The translations under genes were made by a program, and so were the position numbers. From the NCBI RefSeq assembly GCF_017599345.1, contig NZ_JAGFVL010000062.1, positions 62,001-126,000 of the forward strand: a DNA stretch of 64,000 nucleotides, given 5' to 3'. Positions within the stretch are counted from its first letter, which is position 1; each line of letters begins with the position of its first letter. This document shows, one piece after another, positions 1-64,000 of this stretch. The stretch is from Gracilibacillus suaedae (GTDB lineage Bacteria; Bacillota; Bacilli; Bacillales; Amphibacillaceae). The notes under the pieces were generated by a model that was not told the origin of the DNA, ran no database searches, and worked only from the letters and a program-made list of their open reading frames with translations.

Positions 1-1
1 C

Positions 2-652
2 ATTATCGGGGTTTTTATTCAAGGAAGACCTCATAGTATTTCACACATTGAACAGTATTTAGATGCCATTTTAATTGGTTGGTATCCAGGACAACAAGGA
101 GGTAAAGCAATTGCCGAAGTCATCTTTGGAGAAGTGAATCCAAGTGGTAGATTACCTATTTCCATCCCTTTTCATTCAGGGCAATTACCTGTTTATTACA
201 ATTATAAAGATAGTGGTGGAAAAAGAGAATACTATGATGGCTTAGGAGAAGCGATGTATTCTTTCGGTTACGGGCTCTCTTACTCGACCTTTCATTATCA
301 ATTTACTTCAGCTGAACCTGAACGAATAACACAAGAATGTTTAACTCAAGGAAAAGAAGTAAGGGTACCTGTTCAAGTTACAAATGAAGGTCCATATGAT
401 GGTAATGTTGTTATTCAATTGTATATGAAAGATCTTCAATCATCTGTGACACAACGTATCAAAGAATTAAAAGACTTTCGGAAAGTCTGGTTACAAGTTG
501 GTGAATCAAAAACTATTACATTAACGTTGCAGGAAGAAGACTTGTCTATATGGAATCTGCACATGAAACAAGAGGTAGAGAAAGGTACGGTTTTACTTAT
601 GGTTGGGGATTCTCCAGATCGATTAATAGAAAAAGAATTAATTATTGAATAA
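2..652 (+). CDS. GH3 beta-glucosidase-like glycosidase, C-terminal part (5' end outside window)
   Basis: The reading frame is open from base 2, so the gene starts upstream of the window. The visible part is the end of the GH3 C-terminal alpha/beta domain (GWYPGQQGGKAIAEVIFGE, then NPSGRLPIS) followed by the fibronectin-III-like domain typical of GH3 enzymes (YSFGYGLSYSTFHY, then a beta-rich tail to IIE). Such enzymes release terminal glucose, xylose or similar sugars from oligosaccharides. No catalytic aspartate is visible because the N-terminal barrel is missing. The gene runs into the alpha-mannosidase with almost no gap, so it is part of the same glycan-degradation operon. Family assignment is firm; the substrate cannot be told. 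Confidence 0.9.
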   Translation: MIGVFIQGRPHSISHIEQYLDAILIGWYPGQQGGKAIAEVIFGEVNPSGRLPISIPFHSGQLPVYYNYKDSGGKREYYDGLGEAMYSFGYGLSYSTFHYQFTSAEPERITQECLTQGKEVRVPVQVTNEGPYDGNVVIQLYMKDLQSSVTQRIKELKDFRKVWLQVGESKTITLTLQEEDLSIWNLHMKQEVEKGTVLLMVGDSPDRLIEKELIIE

Positions 653-665
653 ATGGGGGATGAAG

Positions 666-3600
666 ATGCAAAGAATATTTCGGTTAATTCGACAACTTAG
701 AAACCTACAGTATGGTGATTTAGTTTCAATTAATAAATGGGAAGCAGAAATTTATAAATATGAAGATGCTGATACATATCATTTCTTGCATCATAAGGAA
801 TTGAAAGTAGGTGATCACCTGATTGATTCGGGTGAGACAGCCTTCTTAAAAGCAAATGTCTCCTTACCATCAAGAGAGAAAGATGAGTCTATTGGTATTT
901 TATTTAGTGTATCTGGCCCTGGTGGACAGTTTTCACATTATGAAGCTTTATTATCGGTCAATGATCAACCGTTACAAGGATTCGACCGTAACCGTTCCTT
1001 TTATAAATTACCTTTATATTTAATAAATGAGACATCCTTACAGATTAATCTTGAATTATTTAATCCTGTTGGAATTCCTGAAGACCATTTACGCGGATTT
1101 AACCAAGTGGCAGGCGCAGAGACAAATCCACCACCTATATATCTAATAACCAGCAAAATTGTGAAAGTACGTAAGGAAGTAGAATCGCTCTTATATACAC
1201 TCCAGACGGCAACCCAAACATTTGACGTAATAAAGAAAGAATCGACAGCCGCACATGCTCTATACGAATCGTTAAATGAAGCTGCTGATGCTTTTCGAAT
1301 TATAGAAGATATTGACGCAGTTGACGGTTCATTTATTCAACAACAAGAGGAAAAAATTCTTAAGACACTAAAGAAATTGTCAGGATATAGAGAAGGAACA
1401 ATGAAAGCAATTGGCCAATCCCATATTGATGTTGCATGGTTGTGGCCACTAAAAGAAACCATTAGAAAGGCTTCTCGTACTTTTTCAACAGCAAGTACAC
1501 TTTTGGAAGAGTATGAAGAGTTTGAATATGCACAAAGCCAGCCACAATTATTTGAATATGTAAAAAAATATTATCCAAAGGTATTTGAAAGAGTGAAAAA
1601 GCAAGTTGCAGAAGGACGGATGGAAATCATTGGCGGGATGTGGGTAGAACCAGATTTAAATATTCCGTCCGGAGAATCATTAGTGAGGCAATTACTCTTT
1701 GGTAAAACTTATTTCGAAGAGGAATTTGGACAAAAACCAAGAGTAGAATGGTTGCCTGATACGTTCGGCTATTGCGCATCATTACCACAAATATTGAAAA
1801 AAGCGGAAATAGATTACTTTATGACAACAAAATTAAATTGGAACGACACCAATCGTTTTCCATATGACTTATTTCATTGGGAAGGAATAGATGGAACAAA
1901 GATTTTATCTTATCTGCACACTATTTTAGGACAACAAACTACACCACAAGATATTAAACAAACATGGGATGATTTCAATCAGAAGAAAGAATATGATGAA
2001 CGGATGCTTGTCTATGGTTATGGCGATGGTGGTGGCGGTGTAACCCGTGAAATGATCGAATCATTGAAACGATCAGAAGCATTGCCAGGATTACCTGATG
2101 TGAAGTTCAGTAAGGTGCATGACTTCTTTGATCGTGTCCATCACAATAATCCTCATTTACCAAAATGGTATGGCGATCTATATCTAGAATTGCATCGTGG
2201 AACATATACTACACATGCAAGAACTAAAAAATATAATCGAATGGTTGAGCATTTGTTTCGCAACATTGAAATCTGGCATTCTTTCGCACACATGTACTTA
2301 AATCAATCCTATCCAAAGGAACAAATAAATGAGTTATGGAAGTTAATTATGTTAAATCAATTCCATGATATCGTACCAGGTACAGCAATTGAACCTGTTT
2401 ATCAACTATCACAAGAACAATATGAAAAAGTGTTAATAGAGGGTGAGATGATACGTCAAGATGCAATAAATAACATTGTATCTTCTATTAATACGGAAGG
2501 ACCTGGTGTACCATATGTTTTATTTAATAGTCTAGGATGGAAGCGTGACAGGATTTTCACACTTAGAGGTAATAAAGAGTTGTTAACGAAAGCTGTCGTG
2601 GATGAACATGGTACCCCATACAAGATAGACTATATTAAAGTAAATGATATAGATGTGGAGATTCAAGCACTTATACCAGCTATCCCGCAATTTGGTTTTA
2701 AAACAATCTGGTTAAAAGATGTGGAAACAAATTCCTTAGTAGAAACAAGTGATTTTATAAGAGAGTGGGAGACCGTAAATTATAACATTACTTTTAATGA
2801 AAATGGCTTTATGACTAGATTGTATGACAAAGAAGCAAAAAGAGAGGTGATTGAAGAAGGACAAATCGCAAATGAGTTGCAATTGTTTGAAGATTTACCA
2901 ACAGATTGGGACGCCTGGGATATTGATCCTCATTTTGCCAATCAGAGAGTAGATGGTATGAAATTAATCGAAGCAAAGGTTAATTATACCGGGACATTGA
3001 GTGACCAACTGACTTTCAAGTGGGAGGTCCATAATTCTATTATCCGCCAACGAGTAGTATTCGATCATACATCTAAATTAATTGATTTTCATACCGAGGT
3101 AGATTGGAAAGAAAAGCATAAATTATTGAAGGTTGCATTCCCTGTAAATATATTATCATCTTATGCAACATATGAAATTCCTTTTGGAACCATTCAACGC
3201 CCGACACACAATAATACGTCTTGGGAACAAGCGCAATTTGAAGTGTGTGGGCAGAAATGGGCAGACTTATCTGAAGGTAACTATGGTGTTAGTCTACTAA
3301 ATGATAGTAAATACGGCTATGACATTAAAGGGCGAACCATACGTTTATCCCTGTTACGTGCGCCAAAATGGCCTGACGAAACTGCGGATATACAGACACA
3401 TGAATTTGTTTATTCTTTATATCCGCATACAGGTGATTGGAGAAGGGCAAATACTGTTCGTAAAGGACATGAAAGAAACACGAAGGATCCAATAGTAAAA
3501 GCAGAGAATCATCATGGAATACTTGAATCCGTACATTCATTTGTAGAAATAAAGGGTGAGAGTGTTGTATTAGATACGATTAAATTAGCTGAGAACGGTA

Positions 3601-3803
3601 CAGGATTAATTGTAAGGCTATATGAATCAGAAGGAAATGAAACACCAATTGAGTTGAACATAAAAGCTAATGCCATTTATAAGGAAACGAATTTATTAGA
3701 GAAATCTATTGGATCAGGTGCTGATGTAGGTGTCGTGAATAAAAAGTTAAAACCTTATGAGCTTATGACGTTTCATGTCACAGAGAGTGGAGGTGAAGTC
3801 TAA
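666..3803 (+). CDS. GH38 alpha-mannosidase
   Basis: A protein of about 1045 residues, the usual length for bacterial and vacuolar GH38 alpha-mannosidases, which cleave terminal alpha-mannose from N-glycans and mannans. The N-terminal catalytic domain shows GQSHIDVAWLWPLKET near residue 255 (zinc-binding His and Asp), WLPDTFGYC near 365 (nucleophile Asp) and NQFHDIVPGTAI near 565, with the beta-sandwich domains after that. No signal peptide is visible, so it acts in the cytoplasm on imported oligosaccharides. A TTG at 645 and ATGs at 660 and 666 are in frame. I chose 666 because GGGGG at 655-659 is well spaced from it. Its stop overlaps the next start (TAATG). Confidence 0.95.
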   Translation: MQRIFRLIRQLRNLQYGDLVSINKWEAEIYKYEDADTYHFLHHKELKVGDHLIDSGETAFLKANVSLPSREKDESIGILFSVSGPGGQFSHYEALLSVNDQPLQGFDRNRSFYKLPLYLINETSLQINLELFNPVGIPEDHLRGFNQVAGAETNPPPIYLITSKIVKVRKEVESLLYTLQTATQTFDVIKKESTAAHALYESLNEAADAFRIIEDIDAVDGSFIQQQEEKILKTLKKLSGYREGTMKAIGQSHIDVAWLWPLKETIRKASRTFSTASTLLEEYEEFEYAQSQPQLFEYVKKYYPKVFERVKKQVAEGRMEIIGGMWVEPDLNIPSGESLVRQLLFGKTYFEEEFGQKPRVEWLPDTFGYCASLPQILKKAEIDYFMTTKLNWNDTNRFPYDLFHWEGIDGTKILSYLHTILGQQTTPQDIKQTWDDFNQKKEYDERMLVYGYGDGGGGVTREMIESLKRSEALPGLPDVKFSKVHDFFDRVHHNNPHLPKWYGDLYLELHRGTYTTHARTKKYNRMVEHLFRNIEIWHSFAHMYLNQSYPKEQINELWKLIMLNQFHDIVPGTAIEPVYQLSQEQYEKVLIEGEMIRQDAINNIVSSINTEGPGVPYVLFNSLGWKRDRIFTLRGNKELLTKAVVDEHGTPYKIDYIKVNDIDVEIQALIPAIPQFGFKTIWLKDVETNSLVETSDFIREWETVNYNITFNENGFMTRLYDKEAKREVIEEGQIANELQLFEDLPTDWDAWDIDPHFANQRVDGMKLIEAKVNYTGTLSDQLTFKWEVHNSIIRQRVVFDHTSKLIDFHTEVDWKEKHKLLKVAFPVNILSSYATYEIPFGTIQRPTHNNTSWEQAQFEVCGQKWADLSEGNYGVSLLNDSKYGYDIKGRTIRLSLLRAPKWPDETADIQTHEFVYSLYPHTGDWRRANTVRKGHERNTKDPIVKAENHHGILESVHSFVEIKGESVVLDTIKLAENGTGLIVRLYESEGNETPIELNIKANAIYKETNLLEKSIGSGADVGVVNKKLKPYELMTFHVTESGGEV

Positions 3804-4669
3804 TGAAAGTAGGTTTAATTGGAAGTGAACAGAATGTAGCTATGCATTTAGAATATTGGTCGACAGTGCCGACAATGGATGTGGAACCAGTTGTAATAGA
3901 GTCACAAGAAGACATTTCTCTTTTTCATCTAGTAAACGATATTGACTTAGTTGATTTATGTGTATCGGAAGAGCTAATAGAAGGGGTGTTAGAAAGAATT
4001 AATTCGCAGGTTGCTATCTTAGTAACAGAAGTGCATAGCAATATTGACAAGTATAAAGATATTGTAGAAGAGAATACCTTATTTCGATTCTCCACTAGTA
4101 TGATGTGCACTCCTGAATTAACTAGCTTACAAGAACAGATTAAACACAAGCAATTAGGTAGGTTAGGCGTACACTATGTGTCATTAAAGAGTCAGCCATT
4201 TCTTCCTGTATACAGATCCTTCTCGCATAAAGAATTCAGCTTGCTGCAGTGGATCGTTGCGACATTTGGAGCATTTAAAACATTATATGCTAAAAATATC
4301 AATAACCGATATATTACTACCCAAATTCGGTTGATGGATGATAGCTTTATACAATTAGAATTAGCTAGGGGGTTTGGCAAGGGAGAGCTTACCATTGAAT
4401 TAACAGGAGTGGCGGGAATGCTTTCTTATAGTGAGGAAGATACAACGCCCATTCAATTAACCATGAATAATGGCGAGGAACAAGCATTTCGTCCGCTAGG
4501 AAAACCCATCTTACACAGGCAATTACAGGATGCGTATCATTGTTTTGTGCAAGGAGAACAGGGATTTTCTAATGTCGAAGAAATAAACAAGACCATACAG
4601 GTAATCGATGCTATAAATCAATCGATTGAACAAGATGAACCAATGACGAACAATGGAGGATGTCAATGA
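3803..4669 (+). CDS. divergent Gfo/Idh/MocA-like protein, probably without normal NAD(P) catalysis
   Basis: A 288-residue protein that starts like a Rossmann oxidoreductase (MKVGLIGSEQNVAMHLEYW) but keeps only part of the GxGxxG dinucleotide motif. It also lacks the EKP motif that two neighbouring Gfo/Idh/MocA proteins have. The second half (IQLELARGFGKGELTIELTG, then a C-terminal helix) resembles the C-terminal alpha/beta domain of the family. It overlaps both neighbours (TAATG at 3801-3805; its TGA lies inside the next gene's start region), so it is translationally coupled in the operon. It may be a substrate-binding or structural partner of the next oxidoreductase. The family call is inference from the fold pattern and context. 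Confidence 0.55.
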   Translation: MKVGLIGSEQNVAMHLEYWSTVPTMDVEPVVIESQEDISLFHLVNDIDLVDLCVSEELIEGVLERINSQVAILVTEVHSNIDKYKDIVEENTLFRFSTSMMCTPELTSLQEQIKHKQLGRLGVHYVSLKSQPFLPVYRSFSHKEFSLLQWIVATFGAFKTLYAKNINNRYITTQIRLMDDSFIQLELARGFGKGELTIELTGVAGMLSYSEEDTTPIQLTMNNGEEQAFRPLGKPILHRQLQDAYHCFVQGEQGFSNVEEINKTIQVIDAINQSIEQDEPMTNNGGCQ

Positions 4670-5643
4670 TGAAAATAGGGATAATAAGCTTTGCCCATAT
4701 GCATGCACTAAGTTATGCGAATGCATTACAAAAGAATAGCCACAGTGAACTTACGTGTATATGGGATAATGATAGGCAACGAGGGCATGAAATGGCCAAT
4801 AAATATCAAACAACGTATTATGACGATTTAGATCAAATGTTAGAAACAGATATTGATGCAGTCATAATCTGTTCAGAGAATGTTCACCATAAACAGCATG
4901 TAATCTTAGCAGCAAATGCGAAGAAACATATCTTATGTGAGAAACCAATTGCCACAGAGGTGGAAGATGCTCAGGAAATGATGGCAGCTTGTAAAAACAA
5001 TGATGTCATTTTGCAAGTCGCCTTCCCTGTTCGATTTGCACCAACTATCCAAGAAATGAAGCAAATTATTAGAGAAAAGAGAATTGGGGATATATTGGCA
5101 ATTCGTACAACGAATCATGGACAAATGCCTGGAGGCTGGTTTGTCGATCCTACATTGTCAGGTGGAGGATGTGCAACAGACCATATTGTTCATATTGTCG
5201 ATGTATTACGGTGGATACTACAAGACGAAGTAAATGATGTATATGCAGTATTTGATACGAAATTTTATGATATTCCTGTAGAGGATTGTGGGCAGGTAAT
5301 ATTAACATTAGAGTCAGGCGTTGTTGTAACAATTGATCCAAGTTGGTCGCGTCCTAAGACATTTCCGACATGGGGTGATGTTACATTAGAATTTTTTGGT
5401 GAAAATGGGTCACTAAAAGTCGATGCATTGAAACAGCATGTAACTTACTACAATGATATAAATCAGAGAATTGAAGAAATGGTTTATACAGATGATATGG
5501 ATGAAGGTTTAATTAATGATTTTATTGATTGTGTACAACAACAAAGAAAACCATTCATAACTGGAGAAGATGGATTAAAAACCTTAGAGGTAGTGAAAGC
5601 GTGTTATCGATCCAATCAGTTACAACAAAAAGTTGCATTATAG
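4669..5643 (+). CDS. Gfo/Idh/MocA family NAD(P)-dependent sugar oxidoreductase
   Basis: About 324 residues with an N-terminal Rossmann fold (MKIGIISFAHMHALSYANAL), the cofactor-site motif HILCEKPIATEVEDAQ near residue 90 and the C-terminal substrate domain with GGCATDHIVHIVDVLRW. Members oxidise or reduce sugars, inositols or their derivatives. Three in-frame ATGs lie at 4660, 4666 and 4669. GGAGG at 4655-4659 excludes 4660, and 4669 gives the family-like N-terminus MKIGI (4666 is possible). It sits between a degenerate homologue and a TIM-barrel isomerase inside the mannoside operon, so the substrate is probably a mannose-derived sugar or glycoside. The substrate cannot be read from the sequence. 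Confidence 0.85.
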   Translation: MKIGIISFAHMHALSYANALQKNSHSELTCIWDNDRQRGHEMANKYQTTYYDDLDQMLETDIDAVIICSENVHHKQHVILAANAKKHILCEKPIATEVEDAQEMMAACKNNDVILQVAFPVRFAPTIQEMKQIIREKRIGDILAIRTTNHGQMPGGWFVDPTLSGGGCATDHIVHIVDVLRWILQDEVNDVYAVFDTKFYDIPVEDCGQVILTLESGVVVTIDPSWSRPKTFPTWGDVTLEFFGENGSLKVDALKQHVTYYNDINQRIEEMVYTDDMDEGLINDFIDCVQQQRKPFITGEDGLKTLEVVKACYRSNQLQQKVAL

Positions 5644-5664
5644 AGATCATTAGGAGGCGAAGCG

Positions 5665-6531
5665 ATGATAGTGGGTATGAGTTCTTATAGTTTAGCAAAT
5701 GCCATCCATTCAGGAGAAATGTCGATTTTAGATGTGATGGATTGGACGAAAGCACAAGGTGGAGAACATATCGAAATTGTACCAATTGGATATACATTAA
5801 CAGACAATAACGATTTAGTTCAAGACATTAGAGAGAAAGCGAGCGGACTTGAATTAGGCCTTTCTAATTATGCAATTGGTGCAGAATTTTTGAGTGGCAA
5901 TAATAAAGATTTTCAAAGAGAAATAGATCGTGTAAAAAAAGAGGTAGATATTGCAAATACTTTAGGTGTAAAGAGAATGCGCCATGATATATCATTCAAG
6001 CCACCAAATGAGGCTAGTATCGAACAGTTTGATAGAGATTTGCCAAAAATCGTTGAAGCATGTCAAGAGATAGCAGATTATGCAAAGCAATATGAAATTG
6101 TAACAAGTATTGAAAACCATGGATTTTACCTTCAAGGCAGTGATCGCGTCAACCTGATTATAAAGAAAGTCAATCGGTCTAATTTTGGCCTTACCTTAGA
6201 TATTGGTAATTTTCTTTGTGTGGATGAGGATCCGTACTGTGCAATTCAAAAATGTTTAGATAATACAACAATGCTGCATGTGAAAGATTTTTATGTGCGG
6301 CAAGCTACCACATATTCCCCTGGTGAGGGCTGGTTTACCTCTATGGGAGGTAAATATCTACGAGGAGCGATCACTGGTCATGGTGATATTGATTTGAGAG
6401 CAATTTTACAAGTGATAAAGGATAGTGACTATGATAGTTATGTGTCAATAGAATTTGAAGGAATGGAAGAATGCAAGAAAGCAAGTCACATTTCATTACA
6501 AAATGTACAAAATATTTTAAACCAATTATAG
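5665..6531 (+). CDS. sugar phosphate isomerase/epimerase-type TIM-barrel protein (AP endonuclease family 2 fold)
   Basis: A 288-residue TIM barrel with the metal-site segments of the xylose-isomerase-like family: EHIEIVPIG near residue 33, SIENHGFYLQGSD near 150, LTLDIGNFL near 177, MLHVKDFYV near 205 and VSIEFEGMEECKKA near the end. The Glu, Asp, His and Glu residues form the usual divalent-metal site for isomerisation, epimerisation or C-H activation on a sugar. The start has AGGAGG at 5652-5657. It lies 21 bp after one Gfo/Idh/MocA gene and 11 bp before another. This pairing is also found in gene sets that oxidise glycosides before cleaving or epimerising them. The exact reaction is unknown. 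Confidence 0.85.
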   Translation: MIVGMSSYSLANAIHSGEMSILDVMDWTKAQGGEHIEIVPIGYTLTDNNDLVQDIREKASGLELGLSNYAIGAEFLSGNNKDFQREIDRVKKEVDIANTLGVKRMRHDISFKPPNEASIEQFDRDLPKIVEACQEIADYAKQYEIVTSIENHGFYLQGSDRVNLIIKKVNRSNFGLTLDIGNFLCVDEDPYCAIQKCLDNTTMLHVKDFYVRQATTYSPGEGWFTSMGGKYLRGAITGHGDIDLRAILQVIKDSDYDSYVSIEFEGMEECKKASHISLQNVQNILNQL

Positions 6532-6542
6532 GAGGAGTTAGG

Positions 6543-7607
6543 TTGAACAGAATTAAAGTCGGTGTAATAGGGCTAGGCTCTATTTCGGAAATGCATATAC
6601 AAGGTTATCTAAGTAATCCAGATGCTGAATTAATAGCAGTTACAGATATGAATGAAGAAAGAGCGAGGAAAAAAGCAGAAGAATTGAATATCCCACATTG
6701 CTATACAGACTATCATGAAATGCTTCGAAATAAAGAAGTGGATGCGGTAAGTATTTGTACATGGAATAATACCCATGCTGAAATTGCTATAGCAGCTTTA
6801 GAAGCAGGTAAAAATGTTTTAATTGAAAAACCACTATGTAAAACAGTGGAAGAAGCGCGATCCATTGAGGCATGCGTCAAGAAATATCCTAACCAATTCC
6901 TGCAAATTGGTTATGTGAGAAGGTTTGGTACAAATACACAAGTGTTAAAGCGCTTCATTGATAATGGTGAACTAGGAGATATTTATTATTCGAAAGCATC
7001 GTGTCTTCGAGTATTAGGGAACCCTGGTGGATGGTTTGCGGATAAAGAGCGTTCAGGTGGAGGACCTTTAATTGACATTGGTGTTCATGTAATTGACCTT
7101 TGTTGGTACTTAATGGGCAAGCCTAAAGTCAAATCTGTTAGTGGGAATACGTATCATAAGTTAGGTAACAGATCCAATGTAGAATTTAAATCATTTTACA
7201 AAGCGGCAGATTATGATGCAAAACAAAACACTGTTGAGGATTTAGCTAATGCACTCATTCGCTTTGATAACGGGTCATCATTATTGGTCGATGTTAGTTT
7301 TTCTTTGTATGCGAAGAAGGAAGAGGTTCGTGTAAGTCTACATGGGAATAAAGGTGGCGCAGAAATTGAACCAGCACTAGAAATATTTACAGAGAAAAAC
7401 AACATTATGCTAAATAGCACACCACAAATTGATCATCTCACATTCGATTTTGAGAATGGATTTCAGAACGAAATCAATCATTTTATTGCATGTGCACAAG
7501 GAAAAGAACAAAATATCGCACCTGTTGAAGATGGTGTAGAGATCATGAAGATTTTAACAGGAGTCGACGAATCTAGTAAACAACAAACAGAAATACATTT
7601 TGATTAA
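6543..7607 (+). CDS. Gfo/Idh/MocA family NAD(P)-dependent oxidoreductase
   Basis: About 354 residues. A Rossmann fold (IKVGVIGLGSISEMHIQGY) is followed by NVLIEKPLCKTVEEAR near residue 94 and the C-terminal domain with GGPLIDIGVHVIDLCWYLMG near 175. The family uses NAD(P) to oxidise or reduce sugars and cyclitols. The frame is open from 6471, but that would overlap the previous gene by 60 bp. TTG at 6543 has GGAGG at 6531-6535, seven bases upstream, and gives a family-like N-terminus, so I use it. This is the third oxidoreductase of the mannoside operon and the most canonical one. The substrate is not determined. Confidence 0.87.
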   Translation: MNRIKVGVIGLGSISEMHIQGYLSNPDAELIAVTDMNEERARKKAEELNIPHCYTDYHEMLRNKEVDAVSICTWNNTHAEIAIAALEAGKNVLIEKPLCKTVEEARSIEACVKKYPNQFLQIGYVRRFGTNTQVLKRFIDNGELGDIYYSKASCLRVLGNPGGWFADKERSGGGPLIDIGVHVIDLCWYLMGKPKVKSVSGNTYHKLGNRSNVEFKSFYKAADYDAKQNTVEDLANALIRFDNGSSLLVDVSFSLYAKKEEVRVSLHGNKGGAEIEPALEIFTEKNNIMLNSTPQIDHLTFDFENGFQNEINHFIACAQGKEQNIAPVEDGVEIMKILTGVDESSKQQTEIHFD

Positions 7608-7627
7608 TATAGACGGAGGCAGGTAGT

Positions 7628-10162
7628 ATGTCCACTGTAAGAAAAATTTTATTACCTAATTGGCAGTTTAAAGAAGCAAGTGAAAGGACATGGAAAGAGG
7701 CAACAGTTCCCGGTTGTGTCCATACAGATTTATTAGCACACAACGTGATTCCAGATCCATTTGTAGGAAAGAATGAATTGGATATTCAATGGGTGGATAA
7801 AAAAGATTGGGAATATGTATCATACTTCACATTGACTGAATCAGATATGGCGGAGGAAAGGTTAGAACTTATATTGGAAGGGCTTGATACGTATGCAGAT
7901 ATCTATGTAAATAGCAAACAAGTATTATCAACAGACAACATGTTTCGTATTTGGAAGGTGGATATTAAATCATACGTTCAAGAAGGGGAGAATATGCTAC
8001 ATGTGTACTTTCATTCCCCCATTGCTCATGACTTAAATAAACCTAACGAGTTAGGGTACAATTTACCTGCCGATAATGATCACTCTGAAGATGGAGGAGT
8101 TGGTGAGAAGAAGCTAAGTGTCTTTGCTCGTAAAGCTCCTTATCATTATGGTTGGGATTGGGGACCACGATTTGTAACAAGTGGTATTTGGCGAAATGTT
8201 TATATTGAGGCGTGGTCTCATGTTTGCATGCAAGATGTGTTTATTGAGCAATCACATGTAACAAAAGAAATAGCTAAATTGAAAGCAAATGTTGAATTAG
8301 AAGCATCAGCCCCACTAGCAGTTACTATTTCTATCGCTGATAACAATGGGTTTAGTCATGAAGAGAGGATCCAAGTAAAGAAGGGGAAACAAACTATTGC
8401 CATACCATTTTCGATTAGTAAGCCTCAGTTATGGTGGAGTAACGGATTAGGAGAACCGTATTTGTATCACTTCTCTATTGATTTATTTCATAATGAGACA
8501 TTAAAAAGTAGTAAAAAAGTAAAGACGGGATTGCGTTCTATTCGATTCGTACGTGATCATGATCAAGGTGGCCAAAGTTTTCATTTTGAATTAAATGGAG
8601 TACCTGTTTTTATGAAAGGTGCAAATCATATTCCAAATGATAGTTTTTTAACAAGGGTTGAAAAGGAAGACTACGAACATGAAATTGCTTCTGCAAAAGC
8701 TTCACATATGAACATGTTACGTGTATGGGGCGGAGGAATATATGAGCCGAATGTTTTTTATGAACTTTGTGATGAATATGGGCTTCTTGTATGGCAAGAT
8801 TTTATGTTCGCATGTAGTATGTATCCAGGCGATAAGGCTTTTTTAGACAACGTAGAGCAAGAAGCAATTGATAATGTAAAACGATTGCGTAATTATGCAT
8901 GTGTCGCATTATGGTGTGGAAATAATGAAATGGATTCTGCTTGGGCGGAATATGTCGAGGATGCTGGATGGGGCTGGAAGCAAAGGTATAACTCAGCTCA
9001 ACGCAAAGCAATTTGGCAAGCATATGATCAACTATTCCATCAACTTTTGCCAGAAGTCATTCGTAAGTATGATACAAATACTGCATATTGGCCAAGTTCT
9101 CCGATGCAAGATCTTACTTTTAATCAGGATCAACATGCTACATTCGCTTCGTTGAAGAAAGGGGACATCCATTATTGGGATGTATGGCACGGTCAAAAAC
9201 CTTTAAAGGCATATAAAGCAAATGTAGGACGATTTATGAGCGAATATGGATTCCAATCTTTCCCGGAAGAAAGAACAGTTCGAAAATATGCAGAAGAAAA
9301 AGACTTCGCGCTTGAATCTGATGTTATGTTACATCACCAAAAAAACGGATCGGGAAATCGTCTAATTCAAACATATATGGATATGTATTATAAAGAACCG
9401 AAAGATTTCGCTTCCTTTTTACATTTGAGCCAAATCCTTCAAGCAAAAGCCATTCGTTCTGCAGTAGAAGCTCATCGAATACATATGCCTTATTGTATGG
9501 GAACGCTTTATTGGCAGATGAATGATTGTTGGCCTGTTGCTTCATGGTCAAGTATGGATTATTACGGTAGATGGAAATCACTGCAATATGAGATGAAGGA
9601 TCGCTTTAAACCAACAATTCTTATTGTAGACCAACAAGCGGAACAGGTTATGTGTACGGTTGTTTCAGATGTACAACAGGATCAATTAGCAAATCTTACT
9701 TTACAAATCGTATCATGTGAAGGACAGATTGTTTTAGAAGAGGCGGTAAGGATTGAAATTCCCAAAAATGCATCAACAAAAATACATTTAGTAGATTTAA
9801 AAGATAAAAAAGATTGGATTAATAATAGTGTGTTAGCTGCCAAGTTAGAAATAGATGAGTCGATTGTTGATGAAGTCACCCATTTATTTGTTGAACCGAA
9901 ACAAATGCAATTACAAGATCCTAACATACATGTGGAGGTGATAGAAGGTGGTATCGAATTATCATGTGATCACTTTGCGATGAATGTTTGGATGGAAACA
10001 AAGGAAGAAGGTTATTTCAGTTCTAATAATTTCCATTTAGTTCCTGGTGAAAGAAAGCAAATATACTTTACCGAATCACTTATTCAGGATCAGCGTTTTG
10101 AAAATAAGCAAATACCAAGGAATATAAACGTTCAATCCATGTACAACTTTATCACATTCTAA
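7628..10162 (+). CDS. GH2 beta-mannosidase
   Basis: 844 residues, the usual length for family 2 beta-mannosidases. These remove beta-mannose from manno-oligosaccharides and from the N-glycan core. The N-terminal jelly-roll domain (ATVPGCVHTDLLAHNVIPDPF) and the YHYGWDWGPR motif near residue 173 are typical. The acid/base is in LWCGNNEMDSAW near 427 and the nucleophile Glu in RFMSEYGFQSFP near 537; MGTLYWQMNDCWPVASWSS near 625 lines the active site. No signal peptide is seen, so it acts inside the cell. AGGAGGCAGG-like sequence precedes the ATG by a good distance. It is the last gene before a hairpin terminator and completes the set of mannosidases. Confidence 0.95.
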   Translation: MSTVRKILLPNWQFKEASERTWKEATVPGCVHTDLLAHNVIPDPFVGKNELDIQWVDKKDWEYVSYFTLTESDMAEERLELILEGLDTYADIYVNSKQVLSTDNMFRIWKVDIKSYVQEGENMLHVYFHSPIAHDLNKPNELGYNLPADNDHSEDGGVGEKKLSVFARKAPYHYGWDWGPRFVTSGIWRNVYIEAWSHVCMQDVFIEQSHVTKEIAKLKANVELEASAPLAVTISIADNNGFSHEERIQVKKGKQTIAIPFSISKPQLWWSNGLGEPYLYHFSIDLFHNETLKSSKKVKTGLRSIRFVRDHDQGGQSFHFELNGVPVFMKGANHIPNDSFLTRVEKEDYEHEIASAKASHMNMLRVWGGGIYEPNVFYELCDEYGLLVWQDFMFACSMYPGDKAFLDNVEQEAIDNVKRLRNYACVALWCGNNEMDSAWAEYVEDAGWGWKQRYNSAQRKAIWQAYDQLFHQLLPEVIRKYDTNTAYWPSSPMQDLTFNQDQHATFASLKKGDIHYWDVWHGQKPLKAYKANVGRFMSEYGFQSFPEERTVRKYAEEKDFALESDVMLHHQKNGSGNRLIQTYMDMYYKEPKDFASFLHLSQILQAKAIRSAVEAHRIHMPYCMGTLYWQMNDCWPVASWSSMDYYGRWKSLQYEMKDRFKPTILIVDQQAEQVMCTVVSDVQQDQLANLTLQIVSCEGQIVLEEAVRIEIPKNASTKIHLVDLKDKKDWINNSVLAAKLEIDESIVDEVTHLFVEPKQMQLQDPNIHVEVIEGGIELSCDHFAMNVWMETKEEGYFSSNNFHLVPGERKQIYFTESLIQDQRFENKQIPRNINVQSMYNFITF

Positions 10163-10173
10163 TTAATATCGTA

Positions 10174-10212
10174 ATAAAGGGTGCGTACTTCCAGTGCATC
10201 CTTTATTTCTCT
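10174..10212 (+). terminator. Rho-independent terminator of the mannoside operon
   Basis: Just after the beta-mannosidase stop, AAAGGGTGC pairs with GTGCATCCTTT across a short loop and TTTATTTCT follows. It separates the mannoside operon from the asparaginase gene. Confidence 0.7.
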
Positions 10213-10278
10213 TATCTCTATAGGTAGGGATGAATGCTAAATATTAGCTTTTAAACGTCCCCGAAAGGAAGTGATGTA

Positions 10279-11271
10279 ATGCCTTCTTCGATTATTGCAA
10301 GAGAATTTAGAAATAACACAATAGAGAATATTCATCAAGGTGCAGTTTGTATAATTGATCACAATAAACAAATTATCTATCAAAAAGGTGACATACAAAA
10401 ACCAACATTCTATCGGTCCGCAATGAAACCGTTTCAATCTATACCGATATTTAAACTTAAATTAGTCGAACAATATCATCTTACTGGAGAAGAGGCAGCC
10501 CTCTTTACAGCTTCACAGAGAGGGGAGCTTTATCATGAGAAAGCATTATTAAGCCTAGCTAATAAATTACAAATTGTAGAGAGTGAGCTTATTTGTAATG
10601 AGAGCTATCCATTGAATGAAGAGCCGAAAATAGCTTATATAAAATCAAATAAACAAAAACGTGCATTACTGCATAATTGTGCAGGAAAGCATATGGGGTT
10701 TTTAGCATATGTAAAAGAACAGCAATTAGGCGAACACTATTATGATTTAAGTCACCCATTACAACAAGAAATATTGTCAACTGTTGCAACACTTTCTGAG
10801 ACGCCGAAACATGACATAGTGACTGGGATTGATGGATGTGGTGTTCCTGTGTTTGCAGTACCTTTATATAATATGGCCATATCTTATTTAAAATTTGCCT
10901 ACCCTAGCATGATTAGAGATGAGGAAACAGAAGATGTGGTTAATCAAATTGTTCAAATAATGAATGACTTCCCACACATTATTGCATCACACCAATTTAT
11001 TTGTACTTCCTTATTAAGGGATAGAAACATTATAGCAAAAGGTGGAGCTCAAGGCGTCTATTGCTTAGCACTTAAGAAAGAGAAGGTTAGTATCGCACTT
11101 AAGGTTTATAGTGGTACAGAATTATTATGGCCATTAATTGTCGCGGAATTATTAAAAAAACTCAATTATACTAATACTAAGACTATTGACCGGTTATATG
11201 CATTGAGATCCTCTGTAATCTTAAATGATAACGGGAAAGAAGTAGGTCATATTGAATTGGATTTAAACTAG
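10279..11271 (+). CDS. asparaginase II family protein (PF06089 type)
   Basis: 330 residues matching the asparaginase-II family, which is unrelated to the classical AnsA/AnsB type. Recognisable blocks are YRSAMKPFQSIP near residue 44, LHNCAGKHMGFLAYV near 131 (residues of the putative active site) and GIDGCGVPVFAVPLYNMA near 185. Members are thought to hydrolyse L-asparagine or related amides. The gene has AAGGAAGTG before its ATG. It follows a terminator, so it probably has its own promoter, and it stands before an aminopeptidase gene with a 143-bp gap. Near enzymes for N-glycans, a role in using the Asn-linked peptide remnant is possible, but that is inference. Confidence 0.85.
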   Translation: MPSSIIAREFRNNTIENIHQGAVCIIDHNKQIIYQKGDIQKPTFYRSAMKPFQSIPIFKLKLVEQYHLTGEEAALFTASQRGELYHEKALLSLANKLQIVESELICNESYPLNEEPKIAYIKSNKQKRALLHNCAGKHMGFLAYVKEQQLGEHYYDLSHPLQQEILSTVATLSETPKHDIVTGIDGCGVPVFAVPLYNMAISYLKFAYPSMIRDEETEDVVNQIVQIMNDFPHIIASHQFICTSLLRDRNIIAKGGAQGVYCLALKKEKVSIALKVYSGTELLWPLIVAELLKKLNYTNTKTIDRLYALRSSVILNDNGKEVGHIELDLN

Positions 11272-11414
11272 TACGAAATAGACAAGTATAGACGAATTTT
11301 GTGATAATCAATCGATCCCTTTTATAATTGCTAGAATTGATGGACATGACATGTATATGATTGAATAGTCACAAACACGAGTAGTATAGATCATTATCAC
11401 AAGGGGGGAAAGAA

Positions 11415-12776
11415 ATGAATGCTTCTGTTCAATTCATTACTTCCGTGAGACATATAGAGGATATAGCTTTAGAAACATTCAAGAAGAATCCAATTCAATG
11501 TGTGTATCGACATGACGAATATTGCCTTTATGTTTATTTATCGTCATCTGTTAAAACAATAGAATCCATTAAATTCATTGCGGGTGAATTGAGGAAACAA
11601 GCTGAAATGCATGATGTTAAGGCATTAGACATTGCGTTTCATAGATTCCGTGAATTAAATCATTTCTCATTGCATCAATCGATTGCTGCTTTTTTCGAAG
11701 GATGGTATTTAGCAAGTTATCGATTCCAAAAATATAAATCAGCACAAAAGGATGTAACTATTTCACTGCATTATAACAAGGAATATAATGAACTAGCATT
11801 ACAAGCAAAGCTGGTTGCGGATGCAGTGTGTGTGGCACGGGATTTATGTAATGAACCTGCAAATCAATTAACACCAGCCAGCTATGTGAACGAAATAAGC
11901 AACTTATTCAAGAACACAGATGTGAATGTAACTATACTTGATTATGAACAGCTTATAGAGAAAGGATTCAGCGCTACATATGAGGTCGGTAAGGGGAGTC
12001 AACAGAAGCCAAAAGTTGTTTTATTAAATTATGAAAATGGAATAAATAAAAAAATGGCACTAATCGGTAAAGGTGTCACCTTTGATTCAGGTGGAATAAA
12101 TAGTAAGCAAGGACAAGACATTGTTGATATGAAAATGGATATGGGCGGTTCCGCTGCAGTGATTGGTGCAATGAAATTAATTGCTGACCTTAAATTAAAA
12201 GTAACGATACAAGCAATTATTCCATTGGTAGAGAATCGGCCTAGTAGTAACGCGTATCTACCTTCTTATGTAATTACTTATGCAAATGGAACTACAGTAG
12301 AAATAGGAAATACAGATGCAGAAGGTCGGTTGATTTTAGCAGATGGTATCATATATGCGCAAGAAATGGGGGCAGAATGGATTGCTGATATTGCAACATT
12401 AACTGGTTCCATTGGTCATGCATTAGGGTTAAAAAGAGCAGGTATTTATAGTAATCAATTAGCAACTATTGATTATTATAATGAAATAAGCGAGATTACG
12501 GGTGATTTTGTTTGGCCAATGCCGATTGTGGAGGAATATCAAAATTTACTAAACAGTGACATAGCAGACATTAAAAATATAGCATCATCGCCATATGGTG
12601 GTTCCATTACAGCGGCATTATTTCTTCAATCATTTCTTAAAAAAACAAGTAAATGGTATCACATCGACATGGCAAATGTTGTGAAATCATATAAAGAAGA
12701 CGGTTATTATGTAAGTGGAGCAAGCGGCTTTGGTGTTCGATTATTAACAGAACTAATCAAAAGAGAAAGGGACTAG
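11415..12776 (+). CDS. M17 leucyl aminopeptidase family protein
   Basis: 453 residues with the conserved C-terminal catalytic domain of M17 peptidases: GKGVTFDSGGINSKQG near residue 217 and KMDMGGSAAVIGAMK near 239, then NTDAEGRLILADGI near 298, which supplies metal ligands and the catalytic region. These two-metal enzymes release N-terminal amino acids from peptides in the cytoplasm. The N-terminal domain is variable, as usual. AGGGGGGAAAG precedes the ATG. The next gene (CutC family) starts 3 bp after the stop, so the two are cotranscribed. The preferred substrate is unknown. Confidence 0.92.
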   Translation: MNASVQFITSVRHIEDIALETFKKNPIQCVYRHDEYCLYVYLSSSVKTIESIKFIAGELRKQAEMHDVKALDIAFHRFRELNHFSLHQSIAAFFEGWYLASYRFQKYKSAQKDVTISLHYNKEYNELALQAKLVADAVCVARDLCNEPANQLTPASYVNEISNLFKNTDVNVTILDYEQLIEKGFSATYEVGKGSQQKPKVVLLNYENGINKKMALIGKGVTFDSGGINSKQGQDIVDMKMDMGGSAAVIGAMKLIADLKLKVTIQAIIPLVENRPSSNAYLPSYVITYANGTTVEIGNTDAEGRLILADGIIYAQEMGAEWIADIATLTGSIGHALGLKRAGIYSNQLATIDYYNEISEITGDFVWPMPIVEEYQNLLNSDIADIKNIASSPYGGSITAALFLQSFLKKTSKWYHIDMANVVKSYKEDGYYVSGASGFGVRLLTELIKRERD

Positions 12777-12779
12777 TAT

Positions 12780-13478
12780 ATGTTAGAAGCGATTGTACAA
12801 AATGTAGGTGATGCAATAAAAGCAGAAAAAGCAGGAGTTGATAGGTTAGAGCTTGTGTCGTCAATTGAAAAAGATGGATTGACACCATCAGCCGACATAA
12901 CAAAACAAATTTTAGAGCACGTAACGATTCCTGTACAGGTGATGATCCGTCCACATGATAAGGGGTTTTGTTATAGTCGCCGAGATATAAAGACTATTTT
13001 AGAGTCTATAGAAGAAATGATGTCTGTCGGTGCGAGCCGATTTGTATTAGGTGGATTAAAGCAAGACTTTACAATTGACGAAATATTAATAGAAAAAGTG
13101 ATTGCAACCTATCCATCGATTAACATTACATTTCACCGTGCAATTGATTATTCATCTGACTTGATGCAATCTTATGAAATACTGTCTATGTATAAAAATC
13201 ATATTAAGAGAATTTTGACATCAGGTGGAGCGCCTAATTGTGAGGAAGGAATAGATACATTGCGCAAATTAGTACGATTATCAGAAGAAATGAATGGTCC
13301 AATTATTATGCCGGGAGCAGGTATTACACCAACTAATTTTGAGCACATTCATAAAAGAGTACATGCAAGTGAGTATCATTTCGGCAAAGGTGTACGATTA
13401 AATCAATCATTTACTTGTGGGTTTGATGTGGGTCGCATACGGAAATTAAAAAAAGCACTCAAGAATCAGAAAGTTTAA
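12780..13478 (+). CDS. cutC: CutC family TIM-barrel protein
   Basis: 232 residues with all the blocks of the CutC family (PF03932): GVDRLELVSSIEKDGLTPS near residue 19, PVQVMIRPHDKGFCYS near 51, ITFHRAIDYSSD near 117, KRILTSGGAPNCEEGI near 140 and IIMPGAGIT near 175. The name refers to copper homeostasis in E. coli, but the biochemical role of CutC remains uncertain, so the copper function is only a family label. It is tightly coupled to the aminopeptidase gene (3-bp gap) and followed by a terminator 110 bp downstream. Confidence 0.9.
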   Translation: MLEAIVQNVGDAIKAEKAGVDRLELVSSIEKDGLTPSADITKQILEHVTIPVQVMIRPHDKGFCYSRRDIKTILESIEEMMSVGASRFVLGGLKQDFTIDEILIEKVIATYPSINITFHRAIDYSSDLMQSYEILSMYKNHIKRILTSGGAPNCEEGIDTLRKLVRLSEEMNGPIIMPGAGITPTNFEHIHKRVHASEYHFGKGVRLNQSFTCGFDVGRIRKLKKALKNQKV

Positions 13479-13589
13479 ACTATTGTATTAGGATGTTGTA
13501 TTATCAATAATGTTTATCTTGTACCGAAGGAAAAATTGGTAGTGCTGATTATGAAATACAAAGAAAACATTACAAGTTAATAAATGCAG

Positions 13590-13640
13590 AAAGGCCCCAA
13601 ACAGTTGGTATAGCTGATTAGGGGCTTTGTTTTTTTGTTG
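13590..13640 (+). terminator. Rho-independent terminator
   Basis: AAAGGCCCC at 13590-13598 pairs with GGGGCTTTG at 13621-13629, followed by a run of T. It ends the asparaginase-aminopeptidase-cutC unit. The rest of the 340-bp gap up to 13818 shows no gene. Confidence 0.8.
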
Positions 13641-13817
13641 TTAGGTATAATGCATTAATAATGGCTCTATTATATGGGTAAGTTTTTTATTGTTTGTATT
13701 TCATGACCTCCAAAAGAAAACTCATATAGGATAATGATTTTCTTTCAGCTTTGGCGACTTGAATATTAAAATCGGTTATCATAGTCTTAATAAAGATAAT
13801 AGAGAAAGGAAATTACG

Positions 13818-14636
13818 ATGAAAAATTTATTTTCAATTGGAGAAATGGCGAAACTTCATAACACCACTATGAAAACGCTAAGGTATTATGACCAGATTGG
13901 TTTACTAGAACCTATTCAAATTGATGTGAATAACGGCTATAGATACTATTCAACTGAACAATTTGAGCAATTAAATACTATTCAATATTTAAAGGGATTA
14001 GGTTTTTCTTTAAAGGATATAAAAAGCCATTTAGATCATAGAGATATAGATGATTTCGTGAATTTATTAGAAACACAAAAGCGTCTAACAGAGAAAAAAA
14101 TCAAAGAGTTAGAGCGGGTTAACCGCAAATTTGAGAATCGAATAAAGGATATAAAATTGGCTCAAGGAATAGGGGAGTTGGGAGTCGTACGAATAGTCGA
14201 AATGGAAGAGCGGAACGTAATAAGGTTAATTGAAAATATTGGTTCAGAACCAGAGGTGGAACTTTCTTTGAGACAATTAGAGAATCTAGCGAATATGAAT
14301 TCCTCTATATTTATTGGTGGTGTTGGATTTACGGTTAGGATCAAAAATTTTGAGGACAAAAAATTCGATGAATATAACTCTATTTTCATCATCATCGAAG
14401 AAGAAGATATAGATAGCCCTTTAGTTACATCTTTTCCAAAGGGAACATATGCCTCTATTTATTATAAGGGAGATCATACTGGATCTGCTCCATATTATAA
14501 GAAATTACTTCATTACATCGAAGAGAACGGTTATCAAATAGTAGGAGATGCTATAGAGAGGACCATCATTGACCACTATATCTCCAAATATAAAGAAGAT
14601 TACCTTACAGAAATACAAATTCCCATTAACTATTGA
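13818..14636 (+). CDS. MerR family regulator with GyrI-like effector domain (BmrR type)
   Basis: 272 residues. The N-terminal MerR winged helix-turn-helix is clear (FSIGEMAKLHNTTMKTLRYYDQIGLLEP, then NGYRYYS), followed by a dimerising coiled coil near residues 78-115 (EKKIKELERVNRKFENRIKDI). The rest (about 125-272) is a GyrI/BmrR-like ligand-binding domain ending in a pattern such as YKEDYLTEIQIPINY. Proteins of this type bind lipophilic cations and switch on a multidrug pump. The MFS pump gene follows after a terminator, which fits the usual regulator-target arrangement. The inducer is unknown. Confidence 0.9.
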   Translation: MKNLFSIGEMAKLHNTTMKTLRYYDQIGLLEPIQIDVNNGYRYYSTEQFEQLNTIQYLKGLGFSLKDIKSHLDHRDIDDFVNLLETQKRLTEKKIKELERVNRKFENRIKDIKLAQGIGELGVVRIVEMEERNVIRLIENIGSEPEVELSLRQLENLANMNSSIFIGGVGFTVRIKNFEDKKFDEYNSIFIIIEEEDIDSPLVTSFPKGTYASIYYKGDHTGSAPYYKKLLHYIEENGYQIVGDAIERTIIDHYISKYKEDYLTEIQIPINY

Positions 14637-14668
14637 CCTTCCCCTTACAGGAAGGTTTATTATTTTTG
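14635..14668 (+). terminator. Rho-independent terminator after the MerR gene
   Basis: ACCTTCC (14636-14642) and GGAAGGT (14650-14656) form a perfect 7-bp stem directly at the stop codon, followed by TTATTATTTTTG. The downstream MFS gene therefore likely has its own promoter. Confidence 0.75.
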
Positions 14669-14735
14669 TTGCTAATTGAAAAGAAGACTTCTTTTTTGAT
14701 TACAACAAAATAATAAAATAGAGGTGTGAGAAAGT

Positions 14736-15935
14736 ATGACTCATGTTAATAATAAGATGTGGTCACTGTCGTTTATTTTTGTAGTAATTTCCAATGCTTT
14801 AGTATTTATGATTTTTGAAATGTTATTACCTACGCTTCCTTTATTTGTAACAGCTATAGGAGGAGAAGCAAGCCAAGTTGGTTTAGTAACAGGTGTTTTT
14901 ATGTTATCTGCTATTTTTATTCGTCCATTTGCTGGGATCCTAGCAACGAAATTTGATAAAAAACTGCTTTTAATTTTAGGTACATTAATCATAGCTCTAT
15001 CTACAGGAGCCTATTATTTATCTACTAATATCACCATGTTATTACTTGTTCGACTCATTCACGGAGCTGGATTTGGGTTAGCAACTACTTACTTTACTAC
15101 CGTTGCAGCTGAAATCATTCCTAGTGATCGACGAGGTGAGGGGATTGGTTATTTCGGGGCTGGGGAAACAATAGCCATCTCTGTAGGTCCAATGATTGGA
15201 ATGATGACATTAGAATTATATGACTTCCAGCGATTATTCCTTGGAGGAATGGCCATTATGTTACTAGCTGTTATCATGGCAGTTTTTATAAAGAGAGGAC
15301 CTAATAGCAAAGAGTTAGATAAAAGAGAAAATATAAAATTTAAATTATGGGAAAAGCAAGTGCTGTTTCCAGCAATGCTCGTATTTTTAATTGGTATTGC
15401 AGCGGGAGGAATTATGTCTTTCTTTTCTTTGTATGCGATAGAGAAAGATTTTAATAAAGTAGGTTTGTTTTTCTTATTAATCGCAGCAGCTAGTCTAGTA
15501 ATTCGACTAATATCAGGAAGGCTATTTGATATATATGGACCGTCGGTAATTCTTATACCTGGATCTATTCTATCTATTATAGGTTTGATTCTACTTTACG
15601 TAGCAGTTAGTGATAGCACCTTCTTCATAGCAGCTATCTTTTATGGGTTTGGATTTGGTTCTATCTTCCCAGCTATTCAAACATGGTGTATGAACTTGGT
15701 AGACGAACACGAGCATGAAAGTGCAATGGCTTCCTTCTTTAACTTCTTTGATTTAGGCATCGGGGGAGGTTCCTTTATATTAGGATTAATGGCTACCGTT
15801 AGCTCTTATCAAGCAGTATATGGTGTAGCAACCATTGTTTATGGTATATTTCTCCTGATCTATGTTCTTTCTATTGTTATAAAAGGGCAATCAGAGAAAA
15901 ATAGTGGGGAAAGTGACCAAGTAAGCAGCTTTTAA
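14736..15935 (+). CDS. MFS transporter, drug-efflux type
   Basis: 399 residues with about twelve hydrophobic segments, the size of DHA1-type major facilitator pumps. The conserved loop 2-3 motif is recognisable (IRPFAGILATKFDKK near residue 68), a second copy occurs in the C-terminal half (ISGRLFDIYG near 262), and the antiporter-like segment GAGFGLATTYFTTVAAEIIP is in helix 4-5. These pumps use the proton gradient to export small molecules. The neighbouring MerR/GyrI-type regulator suggests a drug or dye substrate. GAGGTGTGAG precedes the ATG. A strong hairpin lies about 110 bp after the stop. The substrate is not known. Confidence 0.88.
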   Translation: MTHVNNKMWSLSFIFVVISNALVFMIFEMLLPTLPLFVTAIGGEASQVGLVTGVFMLSAIFIRPFAGILATKFDKKLLLILGTLIIALSTGAYYLSTNITMLLLVRLIHGAGFGLATTYFTTVAAEIIPSDRRGEGIGYFGAGETIAISVGPMIGMMTLELYDFQRLFLGGMAIMLLAVIMAVFIKRGPNSKELDKRENIKFKLWEKQVLFPAMLVFLIGIAAGGIMSFFSLYAIEKDFNKVGLFFLLIAAASLVIRLISGRLFDIYGPSVILIPGSILSIIGLILLYVAVSDSTFFIAAIFYGFGFGSIFPAIQTWCMNLVDEHEHESAMASFFNFFDLGIGGGSFILGLMATVSSYQAVYGVATIVYGIFLLIYVLSIVIKGQSEKNSGESDQVSSF

Positions 15936-16043
15936 CAGCTGGCTACTAAAAAAGTCCCATCAGTTAAAAAACTAGCTGCTCAAGTAAAGTAAAACTTGTT
16001 GGTCACATAACATTTGGTTCATTATGCCCGTTAATAAAATTTT

Positions 16044-16087
16044 GAAAAAGACGACTTTCATTCGAGAATGAGAGTCGTCTTTTTTCC
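16044..16087. terminator. bidirectional Rho-independent terminator
   Basis: AAAAAGACGACTTTCATTC and GAATGAGAGTCGTCTTTTTT form a long stem with one wobble, carrying T-runs on both strands. It lies between the MFS gene (+) and the TolB-like gene (-) and can serve both. Confidence 0.85.
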
Positions 16088-16188
16088 GTGATCGATCTTG
16101 GAGAAGAATGAAACGAAGTTGGAGAAACAAATAAACTCATTTTTTTAATATAACCCAGAAGGTGTTGTTACCAGAAAAAACCATATGT

Positions 16189-17502
16189 TCACCTTACAAG
16201 TCGTTTAAAAATAAACACGAACAAAACAACAACAACAGAACAGCCAAATATTCCTGCGGCTAACATTCCTAACGCGATTCCGTACCATGCATTCATCGTC
16301 ATAGCCACCAAAATACTACCAACAAATGTTAAGACAGCAATAGAAAAGCTAACGATAGAAGGTAAATAGACTTTTCTAGGATAATAATAGTGGCAAAACA
16401 CACTTATTAATCCTACTAGTAATATATATAAAATAGCTAATGTGAAGCTATTGACTGATTGATCTATCAGTCGCATTAATGGCTTTTCACTTGTTGACGC
16501 AGGTAAGTCTAACTCGATTTTTTTAATGTTGTGAGATGTTAAATCGATCGTCATTAGTTGATAATCAGCAGGGTCTTGTGCCCAGTTGGTATACTCAAAG
16601 AATGCGATTTTATCTTTGCTATGGAAAAATACAGGGGATGCGATAGATTTCTCTAAGTTGGTTAGTTTCTCAACATCGTTTGTCACTAAGTCTAATAAGT
16701 ATAGTTCATATTCAAACAATGAATCACCTTTAGCTTCATTCGCCACATTTGTAAACGCCAAACGTTCTCCATCTGGAGACAGTTGTGGTGAGTGGAATGA
16801 TTGTTCTTCAACTACTTCTTTAGGAATAATAGGAGCTTGCTTCGTTATACTTTCTTTTTCGAGTGAGTAAGAGTAAATTCGGTCACCTTTGCCGTCGAAC
16901 TCGCTATAATAAATGGTTTGCCCATCAGGTGAAAGAGACAAATCATCCATCGAAAAATGATCAGCATCTGTTAATTTGTTAACAGTACCCTCATCAATCT
17001 GAGTGGAATACAAATCAAATCCTTCTCTAGATTGCTCTCCTTTATTAAATTCTTCCGCCTCGATCCCAACAAAAAAGATTGTTTCTCCATCATTTGAAAA
17101 GATCGCGTCTTTCACGTGCATATCATGATCCGTTAATTGCCTTGCATCATTGCCGTCTTGCTTGATAACTCGAAGTGTCTGAATGCCATTGTTATTTTCA
17201 CTCATAAACACAATTTTAGATCCATCAGGAGAATAGGCGGGATTGCGATCTCTTGTGTTATGGTCGTCAGTTATTTGTCTAACATCGGTACCGTTTGGAC
17301 TTGCTGTATAAATAGATTCTTCCCCATCCATATAGTAGGAGAGTGCCAGTAGTGAATCATCTGGAGCTATACTAATTGTTGAGCCAAGTCCTGTGAAATA
17401 TTTATAGTTATCATTATCTCTAAAAATGGTATAAAGTAATGTTAGCGCAAAACAAAGAAACACTAGGCCAATAATAATTAGAAAGAGCTTTTTCCGCTTC
17501 AA
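16189..17502 (-). CDS. TolB-like beta-propeller membrane protein
   Basis: 437 residues. An N-terminal transmembrane helix (residues 5-24) is followed by an extracellular region with repeated PD40/TolB-type blades: YSPDGSKIVFMSENN, FSNDGETIFFVG, LSPDGQTIYYSEFDG and LSPDGERLAFTN. About three further membrane helices make up the last 100 residues. Blades of this type bind partners or peptides; no catalytic residue is visible. The combination of an outside propeller and a multi-helix C-terminal anchor suggests a sensor or scaffold at the cell surface. The gene precedes no close partner on its strand; the lipoprotein gene upstream (17595-18224) points the same way. Function unknown. Confidence 0.75.
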   Translation of the reverse strand: MKRKKLFLIIIGLVFLCFALTLLYTIFRDNDNYKYFTGLGSTISIAPDDSLLALSYYMDGEESIYTASPNGTDVRQITDDHNTRDRNPAYSPDGSKIVFMSENNNGIQTLRVIKQDGNDARQLTDHDMHVKDAIFSNDGETIFFVGIEAEEFNKGEQSREGFDLYSTQIDEGTVNKLTDADHFSMDDLSLSPDGQTIYYSEFDGKGDRIYSYSLEKESITKQAPIIPKEVVEEQSFHSPQLSPDGERLAFTNVANEAKGDSLFEYELYLLDLVTNDVEKLTNLEKSIASPVFFHSKDKIAFFEYTNWAQDPADYQLMTIDLTSHNIKKIELDLPASTSEKPLMRLIDQSVNSFTLAILYILLVGLISVFCHYYYPRKVYLPSIVSFSIAVLTFVGSILVAMTMNAWYGIALGMLAAGIFGCSVVVVLFVFIFKRLVR

Positions 17503-17594
17503 AAATGTTATGCTCCTTTCCAGTTTATATGTAAAAATCCATGTTCAATGGCTTTTATCACGGTGCTAATGGTATGTAAAACCCGTATTTCAAG

Positions 17595-18224
17595 CTAGTT
17601 CATATATTCTTCCACTAACTCATTACATCTTTCTTTTGTTTCGTTTGCAAGTACAGTTACATACTCTAATTGTTCCATTGTACCACCTTCATATTCTAGT
17701 GATGCTTCTTTCGCCGTTTCATCTCTATGTGTGATCCAATCCCGTTGCTCTTCTCTCAATTGGCTCATCTCTTCAGCAGATAATTGCTCTTCTAATACAC
17801 CATAAATCTCGTTTAATAAATCATCCCACGCCTCATATTGGTTATGTGCGACATCTTTTAAAGCATATGTAGAACTGTCTTCCACCTCCATATTTCCTGT
17901 TTTTTCATTTGTGTCGTTTAATTTGTTTAAGTATGTTTCTTTTAGATTGGTAGTTGTATCGTTAGCAGGTGTATCTTCCTGTTCTTTTGATAGTTGATCC
18001 GAAGTTTTATTGGTTTCTAGGTTGTTATTATCAATCTCCTCATTCGCCACTGTTTCTGTTGCATCTTCCTTACTAGAGTTATGGATTTCTTCATCTGAAT
18101 TATGATCGGGTGATTGGTTGTTCACAACGTTATCCGATTTGGTAGATGAATTTTCGCAAGCTACTAACATGACTATCCATACCAAAATACATATAGATAT
18201 TACCGTTTTGTTATTTTTTTTCAT
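17595..18224 (-). CDS. lipoprotein with LprI/DUF1311-like C-terminal domain
   Basis: 209 residues. The N-terminus MKKNNKTVISICILVWIVMLVAC is a lipoprotein signal with lipobox LVAC. A low-complexity Asn/Glu/Thr/Asp-rich linker follows (about residues 25-100). The C-terminal part (YEAWDDLLNEIYGVLEEQLSAEEMSQLREEQRDWITHRDE) matches the LprI/DUF1311 pattern, whose members include a lysozyme inhibitor. The frame is open up to 18272, but the ATG at 18224 has a GGGGGA site and gives a proper signal sequence. It is anchored on the outer face of the membrane. The lysozyme link is a family property, not shown here. Confidence 0.8.
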   Translation of the reverse strand: MKKNNKTVISICILVWIVMLVACENSSTKSDNVVNNQSPDHNSDEEIHNSSKEDATETVANEEIDNNNLETNKTSDQLSKEQEDTPANDTTTNLKETYLNKLNDTNEKTGNMEVEDSSTYALKDVAHNQYEAWDDLLNEIYGVLEEQLSAEEMSQLREEQRDWITHRDETAKEASLEYEGGTMEQLEYVTVLANETKERCNELVEEYMN

Positions 18225-18434
18225 AAGTGATTCCCCCGTTGTATATATTATGACGTATGGTTGGAGTAACAAATTCTATTAATCTAATACTAACATAATT
18301 TTCCTTTTGTGTTGAGAATAAGATTACCTGTGCATCATGCTTATCGCATTCCAGAATCCACCTTATCGCTCCTCTACATCATTTCATGTTATTCTGTACA
18401 TAAGTAATAGATATTTCACGGAGGAAAGGCAAAA

Positions 18435-20033
18435 ATGGCTAAAAAATTTTCATTAAAAACAAAAATTTTAACCTTAATCATCTCGCTTTTACTATTTGTA
18501 ACTTTTTTGATCACCGGAATTCATGGTTATATAGAATGGAACCAGACGAAAAACACCATGGGAGAGCGAGCTTTAGGTATTGCAACTTCTATCTCGTTAA
18601 TGCCTGAAATCATTAACGCGTTTGCATTAGATGAGCCATCTGAAGTCATTCAGCCGATAACAGAAAAAATCAGGGCCAAGGTTGGTGCAGAGTTTATCGT
18701 TGTTGGTAACAAGAATAGTATTCGTTATTCACATCAGCAAGAGTCTAAAATTGGTCGGAAAATGGTCGGAGGCGATAATGATCAGGCACTTATACATGGT
18801 GAGTATTATAAATCTGAAGCCGTAGGGTCGTTAGGTCCATCACTTCGAGGTAAGGCACCTATTTTTAACGATCAAGGTGAGATTATAGGTCTTGTTTCTG
18901 TTGGTTTTATGCTGGAAGATATCCGTGGAACGATTTATGATCGGCTGACAGTTTTATGTATAACCGGATTAGGTGTTTTAGGCTTAGGGATTATCGGAGG
19001 AGTATTTTTAACCAGAAGTATACGTAATGATATTTTAGGGTTAGAACCTCATGAAATTGTATCTTTATATCGTGAACGTAAAGCCGTATTGCGCTCAGTA
19101 AAAGAGGGCATTATTGCAATTGATTCTGAGGGTATTATTACGATTTTAAATTATTCAGCTAGAAAAATGTTAGGTTTGACTGAAGATGTGAAGTTTAAAC
19201 ATATTAATGAAGTTCTACCAAATACCAAAATGTTTACAGTACTTCATGAAGGAAAAGCAGATGTAGATGATGAGATGATACTAAGGGATCGGGTAGTAAT
19301 CGTTAACCGCACGCCGATTTATGAAAATGGAGAAGCGGTTGGGGTGGTCGCTAGTTTTAGAGATAAAACTGAAATCCAACAAATGTTAAATGCTCTATCT
19401 GAAGTGAAAAGTTATTCCGAGGACTTACGTGCTCAAACACATGAATATACAAATAAACTATACGTTATATCTGGGTTATTACAGCTTGGAAATTACCAGG
19501 AAGCGATTGATTTAATTCAAGAGGAGTATGAACAACATCAACACCAAACGAAAGCACTATTCAAATATATTGAGGATCAAACGGTCCAAGCTATTCTTTT
19601 AGGGAAAATAGGCAAGGCATCAGAGAAAAAAGTAGAACTAGTTATTGATGAGAATAGTTCATTATCTCCGTTACCTAAACACATTAATACATCTAAAATG
19701 ATTACAATCCTAGGAAACCTACTAGATAATGCCATTGAAGCGGTAAGTGACGGTGGTAATAAGAAGGTTAATTTCTTTGCGACAGATATAGGGAATGATA
19801 TTATTCTTGAAGTAAGCGATGAAGGTTATGGCATCCCAGCTGATCTACAACGTCTAATTTTTGAAAAAGGTTTTTCAACTAAGGGAGCTGATGACAGAGG
19901 TTATGGATTATCTATTGTGGAAGAAGTTGTAGAAGAACTTCGTGGAAATATTGAAGTACAAAGTGAAGAAGGAGAAGGTACGGTTTTCACTGTTTACTTA
20001 CCAAAGCAAGTGGAAGAAGGTGACGATGCGTAA
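18435..20033 (+). CDS. CitA/DcuS-type sensor histidine kinase
   Basis: 532 residues built like the C4-dicarboxylate/citrate sensors: a membrane helix near 13-30, an extracytoplasmic PAS domain (about 35-170, containing SIRYSHQQESKIGRKM and GKAPIFNDQGEIIGLVSVGF), a second helix near 175-195, a cytoplasmic PAS domain (about 215-320) and the kinase core. The phosphoacceptor is in LRAQTHEYTNKLYVISGLLQLG near residue 335; ATP-binding boxes are NLLDNAIEAV near 430 and the SDEGYGIP and GYGLSIVEEV motifs. It probably senses a carboxylate outside the cell and controls the transporter that follows. Its stop overlaps the response regulator start. Confidence 0.93.
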   Translation: MAKKFSLKTKILTLIISLLLFVTFLITGIHGYIEWNQTKNTMGERALGIATSISLMPEIINAFALDEPSEVIQPITEKIRAKVGAEFIVVGNKNSIRYSHQQESKIGRKMVGGDNDQALIHGEYYKSEAVGSLGPSLRGKAPIFNDQGEIIGLVSVGFMLEDIRGTIYDRLTVLCITGLGVLGLGIIGGVFLTRSIRNDILGLEPHEIVSLYRERKAVLRSVKEGIIAIDSEGIITILNYSARKMLGLTEDVKFKHINEVLPNTKMFTVLHEGKADVDDEMILRDRVVIVNRTPIYENGEAVGVVASFRDKTEIQQMLNALSEVKSYSEDLRAQTHEYTNKLYVISGLLQLGNYQEAIDLIQEEYEQHQHQTKALFKYIEDQTVQAILLGKIGKASEKKVELVIDENSSLSPLPKHINTSKMITILGNLLDNAIEAVSDGGNKKVNFFATDIGNDIILEVSDEGYGIPADLQRLIFEKGFSTKGADDRGYGLSIVEEVVEELRGNIEVQSEEGEGTVFTVYLPKQVEEGDDA

Positions 20034-20707
20034 TGTTGAAAGTAGCGATTACGGAAGACGATTATCGTGTGGCGTCTATTCATGAAGGTTTTCTTAAACA
20101 TATTGAAGACTGTGAAGTGGTCTTTAAATCACTGACAGCTGGCGATACATTGGACAAACTACAGGGTACGGATGTTGATTTGATTTTACTCGACACTTAT
20201 ATGCCTGACCGATTGGGAACTGAAATTATTGAGGAAATTAAAGAAATAAAACCAGACGTCGGGATTATTATGATTAGTGCAGGAACTGATAAAGAAATTG
20301 TACGAGAAGCCTTAAAAAAAGGTATATTCGATTATATTATTAAGCCTGTTACTCTGGAACGTTTTGTTGATACGGTTAATAAGTTCAAACAGTTTTATGA
20401 AGAGATAGACAAAAAGGACGAGGTTGACCAAAAGTTACTAGATACGTATTTCGGGCGAAGTAGCACAGTCTTAAGTGAACCTGATCAAAATACTCCTAAA
20501 GGAATCGACCCCTTAACATTGAAAAAAGTAAAAGAGATTCTAAAGAAAGCTAAAGGTGTTACAGCTGAAGAAATGGGGCGTCAAATGGGAGCATCTCGAA
20601 CAACAGCTAGAAGGTATCTAGAATATTTAATCTCAGAGGGTGAGTGCCAAGCGGAATTAGAATACGGAATTGTTGGCAGACCCGAACGGAAATATTATCA
20701 GAGCTAG
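20033..20707 (+). CDS. CitB/DctR-type response regulator
   Basis: 224 residues. The receiver domain (1-125) has the acidic pair EDD at 8-10, the phosphorylation site Asp54 in LILLDTYMPDRLG and Lys in DYIIKPVT. The C-terminal DNA-binding domain has a helix-turn-helix typical of the CitT/DctR/MalR group (VTAEEMGRQMGASRTTARRYLEYL). Translation is coupled to the sensor kinase (TAATG overlap). It most likely activates the tctCBA genes 370 bp downstream; this target is inferred from position. A weak hairpin with a T-run follows the stop. Confidence 0.92.
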   Translation: MLKVAITEDDYRVASIHEGFLKHIEDCEVVFKSLTAGDTLDKLQGTDVDLILLDTYMPDRLGTEIIEEIKEIKPDVGIIMISAGTDKEIVREALKKGIFDYIIKPVTLERFVDTVNKFKQFYEEIDKKDEVDQKLLDTYFGRSSTVLSEPDQNTPKGIDPLTLKKVKEILKKAKGVTAEEMGRQMGASRTTARRYLEYLISEGECQAELEYGIVGRPERKYYQS

Positions 20708-20731
20708 GACCATTTATATGGTTCTTTTTTT
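20701..20731 (+). terminator. short terminator after the response regulator
   Basis: GACCAT and ATGGTT pair around TTAT and are followed by CTTTTTTTG. The stem is only 6 bp with one wobble, so termination may be partial. Confidence 0.5.
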
Positions 20732-20923
20732 GAAAAAATTGGCGACCAAACTTACTTACTGTTGACCAGACAGGGTTGGCTGATTTTCTTTGTACCTCAC
20801 CTTAAGAATCCCCGGTTATTCTGGGCAATGAGTAGACCGTGCCCCCTTATTAGTTGATCATTACATATCCATCTCGTGAACAAAATGAACAAAAAACATT
20901 TAAGGTTTTTAATGCGAGTTATT

Positions 20924-20938
20924 TTGGAAACGGTTACA
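20924..20938 (+). promoter_or_regulatory. cre site (CcpA operator) upstream of tctC
   Basis: TTGGAAACGGTTACA matches every fixed position of the cre consensus WTGNAANCGNWNNCW. It lies about 140 bp before tctC in the 370-bp gap after the response regulator. It would put tricarboxylate uptake under carbon catabolite repression. The match is seen; the binding is inference. The rest of this gap holds no gene. Confidence 0.7.
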
Positions 20939-21076
20939 TTCAGAATATTAACAATTATCATAGTAATCAACAATTTGTAACAATCTTTAAATGAGGGGGG
21001 ATACTCGACTTAGCATTGCTCCTTTTCGTTAAGTCAGGTTTTCCCTATCAAAATTAAAATTATTAGGGGGTTTATC

Positions 21077-22123
21077 ATGAAGAAATTATTAGCATTATTA
21101 ATATTTGTATTAATGTTAACGTTCTTAGCCGCATGTGGCAGTGAAGACACGTCATCAAATGATGGCAATACAAACGACGAAGATACTAAAGAAAACTCAG
21201 GTGAAGACAATGGTGAATGGACACCTTCAGAGTCTATCGAAATTGTTGCTCCAGCAGGTGCTGGTGGCGGTTGGGATACAACTGCTCGCATGTCAGCACA
21301 AGTTCTAACTGAAGAAAGTATGATCGATCAAGACATGGGTGTTGTTAACAAAGAAGGTGCCGGAGGTGCTATAGGTTGGGCTTACATGGCTGAACAAGAA
21401 GGTAGTAACCACAACTTATTCGTATCATCTTCACCAATTTTATTAGTACCTTTAAATGGCCAGTCTGAATACGGACATGAAGATTTTACTCCAATTGCCA
21501 ACGTGATTGCTGACTACGGTGCTTTTGCAGTTGCTAAAGATGCGAAATGGGACAATTTAAATGAACTATTTGAGGATATGAAAGAAGATCCGCAAAGTGT
21601 AACAATTGTTGGTACATCTGCTCCTGGCAGTATGGACCACATTCAGTTCGTACGCTTTGCTAAAGCAGCAGGTGTAGATATTACAAAAATTAAATATGTT
21701 TCTGCTCCAGATGCTGGCGGTGTGACTCAAGTATTAAACGGAAGTGCTGATGTATTTTCAACAGGTGTAGCTGAAGTTGCTGAGCAAGTTCGCGCGGATA
21801 AACTTAAAGTTCTTGCCGTAACATCTGAAGAACGTTTAGACGGTGAAGTGCTTTCAACATTTCCAACGGCTAAAGAGCAGGGAATCGATGAAACATTCGT
21901 AAACTGGAGAGGCTTCTTTGGTCCAAAAGATATGGACCCGGCAGCTGTTAAATATTATGAAAATAAATATAAAGAGTTAAGTGATTCTGAAGCGTTCGCT
22001 GATGTTCGTTCTAATTATGGTTGGAACGAAATGTACATGGGGAGTGAAGAATACAAACAATTCTTAGATGAAGAAAAAGAGAATCTACAAAGTATTCTTG
22101 AAGAATTAGGTTTATTAAAATAA
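21077..22123 (+). CDS. tctC: TctC-type tricarboxylate-binding lipoprotein
   Basis: 348 residues. The signal MKKLLALLIFVLMLTFLAAC ends in a lipobox (LAAC), followed by an acidic Ser/Asn/Asp linker and the periplasmic-binding fold of the tripartite tricarboxylate transporter family (SIEIVAPAGAGGGWDTTARMS near residue 55, VVNKEGAGGAIGWAYMA near 93, VGTSAPGSMDHIQF near 176). It captures a carboxylate outside the membrane and hands it to TctAB. It is separated from tctB by a 107-bp gap holding a hairpin that could lower expression of the membrane genes relative to the binding protein. Ligand (citrate or other) unknown. Confidence 0.93.
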   Translation: MKKLLALLIFVLMLTFLAACGSEDTSSNDGNTNDEDTKENSGEDNGEWTPSESIEIVAPAGAGGGWDTTARMSAQVLTEESMIDQDMGVVNKEGAGGAIGWAYMAEQEGSNHNLFVSSSPILLVPLNGQSEYGHEDFTPIANVIADYGAFAVAKDAKWDNLNELFEDMKEDPQSVTIVGTSAPGSMDHIQFVRFAKAAGVDITKIKYVSAPDAGGVTQVLNGSADVFSTGVAEVAEQVRADKLKVLAVTSEERLDGEVLSTFPTAKEQGIDETFVNWRGFFGPKDMDPAAVKYYENKYKELSDSEAFADVRSNYGWNEMYMGSEEYKQFLDEEKENLQSILEELGLLK

Positions 22124-22134
22124 TGTCTTTAATG

Positions 22135-22175
22135 GAAGTCAACAGGATGCTTGTTGACTTCTGATACTTTTAGCG
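22135..22175 (+). terminator. intercistronic hairpin between tctC and tctB
   Basis: GAAGTCAACA (22135-22144) and TGTTGACTTC (22152-22161) form a perfect 10-bp stem with a 7-base loop, followed only by TGATACTTTTAG. Most likely an attenuator or RNA-stabilising stem rather than a full terminator. Confidence 0.55.
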
Positions 22176-22230
22176 AGTTGTTAAATCAAAATAATTCCGA
22201 GCGGATTTGACTAGGAAGGAGTAAATTCTA

Positions 22231-22689
22231 ATGGTACAAAGGGTTAATCGTAAAATTGGCTTAATCTTAACTCTATTATCAATAGGTTATTTATATATGA
22301 GTTATCAATTGCCAACCTATCTTTATATTCCACTAGATGCTGATGCTGTTCCAAAGACATTGGGATGGGTTTTATTAGTATTATCGATTGCTCTAATTTT
22401 TTCTAAAGATAGTGATTCAGAAGAGCAAAAGGCCAAGCGTCAAATTCCTAAAACAGATGTTAAAGCCTTATTGGGGGTAGGTGCATTACTCTTAATCTAC
22501 ATTATATTATTTGAAACACTTGGTTTTATCATTATGACCGTTTTGTTCGTTTATTTTTGTTCATGGTTTTTAGGTTATAAAAACCATAGTGTGAATGCAT
22601 TTGTATCAATTGTGTTTCCGGTAGCTCTATATAGTATTTTTGTTTTTATGCTTCAAATTAAACTACCACAGGGAATACTACCGTTTTAA
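22231..22689 (+). CDS. tctB: TctB-type small membrane subunit
   Basis: 152 residues with four hydrophobic segments (near 9-26, 43-57, 75-108 and 125-143), the size and layout of the small permease of tripartite tricarboxylate transporters. The first segment is followed by LYIPLDADAVPKTLGWVLLVLS, typical of the family. TctB proteins are poorly conserved, so the call rests on this pattern and on the position between tctC and tctA. It is 15 bp upstream of tctA, which has its own GAGAGGAGGGG site, so the two are cotranslated. Confidence 0.85.
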   Translation: MVQRVNRKIGLILTLLSIGYLYMSYQLPTYLYIPLDADAVPKTLGWVLLVLSIALIFSKDSDSEEQKAKRQIPKTDVKALLGVGALLLIYIILFETLGFIIMTVLFVYFCSWFLGYKNHSVNAFVSIVFPVALYSIFVFMLQIKLPQGILPF

Positions 22690-22704
22690 GAGAGGAGGGG
22701 AAGC

Positions 22705-24198
22705 ATGGGAGCTATTGAAGGAATTTTAACAGGTTTTGAAGTGGCCTTTAGTTGGGAAGGTATTCTATTCGTATTATTAGGTGTGTTTGTAGGTACATTT
22801 ATCGGAATGCTACCTGGACTTGGTCCTATTAGTGCGATTGCGATAATGATTCCGATTACGTACGGAATGGATCCGACTTTAGCGCTTGTTATGATGGCAG
22901 GTGTTTATTATGGTGCGGTATTTGGTGGTTCAACATCCTCTATATTGTTGAATGCGCCAGGTATTTCAGGAACTGTTGCATCATCATTTGATGGATACCC
23001 GATGGCGCAGCAGGGTAAAGCAGGGAAAGCACTAGCGATTGCTGCTATCTCCTCATTTGCCGGTGGAACCATTAGTGTTGTATTACTGATGATTTTTGCA
23101 CCGATGTTGGCGAGTGTGGCGATATCGTTTGGACCACCTGCGTATTTCGCTTTAATGTTACTAGGTCTTACTGCCATTGCTAGTTTATCAGAAGGTTCAA
23201 CGATTAAAGCACTTATTTCAGCAGTTGTTGGTTTCATGGTTGCAACAATTGGAATTGATCCTCAAACAGGAACAGGTCGATTCACCTTTGGTAGCATGAA
23301 TTTATTAGATGGTATTGATTTTCTAGTCATTGCTCTTGGGTTATTTGCCATTGCAGAAGTTTGTTATTTAGTTATGAATCGTCATAAATCTTCAGCAGGT
23401 TCTGGAAAAGAAATTGGCAGTTTAAAATTATCTAAAGAGGATGCGAAGGAAATGAGTGGTCCGGTGGGCCGTCAATCTTTACTTGGATTTATCTTAGGTA
23501 TTTTACCAGGTGCCGGTGCAACTATAGCATCGTTTATTAGTTACATTGCTGAGAAGCGAATTGCTAAGAAGCCAGAGGAGTTTGGAAAAGGATCAGTTAA
23601 AGGGCTAGCTGCTCCAGAAGCGTCTAACAATGCTGCGACTAGTGGTGCGTTTGTACCGTTATTAAGTCTTGGTATTCCAGGTTCAGGTACGACAGCCGTT
23701 ATGTTAGGTGCATTCTTAGTATTAGGATTACAACCAGGGCCAATGTTAATGGGAGATCACCCTGAAGTCTTCTGGGGTATTATTGCTAGTATGTATATCG
23801 GTAACATTTTTCTATTGGTCTTAAATCTACCGTTAATTCCTTATATCGCTAGAATTTTAACCATTCCTAGGCCATTATTAATTTCGTTAGTCTTAATGTT
23901 TAGTTTAATTGGGGTATATGCAATTAGTTTCAGTGTTTTTGACTTGTATTTATTATTAGCATTCGGTGTCATCGGTTTCTTGATGCGAATGTTTGCATTC
24001 CCAGCTCCACCTTTTATTTTAGCGTTTATCCTAGGTGGTATGATGGAACAATCGTTGAGACAATCGATGACGATTTCCAATGGAAGTATTTCTATTATGT
24101 TTGAAAACAATATTTCACTTGTTTTAATTATTTTATCTGTGCTTTCATTTGCCTTCCCGATTGCCAAAAGTATCTGGTCTAAGAAAAAAGCTAGTTAA
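22705..24198 (+). CDS. tctA: TctA-type large membrane subunit
   Basis: 497 residues, about twelve membrane segments, the large permease of the tripartite tricarboxylate transporter. The family signatures are very clear: GTFIGMLPGLGPISAIAIMIP near residue 28, VYYGAVFGGSTSSILLNAPG near 67, and in the second half GILPGAGATIASFISY and EASNNAATSGAFVPLLSLGIPGS. It imports the bound carboxylate with a cation. It is last in the tctCBA unit controlled by the upstream two-component system. About 160 bp with no gene separates it from the SR1P-like peptide gene. Confidence 0.95.
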   Translation: MGAIEGILTGFEVAFSWEGILFVLLGVFVGTFIGMLPGLGPISAIAIMIPITYGMDPTLALVMMAGVYYGAVFGGSTSSILLNAPGISGTVASSFDGYPMAQQGKAGKALAIAAISSFAGGTISVVLLMIFAPMLASVAISFGPPAYFALMLLGLTAIASLSEGSTIKALISAVVGFMVATIGIDPQTGTGRFTFGSMNLLDGIDFLVIALGLFAIAEVCYLVMNRHKSSAGSGKEIGSLKLSKEDAKEMSGPVGRQSLLGFILGILPGAGATIASFISYIAEKRIAKKPEEFGKGSVKGLAAPEASNNAATSGAFVPLLSLGIPGSGTTAVMLGAFLVLGLQPGPMLMGDHPEVFWGIIASMYIGNIFLLVLNLPLIPYIARILTIPRPLLISLVLMFSLIGVYAISFSVFDLYLLLAFGVIGFLMRMFAFPAPPFILAFILGGMMEQSLRQSMTISNGSISIMFENNISLVLIILSVLSFAFPIAKSIWSKKKAS

Positions 24199-24355
24199 AG
24201 GTAATGGTATACGAGAAAGTTCATTTTATATAGATGTTTTGGCTTGCAGTGATGGGGAGATTAGATAAAAGTTTTAGCCTAGTATGATAACGAATCGGCT
24301 TACTCCTGTCGAGTAGCAGAGCTTTCTGCTTATATGAAGGCGAGGATGATTGAAA

Positions 24356-24496
24356 ATGAGAGTTGTTGTCTGTGTATATTGTGAAAGTGTTGTAGAAATG
24401 TTCCCTTCTTCAAAAGTAACCACTCTTTATGCTATGTACAACCCGAATGGCATAGAACAAGAGAACGAAAGGAATGAGAAATATGAAGACGCTTAA
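24356..24496 (+). CDS. sr1P: SR1P-like small peptide (GapA-binding peptide family)
   Basis: A 46-residue frame starting ATG with GCGAGG about 10 bases upstream. Its first 25 residues line up with the SR1P peptide of Bacillus as I remember it: two cysteines spaced C6-x2-C9, Phe16 and the block KVTTLY at residues 20-25. In B. subtilis SR1P is made from the dual-function RNA SR1 under gluconeogenic conditions, binds GapA and promotes GapA-RNase J1 interaction. The C-terminal tail here ([10 protein letters not shown]) is longer and acidic and reads through the ribosome binding site and start of pckA, overlapping it by 14 bases in another frame. The family call is from remembered sequence, not from a search. 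Confidence 0.7.
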
Positions 24497-26045
24497 TGAG
24501 ATGGATGCGCTTTATTCTAGAAAGGTATACAATAACATATCTGTATCAGAGCTAGTCGAAAAGTCCATTACGCGAAAGGAAGCAATATTAACAGAGAAAG
24601 GGGCGCTTCATGCCTATACAGGAGAGTTTACAGGTAGGTCACCAAAGGATAAATATATTGTGGAAGATTCCGTAACAAAAGGACGGGTAAAGTGGGGGAA
24701 AATCAACCAACCGATTTCTGAGCAAACATTTGATGCACTCTACAAAAAAGCGTTAGCCTATATGTCTGATCGAGAGCTGTTTATGTTTGAAGGAGCAGCC
24801 GGTGCTGACACAAACCACCAGATCTCCATTAGGGTAATCAATGAATTAGCCTGGCATAATCTATTCGTGAAGCAATTATTCATTCAACATGAATCAGGAA
24901 AAAAGGAATCTGATTTTACAATAATTTGTCTTCCTGGATTAAAAGCCGATCCAATGAAGGAAGAGCTGCATTCCGAAACATTCATATCTATTTCATTTGA
25001 AAGAAGAATCGTGCTCATTGGCGGTACTGCCTACGCAGGTGAAATGAAAAAATCTGTATTCAGTGTGCTTAATTTTTTGTTGCCATTTGAAGGCATATTG
25101 CCAATGCATTGTTCTGCTAATATGGGTGACAGTCCTGATGATGTGGCTTTGTTTTTTGGCTTATCAGGAACAGGAAAAACAACACTGTCAGCAGATCCAA
25201 ATCGTCAGCTTATCGGTGATGATGAGCATGGCTGGTCCGATTCCGGTGTCTTTAATTTTGAAGGGGGCTGTTATGCTAAATGTATTGGTCTGTCTCAGGA
25301 ACAAGAACCACAAATATGGAGCGCAATTAAATATGGTTCTGTTTTAGAAAACGTAGAGATTGATCCTGAAACTAGATTGTTAGATTTTGATGTTAACACA
25401 TATACGGAAAACACCCGTGCTGCTTATTCGATTGAAAACATCCCTGGAGCGGTTAGCCCGAGTGTTGCTGGTCATCCGAAAGTGATTATTTTTCTTACAG
25501 CGGATGCATTCGGTGTACTTCCGCCGATTTCGAAGTTGAAGAAAGAACAGGCTATGTATCATTTCTTGAGCGGGTATACATCGAAACTTGCTGGTACGGA
25601 GAGAGGCATTACGGAACCGGAAGCTACTTTTTCCACCTGTTTTGGTGAACCTTTCCTACCGTTGGACCCTAATGTATATGCTGAGTTACTTGGTAAAAAA
25701 ATTCATGACCATGATGTACATGTTTATCTTGTAAATACTGGGTGGTCTGGCGGTGCATATGGAGTCGGTGAAAGAATAAAATTAGCATACACTCGTACCA
25801 TGGTTCGGGCAGCAATTAATGGTGATTTGGAAAAAGTTAATTATAATCAAGATTCTCATTTCGGTTTAATTATTCCAGAAACGGTAGCAGGGGTTCCGAC
25901 AGAAATATTAAACCCTCGTCATACATGGGAAAACAAAAATGCTTATGATAAAAAAGCACAAGAGTTAGCAAAAAGGTTTATTTCCAATTTCGAACGCTTT
26001 TCTAATGTAGTGCCAGAAATAAAACAAGCAGGACCGCAAATTTAA
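24483..26045 (+). CDS. pckA: phosphoenolpyruvate carboxykinase (ATP)
   Basis: About 520 residues, the normal size of ATP-dependent PEPCK, which converts oxaloacetate and ATP to PEP and CO2, the first step of gluconeogenesis. Motifs: [11 protein letters not shown] near residue 48, [17 protein letters not shown] near 100, the kinase P-loop [14 protein letters not shown] near 235 and a downstream Asp-rich metal site (LIGDDEHGW). An ATG at 24474 is also in frame, but it abuts the GAAAGGA site; ATG at 24483 has proper spacing. The start overlaps the end of the SR1P-like frame, so the two are probably translationally linked. A terminator follows. Confidence 0.96.
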
Positions 26046-26111
26046 GCAAAAGTGAATGGATTTCATAAGCAAAAAAATGAAAAACTGAAAACGAAATAAT
26101 GATTTCAAAAA

Positions 26112-26148
26112 ACAGGAGTTCAGAGGTTTGAGCTCCTTTTTGTTTTAG
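26112..26148 (+). terminator. Rho-independent terminator of pckA
   Basis: AGGAGTTCA and TTGAGCTCCT form a 9-bp stem (one wobble) with a GAGGT loop, followed by TTTTTGTTTT. Confidence 0.8.
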
Positions 26149-26165
26149 TTGATTCCAGCTTGTCT

Positions 26166-26581
26166 CTAGAAGAAATATTTAGCAATTAACCTAGTTTCTG
26201 CGCGAGGAGTATTATATAACCTGCTCTTAGGCTCATATATTTTTTGAGAAGGCCATAGTCCATGGTGTCCTGAGAATAGATAGCTGACTAAACAAACAAC
26301 AAAAAAGTACTCTAACCCTTTTCCATCAAACATCTCCATTGCCAGCAGGAAAGCTGCTATAGGGGTGTTAGCCCCTCCACAAAAACAGCAATTAAGCCTA
26401 ATGCAGCAAGAAATGACATAGGTAGATCAATGAACGTGTCCAGAAAAGCAAATGGTGGGACGTCTTCTGTAAAAGATTGCTCTAACATTTGTAACCCACG
26501 GCCATTATAGTCTTGTGAACCAACAATCAATGTTAATGCTACAATGATAATTCCTCTAACAATTCTCATTAATGGATAAAA
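26166..26581 (-). pseudogene. decayed ClC-family chloride channel gene (internal deletion and frameshift)
   Basis: Read on the minus strand, PLMRIVRGIIIVALTLI and DYNGRGLQMLEQSF are typical ClC channel segments, followed by VPPFAFLDTFIDLPMSFL. Here the family's middle part (the KLLFTALTLG...GGE region) is missing, so about 40 residues are deleted. After LAALGLIAVF the frame shifts by one base near 26375. The other frame then continues with the expected GGANTPIAAFLLAMEMFDG and SYLFSGHHGLWPSQKIYEP, up to a stop at 26166-26168. The N-terminal half of the gene is absent. A dead remnant; the family call is by recognised motifs. Confidence 0.75.
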
Positions 26582-26720
26582 AACTTATAGACTTAACTCC
26601 AGGTGAATTAGTTTCTATGGTGACCTTTGCTAACGCTGTAGCAGCAATGGTCACCACGAAAATGGTGCGATAAGTGCTTTGCCAACGAAGGAAGTGGTAA
26701 ATCTTGTTTCTGGAAAGTAA
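26572..26720 (+). pseudogene. C-terminal remnant of a PfkB-type fructokinase gene, frameshifted
   Basis: The plus strand encodes LIDLTPGELVSMVTFANAVA and AAMVTTKM, then a stop caused by a one-base shift near 26665. The next frame continues GAISALPTKEVVNLVSGK and stops at 26718-26720. FANAVAA...TTK.GAI.ALPT is the C-terminal signature of PfkB fructokinases. Everything upstream, including the GAGD active-site region, is missing. The truncated end meets the truncated end of the ClC remnant on the other strand. Confidence 0.7.
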
Positions 26721-26750
26721 GAGATAATAATTCAGATCTTGTTATCATAG

Positions 26751-26803
26751 GGCCAGGAACTACATTAGACAAATGTCTTTTTGTAGTTTCTGGCTTTTAT
26801 TGA
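26751..26803 (+). terminator. terminator after the fructokinase remnant
   Basis: GCCAGGAACTACA (26752-26764) and TGTAGTTTCTGGC (26782-26794) form a 13-bp stem with one wobble, then TTTTATTG. Probably the surviving terminator of the dead fructokinase gene. Confidence 0.65.
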
Positions 26804-26804
26804 T

Positions 26805-27174
26805 CTATAAAAGATTACCAGACTAACATAAGAGAATTTTTATCTAAGAATGTTGATTATGAGACATCTATTAACTCTTACCAAGAGATTATTACGATAG
26901 ACTGGGTACCAGTTGAAATTCGGAAGATCCGACTAGTCTTGTCGTTTCGAAATAAAATAATACTTTTAAATAATGCAGTGAGAAAAGCACATAAACAGCA
27001 GTATAATAAAACCTTGAACTATGACTTTTCCTGTTACTGATACGAACCACCTTATCTCACCCATACACGAGACATATTCTTCTCCACTAATCAATATATT
27101 TTAAATAGGTGTTATCCAAGTGGATCAAGACCTATTTTGAGCATTGTTAAAAGTAAAAGTGGGGAGGAATATGT
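26805..27174. other. gene-poor stretch with an unassigned open frame
   Basis: Between the terminator and the aldehyde dehydrogenase no confident gene is seen. One plus-strand frame is open from about 26830 to 27040 and includes ITIDWVPVEIRKIRLVLSFR, but has no convincing start or ribosome site. It may be another remnant or chance. No promoter could be placed with confidence. Confidence 0.4.
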
Positions 27175-28695
27175 ATGAAATATGAAGTGCCAAATCAACC
27201 AGGTTCCGTGGTAAATTTTAAGGAAAAATACGATAACTATATTGGCGGTGAGTGGACTCCGCCAGTAAAAGGACAATATTTTGAAAACGTGACACCAGTT
27301 ACAGGTGAAGTTTTTTGTGAAATAGCTCGTTCTACTGCTGAGGATGTTGAACTTGCACTAGATGCTGCCCACAAGGCTGCACCAGCATGGGGGAAAACAT
27401 CTCCAGCTGAGCGAGCAAATATGTTGAATAAAATAGCTGATCGTATTGAAGCAAACCTAGAAATGTTAGCTGTTGCAGAATCATGGGATAATGGAAAAGC
27501 AGTACGAGAAACGTTAGCTGCAGACTTGCCATTGGCTGTTGACCATTTCCGTTATTTCGCAGCAACGATTCGGGCACAAGAAGGCTCGCTTAGTCAACTG
27601 GATGATGATACAGTCGCTTATCACTTCCACGAACCACTTGGTGTTGTCGGACAAATCATTCCTTGGAACTTTCCAATATTGATGGCAACATGGAAGCTTG
27701 CCCCGGCACTAGCTGCAGGTAATGCGGTTGTCATCAAGCCTGCAGAACAAACGCCAGCATCGATTCATGTCTTACTTGAACTAATAAATGATTTACTGCC
27801 ACCTGGTGTAGTTAATGTTGTAAATGGATTTGGATTAGAGGCAGGTAAGCCGTTAGCTTCAAGCAGTCGGATTGCCAAAATCGCTTTTACTGGTGAAACA
27901 ACAACTGGGCGTCTCATTATGCAATATGCCTCTGAAAATATTATTCCAGTCACATTAGAGCTAGGAGGAAAATCCCCAAATATTTTCTTTAAAGACGTCA
28001 TGGCTGGGGACGATGCCTTTTTAGATAAAGCCATTGAAGGTATGGTGATGTTTGCTTTAAACCAAGGGGAAGTTTGTACCTGTCCGTCACGTGCTTTAAT
28101 ACATGAAGATATTTATGAGGCGTTTATCAAGCGAGCTGTAGAGCGTGTGAAAGCAATCAAAGTTGGTCATCCATTAGACACGGAAACGATGATGGGTGCT
28201 CAAGCATCTACAGAACAAATGGAAAAGATTTCGTCTTACTTAGATATCGGTAAGCAAGAGGGAGCAGAGGTGCTAGTTGGTGGTGAACGAAATCAATTAG
28301 CAGGAGAGCTTTCCAAAGGCTTCTACGTCAAGCCAACTATTTTCAAAGGTCATAATAAAATGAGAATTTTCCAAGAAGAAATATTTGGTCCGGTACTTGC
28401 TGTTACAACCTTTAAAGATGATGAGGAAGTGCTAGATATTGCAAATGACACGTTATATGGATTAGGTGCAGGTGTTTGGACACGAGATTTCCATAAGGCA
28501 TATCGATTCGGTCGAAGTATTCAAGCGGGGCGCGTATGGACGAATACGTATCATGATTACCCTGCCCACGCTGCTTTTGGTGGTTATAAAAAATCAGGAA
28601 TTGGAAGAGAAAATCATTTGATGATGTTATCTCATTATCAACAAACGAAGAACTTGCTCGTAAGCTATAGTACCGAGCCAAAAGGATTCTTTTAA
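27175..28695 (+). CDS. NAD-dependent aldehyde dehydrogenase
   Basis: 506 residues, typical ALDH superfamily enzyme oxidising an aldehyde to the acid. Seen: [22 protein letters not shown] near residue 160 (cofactor site), [15 protein letters not shown] near 240, [14 protein letters not shown] near 260 (general base Glu) and [11 protein letters not shown] near 296 (catalytic Cys). The C-terminal [22 protein letters not shown] completes it. The 506-residue type followed directly by a DUF779 gene is a recurrent pair, often linked to acetaldehyde or other short-chain aldehydes; substrate here is inference. GGGGAGG precedes the ATG. The DUF779 gene starts 23 bp after the stop. Confidence 0.95.
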
Positions 28696-28718
28696 TCCTT
28701 AAGAAAGGAGGCGGGTGC

Positions 28719-29057
28719 ATGGTACAACAAGAAAAGGTCTTGGCAACGGATGAGGCGGTGGCGTTAATGGATCTGCTAAAAGAGAAGCATGGTCCTTTAA
28801 TGTTCCATCAGTCTGGTGGTTGCTGTGATGGAAGCTCGCCGATGTGCTATCCAAGAGGGGAATTTCGAGTTGGAGACTCCGATATTTTATTAGGTAATGT
28901 AAATGATACTCCTTTCTATATGTCGAAAGATCAGTATGAATACTGGAAGCATACCCAACTGATTATTGATGTGGTAGAAGGTCGGGGAGGTATGTTTTCT
29001 CTGGAAAACCCAGAAGGGAAGCGTTTTTTGATTCGGTCACGAGTATTTGAGGGTTAG
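28719..29057 (+). CDS. DUF779 family protein
   Basis: 112 residues of the DUF779 family, with the conserved Cys-rich block MFHQSGGCCDGSSPMCYPRGEF near residue 28 and DTPFYMSKDQYEYWKHTQL near 66. The clustered cysteines suggest metal or redox chemistry, but no function is established. It is the constant companion of the type of aldehyde dehydrogenase encoded just upstream, so a role in that enzyme's maturation, protection or electron transfer is possible. Ribosome site AAGAAAGGAGG. Its first 18 codons plus ribosome site recur as an inverted copy near 31290-31358. Confidence 0.9.
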   Translation: MVQQEKVLATDEAVALMDLLKEKHGPLMFHQSGGCCDGSSPMCYPRGEFRVGDSDILLGNVNDTPFYMSKDQYEYWKHTQLIIDVVEGRGGMFSLENPEGKRFLIRSRVFEG

Positions 29058-29075
29058 GCTAAATAAAGTATATGA

Positions 29076-29112
29076 TCAAAAAACGGAGCTCAAATCGGGC
29101 TTCGTTTTTGAT
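29076..29112 (+). terminator. Rho-independent terminator of the ALDH-DUF779 operon
   Basis: AAAAAACGGAGC pairs with GGCTTCGTTTTT around a short loop and the T-run follows. The remaining bases to 29491 show no convincing gene, only AT-rich sequence that must contain the promoter of the next MerR gene. Confidence 0.75.
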
Positions 29113-29490
29113 GTTACCAATGATTTATGGGTTGGCTAATCGGAATAGCATTAGTCATTACGTGAATCAATAGTCAAACTATCAACACTCAGCATTTGAA
29201 TATGCTCTACGACTTCAGTTTCTCCACAATTACCCGTTTCGAGGATACCTACCTACCATTATTATTTGTTCTTCCTTTTAAATAACTATTTGTTTTGATA
29301 ATAAGAAAGCGTGCTATACAATGAATTATAAGATAACTTTTGAATACGATGTTATCAAATATGTTGTTGATAAAATTGAAATTAGGAGACCTTCAATTAG
29401 ATCAGCCTTTTAAAACTAAACTAGCAACGAATAGATAATGAAATAAAAACAATATAGTGCGTGTTCTAAAACATGTAAGGGAGAAAAATT

Positions 29491-30285
29491 ATGTATACGA
29501 TTGGACAAGTGGCAGGTTTTTTAGGAGTTTCTAGAGACACATTAAAGTATTACGAGGAGAAGGGATTGGTCAATCCTAAGCATGATATCGAAAATGGTTA
29601 TAGAAAATATAATCAGTATGATATTCATGATGTTATAACAACCAATTTTTATCGAGAAATTGATATAGAGATCAAGAAAATTCAAGAAATCAGGCAAAGT
29701 AAGAGTAACGTCAATCTAGAATGTATATTAGAGGAGAAGGAAGCGAAAATAGTAGAGGAAATTGAATATAGAGAACACCTTTTAAAGAAAATAAAAGCGG
29801 TGAAAGATGACTGGAATAAAATACAAGAACATCTAGGGAGATTCACAGTTAAAGAGATGCAGCCAATAAAAGTAATTGGAGAAATAACTGATTACACTGC
29901 ATATAACGAATATGAAATTATCAGAAATAATACAGAAAACGTAAAGAAGGCTGTTACATTGACGAGTGCAAGACGTGTTATATATTTTGATGAAGAAGGA
30001 ATTTTAGAGGATAAATTTATCATCGTAAAGAATGTCGAGGATACTGACGAAAATCATGAAGTAGAAGTCCTCGTTCATCCCAAGTGTATATATACTGTTT
30101 TAGAAAATGGTAGAGCGGTAGATAGTGGGAAAAATATCGATTATGAAGTAGGGGAAAAGCTCTTAAAAATAGCAGAAGATCATGGTTATGAATTAGTAGG
30201 GTTGACTTACATTAATATATTATTGACAACGTACGTAGATGGTCTTGAGCGTGTTTTTTTAGAAATGTATTCCCCTATAAAGTAA
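29491..30285 (+). CDS. MerR family transcriptional regulator
   Basis: 264 residues. The N-terminal MerR helix-turn-helix and wing are clear (YTIGQVAGFLGVSRDTLKYYEEKGLVNP, then NGYRKYNQYDIHDV), followed by a coiled-coil region (about residues 68-115) and a C-terminal domain of about 145 residues without known motifs but ending like GyrI-type effector domains (DHGYELVGLTYINILLTTYVDG). It probably senses a small molecule. The CPBP protease gene follows 107 bp later and is a possible target. The ligand is unknown. Confidence 0.87.
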   Translation: MYTIGQVAGFLGVSRDTLKYYEEKGLVNPKHDIENGYRKYNQYDIHDVITTNFYREIDIEIKKIQEIRQSKSNVNLECILEEKEAKIVEEIEYREHLLKKIKAVKDDWNKIQEHLGRFTVKEMQPIKVIGEITDYTAYNEYEIIRNNTENVKKAVTLTSARRVIYFDEEGILEDKFIIVKNVEDTDENHEVEVLVHPKCIYTVLENGRAVDSGKNIDYEVGEKLLKIAEDHGYELVGLTYINILLTTYVDGLERVFLEMYSPIK

Positions 30286-30392
30286 TGCTAAAAAGGTATT
30301 GAGATGGGGGTAACCCACGGGTTTAAAATGAAGATGTTAGTAAATGAATGTTTCCCATTATTAACACTTTATTTTAAAAAGGTGGTATACTT

Positions 30393-31199
30393 ATGAAAAA
30401 TAGAAAAGCTTTAAAGAGACCATTGGTAAGCTTTGTTGTGACGAGTTATGCAATATTTTTTATTTTTTTTATTGCTATTGGCATAGGAATAGTGTTAGGT
30501 GTACACGAGAGCATAACAAGTATTTTACAAATCATTGCTTCGTGGTCATCAACTTTTGCGTTTTTAATTTTATTTAAAAGAATCTATCCAAGATTAAGTT
30601 TAATAGATTTTGTGAAACAGCAATTTACCTCAAAGATCAGGTTTTCTGTTCTATGCACCGTTGTAATAATTCAAGTAATAATTACAACTTTAGCTATCTT
30701 TCTGACATCAATTACAAATGAAAATCAAGGTTTAGCATTTTCATTTACGGGTCTCGGACTAATTTTTATTGCATTTTTGGACAACTTGGTAAGAGGACCA
30801 TTAGGTGAAGAGTTGGGTTGGAGAGGATATGCATTAAATGAGCTTCAAAAGCAGTACTCCCCCTTAGTGTCATCCATAATAGTAGGTGTTTTGTGGGGGC
30901 TTTGGCACACTCCTCTATGGTTTGCCTCGGGTTATACTGGTGGAAACCTAATCAAATATATTGTCTTTTTTATGATTGGAATTTTATCTATATCGGTTAT
31001 AATAACTTTATTCTACAATCTTAATAGGAATCTAGTGATACCGATAGTGATTCACCAATTATTTAACTTTTCCCTAGTGATAAAGGAAGGCGATTTATTA
31101 AATATTCTTACCTATGCTACTACTTCTTATTTTGTTGTTGCAATAACATTAATTGTTATTAATCCCAAGGAAATTTTATACCAGAAAACAAGGAAGTAG
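30393..31199 (+). CDS. CPBP family intramembrane metalloprotease
   Basis: 268 residues with about eight membrane segments. The three CPBP (Abi/CAAX-protease-like) motifs are present: GPLGEELGWRGYALNELQ near residue 136 (Glu pair and Arg), GVLWGLWHTPLWF near 168 (His) and VIPIVIHQLFNF near 215 (His and Asn). These residues form the intramembrane active site. Members process membrane peptides or protect against bacteriocins. AAAAAGGTGG precedes the ATG. It follows a MerR regulator that could control it. The substrate is unknown. Confidence 0.88.
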   Translation: MKNRKALKRPLVSFVVTSYAIFFIFFIAIGIGIVLGVHESITSILQIIASWSSTFAFLILFKRIYPRLSLIDFVKQQFTSKIRFSVLCTVVIIQVIITTLAIFLTSITNENQGLAFSFTGLGLIFIAFLDNLVRGPLGEELGWRGYALNELQKQYSPLVSSIIVGVLWGLWHTPLWFASGYTGGNLIKYIVFFMIGILSISVIITLFYNLNRNLVIPIVIHQLFNFSLVIKEGDLLNILTYATTSYFVVAITLIVINPKEILYQKTRK

Positions 31200-31287
31200 A
31201 CCGACAATTTTTGCTGTTATAGGAGTGGGGCTGAGATTTCCCTTGGTATTATTCATACCCATATAACAATAAACGAATGAAAAGGTC

Positions 31288-31360
31288 TGATCCATTAACT
31301 CCACCGCCTCATCCGCTGCCAATACCTTTCCTTGTTGTGTCATCCACCCTCTTCCTTTCT
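31288..31360 (-). pseudogene. inverted partial copy of the DUF779 gene start
   Basis: On the minus strand, AGAAAGGAAGAGGGTGG-ATG is followed by codons for MTQQGKVLAADEAVELMD, matching the first 18 residues of the DUF779 protein at 28719 in 14 positions. The ribosome site is also similar to that of the intact gene. The similarity stops at TTAATGGATC, after which the frame continues with unrelated residues (QTFSFVYCYMGMN). This is a broken duplicate, not a functional gene. The flanking sequence from 31200 to 31497 holds nothing else. Confidence 0.75.
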
Positions 31361-31497
31361 TCATGATTAGAAAAATCTTTTTGTTGCGTATTATAATTTA
31401 CGAACAAGTCATTTAACTGCTATATTTGCCGTTGCTTGTAAGGAAAATTCACCTCATGATAGCCAGAACAAAATCAATCAGAAGGAGCGTAGGTAAC

Positions 31498-32610
31498 ATG
31501 TTAATCCAATCCACAAAAGCTTTGCAAAAATACTTAAAAGTAGACCCCGAGCCAAAACAAGAACTTGCTTTTCCATTAACAGGGTGGCATGCACATTTTA
31601 AAAAGATCGATCGGAAAAATACAATCATCCTAGTGCATGATATCAGTCTTTATACAGTCGTGTTGTATGGTGTAAAAGCAAAAGACGTCAAAAATTTTGA
31701 ACAAGTAGTAAAGCAGACGATAAAGGATGCCCTTATAGCAGATGGATTTGACGAACAAGTTGTTCAAACAGAGTTACTGGCGGGAGACTTATCCTATACA
31801 TCAACGAAAAATCGAAAAACGGTTTCCACTCTAAATCAAATAGTACTAGAGATGGAATTTTTCATGGATGAGGCTGATTCTGAATCACTTCTACAGCCAA
31901 GCTTATCTAGAAGAGTGAATAGAGGCTTATACAAATCTATCAGTGGAGAATATGTAAAGCCGATTGAAGAATTACAACATGTCTTGGAGAGGAAAGCAGG
32001 TAAAAAAGCATTTCAACAACCAGCCGTCCAATTAAAAGTTACCTTAAAATTAGAGGGGCAACAAGTGTGGCGCAGGTTAGTTATACCGATAAATCGGACA
32101 TTCGCTGATCTACATGATATTTTACAAATAGCTTTTAATTGGACTAATAGCCATCTGTATGAATTTAATTTTTATCAACAGCAACCATCATATACAGATT
32201 ATTACTTACCAGATGCAAATTACACACTTGTTTCTCACCCAGAAGCTTTTGCTTATCGAAAAGATGGACAAGAAATGGAATATGCTCATCAAATAGTGTT
32301 AAGAGATGTTTTGAATCAATATAAGAGTATTGTGTATATGTATGATTTAGGAGATGATTGGCAGCATTTTATCGAAGTAGAGGAATGGATTGACAATTAT
32401 GATGCCAGATATCCAGTTTGTCTAAATGGTGAGGGAACAACACCTCCAGAAAATGTCGGTGGGATTCCGGGTTATAGCAATTTTCTTGAGGTTATTCAGT
32501 CGAAGGATGATTCTGAAAGAGAATGGATGTTAAATTGGGCAGAATCGATGGGGTATCAACCATTTGACAAGGATTTGATAAATGAACAATTAAGCAAAAT
32601 ATTTAATTGA
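31498..32610 (+). CDS. plasmid pRiA4b ORF-3 family protein with an N-terminal extension
   Basis: About 370 residues. The C-terminal half (from about residue 175) is a clear pRiA4b ORF-3-like domain (PF07929): VQLKVTLKLEGQQVWRRLVIP, FADLHDILQIAFNWTNSHLYEF, IVYMYDLGDDWQHFIEVE and YPVCLNGEGTTPPENVGGIPGY. The N-terminal part (MLIQSTKALQKYLKVDPEPK) is a separate domain, similar to ones found in other Bacillus proteins. The function of the family is unknown. The frame is open from 31426, but ATG 31498 has AAGGAG ten bases upstream. No operon partner is evident. Confidence 0.88.
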   Translation: MLIQSTKALQKYLKVDPEPKQELAFPLTGWHAHFKKIDRKNTIILVHDISLYTVVLYGVKAKDVKNFEQVVKQTIKDALIADGFDEQVVQTELLAGDLSYTSTKNRKTVSTLNQIVLEMEFFMDEADSESLLQPSLSRRVNRGLYKSISGEYVKPIEELQHVLERKAGKKAFQQPAVQLKVTLKLEGQQVWRRLVIPINRTFADLHDILQIAFNWTNSHLYEFNFYQQQPSYTDYYLPDANYTLVSHPEAFAYRKDGQEMEYAHQIVLRDVLNQYKSIVYMYDLGDDWQHFIEVEEWIDNYDARYPVCLNGEGTTPPENVGGIPGYSNFLEVIQSKDDSEREWMLNWAESMGYQPFDKDLINEQLSKIFN

Positions 32611-32700
32611 CAAGGCAATCTGTTATCTTTATATAACCTATTCAACAGTTACTCCAAAGCTATATTTTGAATATAATCACTAGAGTATAGAGGGGATCAT

Positions 32701-33198
32701 ATGGAAAGCTTATCCAGTCAAATAGAGATTTACTACCAGTTTACGAGTGCTAAAAGCGATATTTCAAATCAACAGAGAAAAGATGTCTCTACTATCTTAA
32801 ATGTTTCTGCAAGGTTCAAGCTATTTATTAACAGCGAGTGTTATTTTGACCAAGAAGAGTTCCCCATCTTAGAATTTTATAAATATCTTTACAATTGGAA
32901 AATAGCAAGCAATAAATACAAAATTATTCAAGAGTTTCATTACTACTCTTTAGAGTTTGATGACTATAATGAAGGGGCAATCTTATCTCTAATTCCGTTT
33001 GGCAATAGTGCTCGATTAGAGTCTATATGGGCAGAACGAGAAAGATACTATATTTTTGATCTTACATATTTATCTGATGAATTTATGAAATTAGAAGTGG
33101 ACTTAAAAGAAAGCATCGAAAGTTATTTTGATATAAATCTAGATAAGTTTATAAAATACATACCATCAATGAACTTCGATTGGCATACCGGTAAGTAA
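32701..33198 (+). CDS. hypothetical protein, 165 residues
   Basis: A soluble protein, rich in aromatic residues and acidic in its second half (SIESYFDINLDKFIKYIPSMNFDWHTGK at the end). AGAGGGGATC stands before the ATG, the frame is clean and codon use is like its neighbours, so I take it as real. It resembles small orphan proteins of Bacillus that sit in polymorphic-toxin or immunity-type loci, but I cannot assign a domain. It stands alone after the pRiA4b-type gene with a 90-bp gap. Confidence 0.6.
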   Translation: MESLSSQIEIYYQFTSAKSDISNQQRKDVSTILNVSARFKLFINSECYFDQEEFPILEFYKYLYNWKIASNKYKIIQEFHYYSLEFDDYNEGAILSLIPFGNSARLESIWAERERYYIFDLTYLSDEFMKLEVDLKESIESYFDINLDKFIKYIPSMNFDWHTGK

Positions 33199-33482
33199 TA
33201 GACTATTTCTTCGTTCAGGGTAAGTGTCAAATAATTGCAAAGTTGGAGACACTCGCGTCATCTTTCCAGATCGCTTGGTGCCTGGATCAAGGAAATACAT
33301 TTCGTATTCATCTGGCAGGTATAATTACTTCAGACCTAAGAATAAGTAAAATACGTTTCCGCTATAAAATCGATTGGGTTGTCACTCTAAAACAATTAAT
33401 AGAGCTTTTTAAAAATACCCAGAAAAAGAGTGATGAAGATGGGATCCAATACCCACTAATTGAAAAGTCCCACTTACCCCCC
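33199..33482. other. stretch before licT without a convincing gene
   Basis: An 86-residue plus frame (33243-33503) begins with a METLASSFQ-type start without a ribosome site and runs into the licT promoter. A second frame, open from about 33223, gives VIFPDRLVPGSRKYISYSSG and then stops; it looks more protein-like and could be the tail of a lost gene. Neither is called as a gene. Confidence 0.4.
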
Positions 33483-33510
33483 TTGACATCTGTTCAAATG
33501 TAGTTATAAT
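33483..33510 (+). promoter_or_regulatory. sigma-A promoter of licT
   Basis: TTGACA at 33483-33488 and TATAAT at 33505-33510, both perfect, with a 16-base spacer. A cre-like sequence starts six bases after the -10 box. Confidence 0.8.
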
Positions 33511-33515
33511 TAATT

Positions 33516-33530
33516 ATATAAACGCTTACA
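33516..33530 (+). promoter_or_regulatory. cre-like site overlapping the licT transcription start
   Basis: ATATAAACGCTTACA fits the cre consensus WTGNAANCGNWNNCW at every fixed position except the G at position 3. Its place right after the -10 box is right for CcpA repression. Confidence 0.55.
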
Positions 33531-33549
33531 ATAATATTATCTATTTTTA

Positions 33550-33581
33550 GGATTGTTACTGATCAAGCAGGCAAAACCTAA
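33550..33581 (+). promoter_or_regulatory. RAT (LicT/BglG antiterminator target) in front of licT
   Basis: GGATTGTTACTGATCAAGCA followed by GGCAAAACCTAA is almost identical to the ribonucleic antiterminator of the bgl/bglP/bglS genes known from E. coli and B. subtilis. Its last bases (AAAACCTAA) are also the first arm of the following terminator, the usual mutually exclusive arrangement. So licT appears to be controlled by its own product. Confidence 0.88.
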
Positions 33582-33653
33582 GTTATTGAATAGTACATCG
33601 CCCAGTATTAGGCGGGGGTAGTATGTTTTATTCAATAGCTTAGGTTTTTTTGT
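33573..33653 (+). terminator. LicT-controlled leader terminator of licT
   Basis: AAAACCTAAGTTATTGAATA (from 33573) pairs with TATTCAATAGCTTAGGTTTT (ending near 33647), one mismatch, followed by T residues. The loop carries a small extra hairpin with CGCC and GGCG. Confidence 0.85.
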
Positions 33654-33679
33654 AAGATAAGAAAGTATAAATTTTGAGC

Positions 33680-33832
33680 AGATGTCTAGCTCCGAGCGCC
33701 CAGAAACTAGGCGACTTCACGAATTGCCCTACGATAAGTCATCATCGGTTCGTGAACTCACCGTGATTCCTTTATCTCAGTTAATTCGTTCCAGTCGCTA
33801 CGTTTCTAAGCGGGCGCTCTGCGCTTTTCTTA
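33680..33832. repeat. intergenic repeat element of Bacillaceae type
   Basis: The segment begins TGTCTAGCTCCGAGCGCCCA and ends AAGCGGGCGCTCTGCGCTTTTC, with CTACGATAAGTCATCATCGG in the middle. Its ends are complementary (GAGCGCCC with GGGCGCTC). I recognise this as a dispersed intergenic element that recurs in many Bacillaceae genomes. It lies between the leader terminator and licT, so it would be transcribed in the licT mRNA. Confidence 0.6.
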
Positions 33833-33921
33833 ATTACAAATGATTAAAAGCATTTTTCCTTTTGTCATAGTGCGGTAAAATAAGTTTACGTCCAAAAATA
33901 TCGAATAAAAGGATGACTGAT

Positions 33922-34773
33922 ATGAAGATAAATAAAGTGCTGAATAATAATGTTGTCGTCACTACTAACCAACATGGTCAAGAAATGGTTGTGATGGGAA
34001 AAGGTTTAGCCTTTCAGAAGAAAGTAGGACAAACAATTGATAAAGAAAAAATTGAAAAGAATTTTGTCCTGCAAGATACCGGTACAAGTGAAAAACTAAA
34101 TCAGTTATTACAAGATACGTCAGATAAATATTTGGATATTGCTTCCGAAATTTATGAATATGCACGGTCTATTTTACCGTATAAGTTGAATGATTATTTA
34201 TATATCGCATTAACGGATCATATCAGCTTTGCGATTACTAGAATGAAGGAAGGCATTCAACTAAAAAACACACTGTTATTCGAGATACGCAAATATTATA
34301 AAAAAGAATTTGAAATTGGTTTGCATTCATTAGATATTATTGAAGATTATACCGGTATAAGAATGAATGAAGATGAAGCGGCATCTATTGCTCTACACTT
34401 AATCAATAGTCAGCTATCCGGAGAAAACATGGAAATGGCCGTCCAGGTAACGGATGTTGTCAACAAGGTTTTAAATATCGTGAAATATCATTATAAAACA
34501 GAGTTAGATGAAGACTCGATTAATTATGAACGATTTTTAACGCATTTGCGTTTCTTTACGGTGCGATTTTTACGTGAAGAGCATATGGAAGAAACGATTG
34601 ATGATTTCTTTTACGAGCAAGTACAAAGTAAATATCGCCATGCATATAAATGCACAGAAAAAATAGCTACTTTTTTAGAAAAGAATTATAATTGGTTCCT
34701 AACCAAAGACGAAATGGTATATTTAACCGTTCATATTCATCGCGTTACCTATCGACAAAATAGGACTAACTAA
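33922..34773 (+). CDS. licT: LicT/BglG family transcription antiterminator
   Basis: About 283 residues. The N-terminus (MKINKVLNNNVVVTTNQHGQ) is the RNA-binding CAT domain, followed by two PRD regulatory domains (about 65-170 and 171-280) with conserved His (LTDHISFAI near 100; ALHLIN near 156; VHIHRV at the end). The PTS phosphorylates these His residues to couple activity to sugar uptake. It binds RAT RNA and prevents termination. ATG 33913 is in frame too, but AAAAGGA at 33907-33913 suits 33922, and this gives the family start. RATs are seen before licT itself and before bglP. Confidence 0.95.
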   Translation: MKINKVLNNNVVVTTNQHGQEMVVMGKGLAFQKKVGQTIDKEKIEKNFVLQDTGTSEKLNQLLQDTSDKYLDIASEIYEYARSILPYKLNDYLYIALTDHISFAITRMKEGIQLKNTLLFEIRKYYKKEFEIGLHSLDIIEDYTGIRMNEDEAASIALHLINSQLSGENMEMAVQVTDVVNKVLNIVKYHYKTELDEDSINYERFLTHLRFFTVRFLREEHMEETIDDFFYEQVQSKYRHAYKCTEKIATFLEKNYNWFLTKDEMVYLTVHIHRVTYRQNRTN

Positions 34774-34800
34774 AAAAATAGAAACGCTTTAACTTTTTTA

Positions 34801-34829
34801 TTGACATCTGCATGTGAAGGTGATAAATT
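34801..34829 (+). promoter_or_regulatory. sigma-A promoter of the bglP operon
   Basis: TTGACA (34801-34806), 17-base spacer, TAAATT (34824-34829), placed about 30 bases before the second RAT. Confidence 0.75.
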
Positions 34830-34857
34830 AAATGTAACAAAACCTATAGGAAAAGTA

Positions 34858-34889
34858 AGGAATGTTACCTTTAGTGGGCATAACCTGAA
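34858..34889 (+). promoter_or_regulatory. RAT-like antiterminator target in front of bglP
   Basis: AGGAATGTTACCTTTAGTGG then GCATAACCTGAA resembles the RAT before licT with several changes, and again overlaps the first arm of a terminator. Likely the regulatory target of LicT for the PTS operon. Confidence 0.75.
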
Positions 34890-34950
34890 TGAATTGGAAA
34901 CACGTAGCTAACACTATGTGTGTTGCACCCAGTTCATTCAGGTTTTTTAT
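34881..34950 (+). terminator. LicT-controlled leader terminator of the bglP operon
   Basis: AACCTGAATGAATTGG pairs with CCAGTTCATTCAGGTT (one mismatch) and a T-run follows. Without LicT the PTS and GH1 genes would not be transcribed. Confidence 0.85.
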
Positions 34951-35009
34951 TTGCCTTAAGTAAAACCCTTACATGCAAAAATGAAAGCTTTCATAAAACA
35001 TCAATTTAG

Positions 35010-39885
<4,876 letters not shown>

Positions 39886-39892
39886 AGAGCGA

Positions 39893-39929
39893 GAGGCACC
39901 CTTAAAGGATAAGGGTGTCTTTTTCTTAA
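39893..39929 (+). terminator. Rho-independent terminator of the bgl operon
   Basis: GGCACCCTTA and TAAGGGTGTC form the stem around AAGGA, followed by TTTTTC. Confidence 0.85.
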
Positions 39930-40110
39930 GGGTAGAATCTTGGTATCACAAGTTTTATAACCAAGTAAGTAGGAAAAGATTGATTAAAAAAAGCAGAGAT
40001 AGCTATTCAGATGGAGTTGCCATTTTGAAAGATAGCTAATGCAAGTCAACGGCTGTGACTGGCCGTTTCCCCTTTCTGAAACTTTTGGGGATGAAAATAG
40101 CTTTCATTTA

Positions 40111-40251
40111 AGTACCAAAAATTACACGCATGAAGTCAAAATGGTACTAAATAGTCAATTAAGTACCAAAAATAGAAATCATTTAATTAAAATGGTACTT
40201 AAAACAGGTTTTAGTACCAAAATGAACCTTCCTGAACACTAAATTGGTACT
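40111..40251. repeat. three tandem inverted-repeat units with 51-bp period
   Basis: Each unit starts AGTACCAAAA and ends TTGGTACT or ATGGTACT about 38 bases later: 40111-40148, 40162-40199 and 40213-40251. Starts are exactly 51 bases apart. Each unit can fold as a hairpin with an AT-rich loop. The plus frame 40039-40242 passes through them and gives a 17-residue protein repeat (STKN..H..KMVL), most likely a by-product of the repeat. No gene is called. Confidence 0.75.
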
Positions 40252-40560
40252 AAATCATAAAACTCTCATCAAATTCCTATTTGATACTTTGAGTGCGTGT
40301 GTATCTGTAAGAAGTTTCAGTTTTTGTTCGCTATTCATTACTGGAGCTGAGACATAAGTATGTGATTTCTCTGGGTAAAATGGTTATATCCAAGGAATAG
40401 AAACAAGAATCCCTGGAAGCGAAGCACTTATCAAAGGAAGAGCTCACATTGCTTCTTGGAAAAAGCCCTCGCTTTCTTGGAAAAATGAAATAATCAAAGC
40501 CTATATAGTTAATCAGGTTACATCTATTCTCAAATTTATACGACTTATTGACTTTCTCGA
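40252..40560. other. intergenic stretch without a gene; possible dispersed repeat
   Basis: Between the tandem repeat and the flavodoxin gene there is no supported frame. The part 40380-40490 has repeated CTTGGAA and CACTTATCAAAGGAAGAGC words. These resemble words at 54479-54560 and suggest a dispersed repeat family. Confidence 0.35.
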
Positions 40561-41022
40561 TTATTCAGCGATAACGTTAAGCTGCTCGACAAAGTCCTCA
40601 GCAAATTGTTGGCATCGTTTCACATCATCTTGATCTGGAGTCAAATCTACTTTTAGATGATACAAGACATTCGATGCCCCACGTTCTTTGAATCGCTTTG
40701 CAAATGTTTCAATCGCTCCTCCATAATTCGGATACATCGAATCGCAAGAACCAAACAGTGCTACAACTTTTCCAGTTAAGTCAATGTCATCTATGTCATC
40801 ATAAAAATCTTCTAATTCATAGGGAATATCTCCATCTCCCCATGTATATGTCCCGAATAGTATGGCTTCGTATTCAAGTAAATCTGTAACCGGAATATCG
40901 TCCATATCTATTTGAAATTTATGCACTTCTAATCCGTGGTTGGTAATACTTGATTCAATGATCTCAGCTATTTCTTCCGTATTACCAGACATACTGCAAA
41001 ACAATAAGATCACTTTTGGCAT
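40561..41022 (-). CDS. flavodoxin
   Basis: 153 residues, typical short-chain flavodoxin, a low-potential FMN electron carrier used in place of ferredoxin when iron is scarce. FMN phosphate loop: LFCSMSGNTEEIAEII near residue 8. The loops around the flavin ring are GTYTWGDGDIPYE near 59 and GSCDSMYPNYGGAIE near 92. The frame is open to 41052, but ATG 41022 has AAAGGAGG eight bases upstream and gives the family start. A near-perfect Fur box lies 40 bp upstream, so it should be induced by iron limitation. Confidence 0.93.
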   Translation of the reverse strand: MPKVILLFCSMSGNTEEIAEIIESSITNHGLEVHKFQIDMDDIPVTDLLEYEAILFGTYTWGDGDIPYELEDFYDDIDDIDLTGKVVALFGSCDSMYPNYGGAIETFAKRFKERGASNVLYHLKVDLTPDQDDVKRCQQFAEDFVEQLNVIAE

Positions 41023-41062
41023 GTATGATACCTCCTTTAAGCTTTCAATCACTATATTAATT

Positions 41063-41081
41063 GAAAATGATTATCATTGTC
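41063..41081. promoter_or_regulatory. Fur box upstream of the flavodoxin gene
   Basis: GAAAATGATTATCATTGTC matches the 19-bp Fur consensus GATAATGATTATCATTATC in 17 positions. Confidence 0.85.
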
Positions 41082-41184
41082 AATAGAAAACATCACTAAG
41101 CAGAATAATAAATTTGTCAGTTATACATCAGGTGAAATAGTTTGACAATGAGAACAATTATTAATTATAATCAAGTGAAATAAT

Positions 41185-41203
41185 TGATAATCATTCTCAT
41201 TAT
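41185..41203. promoter_or_regulatory. second Fur box, upstream of the mini rubredoxin-like gene
   Basis: GATAATCATTCTCATTATT matches the Fur consensus in 16 of 19 positions and lies 34 bp before the small plus-strand gene. Confidence 0.7.
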
Positions 41204-41237
41204 TGTTTTTTAGTACATTTAGAAAGAAGGTATCTGG

Positions 41238-41345
41238 ATGGAGTTCCATTTTTGTATGTTGTGTGGTTTTATATCGGAACAGGAACTTGTTAATGATGAA
41301 GATATCAATGATAATCATGAATGTCCTTGTTGTGGGGCGTTTGAT
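41238..41345 (+). CDS. 35-residue four-cysteine (rubredoxin-like) peptide
   Basis: ATG with AAGAAGG seven bases upstream. The peptide has two CxxC knuckles, CMLCGF near residue 6 and CPCCGAF at the end, separated by 19 acidic residues (EQELVNDEDINDNHE). This matches the iron- or zinc-binding pairs of rubredoxins but is much shorter than a true rubredoxin (about 52 residues). A Fur box stands upstream and the flavodoxin gene is divergent, so both would respond to iron. The stop follows a TTTT run; a one-base change would extend the frame by eight residues. Function unknown; a small metal site is likely. Confidence 0.65.
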
Positions 41346-41375
41346 ACTGAGATGGAGGGAAATCAATAATAATTT

Positions 41376-41462
41376 ATCACGGCGCTAAATGTCTGTTAAG
41401 CCCCCATTTCTAGCTTCAAGTAACACAAGGGTAAGAGTTTAGGGCTAACAGACGCTAACAAC
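41376..41462. repeat. inverted/dispersed repeat
   Basis: TTATCACGGCGCTAAATGTC begins a segment in which GTCTGTTAAGCCC (41392-41404) pairs with GGGCTAACAGAC (41443-41454). The left end resembles 17555-17600 (TTATCACGGTGCTAATGG, then ACCCGTATTTCAAGC), so it may be a dispersed element present at least twice in the window. Confidence 0.5.
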
Positions 41463-41515
41463 CTAATAAGTTGCGCTAAGATATTTAATTTAAACTGTTA
41501 TAGGAGTGTGATGAA

Positions 41516-41926
41516 ATGAATCGAGATTTTATCGCGGTACAACCTTTCTCGCATCAAATCGAATGTTTTTGTCCGGGATCTATACATACTGAATTGTTAA
41601 GAATTGAGCAAGCCGATATCATTAAAGTTACCAATGAACGTAAATATATAGTAGGTTATGGTTGGTATTTTAAGGCTGTCGTGGACGATTATTATTGTTT
41701 TTATATAGCTCTTGAGGATTTGGAATATTATAATGCTAAGGGACAGATTCTATTAATGGAAGATATAGAATTGAGTTTAAATTACTTAAACTTTCAAATT
41801 GACCAAGCACTTGATAATAAGGATGAAGCGAATTTTAGGCTTTTTTCAGAGCAATTAATGGAAGTGAATCAACTAAAAGTGAAATTGGAGAAATCTTTAG
41901 AAGCAGATGACTTATTTTACATTTAA
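41516..41926 (+). CDS. IDEAL domain protein
   Basis: 136 residues. The C-terminal third, NYLNFQIDQALDNKDEANF then RLFSEQLMEV, fits the IDEAL domain (PF08858), named after a conserved IDxAL-type stretch and found in small Bacillus proteins of unknown role. The N-terminal part contains ADIIKVTNERKYIVGYGWYF, a short beta-rich region. The ribosome site is AGGAGTGTG. No operon partner is seen; the SEC-C protein gene converges from the other strand. Confidence 0.75.
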   Translation: MNRDFIAVQPFSHQIECFCPGSIHTELLRIEQADIIKVTNERKYIVGYGWYFKAVVDDYYCFYIALEDLEYYNAKGQILLMEDIELSLNYLNFQIDQALDNKDEANFRLFSEQLMEVNQLKVKLEKSLEADDLFYI

Positions 41927-41965
41927 AGTACTGTAGTCTAAACAAGTTAGAAAGAAGAGGCAAAG

Positions 41966-42910
41966 TTATTGCCCTTCTTCTAAGTCTTTAATACGCAATT
42001 TTACATCGCGTTTTGATCTGTCATCAGCAAGTTCTAGCGCTTTTTCGTATAAAGCTCGTGCCTGTTCATGGTCAAAATAATTATTCCCAAACCACTTCGT
42101 ATAGAGGTCTCCCCACCTAATATAGATCCAGACTTTATCAAATATTTCATAATCTTCAAGCACTAACTGTTCAAAAAGCTGATTAGCTTCTTCCATTTTA
42201 TCTATTAAAAATAAGGACTCCGCAGCAGCAGTTCCCATATTCATCGCGATAAGGGAGTCAGATTGTGGGAAGTGTTTGCGAAATTCTGTAGCCAATTGAT
42301 ATCGCATCTCTATATAACGACTATTATCTTGGCTTGTGTTTTCCAACAACATTTCAAAGTCTTGTACCCAATTAAAAAAGCTTTGCATCATATCGGTACT
42401 TGTGAGTCTGTCGAGTTGTTCAATAGAATCAACTTGTCTTGGTACAAGCCATTTAAATATGTTTTGCCAAAGTTTCCACCAGAGGTCACATGCTTGTTCA
42501 TCTTGTTGTGCTTCGATTAAATCATAGCCGTCTTGCATCATCTCATTTAAATCGCCAACCAAAATGTGATCAGGAGCAATTCGTTTGGCTAATACGGCAA
42601 TTGCAGGATAAATAAAATCTATATCGAAATTTGATTCATCTACATTACTGCTTACTTCCCATTTGCTAGATAATTCATCCCCTGATTTTTGTGCTTTAAT
42701 TTCCTTTGCGAAAGATTGTTCATCACGATCAATCCCTAGTTCTCTTAATTTTGCAAAAATCGAGTCAGTAGTCATCTTATCGACTTTTTCTGGTGTCCAG
42801 CTTTCTTTGGCTTTTTGGGGTTTGAAATCAACTATTTCCTGGTCAATACAGCACTTTTTATGCTTTTTTCCACTTCCACAAGGACAAGGATCATTTCTTC
42901 CGATTTTCAT
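41966..42910 (-). CDS. SEC-C motif protein with tetratricopeptide-like C-terminus
   Basis: 314 residues. It opens with a SEC-C zinc motif ([21 protein letters not shown]), the same metal-binding motif as at the end of SecA. The rest is helical; the last 120 residues ([21 protein letters not shown], then [14 protein letters not shown]) look like two TPR-type repeats. Proteins like this are common in Bacillus and their function is not established. The frame is open to 42943, but ATG 42910 has AGGAGG six bases upstream and a clean start. Convergent with the IDEAL gene. Confidence 0.85.
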
Positions 42911-42943
42911 TAAAATCCTCCTAGATTTTGAAATGAATGGCAT

Positions 42944-43495
42944 TATCTTAAAAAGCTTTATGTACTGTTATTATAACAACCCATCTATTAATTTATCTAC
43001 CAAAATAGTCAAGTTATCTTCTTAGGTTATCGGTGGGATCCAAGGTATTATGCAATGTCCTTTTCGGTAAAAAAACGATAAGTTGAGATTATCTCATAAT
43101 ATTCTCAAGTATATTCGAATTAGGTAAATAAATTATAGGTCCCTTTTAATGAACGTATTTGATAATTAATAGGGTGATATTACACTTTTTTATTAATAAA
43201 TTTATTTTTTTAATAGATATTTATTGAGTAAGTTATATATTTATAGTAATCTTATTGGTGAATGGTTTTGTAAGCGATTTACAAGTGTGTAACAAATAAA
43301 GGAGGGGTGGCTGATTTAGCATAGGTTAACCAAAAAGTGAAGAATAGCTACTAACAGAATTCATAAATTATCTTCATGCATATTAACTGAATGTTAGTAG
43401 TTCGCAAAAAGTTCCCAGACTTTAGAAAGTACTTATTAATTTCGAAAAGAATAACTACGCTTTCAAATGAGTCAACGAAAGGAGAAAAAGCAATA
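42944..43495. other. intergenic region upstream of the GH43 gene
   Basis: No gene is seen. TGTAAGCGATTTACA (43269-43283) is a palindromic cre-like word with one base too many in the middle, so it is only a weak CcpA site. The promoter of the large GH43 gene must be here; several AT-rich boxes exist but none stands out. Confidence 0.4.
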
Positions 43496-46400
43496 ATGAT
43501 AAGTTTTGTGAAAAAAATATCAATGGTTGGTTTCTTACTGATGATCATCATACCGACAACCGTTCTTGGTGATGAACAAGATGATTCCGAATCAATAGAT
43601 TTTGAACGTGCTTCTGTACATGATCCATCTATTATTAAAGGTGACGATGGTACTTATTACGTGTTTGGTTCGCATATAGCAGTTGCTAAATCAAATGATT
43701 TAAGTAACTGGACTTCTATAGTGGACCGAGAATACCAAACCCCTGAGAATAATCCTATTTATGGTGACTTATCTTCTAACCTAGCGGAGTCATTTGAATG
43801 GGCTGGGGAAGATGATGCTGATAGTGCAGGGGGCTATGCTATATGGGCTCCAGATATCTTCTGGAATAAAGATTATAAATGGGAAGATGGTTCAACCGGG
43901 GCTTATATGCTCTATTATAGTGCTTCCTCTACTTATATTCGCTCAGCTATCGGTATAGCTGTATCAAAAGATATCGAAGGACCTTTTGAATATACAGATA
44001 CTATTATGTATTCTGGTTTTACAAATTATGAAAGCTATGACGATAATAGTGATGTGAATAAGCATTGGGAAAATACCAACCTCTCTAAACTTATTGACGA
44101 GGGAATTATTGATGAAGTCAATCCAGATTATTTCACTGAAGAAGGTGACTTCAATAATGCGCTCTATACCAATGCGATCGATCCAAATATTCTCTATGAT
44201 GAGAATGGCGACTTATATATGACGTATGGCTCATGGTCTGGTGGAACGTTTATTTTAGAATTGGATAAAGAAACTGGTACCCCAATTTATCCTGGTGAAG
44301 ATGGAGAAACCTCTGATGGTAGAATGATTGACAGGTACTATGGTACAAAGATTGCTGGTGGTTATGGAAGATCAGGTGAGGGAACGTATGCGGTTTATGA
44401 TGAGGAAACAGGGTATTATTACCTCTATATTACTTATGGTGGACTAGCTTCTGATGGCGGCTATCAAATGCGACAGTTTAGATCAGAAAGTATTGATGGT
44501 CCTTATGTAGATGCAGCTGGTAACGAAGCAGTTTTTCCTGAAAGCTTTGATATCGGTGTAGGTAATTTCCCAGGAAATGATGATCATAAAGAAATTGGTA
44601 ATAAAATGATGGGGAACTTCCTATTCAAAAGAGATTTTGGTGAAGAAGGTTCAGGAATCGGTACAGGATATATGGCGCCAGGCCATAATTCTTATTTAAT
44701 TGATGATGAACTTGGTAAAGAGTTTATTGTTACTCATACACGTTTTCCTCAAGAAGGTGAAATGCATGAAGTTCGTGTACACCAAACGTTTAAAAATAGC
44801 AACGATTGGCCAGTTCCAACACCGTATCACTACGCTGGTGAAGAAATAGAAGCGGTTTCAGAATCAGACGTAGTTGGTGACTATAAATATTTGAACCATG
44901 GTAAAGAAATTACTGGTGAGTTAACTGAATCAACATGGGTCAAATTAAATGAAGACCATACTGTCACTGGTGCTGTTACAGGAACATGGGAGCTATATGA
45001 TGATTACAGAGTGGAATTGACAGTTGATGATGCAACATACGACGGTGTTTTCATTCGTCAATATGATCCGACATCTGAGGAATGGGTTATGACGTTTAGT
45101 GCGATGTCAGGTGAAGGTGTTGTGATCTGGGGAAGCCATGTAGAAAGTAAAGACGATCAAGAAGTTGTAGATGGTATAAAACAAGAATTAAGTGAAAGTC
45201 TTCCAGAGCGAGCAATTTCAAATCTGAGCTTACCGACAATGGCAACACAAGGAACAGAAATCACATGGGAATCTTCTAATCCAGATGTTATATCAACGGA
45301 AGGAGCGGTGAATAGACCAGCATTTGGTTCTGGTGATGCCGAGGTAGATTTGACAGCAACGATCACTTTAGGGGAGGTTACAGAAACACTAACAGTAACG
45401 GTAACTGTTCCGGAAAAAGAGGAAGGTGGCTTATCAGCTTACTATGACTTCAGTGATGGTTTATCCGATAACTCTGGTAAACAAGGAGATGCTACGGTTA
45501 CTGGCGACCGTATCCACAATACAGGTGGAGAGATTACCTTTACGGATGGTATCGTTGGTCAGGCGGCAAAATTCGATGGTGAATCAGGATTGAGGTTGGC
45601 TGATGGTTTAATTGCTAGTAATCAATATTCTATTTCTTTATGGATGAAACCAGAGGAAATAACCGAATTCACTACAACATTTTTTGGTGCTAGAACGGAA
45701 AATAATTGGATTAGCCTTGTACCGAATGCACAGGGCGTTACCAAGGTGTGGTCCCATAATGGCGATGATTGGTATGATGCAGTATCCGATTCGATTATCC
45801 CTGCTGGTGAGTGGACACACTTTGCCTTTACTGTAGATAAAGGAGAAGCAAAAGTATATATTAATGGGGAAGAGAAGTTCTCGGATGCCAATTTCCCTGA
45901 TGTCTTTACTACTGTAGATGGACAATTTAGTTTAGGGGTAAATTTCTGGGACACTCCGTTTAAAGGGTTAATGGATGAAGTTCGTGTTTATGATGGAGTC
46001 GCACTTCCAGTAGAAGAAGTGCAGGATCTTTATGAAAACCCTGAAGGTGATGAATCATCTGACAATGAAGATGAAAATGGCTCATCAGACGAGGAAACGG
46101 AAGACAATGTTATTAGTAAAGTAGATGATTTAGAGAAAGAAAATAATGTCTATCAAACGAATGTAGACACGAAGAAAACGATTATCAAAAAAGAAGTGGT
46201 TGATCAGCTAGATGAATCAGCTTTTATTGCATTACAAAAGGATAATGTCCAAGTGAAAATTCCGGTGTCGATTCTCAAAGGTAAAGAGGATATAGAATTT
46301 GAATTGCAAGAGGTATCAGAAACGATTAAGTCGAAAAATCTAAATGCGGTAAGTGACTTGTATGATTTCTTCTTAACATCTAATGGTGAGGATATTAACT

Positions 46401-46885
46401 TTGATTCACCAGTAACATTAACATTTAACGTCGACGCAGAAAAAGTTACAAATTGGGATAACTTAAGAGTTTTCTATATTGATGAGAATGGTGAACCACA
46501 AGAGGAAATCATTCCAGAAAGTGTTGACAGTTCCACTGCAGAAGTGGTAGCAGAAGTATCTCACTTCAGTATCTATGGAGTTTTTGAAGTAGCGGATGAT
46601 GGAACAAGCGGCGATGGTTCCTCTGGAGACGAAGATGGAACAGGTAGTGATGATCCATCAAGCAATGAAGAGCGAACAGAAGGTGATGGTTCCACAGATA
46701 ATGGCAATGAAACAGGCGATGATAGTTCAGCAGACAATGGTGACCAAACAGAAGATGGTGGCGAAACACTACCAGAGACTGCGACAAATCAATATAATTG
46801 GTTGGCGTTTGGGCTATTATTAATCGCTGTAGGTTTAGGAGTGTTTTTAACGGTAAGAGGAAGAAAAAATACTGCTAATTTATGA
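43496..46885 (+). CDS. cell-wall-anchored multidomain GH43 arabinanase-like glycosidase
   Basis: About 1129 residues. Signal peptide (MISFVKKISMVGFLLMIIIP). The GH43 five-blade propeller, about residues 35-430, has SVHDPSIIKGDDGTYYVFGS (catalytic base Asp) and NAIDPNILYDENGDLYMTYG. A GH43 C-terminal beta domain follows (about 450-560), then a bacterial Ig-like domain (ITWESSNPDVISTEGAVNRP), a LamG/concanavalin-like domain (about 650-850), an acidic linker and a further beta domain. The LPETA sortase motif (about 1092) with a hydrophobic segment and RGRKNTANL ends it. It should cut alpha-1,5-arabinan or similar chains outside the cell. The frame opens at 43391, but ATG 43496 with AAAGGAG starts the signal peptide. 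Confidence 0.9.
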   Translation: MISFVKKISMVGFLLMIIIPTTVLGDEQDDSESIDFERASVHDPSIIKGDDGTYYVFGSHIAVAKSNDLSNWTSIVDREYQTPENNPIYGDLSSNLAESFEWAGEDDADSAGGYAIWAPDIFWNKDYKWEDGSTGAYMLYYSASSTYIRSAIGIAVSKDIEGPFEYTDTIMYSGFTNYESYDDNSDVNKHWENTNLSKLIDEGIIDEVNPDYFTEEGDFNNALYTNAIDPNILYDENGDLYMTYGSWSGGTFILELDKETGTPIYPGEDGETSDGRMIDRYYGTKIAGGYGRSGEGTYAVYDEETGYYYLYITYGGLASDGGYQMRQFRSESIDGPYVDAAGNEAVFPESFDIGVGNFPGNDDHKEIGNKMMGNFLFKRDFGEEGSGIGTGYMAPGHNSYLIDDELGKEFIVTHTRFPQEGEMHEVRVHQTFKNSNDWPVPTPYHYAGEEIEAVSESDVVGDYKYLNHGKEITGELTESTWVKLNEDHTVTGAVTGTWELYDDYRVELTVDDATYDGVFIRQYDPTSEEWVMTFSAMSGEGVVIWGSHVESKDDQEVVDGIKQELSESLPERAISNLSLPTMATQGTEITWESSNPDVISTEGAVNRPAFGSGDAEVDLTATITLGEVTETLTVTVTVPEKEEGGLSAYYDFSDGLSDNSGKQGDATVTGDRIHNTGGEITFTDGIVGQAAKFDGESGLRLADGLIASNQYSISLWMKPEEITEFTTTFFGARTENNWISLVPNAQGVTKVWSHNGDDWYDAVSDSIIPAGEWTHFAFTVDKGEAKVYINGEEKFSDANFPDVFTTVDGQFSLGVNFWDTPFKGLMDEVRVYDGVALPVEEVQDLYENPEGDESSDNEDENGSSDEETEDNVISKVDDLEKENNVYQTNVDTKKTIIKKEVVDQLDESAFIALQKDNVQVKIPVSILKGKEDIEFELQEVSETIKSKNLNAVSDLYDFFLTSNGEDINFDSPVTLTFNVDAEKVTNWDNLRVFYIDENGEPQEEIIPESVDSSTAEVVAEVSHFSIYGVFEVADDGTSGDGSSGDEDGTGSDDPSSNEERTEGDGSTDNGNETGDDSSADNGDQTEDGGETLPETATNQYNWLAFGLLLIAVGLGVFLTVRGRKNTANL

Positions 46886-46892
46886 ATGATGT

Positions 46893-46928
46893 GAACCCCT
46901 TGGCTCGGTAGTCAAGGGGTTCTTTTAA
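46893..46928 (+). terminator. Rho-independent terminator of the GH43 gene
   Basis: GAACCCCTTG and CAAGGGGTTC form a perfect 10-bp stem with a 10-base loop, then TTTTAAA. Confidence 0.85.
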
Positions 46929-47022
46929 ATGAAAAATGTAGGCAGAGGTGTGAGTAGGAAATTGGAGAGGTCGACTTAACATGGTATAATTGATAAAAAT
47001 CCTTGAAGTGAGGATGGTGCAT

Positions 47023-47601
47023 GTGACATTACCAGGAAAAGACCGAACCTATACCTATGCTGATTACTTGTTATGGTCTGAAGAAGAAAGAATGGAGATT
47101 ATAGACGGAGTCCCTTATTTGCAAGCTACACCATCTAGATTACATCAGGAAATCTTATCGGAATTACATCGCCAAATTGCGAATTATTTAGTTGGGGAAA
47201 AATGCAAAGTATATCCAGCCCCTTTTCATGTGGTACTAAATCTAGAACAAGAGAATCAGAAGGAAGAGGATAGTCAAAACGTGTTTTAGCCTGATATTAC
47301 GATTGTTTGTGATCCAACAAAATTGGATGACCGTGGCTGTAAAGGAAGCCCAGATTTGGTAATGGAAATTATTTCACCTTCAACAGCTAGAAAAGATAAA
47401 ATTGAAAAATTTAATAAATACGAACAAGCAGGTGTGAAAGAATTTTGGTTAGTTGAACCACAAGAGAAAATAGTCAGCGTATTTATGCTCCAAGATAATC
47501 ATAGGTTTGGTAGACCTGAATTATTTACAGATGAAGATCAAGTAACCATTTCCATCTTCAAAGGATTGACGATTGACTTGAAAATGGTTTTTTCTGAGTG
47601 A
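47023..47601 (+). pseudogene. Uma2-family (PF05685) endonuclease-like gene with one in-frame stop
   Basis: The frame from GTG 47023 (GAGG nine bases upstream) encodes TYTYADYLLWSEEERMEIID then VPYLQATPS.LHQEILSELH and stops at TAG 47287-47289. Directly after it, in the same frame, the Uma2 family continues: PDITIVCDPTKLDDRGCKGS, PDLVMEIISPSTARKDKIEK and YEQAGVKEFWLVEP, to a stop at 47599-47601. Without the TAG the protein would be about 192 residues, normal for the family, whose members have a PD-(D/E)XK nuclease fold. All active-site residues are otherwise kept. A pseudogene by a single base change, or a sequencing error. Confidence 0.75.
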
Positions 47602-47828
47602 TATTCCTGTTTTGCGGTGACTATAAAGTTAATGAAATGGAAGATTTACTACTGTGTGAAGAGGTTATAAGGAAAGTAGTGTGAAGGTTAGTGATAATTT
47701 AGGTGTTACTTACCGGCACTGCCGAGTTGTTACAGAATTAAAGTACAGCTATAAAGTACAGGCGCAAATCCAAAATAAGATATGCGCTCATTTTCATAGG
47801 TAGTAAACATCAACAAGGTTGCGTCTAA

Positions 47829-48212
47829 CTATTCTTTCTTTTGCTTATTATCTAAAATAGCTCGCAGCTCTTTAATATCATCTTCAGATAAATCCTCATC
47901 TTGCATAAATTGAACGAGCATCGATTTTAAAGTGCCATCATAGAATCGTTTCACAAAAGATTCTGTTTTGGCACGCTGGCATTCGTTCTGAGAAAATAGC
48001 GGATAGAATGTATAGACGCGCTGATCCTTGTTGACACCGATGACTTCTTTTTTGGAGAGTCGATCCAAAAGAGTGCGTACGGTTTTCGGCTTCCAGTTCG
48101 TTTCTGTCGTCAAGGACGAAATAATTTCATTTGCAGTTCGCGGTGCTTTTTGCCATAGCACTTTCAATACTTCCCATTCAGATTCTGAAATTGAGGGTAT
48201 ATTATTCGTCAC
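47829..48212 (-). CDS. blaI: BlaI/MecI family repressor
   Basis: 127 residues with a winged helix-turn-helix in the N-terminal half (ISESEWEVLKVLWQKAPRTA, then WKPKTVRTLLDRLSKKEVIG) and a helical dimerisation tail (FVKRFYDGTLKSMLVQFMQD). It represses beta-lactamase genes by binding TACA-N2-TGTA dyads and is inactivated by cleavage when BlaR1 senses a beta-lactam. It starts 22 bp after blaR1, so it is cotranscribed. Two matching dyads lie in front of the bla gene. Confidence 0.93.
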   Translation of the reverse strand: MTNNIPSISESEWEVLKVLWQKAPRTANEIISSLTTETNWKPKTVRTLLDRLSKKEVIGVNKDQRVYTFYPLFSQNECQRAKTESFVKRFYDGTLKSMLVQFMQDEDLSEDDIKELRAILDNKQKKE

Positions 48213-48234
48213 TTGAAATCCCTGCCTTTGCTTT

Positions 48235-50007
48235 TTAATAGATACCTTTTTGTTCCAAGATGGATTTTGTAATGTCAGCAGCTACACTGCCTTTAGCATT
48301 ATGGTTGTTTTCGATATTGGTTGCAAAGAAAAAGGTGTTGCGCTTCGTTTCCACATATCCTATGAACCAGCCGTTTACATTTTTATCGTTGATTGTTCCT
48401 GTACCGGTTTTTCCGTAAAGTGTTACATGGTCTTTCGTCTCTAGCTTGAGGGCATCTTTTATTAATGCAACATTATTCTCATTAAATCCAAATTGGTTGG
48501 TATAAAAGTCTTTAAGAGTCTGAACCTGTTCAATCGGAGAGATTTTTAATGAAGATTCTAGCCAATAGTCTTCTATTCTACCAGACACATTTTGATTTCC
48601 GTATTTTATTTTTTCAAAATTTGCTTGGATTCTTTCTTTCCCTATTTTTTTATCTAGCTCTTGAAAGTACCAAGTCACGGAATTCCCCATTGCAGTAAAT
48701 AAATTTTGATTTTGGTTCCAGAGATCGTGTGGATAAGTTTTTTCATCCCACTCCATAGAGGTATGCTGTGGTGTAATCACACCAGATTCCAAAGCGAATA
48801 ACGCACTGTACACTTTATACGTGGAATTCGGTGAAACTCGTAACACACTTTTGTCTTTATTATAGATAAGGTATCGAGCTTTCTGCAAATCATAGAGTAC
48901 AAAGCTACCATCATATCCATTAAAAAATGTGCTTAAATCCTCATACACAGTCTGCTTATTATCAAAATTGATCCGATCCACACCATAAGGCATTGCAGAA
49001 ACAACTAGGACTTGACTCACAACCATTCCTGTTAGCAGTATAAAGATTACGATGCTTTTCAGTTTTAAAAGCTTTGATTCCGTTGTGAATGTTGCAATCG
49101 ATTTAATCCTTTTTTTTAATTGCTGTTTGGAGCTAGTGAGCTGGCTAGCTATTGCGAACTTGCCTTGAAGCAAGGATTTATTAGCGAACTTAATGATTGT
49201 GTTTCCGTATGCTGCATAATGATTTTGACCGAGCACTTTTAAAACGGCGCTGTCACAGGCTATTTCACGGTCTAATCGCATTTCCCTAAATGCAATCCAG
49301 ATTAATGGGTTATACCAGTACAAAATCTGGAACAGGACAACTAAGTAATTCGTAGCAATGTCTTTGTTTTTATAGTGACTTAATTCATGTAACAAAATGT
49401 ATTTCAAATCATCCTTGGAGAGCCATGTTTCAGCATCACACGGCAAAACAATGTAGGTTTTGAAAATGCCGAATGTCAGTGGAGACTTAATAAGTGGTGA
49501 ATTCACTAACACAAGCTTTCGAGAGATACGGAGGATCTGTTTGCACTGTTTGAATACTCTCTGAATCTCTTCATTTTCTACGATATATGTGGATTTTTTT
49601 ATTCGTTGTAGTTTCATCCATGCGTGAATCGTTAAAACAATCATCACTAGCATACCTGTAATCCATATAATGGTGATGAATTGATTGAATAATGTTAAGT
49701 CAAATCGGTTTACGGAGATAGATAAATCCTGCATCCAATTTCCTCCTCCGTCTGTTACGAGATTTGCTGTTGAGATATTAGATGAGGCTGGAATGCTGTT
49801 TTGATTCTTATTCCAAGTTAGCTTGGTTCCTAAATTTAATAAATATGTTGGAAGTAATGGTATGGTTAATGCAGTTAGTAAAATAAACCATAAATTGTAT
49901 TGCCATTTAGATGATAATTGGTTGTTAAAAATCTTTCGGATCAGCATGATAACAATGACCGCAAAAGAAGATATAACCATATTTTCGACCAGGTGGAGGA
50001 CCGACAT
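48235..50007 (-). CDS. blaR1: BlaR1 beta-lactam sensor and transducer
   Basis: 590 residues. The N-terminal half has membrane helices and an M56 metalloprotease with the zinc motif HELSH at 207-211; the extracellular C-terminal domain is penicillin-binding, with the acylated Ser in STYK (395-398), SVT near 443 and KTG at 533-535. Acylation by a beta-lactam activates the protease and leads to loss of BlaI repression. AAGGAGATG stands ten bases before the ATG. It lies downstream of bla and upstream of blaI on the same strand, so bla-blaR1-blaI could be one unit. Confidence 0.95.
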   Translation of the reverse strand: MSVLHLVENMVISSFAVIVIMLIRKIFNNQLSSKWQYNLWFILLTALTIPLLPTYLLNLGTKLTWNKNQNSIPASSNISTANLVTDGGGNWMQDLSISVNRFDLTLFNQFITIIWITGMLVMIVLTIHAWMKLQRIKKSTYIVENEEIQRVFKQCKQILRISRKLVLVNSPLIKSPLTFGIFKTYIVLPCDAETWLSKDDLKYILLHELSHYKNKDIATNYLVVLFQILYWYNPLIWIAFREMRLDREIACDSAVLKVLGQNHYAAYGNTIIKFANKSLLQGKFAIASQLTSSKQQLKKRIKSIATFTTESKLLKLKSIVIFILLTGMVVSQVLVVSAMPYGVDRINFDNKQTVYEDLSTFFNGYDGSFVLYDLQKARYLIYNKDKSVLRVSPNSTYKVYSALFALESGVITPQHTSMEWDEKTYPHDLWNQNQNLFTAMGNSVTWYFQELDKKIGKERIQANFEKIKYGNQNVSGRIEDYWLESSLKISPIEQVQTLKDFYTNQFGFNENNVALIKDALKLETKDHVTLYGKTGTGTINDKNVNGWFIGYVETKRNTFFFATNIENNHNAKGSVAADITKSILEQKGIY

Positions 50008-50162
50008 CTTACTTCATCTCCTTAAGCGCGAAGTTGTAACTTAATTTTACCATAGGTTTTTAACACGAGACTGGGATAAAAGAGTAATTAGATAGGAAAA
50101 ATCCGAACATGAAAGTCCACATACCGCTTCGGCAAAATTTTTCGCTTTCCGCGGGCGATCTT

Positions 50163-50202
50163 CAGCTAACTGTGTGAAGAAAACACTTCACACAGTTAGC
50201 TG
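50163..50202. repeat. 17-bp perfect palindrome between bla and blaR1
   Basis: CAGCTAACTGTGTGAAG (50163-50179) and CTTCACACAGTTAGCTG (50186-50202) pair perfectly with a six-base loop. Without a T-run it is not a standard terminator. The flanking words (TTTCGCTTTCCGCGGGCGAT) recur in intergenic elements of Bacillaceae, so this is probably a small repeat element. Confidence 0.6.
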
Positions 50203-50253
50203 AGGCCCGTGTTCGTCATGAAGATGCCTGCCTTCATGTGTGCTCCTGTTTTT

Positions 50254-51177
50254 TTATTTTAAAGCATTGATTATGACTTCAGTAGCCTTTGCAACTATCT
50301 CATCATCATATTCTGCATCCTTAGTGTCATGACGGGACATCACTGCAATGACGATTGGTTCTCTGTTTGGTGGCCAAACAATGCCAATGTCATTTCTTGT
50401 GCCGTAACTTGCGGCCCCGCTTTTGTCTCCGACGATCCACCCATCAGGTAGGCCTGCACGAATTAGTTTATCACCTGTAACATTACCTTTCATCCAATCC
50501 ATAAGCAACTCCCGTTTATCATGGGGAAGGAAATCATCCAGTGCGATTTTCTTCAGATTAGTAGCCATAGCTTTCGGGGTGCTCGTATCACTTTTATTTT
50601 CTGGTGTGAATTCATTTAATTCGGTTTCGTATCGTTCGGGTTTGGTAACTTCATCACCGATGTCTCGTAGTAAGGCATGCCCGAACTCATCAGGGCCACC
50701 CAGTTCCTCGAGTAATAGATTTCCAGCGGTGTTGTCACTCTTTCTAATGGCGGCCTCACTAATCTCTAACAGAGTCATTCCGGTATCCACGTGATTCTCG
50801 GTAACTGGAGAATAAGTAACCAAATCATTCTTACTGTACGTAATGACTTTTTCAAGATCTTGGATTTCATTGTGCTTCAGCAAGATTGCTGCCGCTAGTA
50901 CTTTAAAAGTAGATGCATAGGCGAAACGCACGTCAGGATTGTATTCAACAATTTGATTCTTACCCGTATCGAATGCATATACGCCGAGTTGAGCTTCAAA
51001 TTCATCCTCGAGTTGGGCAAATTCTTCATCTTTATTGATGGTGTGCTCGGTGTCGGTTTCCTTGTAGGTTGATTTATCCGTTTTATTGTCAGTGTTAGTA
51101 CATGCGGTGAGTATTGTTAGAGCTAACAATACTATGTACAATAAAAACTTGCTGGATTGGTAATTGATTTTTCTCAT
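50254..51177 (-). CDS. bla: class A beta-lactamase
   Basis: 307 residues with the full class A set: STFK at 89-92 (nucleophile Ser), SDN at 147-149, the omega-loop ETELN at 184-188 (general base Glu) and KSG at 252-254. The N-terminus (LLYIVLLALTILTAC) carries a lipobox, so the enzyme is probably a membrane-attached lipoprotein outside the cell, as in other Bacillus penicillinases. The linker after it is rich in Thr, Asp and Lys. It hydrolyses penicillins and perhaps early cephalosporins. Two BlaI operators sit upstream. Confidence 0.96.
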   Translation of the reverse strand: MRKINYQSSKFLLYIVLLALTILTACTNTDNKTDKSTYKETDTEHTINKDEEFAQLEDEFEAQLGVYAFDTGKNQIVEYNPDVRFAYASTFKVLAAAILLKHNEIQDLEKVITYSKNDLVTYSPVTENHVDTGMTLLEISEAAIRKSDNTAGNLLLEELGGPDEFGHALLRDIGDEVTKPERYETELNEFTPENKSDTSTPKAMATNLKKIALDDFLPHDKRELLMDWMKGNVTGDKLIRAGLPDGWIVGDKSGAASYGTRNDIGIVWPPNREPIVIAVMSRHDTKDAEYDDEIVAKATEVIINALK

Positions 51178-51275
51178 ACGATACCTTCTTTTCTCTAGAA
51201 TAAAATTTTACATAATGATTTTCTCCGTTATTGACTTTTAATTGTAAGCATATATTCCCCCTTTCTATTAAACGG

Positions 51276-51308
51276 ATTACAACTGTAGTATAATATTACA
51301 TCTGTAAT
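51276..51308. promoter_or_regulatory. twin BlaI operators in front of bla
   Basis: ATTACAACTGTAGT (51276-51289) and ATTACATCTGTAAT (51295-51308) each contain the TACA-N2-TGTA dyad of BlaI/MecI operators, 19 bases centre to centre. They bracket the likely -10 region of the minus-strand bla promoter. No comparable pair is seen before blaR1. Confidence 0.85.
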
Positions 51309-51333
51309 CATAGAAAATCAACTATAAATATTG

Positions 51334-51374
51334 ATAAAAAAAGAACAACTGCTCATTGATTAGAGTAGTTGTTT
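51334..51374 (-). terminator. minus-strand terminator after the DHFR/RibD-like gene
   Basis: On the minus strand AACAACTACTC pairs with GAGCAGTTGTT across eight bases and is followed by CTTTTTTT. It insulates the bla promoter from the gene upstream. Confidence 0.75.
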
Positions 51375-51393
51375 AGTTGCTTAATCTTATAAT

Positions 51394-51810
51394 TTACTTT
51401 TTAGTTTCATAATGTAATTCAATAAATTGATTAAATTGCTTCGTTCCTTTCAAGGAAAGCTCTAAATGGTGATTTCCTTCTTTAAATAAAGGGATTCCGT
51501 TACCTAGTATAGTTGGTGCAACGGTTATCACAAATTCATCGACTAATCCCTCTTGAATGAAGGAGTTTAACAGTTCACCTCCACCAACTAACCAAATGTT
51601 ACTACCGTTTTTGTTTTTAAGTTTGTTAACAAATGGAGCTAAATCATCATTCACAAAATTTACATTTTCGGTATCTTCATAAAGAGATCTAGTAAACACA
51701 TAACATTCTTTGTTTTTATATGGGAACTCCTCTAAGTCTTGTTTCATAACCCAATCGTAGGTTCGTTTTCCCATTAGGATTTGCAAATAAGATAAAGGTC
51801 GTTTCGCCAA
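51394..51810 (-). pseudogene. 5'-truncated dihydrofolate reductase/RibD C-terminal-domain family gene
   Basis: The open frame encodes ILMGKRTYDWVMKQ, PYKNKECYVFTRS, IWLVGGGELLNSFIQEGLVD and VAPTILGNGIPLF, clear blocks of the RibD-C/YwjB type of DHFR-like proteins. The usual N-terminal part (the SLDGYIA strand and about 50 residues) is missing. Upstream the frame gives unrelated residues (IQLYLEDH), and only a TTG at 51810 without a ribosome site could serve as start. I take it as a truncated, probably inactive gene, although a short product cannot be excluded. A terminator follows it. Confidence 0.6.
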
Positions 51811-51840
51811 ATGATCTTCCAGATAAAGTTGTATCGTTAG

Positions 51841-52167
51841 CCAAGTCCGTTATTGATTTTTACAATCATGAATAAAATATCTTTATTGAATAGCTAAACA
51901 GTACCTTAACAATTCCTCCATTAAAATTACATCATGTTAAAATAAAGTTTGGTTAAAAACAGCCTCATCCATTCGTATTTTACGGCAATAAAGAAGAATC
52001 CATTTTAACAAAGATTAAGCAAAATGGTTTCTTCCCCAGTATAATTAAATGATGATTTTATAAATAGGTTTGGTTATTTTCCTCCTTTGACACTTTTGAA
52101 ATAGTGTCCGTTTTGACAAACTCCAGAGCATGATGTTCGTTCCCATTTCTACCTGTATTTAAGAGCG
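51841..52167. other. intergenic stretch without a clear gene
   Basis: Nothing convincing is found. On the minus strand, right after the SDR gene, one frame stays open for about 50 codons (it includes WRVSTDYFLALLNTGRNGNE) and ends near 52061. It has no ATG or ribosome site and partly overlaps the SDR end. It may be a chance frame or the tail of a lost gene. Confidence 0.35.
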
Positions 52168-52962
52168 CTAGAAAATAGTCGGTACTAACCCGCCATCCAT
52201 CCGAATTGGAGACCCTTTAAATGCGGATGCATAAGGACTACTGACAAATGTAGCTAGCCTACCTATCTCAGTTGGTCTAATAAATCGTTGTATTTCAGAT
52301 TGAGGCAAGTTTGCAGTCATAAATTCCTTCTCCTTCTCTGAAAAGGACATATCTTTAGCAGCGTACATACCCTCAATGATTTGATGCACATTTTCAGAGA
52401 GTGTAGGTCCTGGCATGATCGTATTGACTGTAACTTCTTTTCCTAGTGTTAATTTAGATAAACTTTTTGACAATGATAATAACATTGATTTTGTCATACC
52501 ATATTGAGGCATTTGTCCTGAAGGCATAATGGCTTCCTCACTCGCAATAAAGATAATTCGTCCGAAATTATTGTTCAACATTTTAGGTAAATAAAATTTG
52601 GATAATCCATTTGCTGCAAGGACATTTGTACGGAAATATTTCTCCCATACTTCATCGTCAACGTCCTCATATTGCATTATCTCATAAATACCCATATTGT
52701 TAACTAATATATCAATATTGGGATATTTTTGGAATAAGTCTTCTCGTTGTTGAATATCCACAATATCAGCTGCAGCATTTTGAGGAGAGGTAGTTGGGAA
52801 ATCTGTTTTAATCTCATTTACAATTCGTTCTACCTCTGCATAATCTCGTCCATTAATAAGGACATTAACACCTTCTTTGGCAAGTTCTATAGCAATTGCT
52901 CTACCTATACCTTTCGTTGATCCAGTAACTAAGGCCGTTTTGTTAGCTAATCCCATATCCAT
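52168..52962 (-). CDS. SDR family oxidoreductase
   Basis: 264 residues, classical short-chain dehydrogenase/reductase fold: cofactor motif TALVTGSTKGIGRAIAIELA near residue 9, NNMGIYE near 92, and catalytic Ser and YxxxK in IIFIASEEAIMPSGQMPQYG then MTKSM near 144-164. The frame is open to 52998, but ATG 52962 has AAAAGGAG nine bases upstream and gives the family-like start MDMGLANKTALVTG. It lies 38 bp after the AraC regulator on the same strand and may be its target. The substrate is unknown. Confidence 0.92.
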   Translation of the reverse strand: MDMGLANKTALVTGSTKGIGRAIAIELAKEGVNVLINGRDYAEVERIVNEIKTDFPTTSPQNAAADIVDIQQREDLFQKYPNIDILVNNMGIYEIMQYEDVDDEVWEKYFRTNVLAANGLSKFYLPKMLNNNFGRIIFIASEEAIMPSGQMPQYGMTKSMLLSLSKSLSKLTLGKEVTVNTIMPGPTLSENVHQIIEGMYAAKDMSFSEKEKEFMTANLPQSEIQRFIRPTEIGRLATFVSSPYASAFKGSPIRMDGGLVPTIF

Positions 52963-53000
52963 AATCCATTTCTCCTTTTTATTTATAGTTGAAAGCATGG

Positions 53001-54014
53001 TCAGTTTATCGAGTTTGTATCCAAATATTTAGCACGCCAATTTGAAGGGGTAACTCCCTCCCAAAGCCTAAAGGCTCGATAGAACGAGTTTTGGTCCTCA
53101 TATCCAATCAGGAAGGCTACTTCACTAATATCGAGCGAGGGATTTGCTAAGTACTCTCGTGCCTGCTCTTGTCGAACTTGTGTCAACAGATGATTGAAGC
53201 TTGTTCCTTCGTCATGAAGACGGCGCTGCAAAGTACGATTGCTTATCCCCAATTCGCCTGAAACCGTCTGAATGTTGAAACATCCTCCTGCAAGGCTACG
53301 TTTCATGATCCACTTGACCATCTCGGTAATGGAGTTGCTACGTTGATGACCATTTAATGATTGGTCCAATACAGGAGTCAGAACCTCAAGCAATTCTTCG
53401 TTATACGAGACAAAGGGGTGGTGAAGGTCACTTCTATGGAGCGTAATTTTGTTACTTCTTCCGCCAATTTGGACACGGCATCCGAAGTAAGCTTCAAGTA
53501 ATTGAACGTCGCCTATGAGATGCGGGAATTCGACAGATTTCGCTGTCAATGGCTGACCAGCTCCCCGCCGTCCTAACTCCAAAAGAAATGCAAGCGTGAT
53601 ACCAATCAACATTGCGGGACCCGACTGCTCTGTATATAACCATTTTAGTTCAATAGTACAGTCATCACCTTCCTCTGTGATAAGTAAGCTTTCGGGGGGA
53701 CACAGCCGTTTATATCGGGCCATACGTGTTAGTGCGTCGCGGTAGTCACGAGCGTGGTAAGCTGCTAGAACGGTTGGTGGAAAATGTACTGTTTCGAAGC
53801 CGGTCGTTAGCTTGATGATTCCGTTGGCAGTATCACCTATGATATCGGAATAAGACTGCCAAATGGAGATATATTGTGGGACGGTGACAACTGCTTCATT
53901 AATAATAGTGAGTGGAAGTCCAGCTTTACGAACCACTTCTTCGGGCGCAATCCCCAATTGACGTAATCCTGTCCAAAATCCTGCCGGGAATCTAATACGA
54001 GTATAAGCTGCCAT
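53001..54014 (-). CDS. AraC family transcriptional regulator
   Basis: 337 residues. The C-terminal 100 residues hold the two helix-turn-helix units of the family (IQTVSGELGISNRTLQRRLH and ISEVAFLIGYEDQNSFYRAF), with the ending EGVTPSNWRAKY. The N-terminal 200 residues match the arabinose-binding-like domain (PF12625 type) of the OruR/ArgR-like branch, which is more common in proteobacteria and uncommon in Bacillaceae. It probably senses a small molecule. The SDR gene next to it on the same strand is the natural candidate target. Confidence 0.9.
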   Translation of the reverse strand: MAAYTRIRFPAGFWTGLRQLGIAPEEVVRKAGLPLTIINEAVVTVPQYISIWQSYSDIIGDTANGIIKLTTGFETVHFPPTVLAAYHARDYRDALTRMARYKRLCPPESLLITEEGDDCTIELKWLYTEQSGPAMLIGITLAFLLELGRRGAGQPLTAKSVEFPHLIGDVQLLEAYFGCRVQIGGRSNKITLHRSDLHHPFVSYNEELLEVLTPVLDQSLNGHQRSNSITEMVKWIMKRSLAGGCFNIQTVSGELGISNRTLQRRLHDEGTSFNHLLTQVRQEQAREYLANPSLDISEVAFLIGYEDQNSFYRAFRLWEGVTPSNWRAKYLDTNSIN

Positions 54015-54632
54015 TTTTAAAGCCCCTTCCTTAGCTATCTAAACATTCACAAGATTTGAGTGAATCTGCCTTGTTGACAGGATAGTTACTATATTACCAA
54101 TCGAATGTCGCTTTGTAACTAGCAAAAGACGCCATTTCACTAACTATTTGCGTCAGAGATAAAGCCCTTTGTTGATATAATCTTTATTTTTTCGCTCTCT
54201 CTAACATTATGTTTTGCTCTGTTAAATAAACTATAGCAACGTTTATTCAGTATTCCTTGTTTTAATCTTTACCATTGCTTCTGTACCTGCTACACACCAA
54301 TACATCATGCGTTTTTTATCCGGTAGGTTACATGTCGTTGCTGAGATTTCATCGCCCTTACACTTCTTGCGTTTGGAGGCGTCTGTTGAGGAAAGGAATA
54401 TATGATATATGTTGAACATGCTGATGAGACGGTTTGGGGAAATAAAATATCTTCAACCAAAAGTGGAGAAATGAAATTGGAAGGGAAAGAGGCACTTATC
54501 AAATAAGTGTTTCTCTTCCTTGAATAAAGGCGTATATCCAAGGAAGAGCGGTCATCGACTCAAGTGCACAGTGATGCGGGTGACCTAATGCTAGATAAGT
54601 TTCTCTTTATCAGGATGGCGCTCTTAATAGAT
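54015..54632. other. 600-bp intergenic stretch without a gene
   Basis: No supported frame. A long imperfect hairpin lies at 54479-54521: GGAAGGGAAAGAGGCACTTA pairs with TAAGTGTTTCTCTTCC around a short loop. It could end minus-strand transcription of the aminotransferase gene, although the T-run is poor. Its words resemble those at 40420-40460. Confidence 0.45.
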
Positions 54633-55820
54633 TTAGAATAAAGATAACTTCCCAATCCGATCACACGCTTCACGTAGACGGTCAGGTTCAGCCAATAACC
54701 CAATGCGGACATATCCTTCACCTGAAGCTCCAAACCCATTTCCAGGAGCAACGACGACATGTGCTTTTTCTAATAGAAGGTTTGCAAAGGATTCTGACGT
54801 GTATCCCTTTGGAGTTGGCATCCATACAAAGAATGATCCGTTCGCTGTACCACCATGCCAACCAATTTTCTCTGCTTGTTGTAAGAAGGCATCCCTTCTT
54901 TGCTGATAGGTATTGTTTAATTCCGCTATGGCACTCTTGCCTTTGTCTAGTGCGGTTTTTGCAGCGGATTGAATGGCGCCGAAAATACTGACATAATAGT
55001 GGTCCTGAATTAATTCAATCGCTTTAATAACAGAAGGGTTTCCGACAGCAAAGGCGACACGCCATCCAGCCATATTAAATGTTTTGGATAAGGTATACAT
55101 TTCGATGCCAACCTCTTTTGCCCCTTCTGATTGTAAGAAACTTTGTGGTTTTTCCTCTTCAAATCCAATCGCTCCATATGCAAAATCATGGACGACACAA
55201 ATCTGATTTTGTTTGGCTACCTCAATCGTATCATCAAAGAAATTCTTTGTTGCAGTAGCAGCTGTTGGATTGTTCGGATAATTTAAAAACATTAATTTTG
55301 CATCTGCTAAGTCTACCTCTGAAATCTGTTGATAATCAGGTAAAAAATGATTCTCTTCTTTTAACGGCATATGGATAGGGATAGCATCCGTTAAGGCAAT
55401 ACCTGACATATAATCTGGATAGCCAGGGTCAGGTACTAATACCTTTTCTTTAGGATTTAAGAGACATTGACTAATTTCCACTAGCCCAGTTTTAGATCCG
55501 AACATGATCGCCACTTCTCTATTCGGATCAATATTTACGTGATACTCTCTTTGATAAAAGTCAGCTACTGCTTCTTTTAAAAAAGGATACCCTTGAAATG
55601 GAGAGTACTTATGAAACTTATGATTTTGACTAGCCTCTTGTAGTGCTTCTACAATAAAATCAGGTGTTGGTAAATCAGGATTACCTTGACCAAGATTAAT
55701 GACATCATGCCCTTCTTTTATTAATGCTTGTGTTGTTTTTACTAACTTTGCAAAAAATTGTTCTGGTAATCTTTTTAATGCATGGGATTGTTCGAACTCT
55801 ATCATTTCATCACGCTCCAT
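54633..55820 (-). CDS. mtnE: MtnE/YkrV-like PLP-dependent aminotransferase
   Basis: 395 residues, fold-type I aminotransferase. The start (FEQSHALKRLPEQFFAKLVK) and many inner blocks closely resemble B. subtilis YkrV (MtnE), as remembered. MtnE transaminates 2-keto-4-methylthiobutyrate to methionine in the salvage pathway. INLGQGNPDLPTP near residue 42 and the PLP Lys in YTLSKTFNMAGWRVAFA near 237 are seen. The frame is open to 55898, but ATG 55820 with AAAGGA fits. It overlaps the end of the dehydrogenase gene by 11 bases, so the two are coupled. Context (methionine transporter, SAM riboswitch) supports the role. Confidence 0.82.
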   Translation of the reverse strand: MERDEMIEFEQSHALKRLPEQFFAKLVKTTQALIKEGHDVINLGQGNPDLPTPDFIVEALQEASQNHKFHKYSPFQGYPFLKEAVADFYQREYHVNIDPNREVAIMFGSKTGLVEISQCLLNPKEKVLVPDPGYPDYMSGIALTDAIPIHMPLKEENHFLPDYQQISEVDLADAKLMFLNYPNNPTAATATKNFFDDTIEVAKQNQICVVHDFAYGAIGFEEEKPQSFLQSEGAKEVGIEMYTLSKTFNMAGWRVAFAVGNPSVIKAIELIQDHYYVSIFGAIQSAAKTALDKGKSAIAELNNTYQQRRDAFLQQAEKIGWHGGTANGSFFVWMPTPKGYTSESFANLLLEKAHVVVAPGNGFGASGEGYVRIGLLAEPDRLREACDRIGKLSLF

Positions 55821-56910
55821 TTTGGTTCCTTTCGTTATTTCGAATGAATTCTTCCAATCGAAATACAGCTTCTCGCACAACTTGGGGGTCCGACACATTC
55901 ATAAAATGGATCGATTCTTTAGGTTTCGTAGCACCTTTACTTAATAAGTCAACTTTTTCCTCTGTAATTTCTGTAACACCGATATCATGAAGACTAGTTG
56001 GTAGTTGTAAACGCTGATAGAAAGGAAGTAATTTTTTGACTTCATCTAGTCTTTTTTCAATCGCTAATTGAACGAGAACACCGTAAGCAACTTTGTCGCC
56101 ATGTAAGGTATCATGTGTTTCAGCGAGGTGCGTTAGACCGTTATGGATCGAATGAGCCCCAGATACTCTACCATAATGATCACCAAAGCCGCCAACCATT
56201 CCACCTGCCATTATGATCGTTTCTATCGAACGTAAAAAGGAATGATTATACGATTGTTGGTCAATTGCTGCTAGTGCCTCTTCGCCCTCATCGATCAGAA
56301 CATCACGACAAAGCTTTGCTGCGTGTAATGCAATATCTAATGAAACAGGCTTCTCTGGTAATTCACGTGTTAAAACATCTGCTTCATACCATTTCGCGAT
56401 TGTATCCCCTATTCCAGCGCGGAAATAGGCTCTTGGCGAGTCCAAAATCACGTTAGGATCTACTAATAACATATAAGTGCTACGGTTGAAGATAATATAT
56501 TCTTGAAAGTTGCCATTGTGATCATAGAAGACCGATAGTGGTGTCCAGGGTGCGCAATTCGATGCTAACGTAGGTATTAAAATAGTTGGTAAGGTTAATC
56601 GGTCTCCACATGCTTTGGCAATGTCTAATATTTTTCCGCCACCGATACCGATCACAGCTGTTGTTTCTGATTTAGTTAACTTCGCAATTCGCTCTACTTC
56701 ATGGTGTGAACACTCTCCGTGATAAGCAATAAATTGGCAAGGTAATGCAGGATTTGCAAAATAAGTTTTTACTTTTGTCCATGATTGGTCGCCATGAATC
56801 ACCAGTATTTGTTCGAATTTGTGTTTTTGTAATAAATCAAATAAATCATGTAATATACCATTTCGGCATTGATAGTAGTTAGGTGCTCCTTTGATATGTA
56901 ATGTATCCAT
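55810..56910 (-). CDS. iron-containing alcohol/glycerol dehydrogenase family protein (HcxA-like)
   Basis: 366 residues of the glycerol-dehydrogenase type: NAD motif VIGIGGGKILDIAKACG near residue 85, TLASNCAPWTPLSVFYD near 116 and metal-binding His in VSGAHSIHNGLTHLAETHDTLHGD near 240. E. coli HcxA (YbdH), which reduces 2-oxo acids including the methionine keto acid, is of this type, and its gene stands next to a methionine aminotransferase gene (YbdL). The same pairing here suggests a hydroxy/keto acid dehydrogenase rather than a glycerol enzyme (inference). The frame is open to 56952; ATG 56910 has GAGGTG. Divergent from the SAM-riboswitch operon. Confidence 0.85.
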   Translation of the reverse strand: MDTLHIKGAPNYYQCRNGILHDLFDLLQKHKFEQILVIHGDQSWTKVKTYFANPALPCQFIAYHGECSHHEVERIAKLTKSETTAVIGIGGGKILDIAKACGDRLTLPTILIPTLASNCAPWTPLSVFYDHNGNFQEYIIFNRSTYMLLVDPNVILDSPRAYFRAGIGDTIAKWYEADVLTRELPEKPVSLDIALHAAKLCRDVLIDEGEEALAAIDQQSYNHSFLRSIETIIMAGGMVGGFGDHYGRVSGAHSIHNGLTHLAETHDTLHGDKVAYGVLVQLAIEKRLDEVKKLLPFYQRLQLPTSLHDIGVTEITEEKVDLLSKGATKPKESIHFMNVSDPQVVREAVFRLEEFIRNNERNQNGA

Positions 56911-56996
56911 CTCTTCACCTCGATGATTGTGATATGGTAAGAAGTATGCCATTTGAACAGGTAAGTGTCAATCTAAATTGAATTTTCTGAAAAAGG

Positions 56997-57025
56997 TTGA
57001 CTTATATACTTTAGTTCGCTATACT
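56997..57025 (+). promoter_or_regulatory. sigma-A promoter of the met operon
   Basis: TTGACT (56997-57002), 17-base spacer, TATACT (57020-57025), about 26 bases before the riboswitch. Confidence 0.8.
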
Positions 57026-57050
57026 CATTAGCATAAAAAATTGAATGATT

Positions 57051-57159
57051 CTTATCGCGAGTGGCGGAGGGACTGGCCCAATGAAACCCGGCAACCATCT
57101 ATCCTTCAATAGAAAGGTGCTAAATCCAGCAAACAGTTGAACTGTTTGGGAGATAAGAG
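57051..57159 (+). ncRNA. SAM-I (S-box) riboswitch
   Basis: CTTATC at the 5' end pairs with GATAAG at the 3' end (P1). Between them are GGCGGAGGGACTGGCCC, ATGAAACCCGGCAACC and AAGGTGCTAAATCCAGCAAA, the conserved core of the S-box. It should sense S-adenosylmethionine and shut the metQNP operon when it is abundant. Confidence 0.96.
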
Positions 57160-57172
57160 AAAAACTATGAAA

Positions 57173-57215
57173 ATAGGATTCTCTATCTCAAAAGAAGATA
57201 GGGATTTTTTAATGG
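57173..57215 (+). terminator. expression platform terminator of the SAM riboswitch
   Basis: ATTCTCTATCT and AGATAGGGAT form the terminator stem with a T-run after it. GAGATAAGAGA at the end of the aptamer can instead pair with TCTCTATCTC in the first arm: this is the antiterminator used without SAM. Confidence 0.9.
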
Positions 57216-57239
57216 AAAATTATATGAGGGGGATACAAC

Positions 57240-58037
57240 ATGAAGAAGCTTGTAGGATTTATTAGTGTAGCAATCATTCTTATTTTAGCAGCTTGTGGAG
57301 GAGAAAATGCAGATGGCGGTGGTACATTAGATGTCGGTGTAACGGCTGGGCCACACGAAGATATTTTAAATCACGTAGCAGAATTGGCAGCAGATGAAGG
57401 CTTAGAGATAGAGGTGCATGTATTTAACGATTATGTGATGCCCAATACAGCTTTAGACGAAGGTGAACTAGATGCAAACATCTTTCAACACGAACCGTTT
57501 ATGAATAATGCACGTGATGAAGGAGATTTAGACTTAGTGAAAGTAGCAGATACAGTAAACTTCCCAATGGGGATTTACTCTGACCAATATGCTAGTTTAG
57601 ATGAATTGCAAGAAGGCGATAAGGTAGGATTACCAAACCACTCTTCAGGTGAGCCACGTGCATTAATGTTATTTGAAGAGGCTGGTTTAATTACATTACC
57701 AGAAGATGCAGATGTTACTGTATCTGTGAAGGATATACAAGATAACCCATTAAACTTGGAATTTGTACTACTTGAAGCATCACAAATTCCTAGACAATTA
57801 GGCGAGGTGCAAGTTGCGGCGATTAATACTAACTATGCACTAGAGAGTGGGCGAGTTCCAACAGAGGATTCTCTTCACATGGAACCAAAAGACTCACCAT
57901 GGGTAAACATTATAGCGACGAGAGAAGAGAATGTCGAAGATGAACAAATTAAACAATTAATTGATATTTATCGTTCAGAGGAAGTAAAGCAATTTATCGA
58001 GGAGGACTTCGCAGGGTCAGTTGTTCCTTCATGGTAA
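57240..58037 (+). CDS. metQ: MetQ methionine-binding lipoprotein
   Basis: 265 residues, NlpA/MetQ-type substrate-binding protein. Signal MKKLVGFISVAIILILAAC with lipobox ILAAC; the mature part has DVGVTAGPHEDILNHVAEL near residue 30, DANIFQHEPFMNN near 77 and VGLPNHSSGEPRALMLFEEA near 128. It captures methionine (or close analogues) for MetNP. It is first in a SAM-riboswitch-controlled operon, spaced 18 bp from metN. Ligand specificity is from family knowledge. Confidence 0.95.
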   Translation: MKKLVGFISVAIILILAACGGENADGGGTLDVGVTAGPHEDILNHVAELAADEGLEIEVHVFNDYVMPNTALDEGELDANIFQHEPFMNNARDEGDLDLVKVADTVNFPMGIYSDQYASLDELQEGDKVGLPNHSSGEPRALMLFEEAGLITLPEDADVTVSVKDIQDNPLNLEFVLLEASQIPRQLGEVQVAAINTNYALESGRVPTEDSLHMEPKDSPWVNIIATREENVEDEQIKQLIDIYRSEEVKQFIEEDFAGSVVPSW

Positions 58038-58055
58038 GAAAGGGGCACATACAGC

Positions 58056-59090
58056 ATGATTGAATTTAGAAACCTAACGAAAGTTTTTCAAGACAAGAAA
58101 AGAGAAGTAAAAGCCCTTCATAACGTATCACTAAAAGTGAAGGAAGGATCTATTTTTGGTGTAATTGGATATAGTGGGGCTGGTAAAAGTACATTAGTCA
58201 GAATGGCCAATTTGTTAGAAAAGCCGACTTCTGGTCAAGTTTTATTTGAAGGTCACGATTTAACCGAGTTAAGTGGTAATCAATTAAATGAAGTAAGACA
58301 GCAAATGGGGATGATTTTTCAATCCTTTAACCTTTTAAAAACGGGTACAGTGTATGAAAATATTGCATTGCCTTTGAAGCTAACGGGCGTATCAAAATCC
58401 GAGATTGATAAACGTGTAGAAAAGTATATTCAAATAGTAGGTTTGCAGGATAAGTTAAAGGCTTATCCTGCCCAACTATCTGGAGGACAGAAGCAACGTG
58501 TAGCGATTGCACGTGCATTAGCCCATGAACCGAAAGTATTATTATGTGATGAAGCTACAAGTGCACTTGATCCAGATACGACCGAAGCGATTTTAGAATT
58601 ATTAAGCAAAATTAATAAAGAATTGGGTATTACAATTTTATTGATTACACATGAAATGAATGTGGTGCAGAAAATTTGTCATGAAGTAGCTGTTATGGAG
58701 CAAGGGAAAGTGATTGAGCAGGGGTCTGTAATTGATGTTTTCTCAAAACCACAAACAGACACAGCTAAACGGTTTATTCATTCTCTATTTAATGATGATA
58801 TTCCAGGTGACCTTCTGAAGAAATTGAAAAACAACGGGAAATTAGTTGCGTTATCCTTTATTGGTGAGTCTGCTGGTGACCCAGCACTTGCGATGGTCAC
58901 GAAAAAATATGATGTCTTTCCATCTATACTAGGTGGCAATATTACGGATTTAAAAGAGCGACCATTCGGCCGTTTAATCGTTCATTTAGATGGAAGTGAA
59001 AGCGAAGCACAGAAAGCGATCAATTACTTGAAGGAAAGTGGCGTAATCGTGGAAACTTATAATAAAGGAGGGATCAACCATGTTAACTAG
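58056..59090 (+). CDS. metN: MetN ABC transporter ATP-binding protein
   Basis: 344 residues. ABC domain: Walker A GYSGAGKST near residue 38, signature LSGGQKQRVAIARALA near 143, Walker B VLLCDEATSALDPD near 163. The C-terminal 90 residues form the NIL/ACT-like domain (KLVALSFIGESAGDPALAMV), which in MetN enzymes senses methionine and inhibits transport. Energises methionine uptake. It overlaps metP by 11 bases. Confidence 0.96.
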   Translation: MIEFRNLTKVFQDKKREVKALHNVSLKVKEGSIFGVIGYSGAGKSTLVRMANLLEKPTSGQVLFEGHDLTELSGNQLNEVRQQMGMIFQSFNLLKTGTVYENIALPLKLTGVSKSEIDKRVEKYIQIVGLQDKLKAYPAQLSGGQKQRVAIARALAHEPKVLLCDEATSALDPDTTEAILELLSKINKELGITILLITHEMNVVQKICHEVAVMEQGKVIEQGSVIDVFSKPQTDTAKRFIHSLFNDDIPGDLLKKLKNNGKLVALSFIGESAGDPALAMVTKKYDVFPSILGGNITDLKERPFGRLIVHLDGSESEAQKAINYLKESGVIVETYNKGGINHVN

Positions 59091-59754
59091 CATTACAAAT
59101 TTTATCAATAATTGGGGAGTTGAAATTTGGGAAGCCTTTATTGATACGATGATCATGGTAGGTGTCTCCTTAACACTTTCGATTATTATTGGTTTACCAT
59201 TAGGTGTCTTGTTAACGTTAACTGGACCTGGTAAAGCATTAGAAAATAAGGTTCTATATCAAATCTTAAATACTATCATTAATATATTGCGATCGATACC
59301 ATTTATTATTCTATTATTTTTTATTTTACCTTTCACGAAGCTAGTAGCTGGTACAACGATTGGTGTGCAAGGTGTAATTGTACCATTAGTAGTGTTTACT
59401 GCACCTTATATAGCTCGTCTAATGGAGTCGAGCTTATTAGAAGTTGATCGCGGTGTAATCGAAGCGTATGAGGCAATGGGAATCAAGACACGTCATATCA
59501 TTTGGCACGTTCTTATTCGTGAAGCACGCCCATCGATTATATTAGGCTTAACCATTGCGACAATTGGCCTTATAGGGGCGACAGCTATGGCTGGCTTAGT
59601 TGGTGCTGGTGGTCTTGGTGATTTAGCATATCGATATGGTCATTTACGTTATCAAGCTGATATCATGTATGTCACGGTGATCATCTTAATTATTTTGGTA
59701 CAAGGTGTACAAACGATTGGAAACCGTGTATCAGCTAGATTGAAGAAAGATTAA
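59080..59754 (+). CDS. metP: MetP (MetI-type) ABC transporter permease
   Basis: 224 residues with five membrane segments and the ABC permease motif EAYEAMGIKTRHIIWHVLIREARPSIILG near residue 128, of which the EA...G...P part contacts MetN. Typical methionine permease. The ATG lies inside metN with GGAGGG before it, so translation is coupled. Only 10 bases separate its stop from the oxidase gene, which therefore is part of the same riboswitch-controlled operon. Confidence 0.95.
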   Translation: MLTSITNFINNWGVEIWEAFIDTMIMVGVSLTLSIIIGLPLGVLLTLTGPGKALENKVLYQILNTIINILRSIPFIILLFFILPFTKLVAGTTIGVQGVIVPLVVFTAPYIARLMESSLLEVDRGVIEAYEAMGIKTRHIIWHVLIREARPSIILGLTIATIGLIGATAMAGLVGAGGLGDLAYRYGHLRYQADIMYVTVIILIILVQGVQTIGNRVSARLKKD

Positions 59755-59764
59755 GGTGAAGCTT

Positions 59765-60898
59765 ATGGCAGTATCTTTTCCGATCCGTTTTCAAGAATTA
59801 GAACAGCAAGCCAAAGATCGACTTGATCCCAAGGTTTTTGATTATATTCAAAGTGGTGGCGGCAGAGAAGAAACGTTGCGAGCAAATGAAGCATCTTTCA
59901 GAAAGTGGCAATTAGTACCACGTTTTGGAGCAGATGTTTCAACTGTTTCATTGGCTAAAAAGTTACACGATGAGACAATTCAGTCACCTATTATGTTGGC
60001 TCCAGTTGGAATGCAAGCTCTAGCTGACACAAATGGTGAAAAAGCGAGTATATGTGCTGCTCACAAGTATGGAATACCATTTATTGCAAGCACGGTATCC
60101 TCTTATTCGCTTGAAGAGATAGCCGAAGCCTGCCCTGATGCAGATCGTTGGTTTCAATTATACTATCCAAATGATGAAGCATTAGCCAAAAGCTTTGTTC
60201 AACGTGCCGAAAAAGCAGGCTACCAAGCGATTGTCGTAACGATTGATATGGCAACGCTTGGCCATCGTGAAAAAGACTTAACCAATCAATACTCGCCATT
60301 TCGTTTAGGGAAAGGCATGAGTAATTATACGAATGATCCTATTTTTCAATCATATGTAGCAGGTCTTTCACAGGAAGAAATGCGAACAGAAATGCAAAAA
60401 GTCTTTTTTAAGCCAGGATTAAATTGGCAAGATATACAAGATCTGCGAAAGGCAACACCACTTCCTATTTTCATAAAGGGAATATTACACCCTAATGATG
60501 CAGAGAAGGCAGTAGAGATAGGTATTGATGGAATCGTCATTTCTAATCATGGTGGACGCCAACTAGATCGATCAATTACATCGATTGATGCTTTACCGTT
60601 AGTTAAAGAAAGAGTACAAGATCAGTTAACCATTTTATTAGATAGTGGTATTCGCTCAGGTCCGGATATTGTCACAGCATTAGCATTAGGAGCAGATGCT
60701 GTTCTTTTAGGACGACCATTTATTTATGGATTGGCTATTGCTGGACAGTTAGGGGTCGAGAAAGTAGTAGATAATATCACGAATGATCTAACCAAAACGT
60801 TACAGTTAATGGGTGTCAATGATGTGAATAAACTGGATAGTTCATTTGTAAGGTATGTTAGTAAACAGATAGATTATATGAATTCTTACTGTAGGTAA
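59765..60898 (+). CDS. FMN-dependent alpha-hydroxy-acid oxidase/dehydrogenase
   Basis: 377 residues, the FMN TIM-barrel family of lactate oxidase, glycolate oxidase and lactate monooxygenase. Seen: PIMLAPVGMQALAD near residue 76, VVTIDMATLGHREKDL near 160, the catalytic His and Arg in ISNHGGRQLDRSITSID near 257 and DSGIRSGPDIVTALALGADA near 294. It oxidises an L-2-hydroxy acid to the 2-keto acid. A GTG at 59756 is in frame, but AAGGTG suits ATG 59765. As the last gene of the methionine uptake operon its likely substrate is the hydroxy analogue of methionine rather than lactate (inference). Confidence 0.88.
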   Translation: MAVSFPIRFQELEQQAKDRLDPKVFDYIQSGGGREETLRANEASFRKWQLVPRFGADVSTVSLAKKLHDETIQSPIMLAPVGMQALADTNGEKASICAAHKYGIPFIASTVSSYSLEEIAEACPDADRWFQLYYPNDEALAKSFVQRAEKAGYQAIVVTIDMATLGHREKDLTNQYSPFRLGKGMSNYTNDPIFQSYVAGLSQEEMRTEMQKVFFKPGLNWQDIQDLRKATPLPIFIKGILHPNDAEKAVEIGIDGIVISNHGGRQLDRSITSIDALPLVKERVQDQLTILLDSGIRSGPDIVTALALGADAVLLGRPFIYGLAIAGQLGVEKVVDNITNDLTKTLQLMGVNDVNKLDSSFVRYVSKQIDYMNSYCR

Positions 60899-60929
60899 GC
60901 TTGCATATATAGTAGAAGAGAATAACACA

Positions 60930-60984
60930 AAAAAAAAGAGTGGTATCCATCACAAATTTGGTGAAGGGTACCACTCTTTTTGGG
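60930..60984 (+). terminator. Rho-independent terminator of the met operon
   Basis: AAAGAGTGGTATCC and GGGTACCACTCTTT form a 14-bp stem, enclosing a smaller ATCAC/GGTGA stem, then TTTT. Confidence 0.9.
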
Positions 60985-61046
60985 CTTGCATCCTCCGTAA
61001 CGTTATATGCTAATCTAAAATTATAATAATGATGGAGGGATAGCTC

Positions 61047-61835
61047 ATGGGGAATAATGAACCTGTTTTTACAATTGGTGAATTTAGTAAACGGGCAAGG
61101 CTAACGGTAAGAACATTACGGTTTTATGAGGAACTAGGCTTATTAATACCTAAACAACAAAACAGCTCTGGTCATAGGTTGTATGGATTAGCAGAATTAG
61201 TGAAGCTACAACAAATTCAGTCATTAAAATTTTTAGGCTATTCTTTACAGGAGATTAAAAACTTAACTGAAAACGATACGAATCCATTTACTCAACTAGA
61301 GAAGTCGTTACCTTGGCAACATAAGCTTCTGACAGAAAAAAGAGACGAATTAAATCGAGCCATCGAAGCAGTAGAGCGTGTACAATTCTTATTAAGAGAA
61401 GGAGCACCAATCACGTGGACGGTGTTAAGCTCTCTCCTTTTTAAAATCGAACATGAACAAGATCAAAGAGAGTGGATGAAAGAATATTTTTCAGAGGATA
61501 TCGCTGACCAGTTTTATTCTCTTCCTAAAGATCAACGGCAACAAATAGATATGGAAATGTTAGACTGGCTAGCTGCGGTGAAGGAAATGATGAAACGTGG
61601 TGTTTCTCCTCAATCCCCTGAAGCCTTTGATGTGCTCGTAAAATTGACTGAATTAGCAACGAAACATGTCGATAATAAAGAAGAGTTGGCGGAGCAGCTT
61701 GAAAAAGCACAAGAATTGATGGAATCAGAAATAATGGATTTTAAATTTCCAACTATTTTAACTCCGGAAGAAGAGGCTTTTATCGAGGAAATAGGAAAGT
61801 CGATGGAAGCATTATATAATGAAAACGCGGAATAA
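61047..61835 (+). CDS. MerR family transcriptional regulator
   Basis: 262 residues. MerR DNA-binding domain (FTIGEFSKRARLTVRTLRFY, then SSGHRLYGLAELVKLQQIQS), a coiled coil near residues 85-120, then an all-helical domain with a pattern such as DQRQQIDMEMLDWLAAVKEM. This resembles the TipAS-type antibiotic-binding domain of multidrug-sensing MerR proteins. It has GGAGGGATAG before the ATG. No pump or obvious target is next to it. Ligand unknown. Confidence 0.87.
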   Translation: MGNNEPVFTIGEFSKRARLTVRTLRFYEELGLLIPKQQNSSGHRLYGLAELVKLQQIQSLKFLGYSLQEIKNLTENDTNPFTQLEKSLPWQHKLLTEKRDELNRAIEAVERVQFLLREGAPITWTVLSSLLFKIEHEQDQREWMKEYFSEDIADQFYSLPKDQRQQIDMEMLDWLAAVKEMMKRGVSPQSPEAFDVLVKLTELATKHVDNKEELAEQLEKAQELMESEIMDFKFPTILTPEEEAFIEEIGKSMEALYNENAE

Positions 61836-62002
61836 TTTCAGGTAGGTTTCTGGATAATATCAGCTGTTAGTTGAAGAGCATTACGATAAGAACGTTTAAA
61901 AGAGTCTGTATTTTTCTCATCCAATTTTAATTTTATTCTCATTAAGTTTTCATTTAATGGCTTTAAGATAAAAGTAACTTAAAATTAAGGGGAGAAAAAC
62001 AG

Positions 62003-62614
62003 ATGAAAACAGTCATTCTTACTATAGCAAGTACGTTAGTGGCTGCTTATGCAGCTCACACAAATCTTGCCTCAACACAAGTAACAGAGAAGCATAACAA
62101 AATGACTGAAGAAGATCAAACCGACACTGATGGTGTTGAAAATTTCATTGAATATCACATACTCGAAGCAGTAGTTGATGCAGAAAAATTCAATGTTCAA
62201 GTCGTGGAAAACAGCAACAGCAAACGCATCAGTCTATTGAAGGATGATCAAGATCAGCCACAGTTTAAAAGCATTTATGTTAAAGACACAAAAAGGTTAA
62301 AAGTGATTGACTTTCGTACCGGTTTGGTTTTCAATCAGATAATCGCTGATAGGCAAGATGAATTTCAAGATAGTGAGGCGGAGAAACAAGAAACAGAGAT
62401 TGAAGCATATCGAGAATATAAGACACTAACCAATAAAATTGACATAGGTGATTTGAAGGCAAAAGTTGTAGAAAACAACTCAAACAAACGTGTCATCGTT
62501 CTAAAAGAAAATGGTGGACAACCAGTATACAAAAGCGTCTATTTGAAAGATACAAATAGATTGAAAATTATTAATCTTCTTGGTGGTCTCATATTTAATG
62601 AAATCATCGAGTAA
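62003..62614 (+). CDS. secreted protein with two tandem homologous domains
   Basis: 203 residues. The N-terminus (MKTVILTIASTLVAAYAAHT) is a signal peptide with an AYA cleavage site. The mature part is two copies of a 66-residue domain: residues about 48-113 and 134-203. Both share VVEN.NSKR..LK...GQP.. and then IYVKDTKRLKVIDFRTGLVF or VYLKDTNRLKIINLLGGLIF. I do not recognise the domain. The linker is acidic (DSEAEKQETEIEA). No cysteine in the mature part. A secreted binding or inhibitor protein is conceivable. It stands alone with a good AGGGGAG site and a terminator after it. Confidence 0.7.
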   Translation: MKTVILTIASTLVAAYAAHTNLASTQVTEKHNKMTEEDQTDTDGVENFIEYHILEAVVDAEKFNVQVVENSNSKRISLLKDDQDQPQFKSIYVKDTKRLKVIDFRTGLVFNQIIADRQDEFQDSEAEKQETEIEAYREYKTLTNKIDIGDLKAKVVENNSNKRVIVLKENGGQPVYKSVYLKDTNRLKIINLLGGLIFNEIIE

Positions 62615-62619
62615 CGAAT

Positions 62620-62672
62620 AGCTACCCCCTGACATGATCAATCCGTTTCAGGGGGGGCATTTGTTTAAGCGA
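62620..62672 (+). terminator. Rho-independent terminator
   Basis: GCTACCCCCTGA and TCAGGGGGGGC pair with a 15-base loop, followed by ATTTGTTT. The remaining 260 bp up to the PHP gene show no gene. Confidence 0.75.
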
Positions 62673-62940
62673 GCGCTTAGAAATGAAATCAGCCAATCAT
62701 TGATTAACTTTAGTTGGGAACCCTCTTATTCTATTTGTTCATATCCTACAAACATGTCCGAACACTATTTATATTAATGACATGTAAAGAAATTAACAAA
62801 ATAGCATCATAAATCCCTCCATAATAGCAAAATACCCTTTTTTATATTTACAATTTTTTTACTATCAACTAACACTCCCTTTATTCGAGACTAAAAATCT
62901 TCTAGTAGTATTGTAGTAAGAAATAACAAGAAATGAGGTG

Positions 62941-63762
62941 ATGAAAATAATTGATCTACATATCCATTCTACTTTTTCTGATGGTGAGTTAACACCAGAA
63001 CAGATCATAGCAGAGGCGGAGAACAATCATGTATCAACGATTGCTATTACAGACCATGATGAAATAGGTGGTTACATACAAATAAAGAAATTAGCAAAGG
63101 GCAAGGCAATCAATGTCATCTCAGGAATTGAATTAAATACAGATGGTCCAGATGGAGAGTTGCATATATTAGGCTATCATGTTGATCAGACTAGCTCCAG
63201 ATTACTTAACCATATCGAATGGCGAAAGCGAGAACGGCAAGAATGGGCTACCAAGATAGTCAATCAACTTAGAAAAATAGGCTATCAGATTGATATAGAG
63301 CAATGTATGCAAAAGACTACAGGTGATATCATTGTTCGAACACATATTGCAGAAGTATTAGTCGATAATGGTTACTTCTCTACTGCTCAACGAGCTTACC
63401 AAGAACTGCTAGTAAAAGGTAAGGCAGGCTTTGTTCCAAGAGCAACATTCACCGCAACACAAGCAATTGCATTGATTCATGATGCTGGTGGAACAGCATA
63501 CTTGGCTCATCCAGGTATCTACCCGAAAAAACCTGATATCTCTCGATTAATGGACGCTGGTTTAGATGGAATGGAAGTATTCCATTCCAAACATTCACTT
63601 GAAACAACGAGATATTGGGAAGCAATCGCAAGTGAACATTCCTTATGGCAATCAGGTGGAAGTGACTATCATGGGCCAAACTCGCGAAATCCGTATCCAA
63701 TTGGGAGTGTTGAACTATCACCTGTATGTTTAAAGCAATGGCTAAGTGAGGTGAATAGCTAA
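62941..63762 (+). CDS. PHP domain phosphoesterase (TrpH/RnaAM-like)
   Basis: 273 residues with the PHP metal motifs: DLHIHSTFSDGELTPEQI at residues 5-22, TIAITDHDEIGGY near 33, SGIELN near 62, and later THIAEVL near 133, AYLAHPGIYP near 177 and GSDYHG near 238. The TrpH-like branch hydrolyses 3',5'-bisphosphate nucleotides or 5' ends of RNA, but other phosphoesters are used in some members. The TIM-barrel gene overlaps it by one base (TAATG), so the pair may serve one pathway, perhaps a sugar-phosphate one. The GTG at 62938 is also in frame. Confidence 0.9.
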   Translation: MKIIDLHIHSTFSDGELTPEQIIAEAENNHVSTIAITDHDEIGGYIQIKKLAKGKAINVISGIELNTDGPDGELHILGYHVDQTSSRLLNHIEWRKRERQEWATKIVNQLRKIGYQIDIEQCMQKTTGDIIVRTHIAEVLVDNGYFSTAQRAYQELLVKGKAGFVPRATFTATQAIALIHDAGGTAYLAHPGIYPKKPDISRLMDAGLDGMEVFHSKHSLETTRYWEAIASEHSLWQSGGSDYHGPNSRNPYPIGSVELSPVCLKQWLSEVNS

Positions 63763-64000
63763 TGCAATTATACATGTCTTCGACACTGTGTTGGAATTTC
63801 TCTGTATCTAAAGCAATGCAAATCGCAGAAGCAAATGGAATAGATGGGGTGGAGGTTTGGGTTGATCAATTAAACTACCACAACACGTCTTGTAAAGAAA
63901 TTAATAAGATTAGGCAATATACGGATTTGGAGCTTAGTATTCATGCTCCAAGCTGGGATTTGAATCTATGCTCCTTAAACAAAAGCATCCAACAAAGCTC
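63762..64000 (+). CDS. sugar phosphate isomerase/epimerase-type TIM-barrel protein, N-terminal part
   Basis: About 79 residues are visible (MQLYMSSTLCWNFSVSKAMQ at the start, then EANGIDGVEVWVDQLNYHNT), the first part of an AP-endonuclease-2-type TIM barrel. The frame is cut by the window end. The ATG overlaps the stop of the PHP gene (TAATG), so the two are translated together. The short motif VEVWVD resembles the beta-strand that carries the first metal ligand. Reaction unknown. Confidence 0.8.
   Translation, partial: MQLYMSSTLCWNFSVSKAMQIAEANGIDGVEVWVDQLNYHNTSCKEINKIRQYTDLELSIHAPSWDLNLCSLNKSIQQS

Follow-up and report, generated by a model that had tools for sequence, protein, structure and literature searches.

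Hydroxy-methionine is used as a feed supplement, and animals make use of 2-hydroxy-4-methylthiobutanoate (HMTB) via an L-2-hydroxy acid oxidase and a D-2-hydroxy acid dehydrogenase. The use of hydroxy-methionine by bacteria is relevant both to animal nutrition and to marine sulphur cycling. Passages of PMC11306096 describe HMTB (MTHB) as an intermediate in DMSP synthesis, which makes this synthesis a possible natural source of HMTB, and have the DMSP transamination pathway begin with a methionine aminotransferase followed by a reductase of the 2-keto acid KMTB (MTOB). Alpha-hydroxy methionine or its keto analogue meets the requirement of methionine-auxotrophic E. coli, as stated in a portion of PMC3274233.

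There are several described systems with which a bacterial locus of this kind can be compared. In E. coli, hcxA (ybdH) faces ybdL, which is annotated 'methionine transaminase', and both genes are MetJ-regulated according to parts of PMC3228920 and PMC11701608. Passages of PMC3228920 have MetJ repressing hcxA/ybdH in Enterobacteria, give the function of ybdH as unknown (in 2011), state that E. coli is without the MTA salvage pathway, and treat ybdH and mtnE as parts of an enterobacterial MTA salvage cluster that were joined in E. coli through its deletion; because the pairing is ascribed there to that deletion, the E. coli hcxA-ybdL arrangement may be a remnant. Methionine salvage itself ends with a glutamine transaminase (MtnE in B. 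subtilis) and an omega-amidase, which act as a ketoglutaramate ratchet (excerpts of PMC6302742 and PMC6522883).

In this article, we analyse a window of 64,000 nt, i.e., the whole stretch of positions 62,001-126,000 (forward strand) of contig NZ_JAGFVL010000062.1 from Gracilibacillus suaedae (GCF_017599345.1; GTDB lineage Bacteria; Bacillota; Bacilli; Bacillales; Amphibacillaceae). As in E. coli, a protein of the HcxA family (aligned over 355 residues with 39% identity to E. coli HcxA) is paired with a transaminase. The E. coli genes are divergent, whereas the HcxA-like gene of the window overlaps the transaminase gene on the same strand; moreover, the E. coli pair is controlled by MetJ and not by an S-box, its transaminase is only 25% identical to that of the window, and neither an FMN oxidase nor metNIQ was found within the 16 kb examined around it. 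The locus shares with the end step of methionine salvage a PRK08068-type transaminase, to which some relatives add a nitrilase-type amidase, but it has no MTA branch. The proposed scheme, in which a flavin oxidase and a dehydrogenase each act on one of the enantiomers and transamination follows, resembles HMTB use in animals, from which it differs in being bacterial, riboswitch-linked and adjacent to an importer, and in having a dehydrogenase of the iron-ADH fold. A literature search over titles and the openings of abstracts, with most subscription journals outside its reach, returned no FMN oxidase in an S-box methionine operon; the main text of PMC4239095 mentions none of ybdH, hydroxy and oxidase, and that of PMC3766115 mentions neither oxidase nor metNPQ.

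The S-box operon and the divergent gene pair

On the + strand, a predicted SAM-I riboswitch aptamer (S-box) occupies 57049-57159 and matches the full-length Rfam model RF00162 with 85.7 bits (E 7.1e-19; gathering score 44.4). A whole-genome search places it at the same site (G000:C59:119049-119159). The S-box lies upstream of methionine genes; on its 3' side, at 57180-57204, is a terminator-like hairpin, the probable expression platform (57170-57215 folds at -10.7 kcal/mol), and then come, in this order, metQ, metN, metP and the gene of an FMN-dependent 2-hydroxy-acid oxidase. The consensus scan places a sigma-70-like promoter, TTGACT-17-TATACT, at 56997-57025 (+) on the 5' side of the S-box; since such sites are no commoner in the window than in shuffles (21 vs 22.8), this call is based on position. 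A hairpin with five T at about 60933-60981 (+; 60915-60985 folds at -29 kcal/mol), absent from the list of the simple terminator scan, is probably the operon-end terminator that closes the metQNP-oxidase unit. The operon composed of an S-box, metQNP and an FMN oxidase that the initial annotation had described is therefore borne out by the covariance model, the Pfam families and the same-strand gene order.

The importer genes encode a methionine-type substrate-binding lipoprotein (metQ, 57240-58037; PF03180, NlpA lipoprotein, 7.3e-83), an ATPase with a NIL domain (metN, 58056-59090; PF00005 and PF09383) and a BPD_transp_1 permease (metP, or metI, 59080-59754), and the presence of these three Pfam-defined components in one operon identifies a MetNPQ system. 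All three proteins miss the corresponding NCBIfam cut-offs, namely 223.7 vs 374 bits for MetQ/NlpA, 415.5 vs 499.7 for MetN (TIGR02314) and 201.1 vs 212 for the methionine permease MetI (PRK10782); these models are nonetheless the top-scoring ones. The MetQ ligand residues R156, N213 and N238 (N. meningitidis numbering; PMC6739813) correspond to R139, N198 and N223 of the window's protein when mapped by motif spacing rather than structure superposition. Because the methionine-type ligands are retained, HMTB uptake through this MetQ, which had been attributed to the gene set, is not indicated. A change of INTNYA to AVPGNYA in MetQ proteins of HcxA/transaminase loci without the oxidase (L171-L174, L183, L187 and L188) suggested a MetQ lacking the amino-group ligand, a reading that was dropped because the N198 and N223 columns keep Asn in those proteins.

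The oxidase gene (PF01070, FMN_dh, 7.2e-121) is listed as an open reading frame from GTG 59756 to 60898 (+), but we read ATG 59765 behind AGGTGA as the better start, which would give 377 aa. Its product shares both family and core catalytic residues with lactate oxidase, lactate monooxygenase and HAO1: numbered from GTG 59756, these are Y30, Y136, D164, R171, K241, H265 and R268. The last six occur in 33/33 linked oxidases ("linked" meaning that metN/metP is nearby on the same strand), and Y30, the equivalent of LOX Y40, in 26/33, with His or Phe in the other seven proteins. Glycine in place of LOX A95 is taken to indicate a long substrate, but LMO and 32 of 34 unlinked relatives have glycine at this position as well, and the mark was rejected. 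With Y30 variable, the LOX Y191/Y215 region aligning unconvincingly and the A95 glycine common to unlinked relatives, the active-site residues are silent on the substrate. The oxidase falls short of the curated cut-offs for L-lactate oxidase (TIGR02708, 251.9 vs 645.5 bits), LldD (NF033901, 248.3 vs 550) and its best NCBIfam model, PRK11197 of the lactate dehydrogenase subfamily (276.7 vs 376), and its identity as a plain lactate oxidase was rejected; the tie to S-boxes and metNP further sets it apart from the lactate enzymes.

The minus strand carries, divergently, the gene of an HcxA/YbdH-like dehydrogenase of the iron-ADH fold (55810-56910; Fe-ADH), starting at ATG 56910 behind GAGGTGAAGAG and preceded by a promoter-like TTGACA-17-CATACT (TG) at 56943-56971 (-) in the consensus scan. 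Its top-scoring NCBIfam model is PRK10586, although the equivalog cut-off is not reached (308.3 vs 429 bits); the identity to E. coli HcxA and the gene context argue for an HcxA-like function. The ATG (55820) of the adjoining class I transaminase gene (54633-55820, -; Aminotran_1_2) sits within the 3' end of the HcxA-like gene, as the initial annotation had noted for this pair. The transaminase is of the PRK08068 (MtnE/BacF) type, with 649.4 bits against a cut-off of 494 (NF005977), and its candidate PLP lysine lies in SKTFNM, a motif spotted by eye. The claim that all of these genes are under one S-box holds for metQNP and the oxidase and is rejected for the divergent pair: the Rfam covariance search of the window detects no riboswitch on the minus strand upstream of the HcxA-like gene, and with the S-box confined to the + strand, the HcxA/transaminase pair is outside its control in this genome.

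A part for the transaminase in MTA salvage was likewise rejected. The genome of the window has no TIGR00512 (mtnA) match, so the enzyme probably does not serve that pathway, and HcxA and an above-cut-off mtnA are never found together among 159 family genomes, which are related to each other. In this collection, with HcxA presence defined by the 55 best rows (at least 38% identity) and transaminase presence by E < 1e-130 and at least 52% identity, 54 genomes have HcxA; all 54 have the transaminase, in strong agreement with the expected co-occurrence of the two, and 0/54 have mtnA above the cut-off, weak sub-threshold matches being present in two (G076 and G085). As controls, both B. subtilis and E. 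coli match TIGR00512, and because the latter is said to lack the pathway, a match would not by itself prove MTA salvage. The transaminase is widespread (111/159 genomes), often without HcxA or a linked oxidase, and it may therefore be a general glutamine transaminase.

Linkage of the module in related genomes

The family-level oxidase set consists of all 64 non-own matches (E <= 2.7e-78), for which the loci were retrieved; it includes a broken 268-aa oxidase copy (L105), and some flanks end at contig ends. Half of these oxidases (32/64) adjoin metNP on the same strand, with an S-box on the 5' side in 32/32, and the co-occurrence of the oxidase with metNPQ predicted by the initial annotation is thus strongly positive. 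The other 32 have neither metNP nor an S-box on the oxidase strand; in L131 and L139 an S-box lies on the opposite strand 1.2-1.5 kb upstream, and in L139 it heads a divergent metNP set. The two groups also differ in the genes near the oxidase: the transaminase is found within 8 kb in 24/32 linked vs 0/32 unlinked loci, HcxA within the same distance in 14/32 vs 0/32, and an omega-amidase-like gene nearby in 7/32 vs 0/32.

At the order level, the search gave 65 rows, 59 of them outside the family, and 20 loci were retrieved, mostly the best-scoring. Ten of the 20 are linked, each with an S-box (10/10). High-scoring matches were favoured in the choice, the nine top-ranked rows from outside the family accounting for nine of these ten, and the proportion is therefore not to be read as a rate. 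In L166, counted as unlinked, the same strand carries an S-box, HcxA and MetQ further upstream (1.9-3.9 kb); L167 has a split oxidase. The latter is also the one locus retrieved (as G267) of the four non-own matches at the phylum level. Close relatives are present among the loci (L069/L070 and L149-L152), and L070 and L150, whose contigs have the same length, are probably the same record. Eight of the 42 linked loci showed no MetQ nearby, so that "metNPQ" there means metNP; in L073-L076, L086 and L087 a MetQ gene follows that of the oxidase.

HcxA is itself placed behind an S-box in 8 of the 15 HcxA loci among L169-L188, being the first gene after the S-box in L173-L178 and lying within S-box metNPQ operons in L187 and L188. 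No S-box was found at L169-L171, L182 and L184; in L172 one lies some 600 bases upstream of HcxA, and in L186 on the metN side only. S-box operons that combine HcxA, metQNP and the oxidase occur in L149-L152 and L154, and in L164 the full set follows one S-box in the order transaminase, HcxA, MetQNP, oxidase, such that the arrangement originally claimed for the window is true of this relative. By the cut used, HcxA is missing from 4 of 33 linked genomes (G018, G081, G110 and G155), of which G110 has mtnA.

The co-occurrence counts establish that the gene linkage is real and beyond chance: the oxidase, metNP, HcxA and the transaminase make up a module, linked to S-boxes, that is conserved across many genera of the family and extends to some further families of Bacillales. 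On a quick oxidase tree with long branches, the linked label requires five changes and is retained in several deep branches, a pattern that fits one old origin with losses as well as repeated recruitment.

Proposed salvage of de-aminated methionine and competing explanations

The clustering of importer, oxidase, dehydrogenase and transaminase genes with an S-box in many relatives suggests recycling of hydroxy or keto methionine, and the best explanation, which we hold to be somewhat probable, is a module for methionine starvation by which de-aminated methionine is recovered (HMTB/KMTB to methionine). The gene content, the riboswitch, the oxidase core residues and, in relatives, the conserved association of the enzyme genes with S-boxes and metNP are established; the substrate, the direction of the reactions, the cofactors, the donors and the route of uptake are inferred. 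At low SAM, the S-box would permit expression of metQNP and the FMN oxidase, and the oxidase would convert a 2-hydroxy acid, most likely L-HMTB, with O2 to KMTB. The HcxA-like dehydrogenase, presumably NAD(P)-linked, could make KMTB independently of O2, either from the enantiomer that the oxidase uses or from its mirror image; the division of the enantiomers between the two enzymes is a guess. The transaminase would then turn KMTB into methionine, with glutamine as the probable donor given that some relatives add an omega-amidase-like gene. The overall salvage interpretation of the initial annotation is strengthened by the conserved module and by the MetJ-regulated hcxA/ybdL genes of E. coli, and weakened by the absence of an S-box from the pair and by the methionine-like MetQ. 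The locus and its relatives would supply regulated candidate enzymes, perhaps one per enantiomer, for the use of hydroxy-methionine.

The methionine-like pocket of MetQ would also suit metabolite repair, in which lactate dehydrogenases or reductases accidentally convert KMTB to HMTB, the oxidase and HcxA restore KMTB, and the transaminase restores methionine, with no external HMTB and metQNP importing methionine only. The same enzymes and the same regulation would be needed. We consider this unlikely, as mtnA exceeds the cut-off in just 1/33 linked genomes and little KMTB is therefore expected from MTA, and as the oxidase adjoins the importer genes themselves in half of the family loci, always with an S-box.

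A substrate other than HMTB is suggested by the crotonase-like and CaiB-type CoA-transferase (III) genes present in 7/32 linked operons of the family (the L080/L087 type among them) and in 3/10 at the order level, and by a 2-oxopent-4-enoate-hydratase-like gene in 3/32 linked family loci. Some other sulphur-containing or methionine-derived 2-hydroxy acid might be oxidised, converted to a CoA thioester and cleaved to free methanethiol, with the window representing a reduced version of the route; these genes are missing from most linked operons, including that of the window, and we regard the proposal as rather improbable. It is still harder to accept that the enzyme is a broad oxidase of lactate or short-chain 2-hydroxy acids whose position next to metNP is metabolically meaningless: it shares the family of the lactate enzymes and has PRK11197 as its top model, but its scores against the L-lactate oxidase and LldD models are far below the cut-offs, S-box and metNP co-segregate, and the link is kept in several deep branches of the tree. 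The divergent pair working in reverse (methionine to KMTB to HMTB), as in the opening steps of DMSP synthesis (PMC11306096, in part) and leading toward a DMSP-like osmolyte, is highly improbable, since HcxA lies behind an S-box in several relatives and would be made at low SAM, when methionine would then be spent, and since MetJ represses HcxA in Enterobacteria (sections of PMC3228920).

The salvage reading can be extended, tentatively and with more doubt than conviction, to HcxA as a general bacterial HMTB dehydrogenase under methionine control (S-box in Bacillales, MetJ in Enterobacteria), with the S-box-linked FMN oxidase handling the other enantiomer beside it in an O2-dependent reaction and hydroxy-methionine as a natural sulphur/methionine currency, e.g., from DMSP producers. 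A point against the salvage reading is that the crotonase-like and CoA-transferase III genes of some linked operons are superfluous to the HMTB/KMTB pathway.

Layout of the locus and its proteins

A SAM-I riboswitch (S-box) at 57049-57159 on the forward strand (RF00162 match over the full model, 85.7 bits) is followed on that strand by a terminator-like hairpin at 57180-57204, found in the hairpin scan, and then by metQ, metN, metP and the gene of an FMN-dependent 2-hydroxy acid oxidase. The gap between metQ and metN is 18 bases, metN and metP overlap by 11, and 10 bases separate metP from the ATG at 59765, the preferred start of the oxidase. The operon probably ends at a hairpin with a T-run around 60933-60981, which is absent from the list of the simple hairpin scan; directly 3' of this terminator lies a gene (61047-61835) assigned by eye to MerR-like regulators. 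On the opposite strand, the gene of an HcxA-like dehydrogenase starts at ATG 56910, and its 3' end overlaps the beginning of a transaminase gene (ATG 55820). The pair has a promoter-like site ~30 bases upstream, and the Rfam scan of the window found no riboswitch ahead of it; consequently the initial annotation, which put scavenging of 2-hydroxy-4-methylthiobutanoate (HMTB) by oxidase, HcxA and transaminase under one S-box, was wrong on the single S-box in this genome.

The oxidase matches PF01070 (7.2e-121); among proteins of solved structure, its sequence is closest to those of lactate oxidase, lactate 2-monooxygenase and hydroxyacid oxidase 1. Its top NCBIfam model is the lactate dehydrogenase subfamily PRK11197, at 276.7 bits against a cut-off of 376, and it scores less than half of the NCBIfam cut-offs for L-lactate oxidase and LldD. 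Y136, D164, R171, K241, H265 and R268 are present in 33/33 linked oxidases (those with metN/metP close by on the same strand, the window's copy counted), and Y30 (Y40 of LOX) in 26/33. The HcxA-like protein shares 39% identity with E. coli HcxA across 355 residues; its top NCBIfam model, with a score under the cut-off, is PRK10586, which we take to be the YbdH/HcxA model. The transaminase exceeds the PRK08068 cut-off (649.4 vs 494 bits) and resembles structures 2o1b and 6l1l, the latter presumably BacF. According to PMC6522883, MtnE of B. subtilis is a glutamine transaminase that shares 50% identity with BacF. Because the window's MetQ, judged by its sequence, retains the polar ligands of methionine-binding MetQ, it may simply import methionine, with another entry route for HMTB.

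Linkage of the oxidase to metNP and the S-box

All 64 oxidase matches outside the window's own genome (E <= 2.7e-78, 159 family genomes) were taken with their flanks. The oxidase adjoins metN/metP on the same strand at 32 of these loci, every one with an S-box upstream, and same-strand metN/metP or a same-strand S-box occurs at none of the 32 unlinked loci. At two unlinked loci, L131 and L139, the opposite strand carries an S-box 1.2-1.5 kb upstream; in L139:7837-13000 (genome G055), a divergent S-box-metNP set lies 1.5-2.7 kb upstream of the oxidase copy. This L139 locus, which may represent an earlier or disrupted form of the linkage, was counted as unlinked. Within 8 kb of the oxidase, linked loci contain the transaminase (24/32), HcxA (14/32), an omega-amidase-like nitrilase, a crotonase-like gene and a family III CoA-transferase (7/32 each), compared with 0/32 unlinked loci for each of these genes. 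In an order-level sample (20 loci out of 65 rows, chiefly top-scoring), ten loci are linked and all ten have the S-box. Linked oxidases form several deep branches of a quick tree, on which linkage needs 5 changes vs 22.9 in shuffles.

At L164, one S-box is followed consecutively by transaminase, HcxA, MetQ, MetN, MetP and oxidase, and at L149, L150, L151, L152 and L154 a single S-box precedes HcxA, metQNP and oxidase, with a 391-aa gene inside the set at L151; the named close relatives of L149, L150 and L152 are Pseudalkalibacillus spartinae (L069) and P. hwajinpoensis (L070). Among L169-L188, HcxA is under an S-box at 8 of 15 HcxA loci, either as first gene ahead of a nitrilase-type gene (L173-L178) or within operons with metNPQ (L187, L188); no S-box was found at five others (L169-L171, L182, L184). 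HcxA and transaminase are <=3 kb apart in 32/55 HcxA rows.

Several variants were observed. S-box metNP-oxidase operons include enoyl-CoA-hydratase-like and family III CoA-transferase genes at L076, L080, L081, L083, L084, L087, L106 and L155-L157, and a 2-oxopent-4-enoate-hydratase-like gene at L078, L117 and L130. A MetQ gene 3' of the oxidase, the sole MetQ found at L073-L075 and L086 and a second one at L076 and L087, has FQTEPFF or FQHTPFF in place of FQHxPYL, and its product possibly binds a different methionine analogue. Loci L171-L174, L183, L187 and L188 have the transaminase and/or HcxA with the oxidase absent, and their MetQ has AVPGNYA or AVPGNFA in place of INTNYA and GPY in place of GPH.

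MTA salvage and the enterobacterial parallel

mtnA (TIGR00512) was not found in the window's genome, and the control, B. subtilis, gives a match. A match alone is no proof of the pathway, since TIGR00512 also matches E. coli, where PMC3228920 states that the pathway is absent. mtnA exceeds the cut-off in 8/159 family genomes and in 0/54 genomes with HcxA, all 54 of which have the transaminase. Among 33 genomes with a linked oxidase, HcxA occurs in 29 (11.2 expected), the transaminase in 33 (23.0 expected) and mtnA in one (1.7 expected), the P values being only indicative because the genomes are related. The transaminase, we conclude, probably does not serve MTA salvage.

E. coli K-12 carries hcxA, annotated in RefSeq as hydroxycarboxylate dehydrogenase A, in divergent orientation to ybdL, which encodes a methionine transaminase. 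The MetJ study (PMC3228920) treats ybdH as of unknown function, reports that it co-occurs with salvage genes and has metboxes in common with mtnE/ybdL, and describes deletion of the salvage genes between the two in the E. coli branch. Given this deletion, the E. coli pair could also be a salvage remnant. Two further sources report ChIP-exo confirmation of MetJ sites for hcxA and ybdL (PMC11701608) and, in a review, that alpha-hydroxy methionine or its keto analogue satisfies E. coli methionine auxotrophs (PMC3274233). The transaminases of E. coli and the window's phylum share only 25% identity and the regulators are unrelated, MetJ in the former and the S-box in Bacillales relatives. HcxA thus occurs next to a methionine-type transaminase, with methionine-dependent control, in two regulatory settings, in our view the strongest argument for chemistry on HMTB and 2-keto-4-methylthiobutyrate (KMTB).

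Proposed chemistry and alternatives

The genes, the elements and their linkage are observed, and the conserved, S-box-linked 2-hydroxy acid module is real. A search of paper titles and abstract openings found no such module; the component families are known, and what is new is their combination, which parallels the MetJ-regulated E. coli pair. We lean modestly towards the HMTB/KMTB reading. As predicted from the S-boxes, low SAM would open the riboswitch and allow synthesis of importer and oxidase; the hydroxy acid would be converted to KMTB by the oxidase with O2 and by HcxA with NAD(P), and the transaminase would form methionine with glutamine as donor, a step that omega-amidase, where present, would draw forward (PMC6302742). 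We infer the split of enantiomers between oxidase and HcxA, the amino donors and the uptake route.

One rival is metabolite repair, in which the same chemistry would need no external HMTB. The operon variants with crotonase and CoA-transferase genes suggest another, a CoA-linked pathway. A biosynthetic direction like that of DMSP synthesis is at odds with expression when SAM is low, and coincidental placement of the oxidase beside metNP is very unlikely given the S-box counts.

Two further arrangements were observed in the window's genome. In L026:5193-11416, tandem S-boxes stand ahead of a gene that by eye resembles sulfhydrylases; an ABC transporter of the SsuA type and a gene of the acetate-CoA-ligase type come after it. 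The genome also has a second FMN_dh paralogue, a shortened one of 305 aa (L026:11681-12598, contig C26 of G000), which is the first gene after an S-box of its own. Among its relatives (L092-L103), an S-box lies upstream in 11/11 cases, and L092 has one at a greater distance. The catalytic His and Arg are absent in 13/13 aligned copies, which are otherwise conserved (e.g., HEDGELA in most), and the paralogue is apparently a riboswitch-linked dead enzyme.
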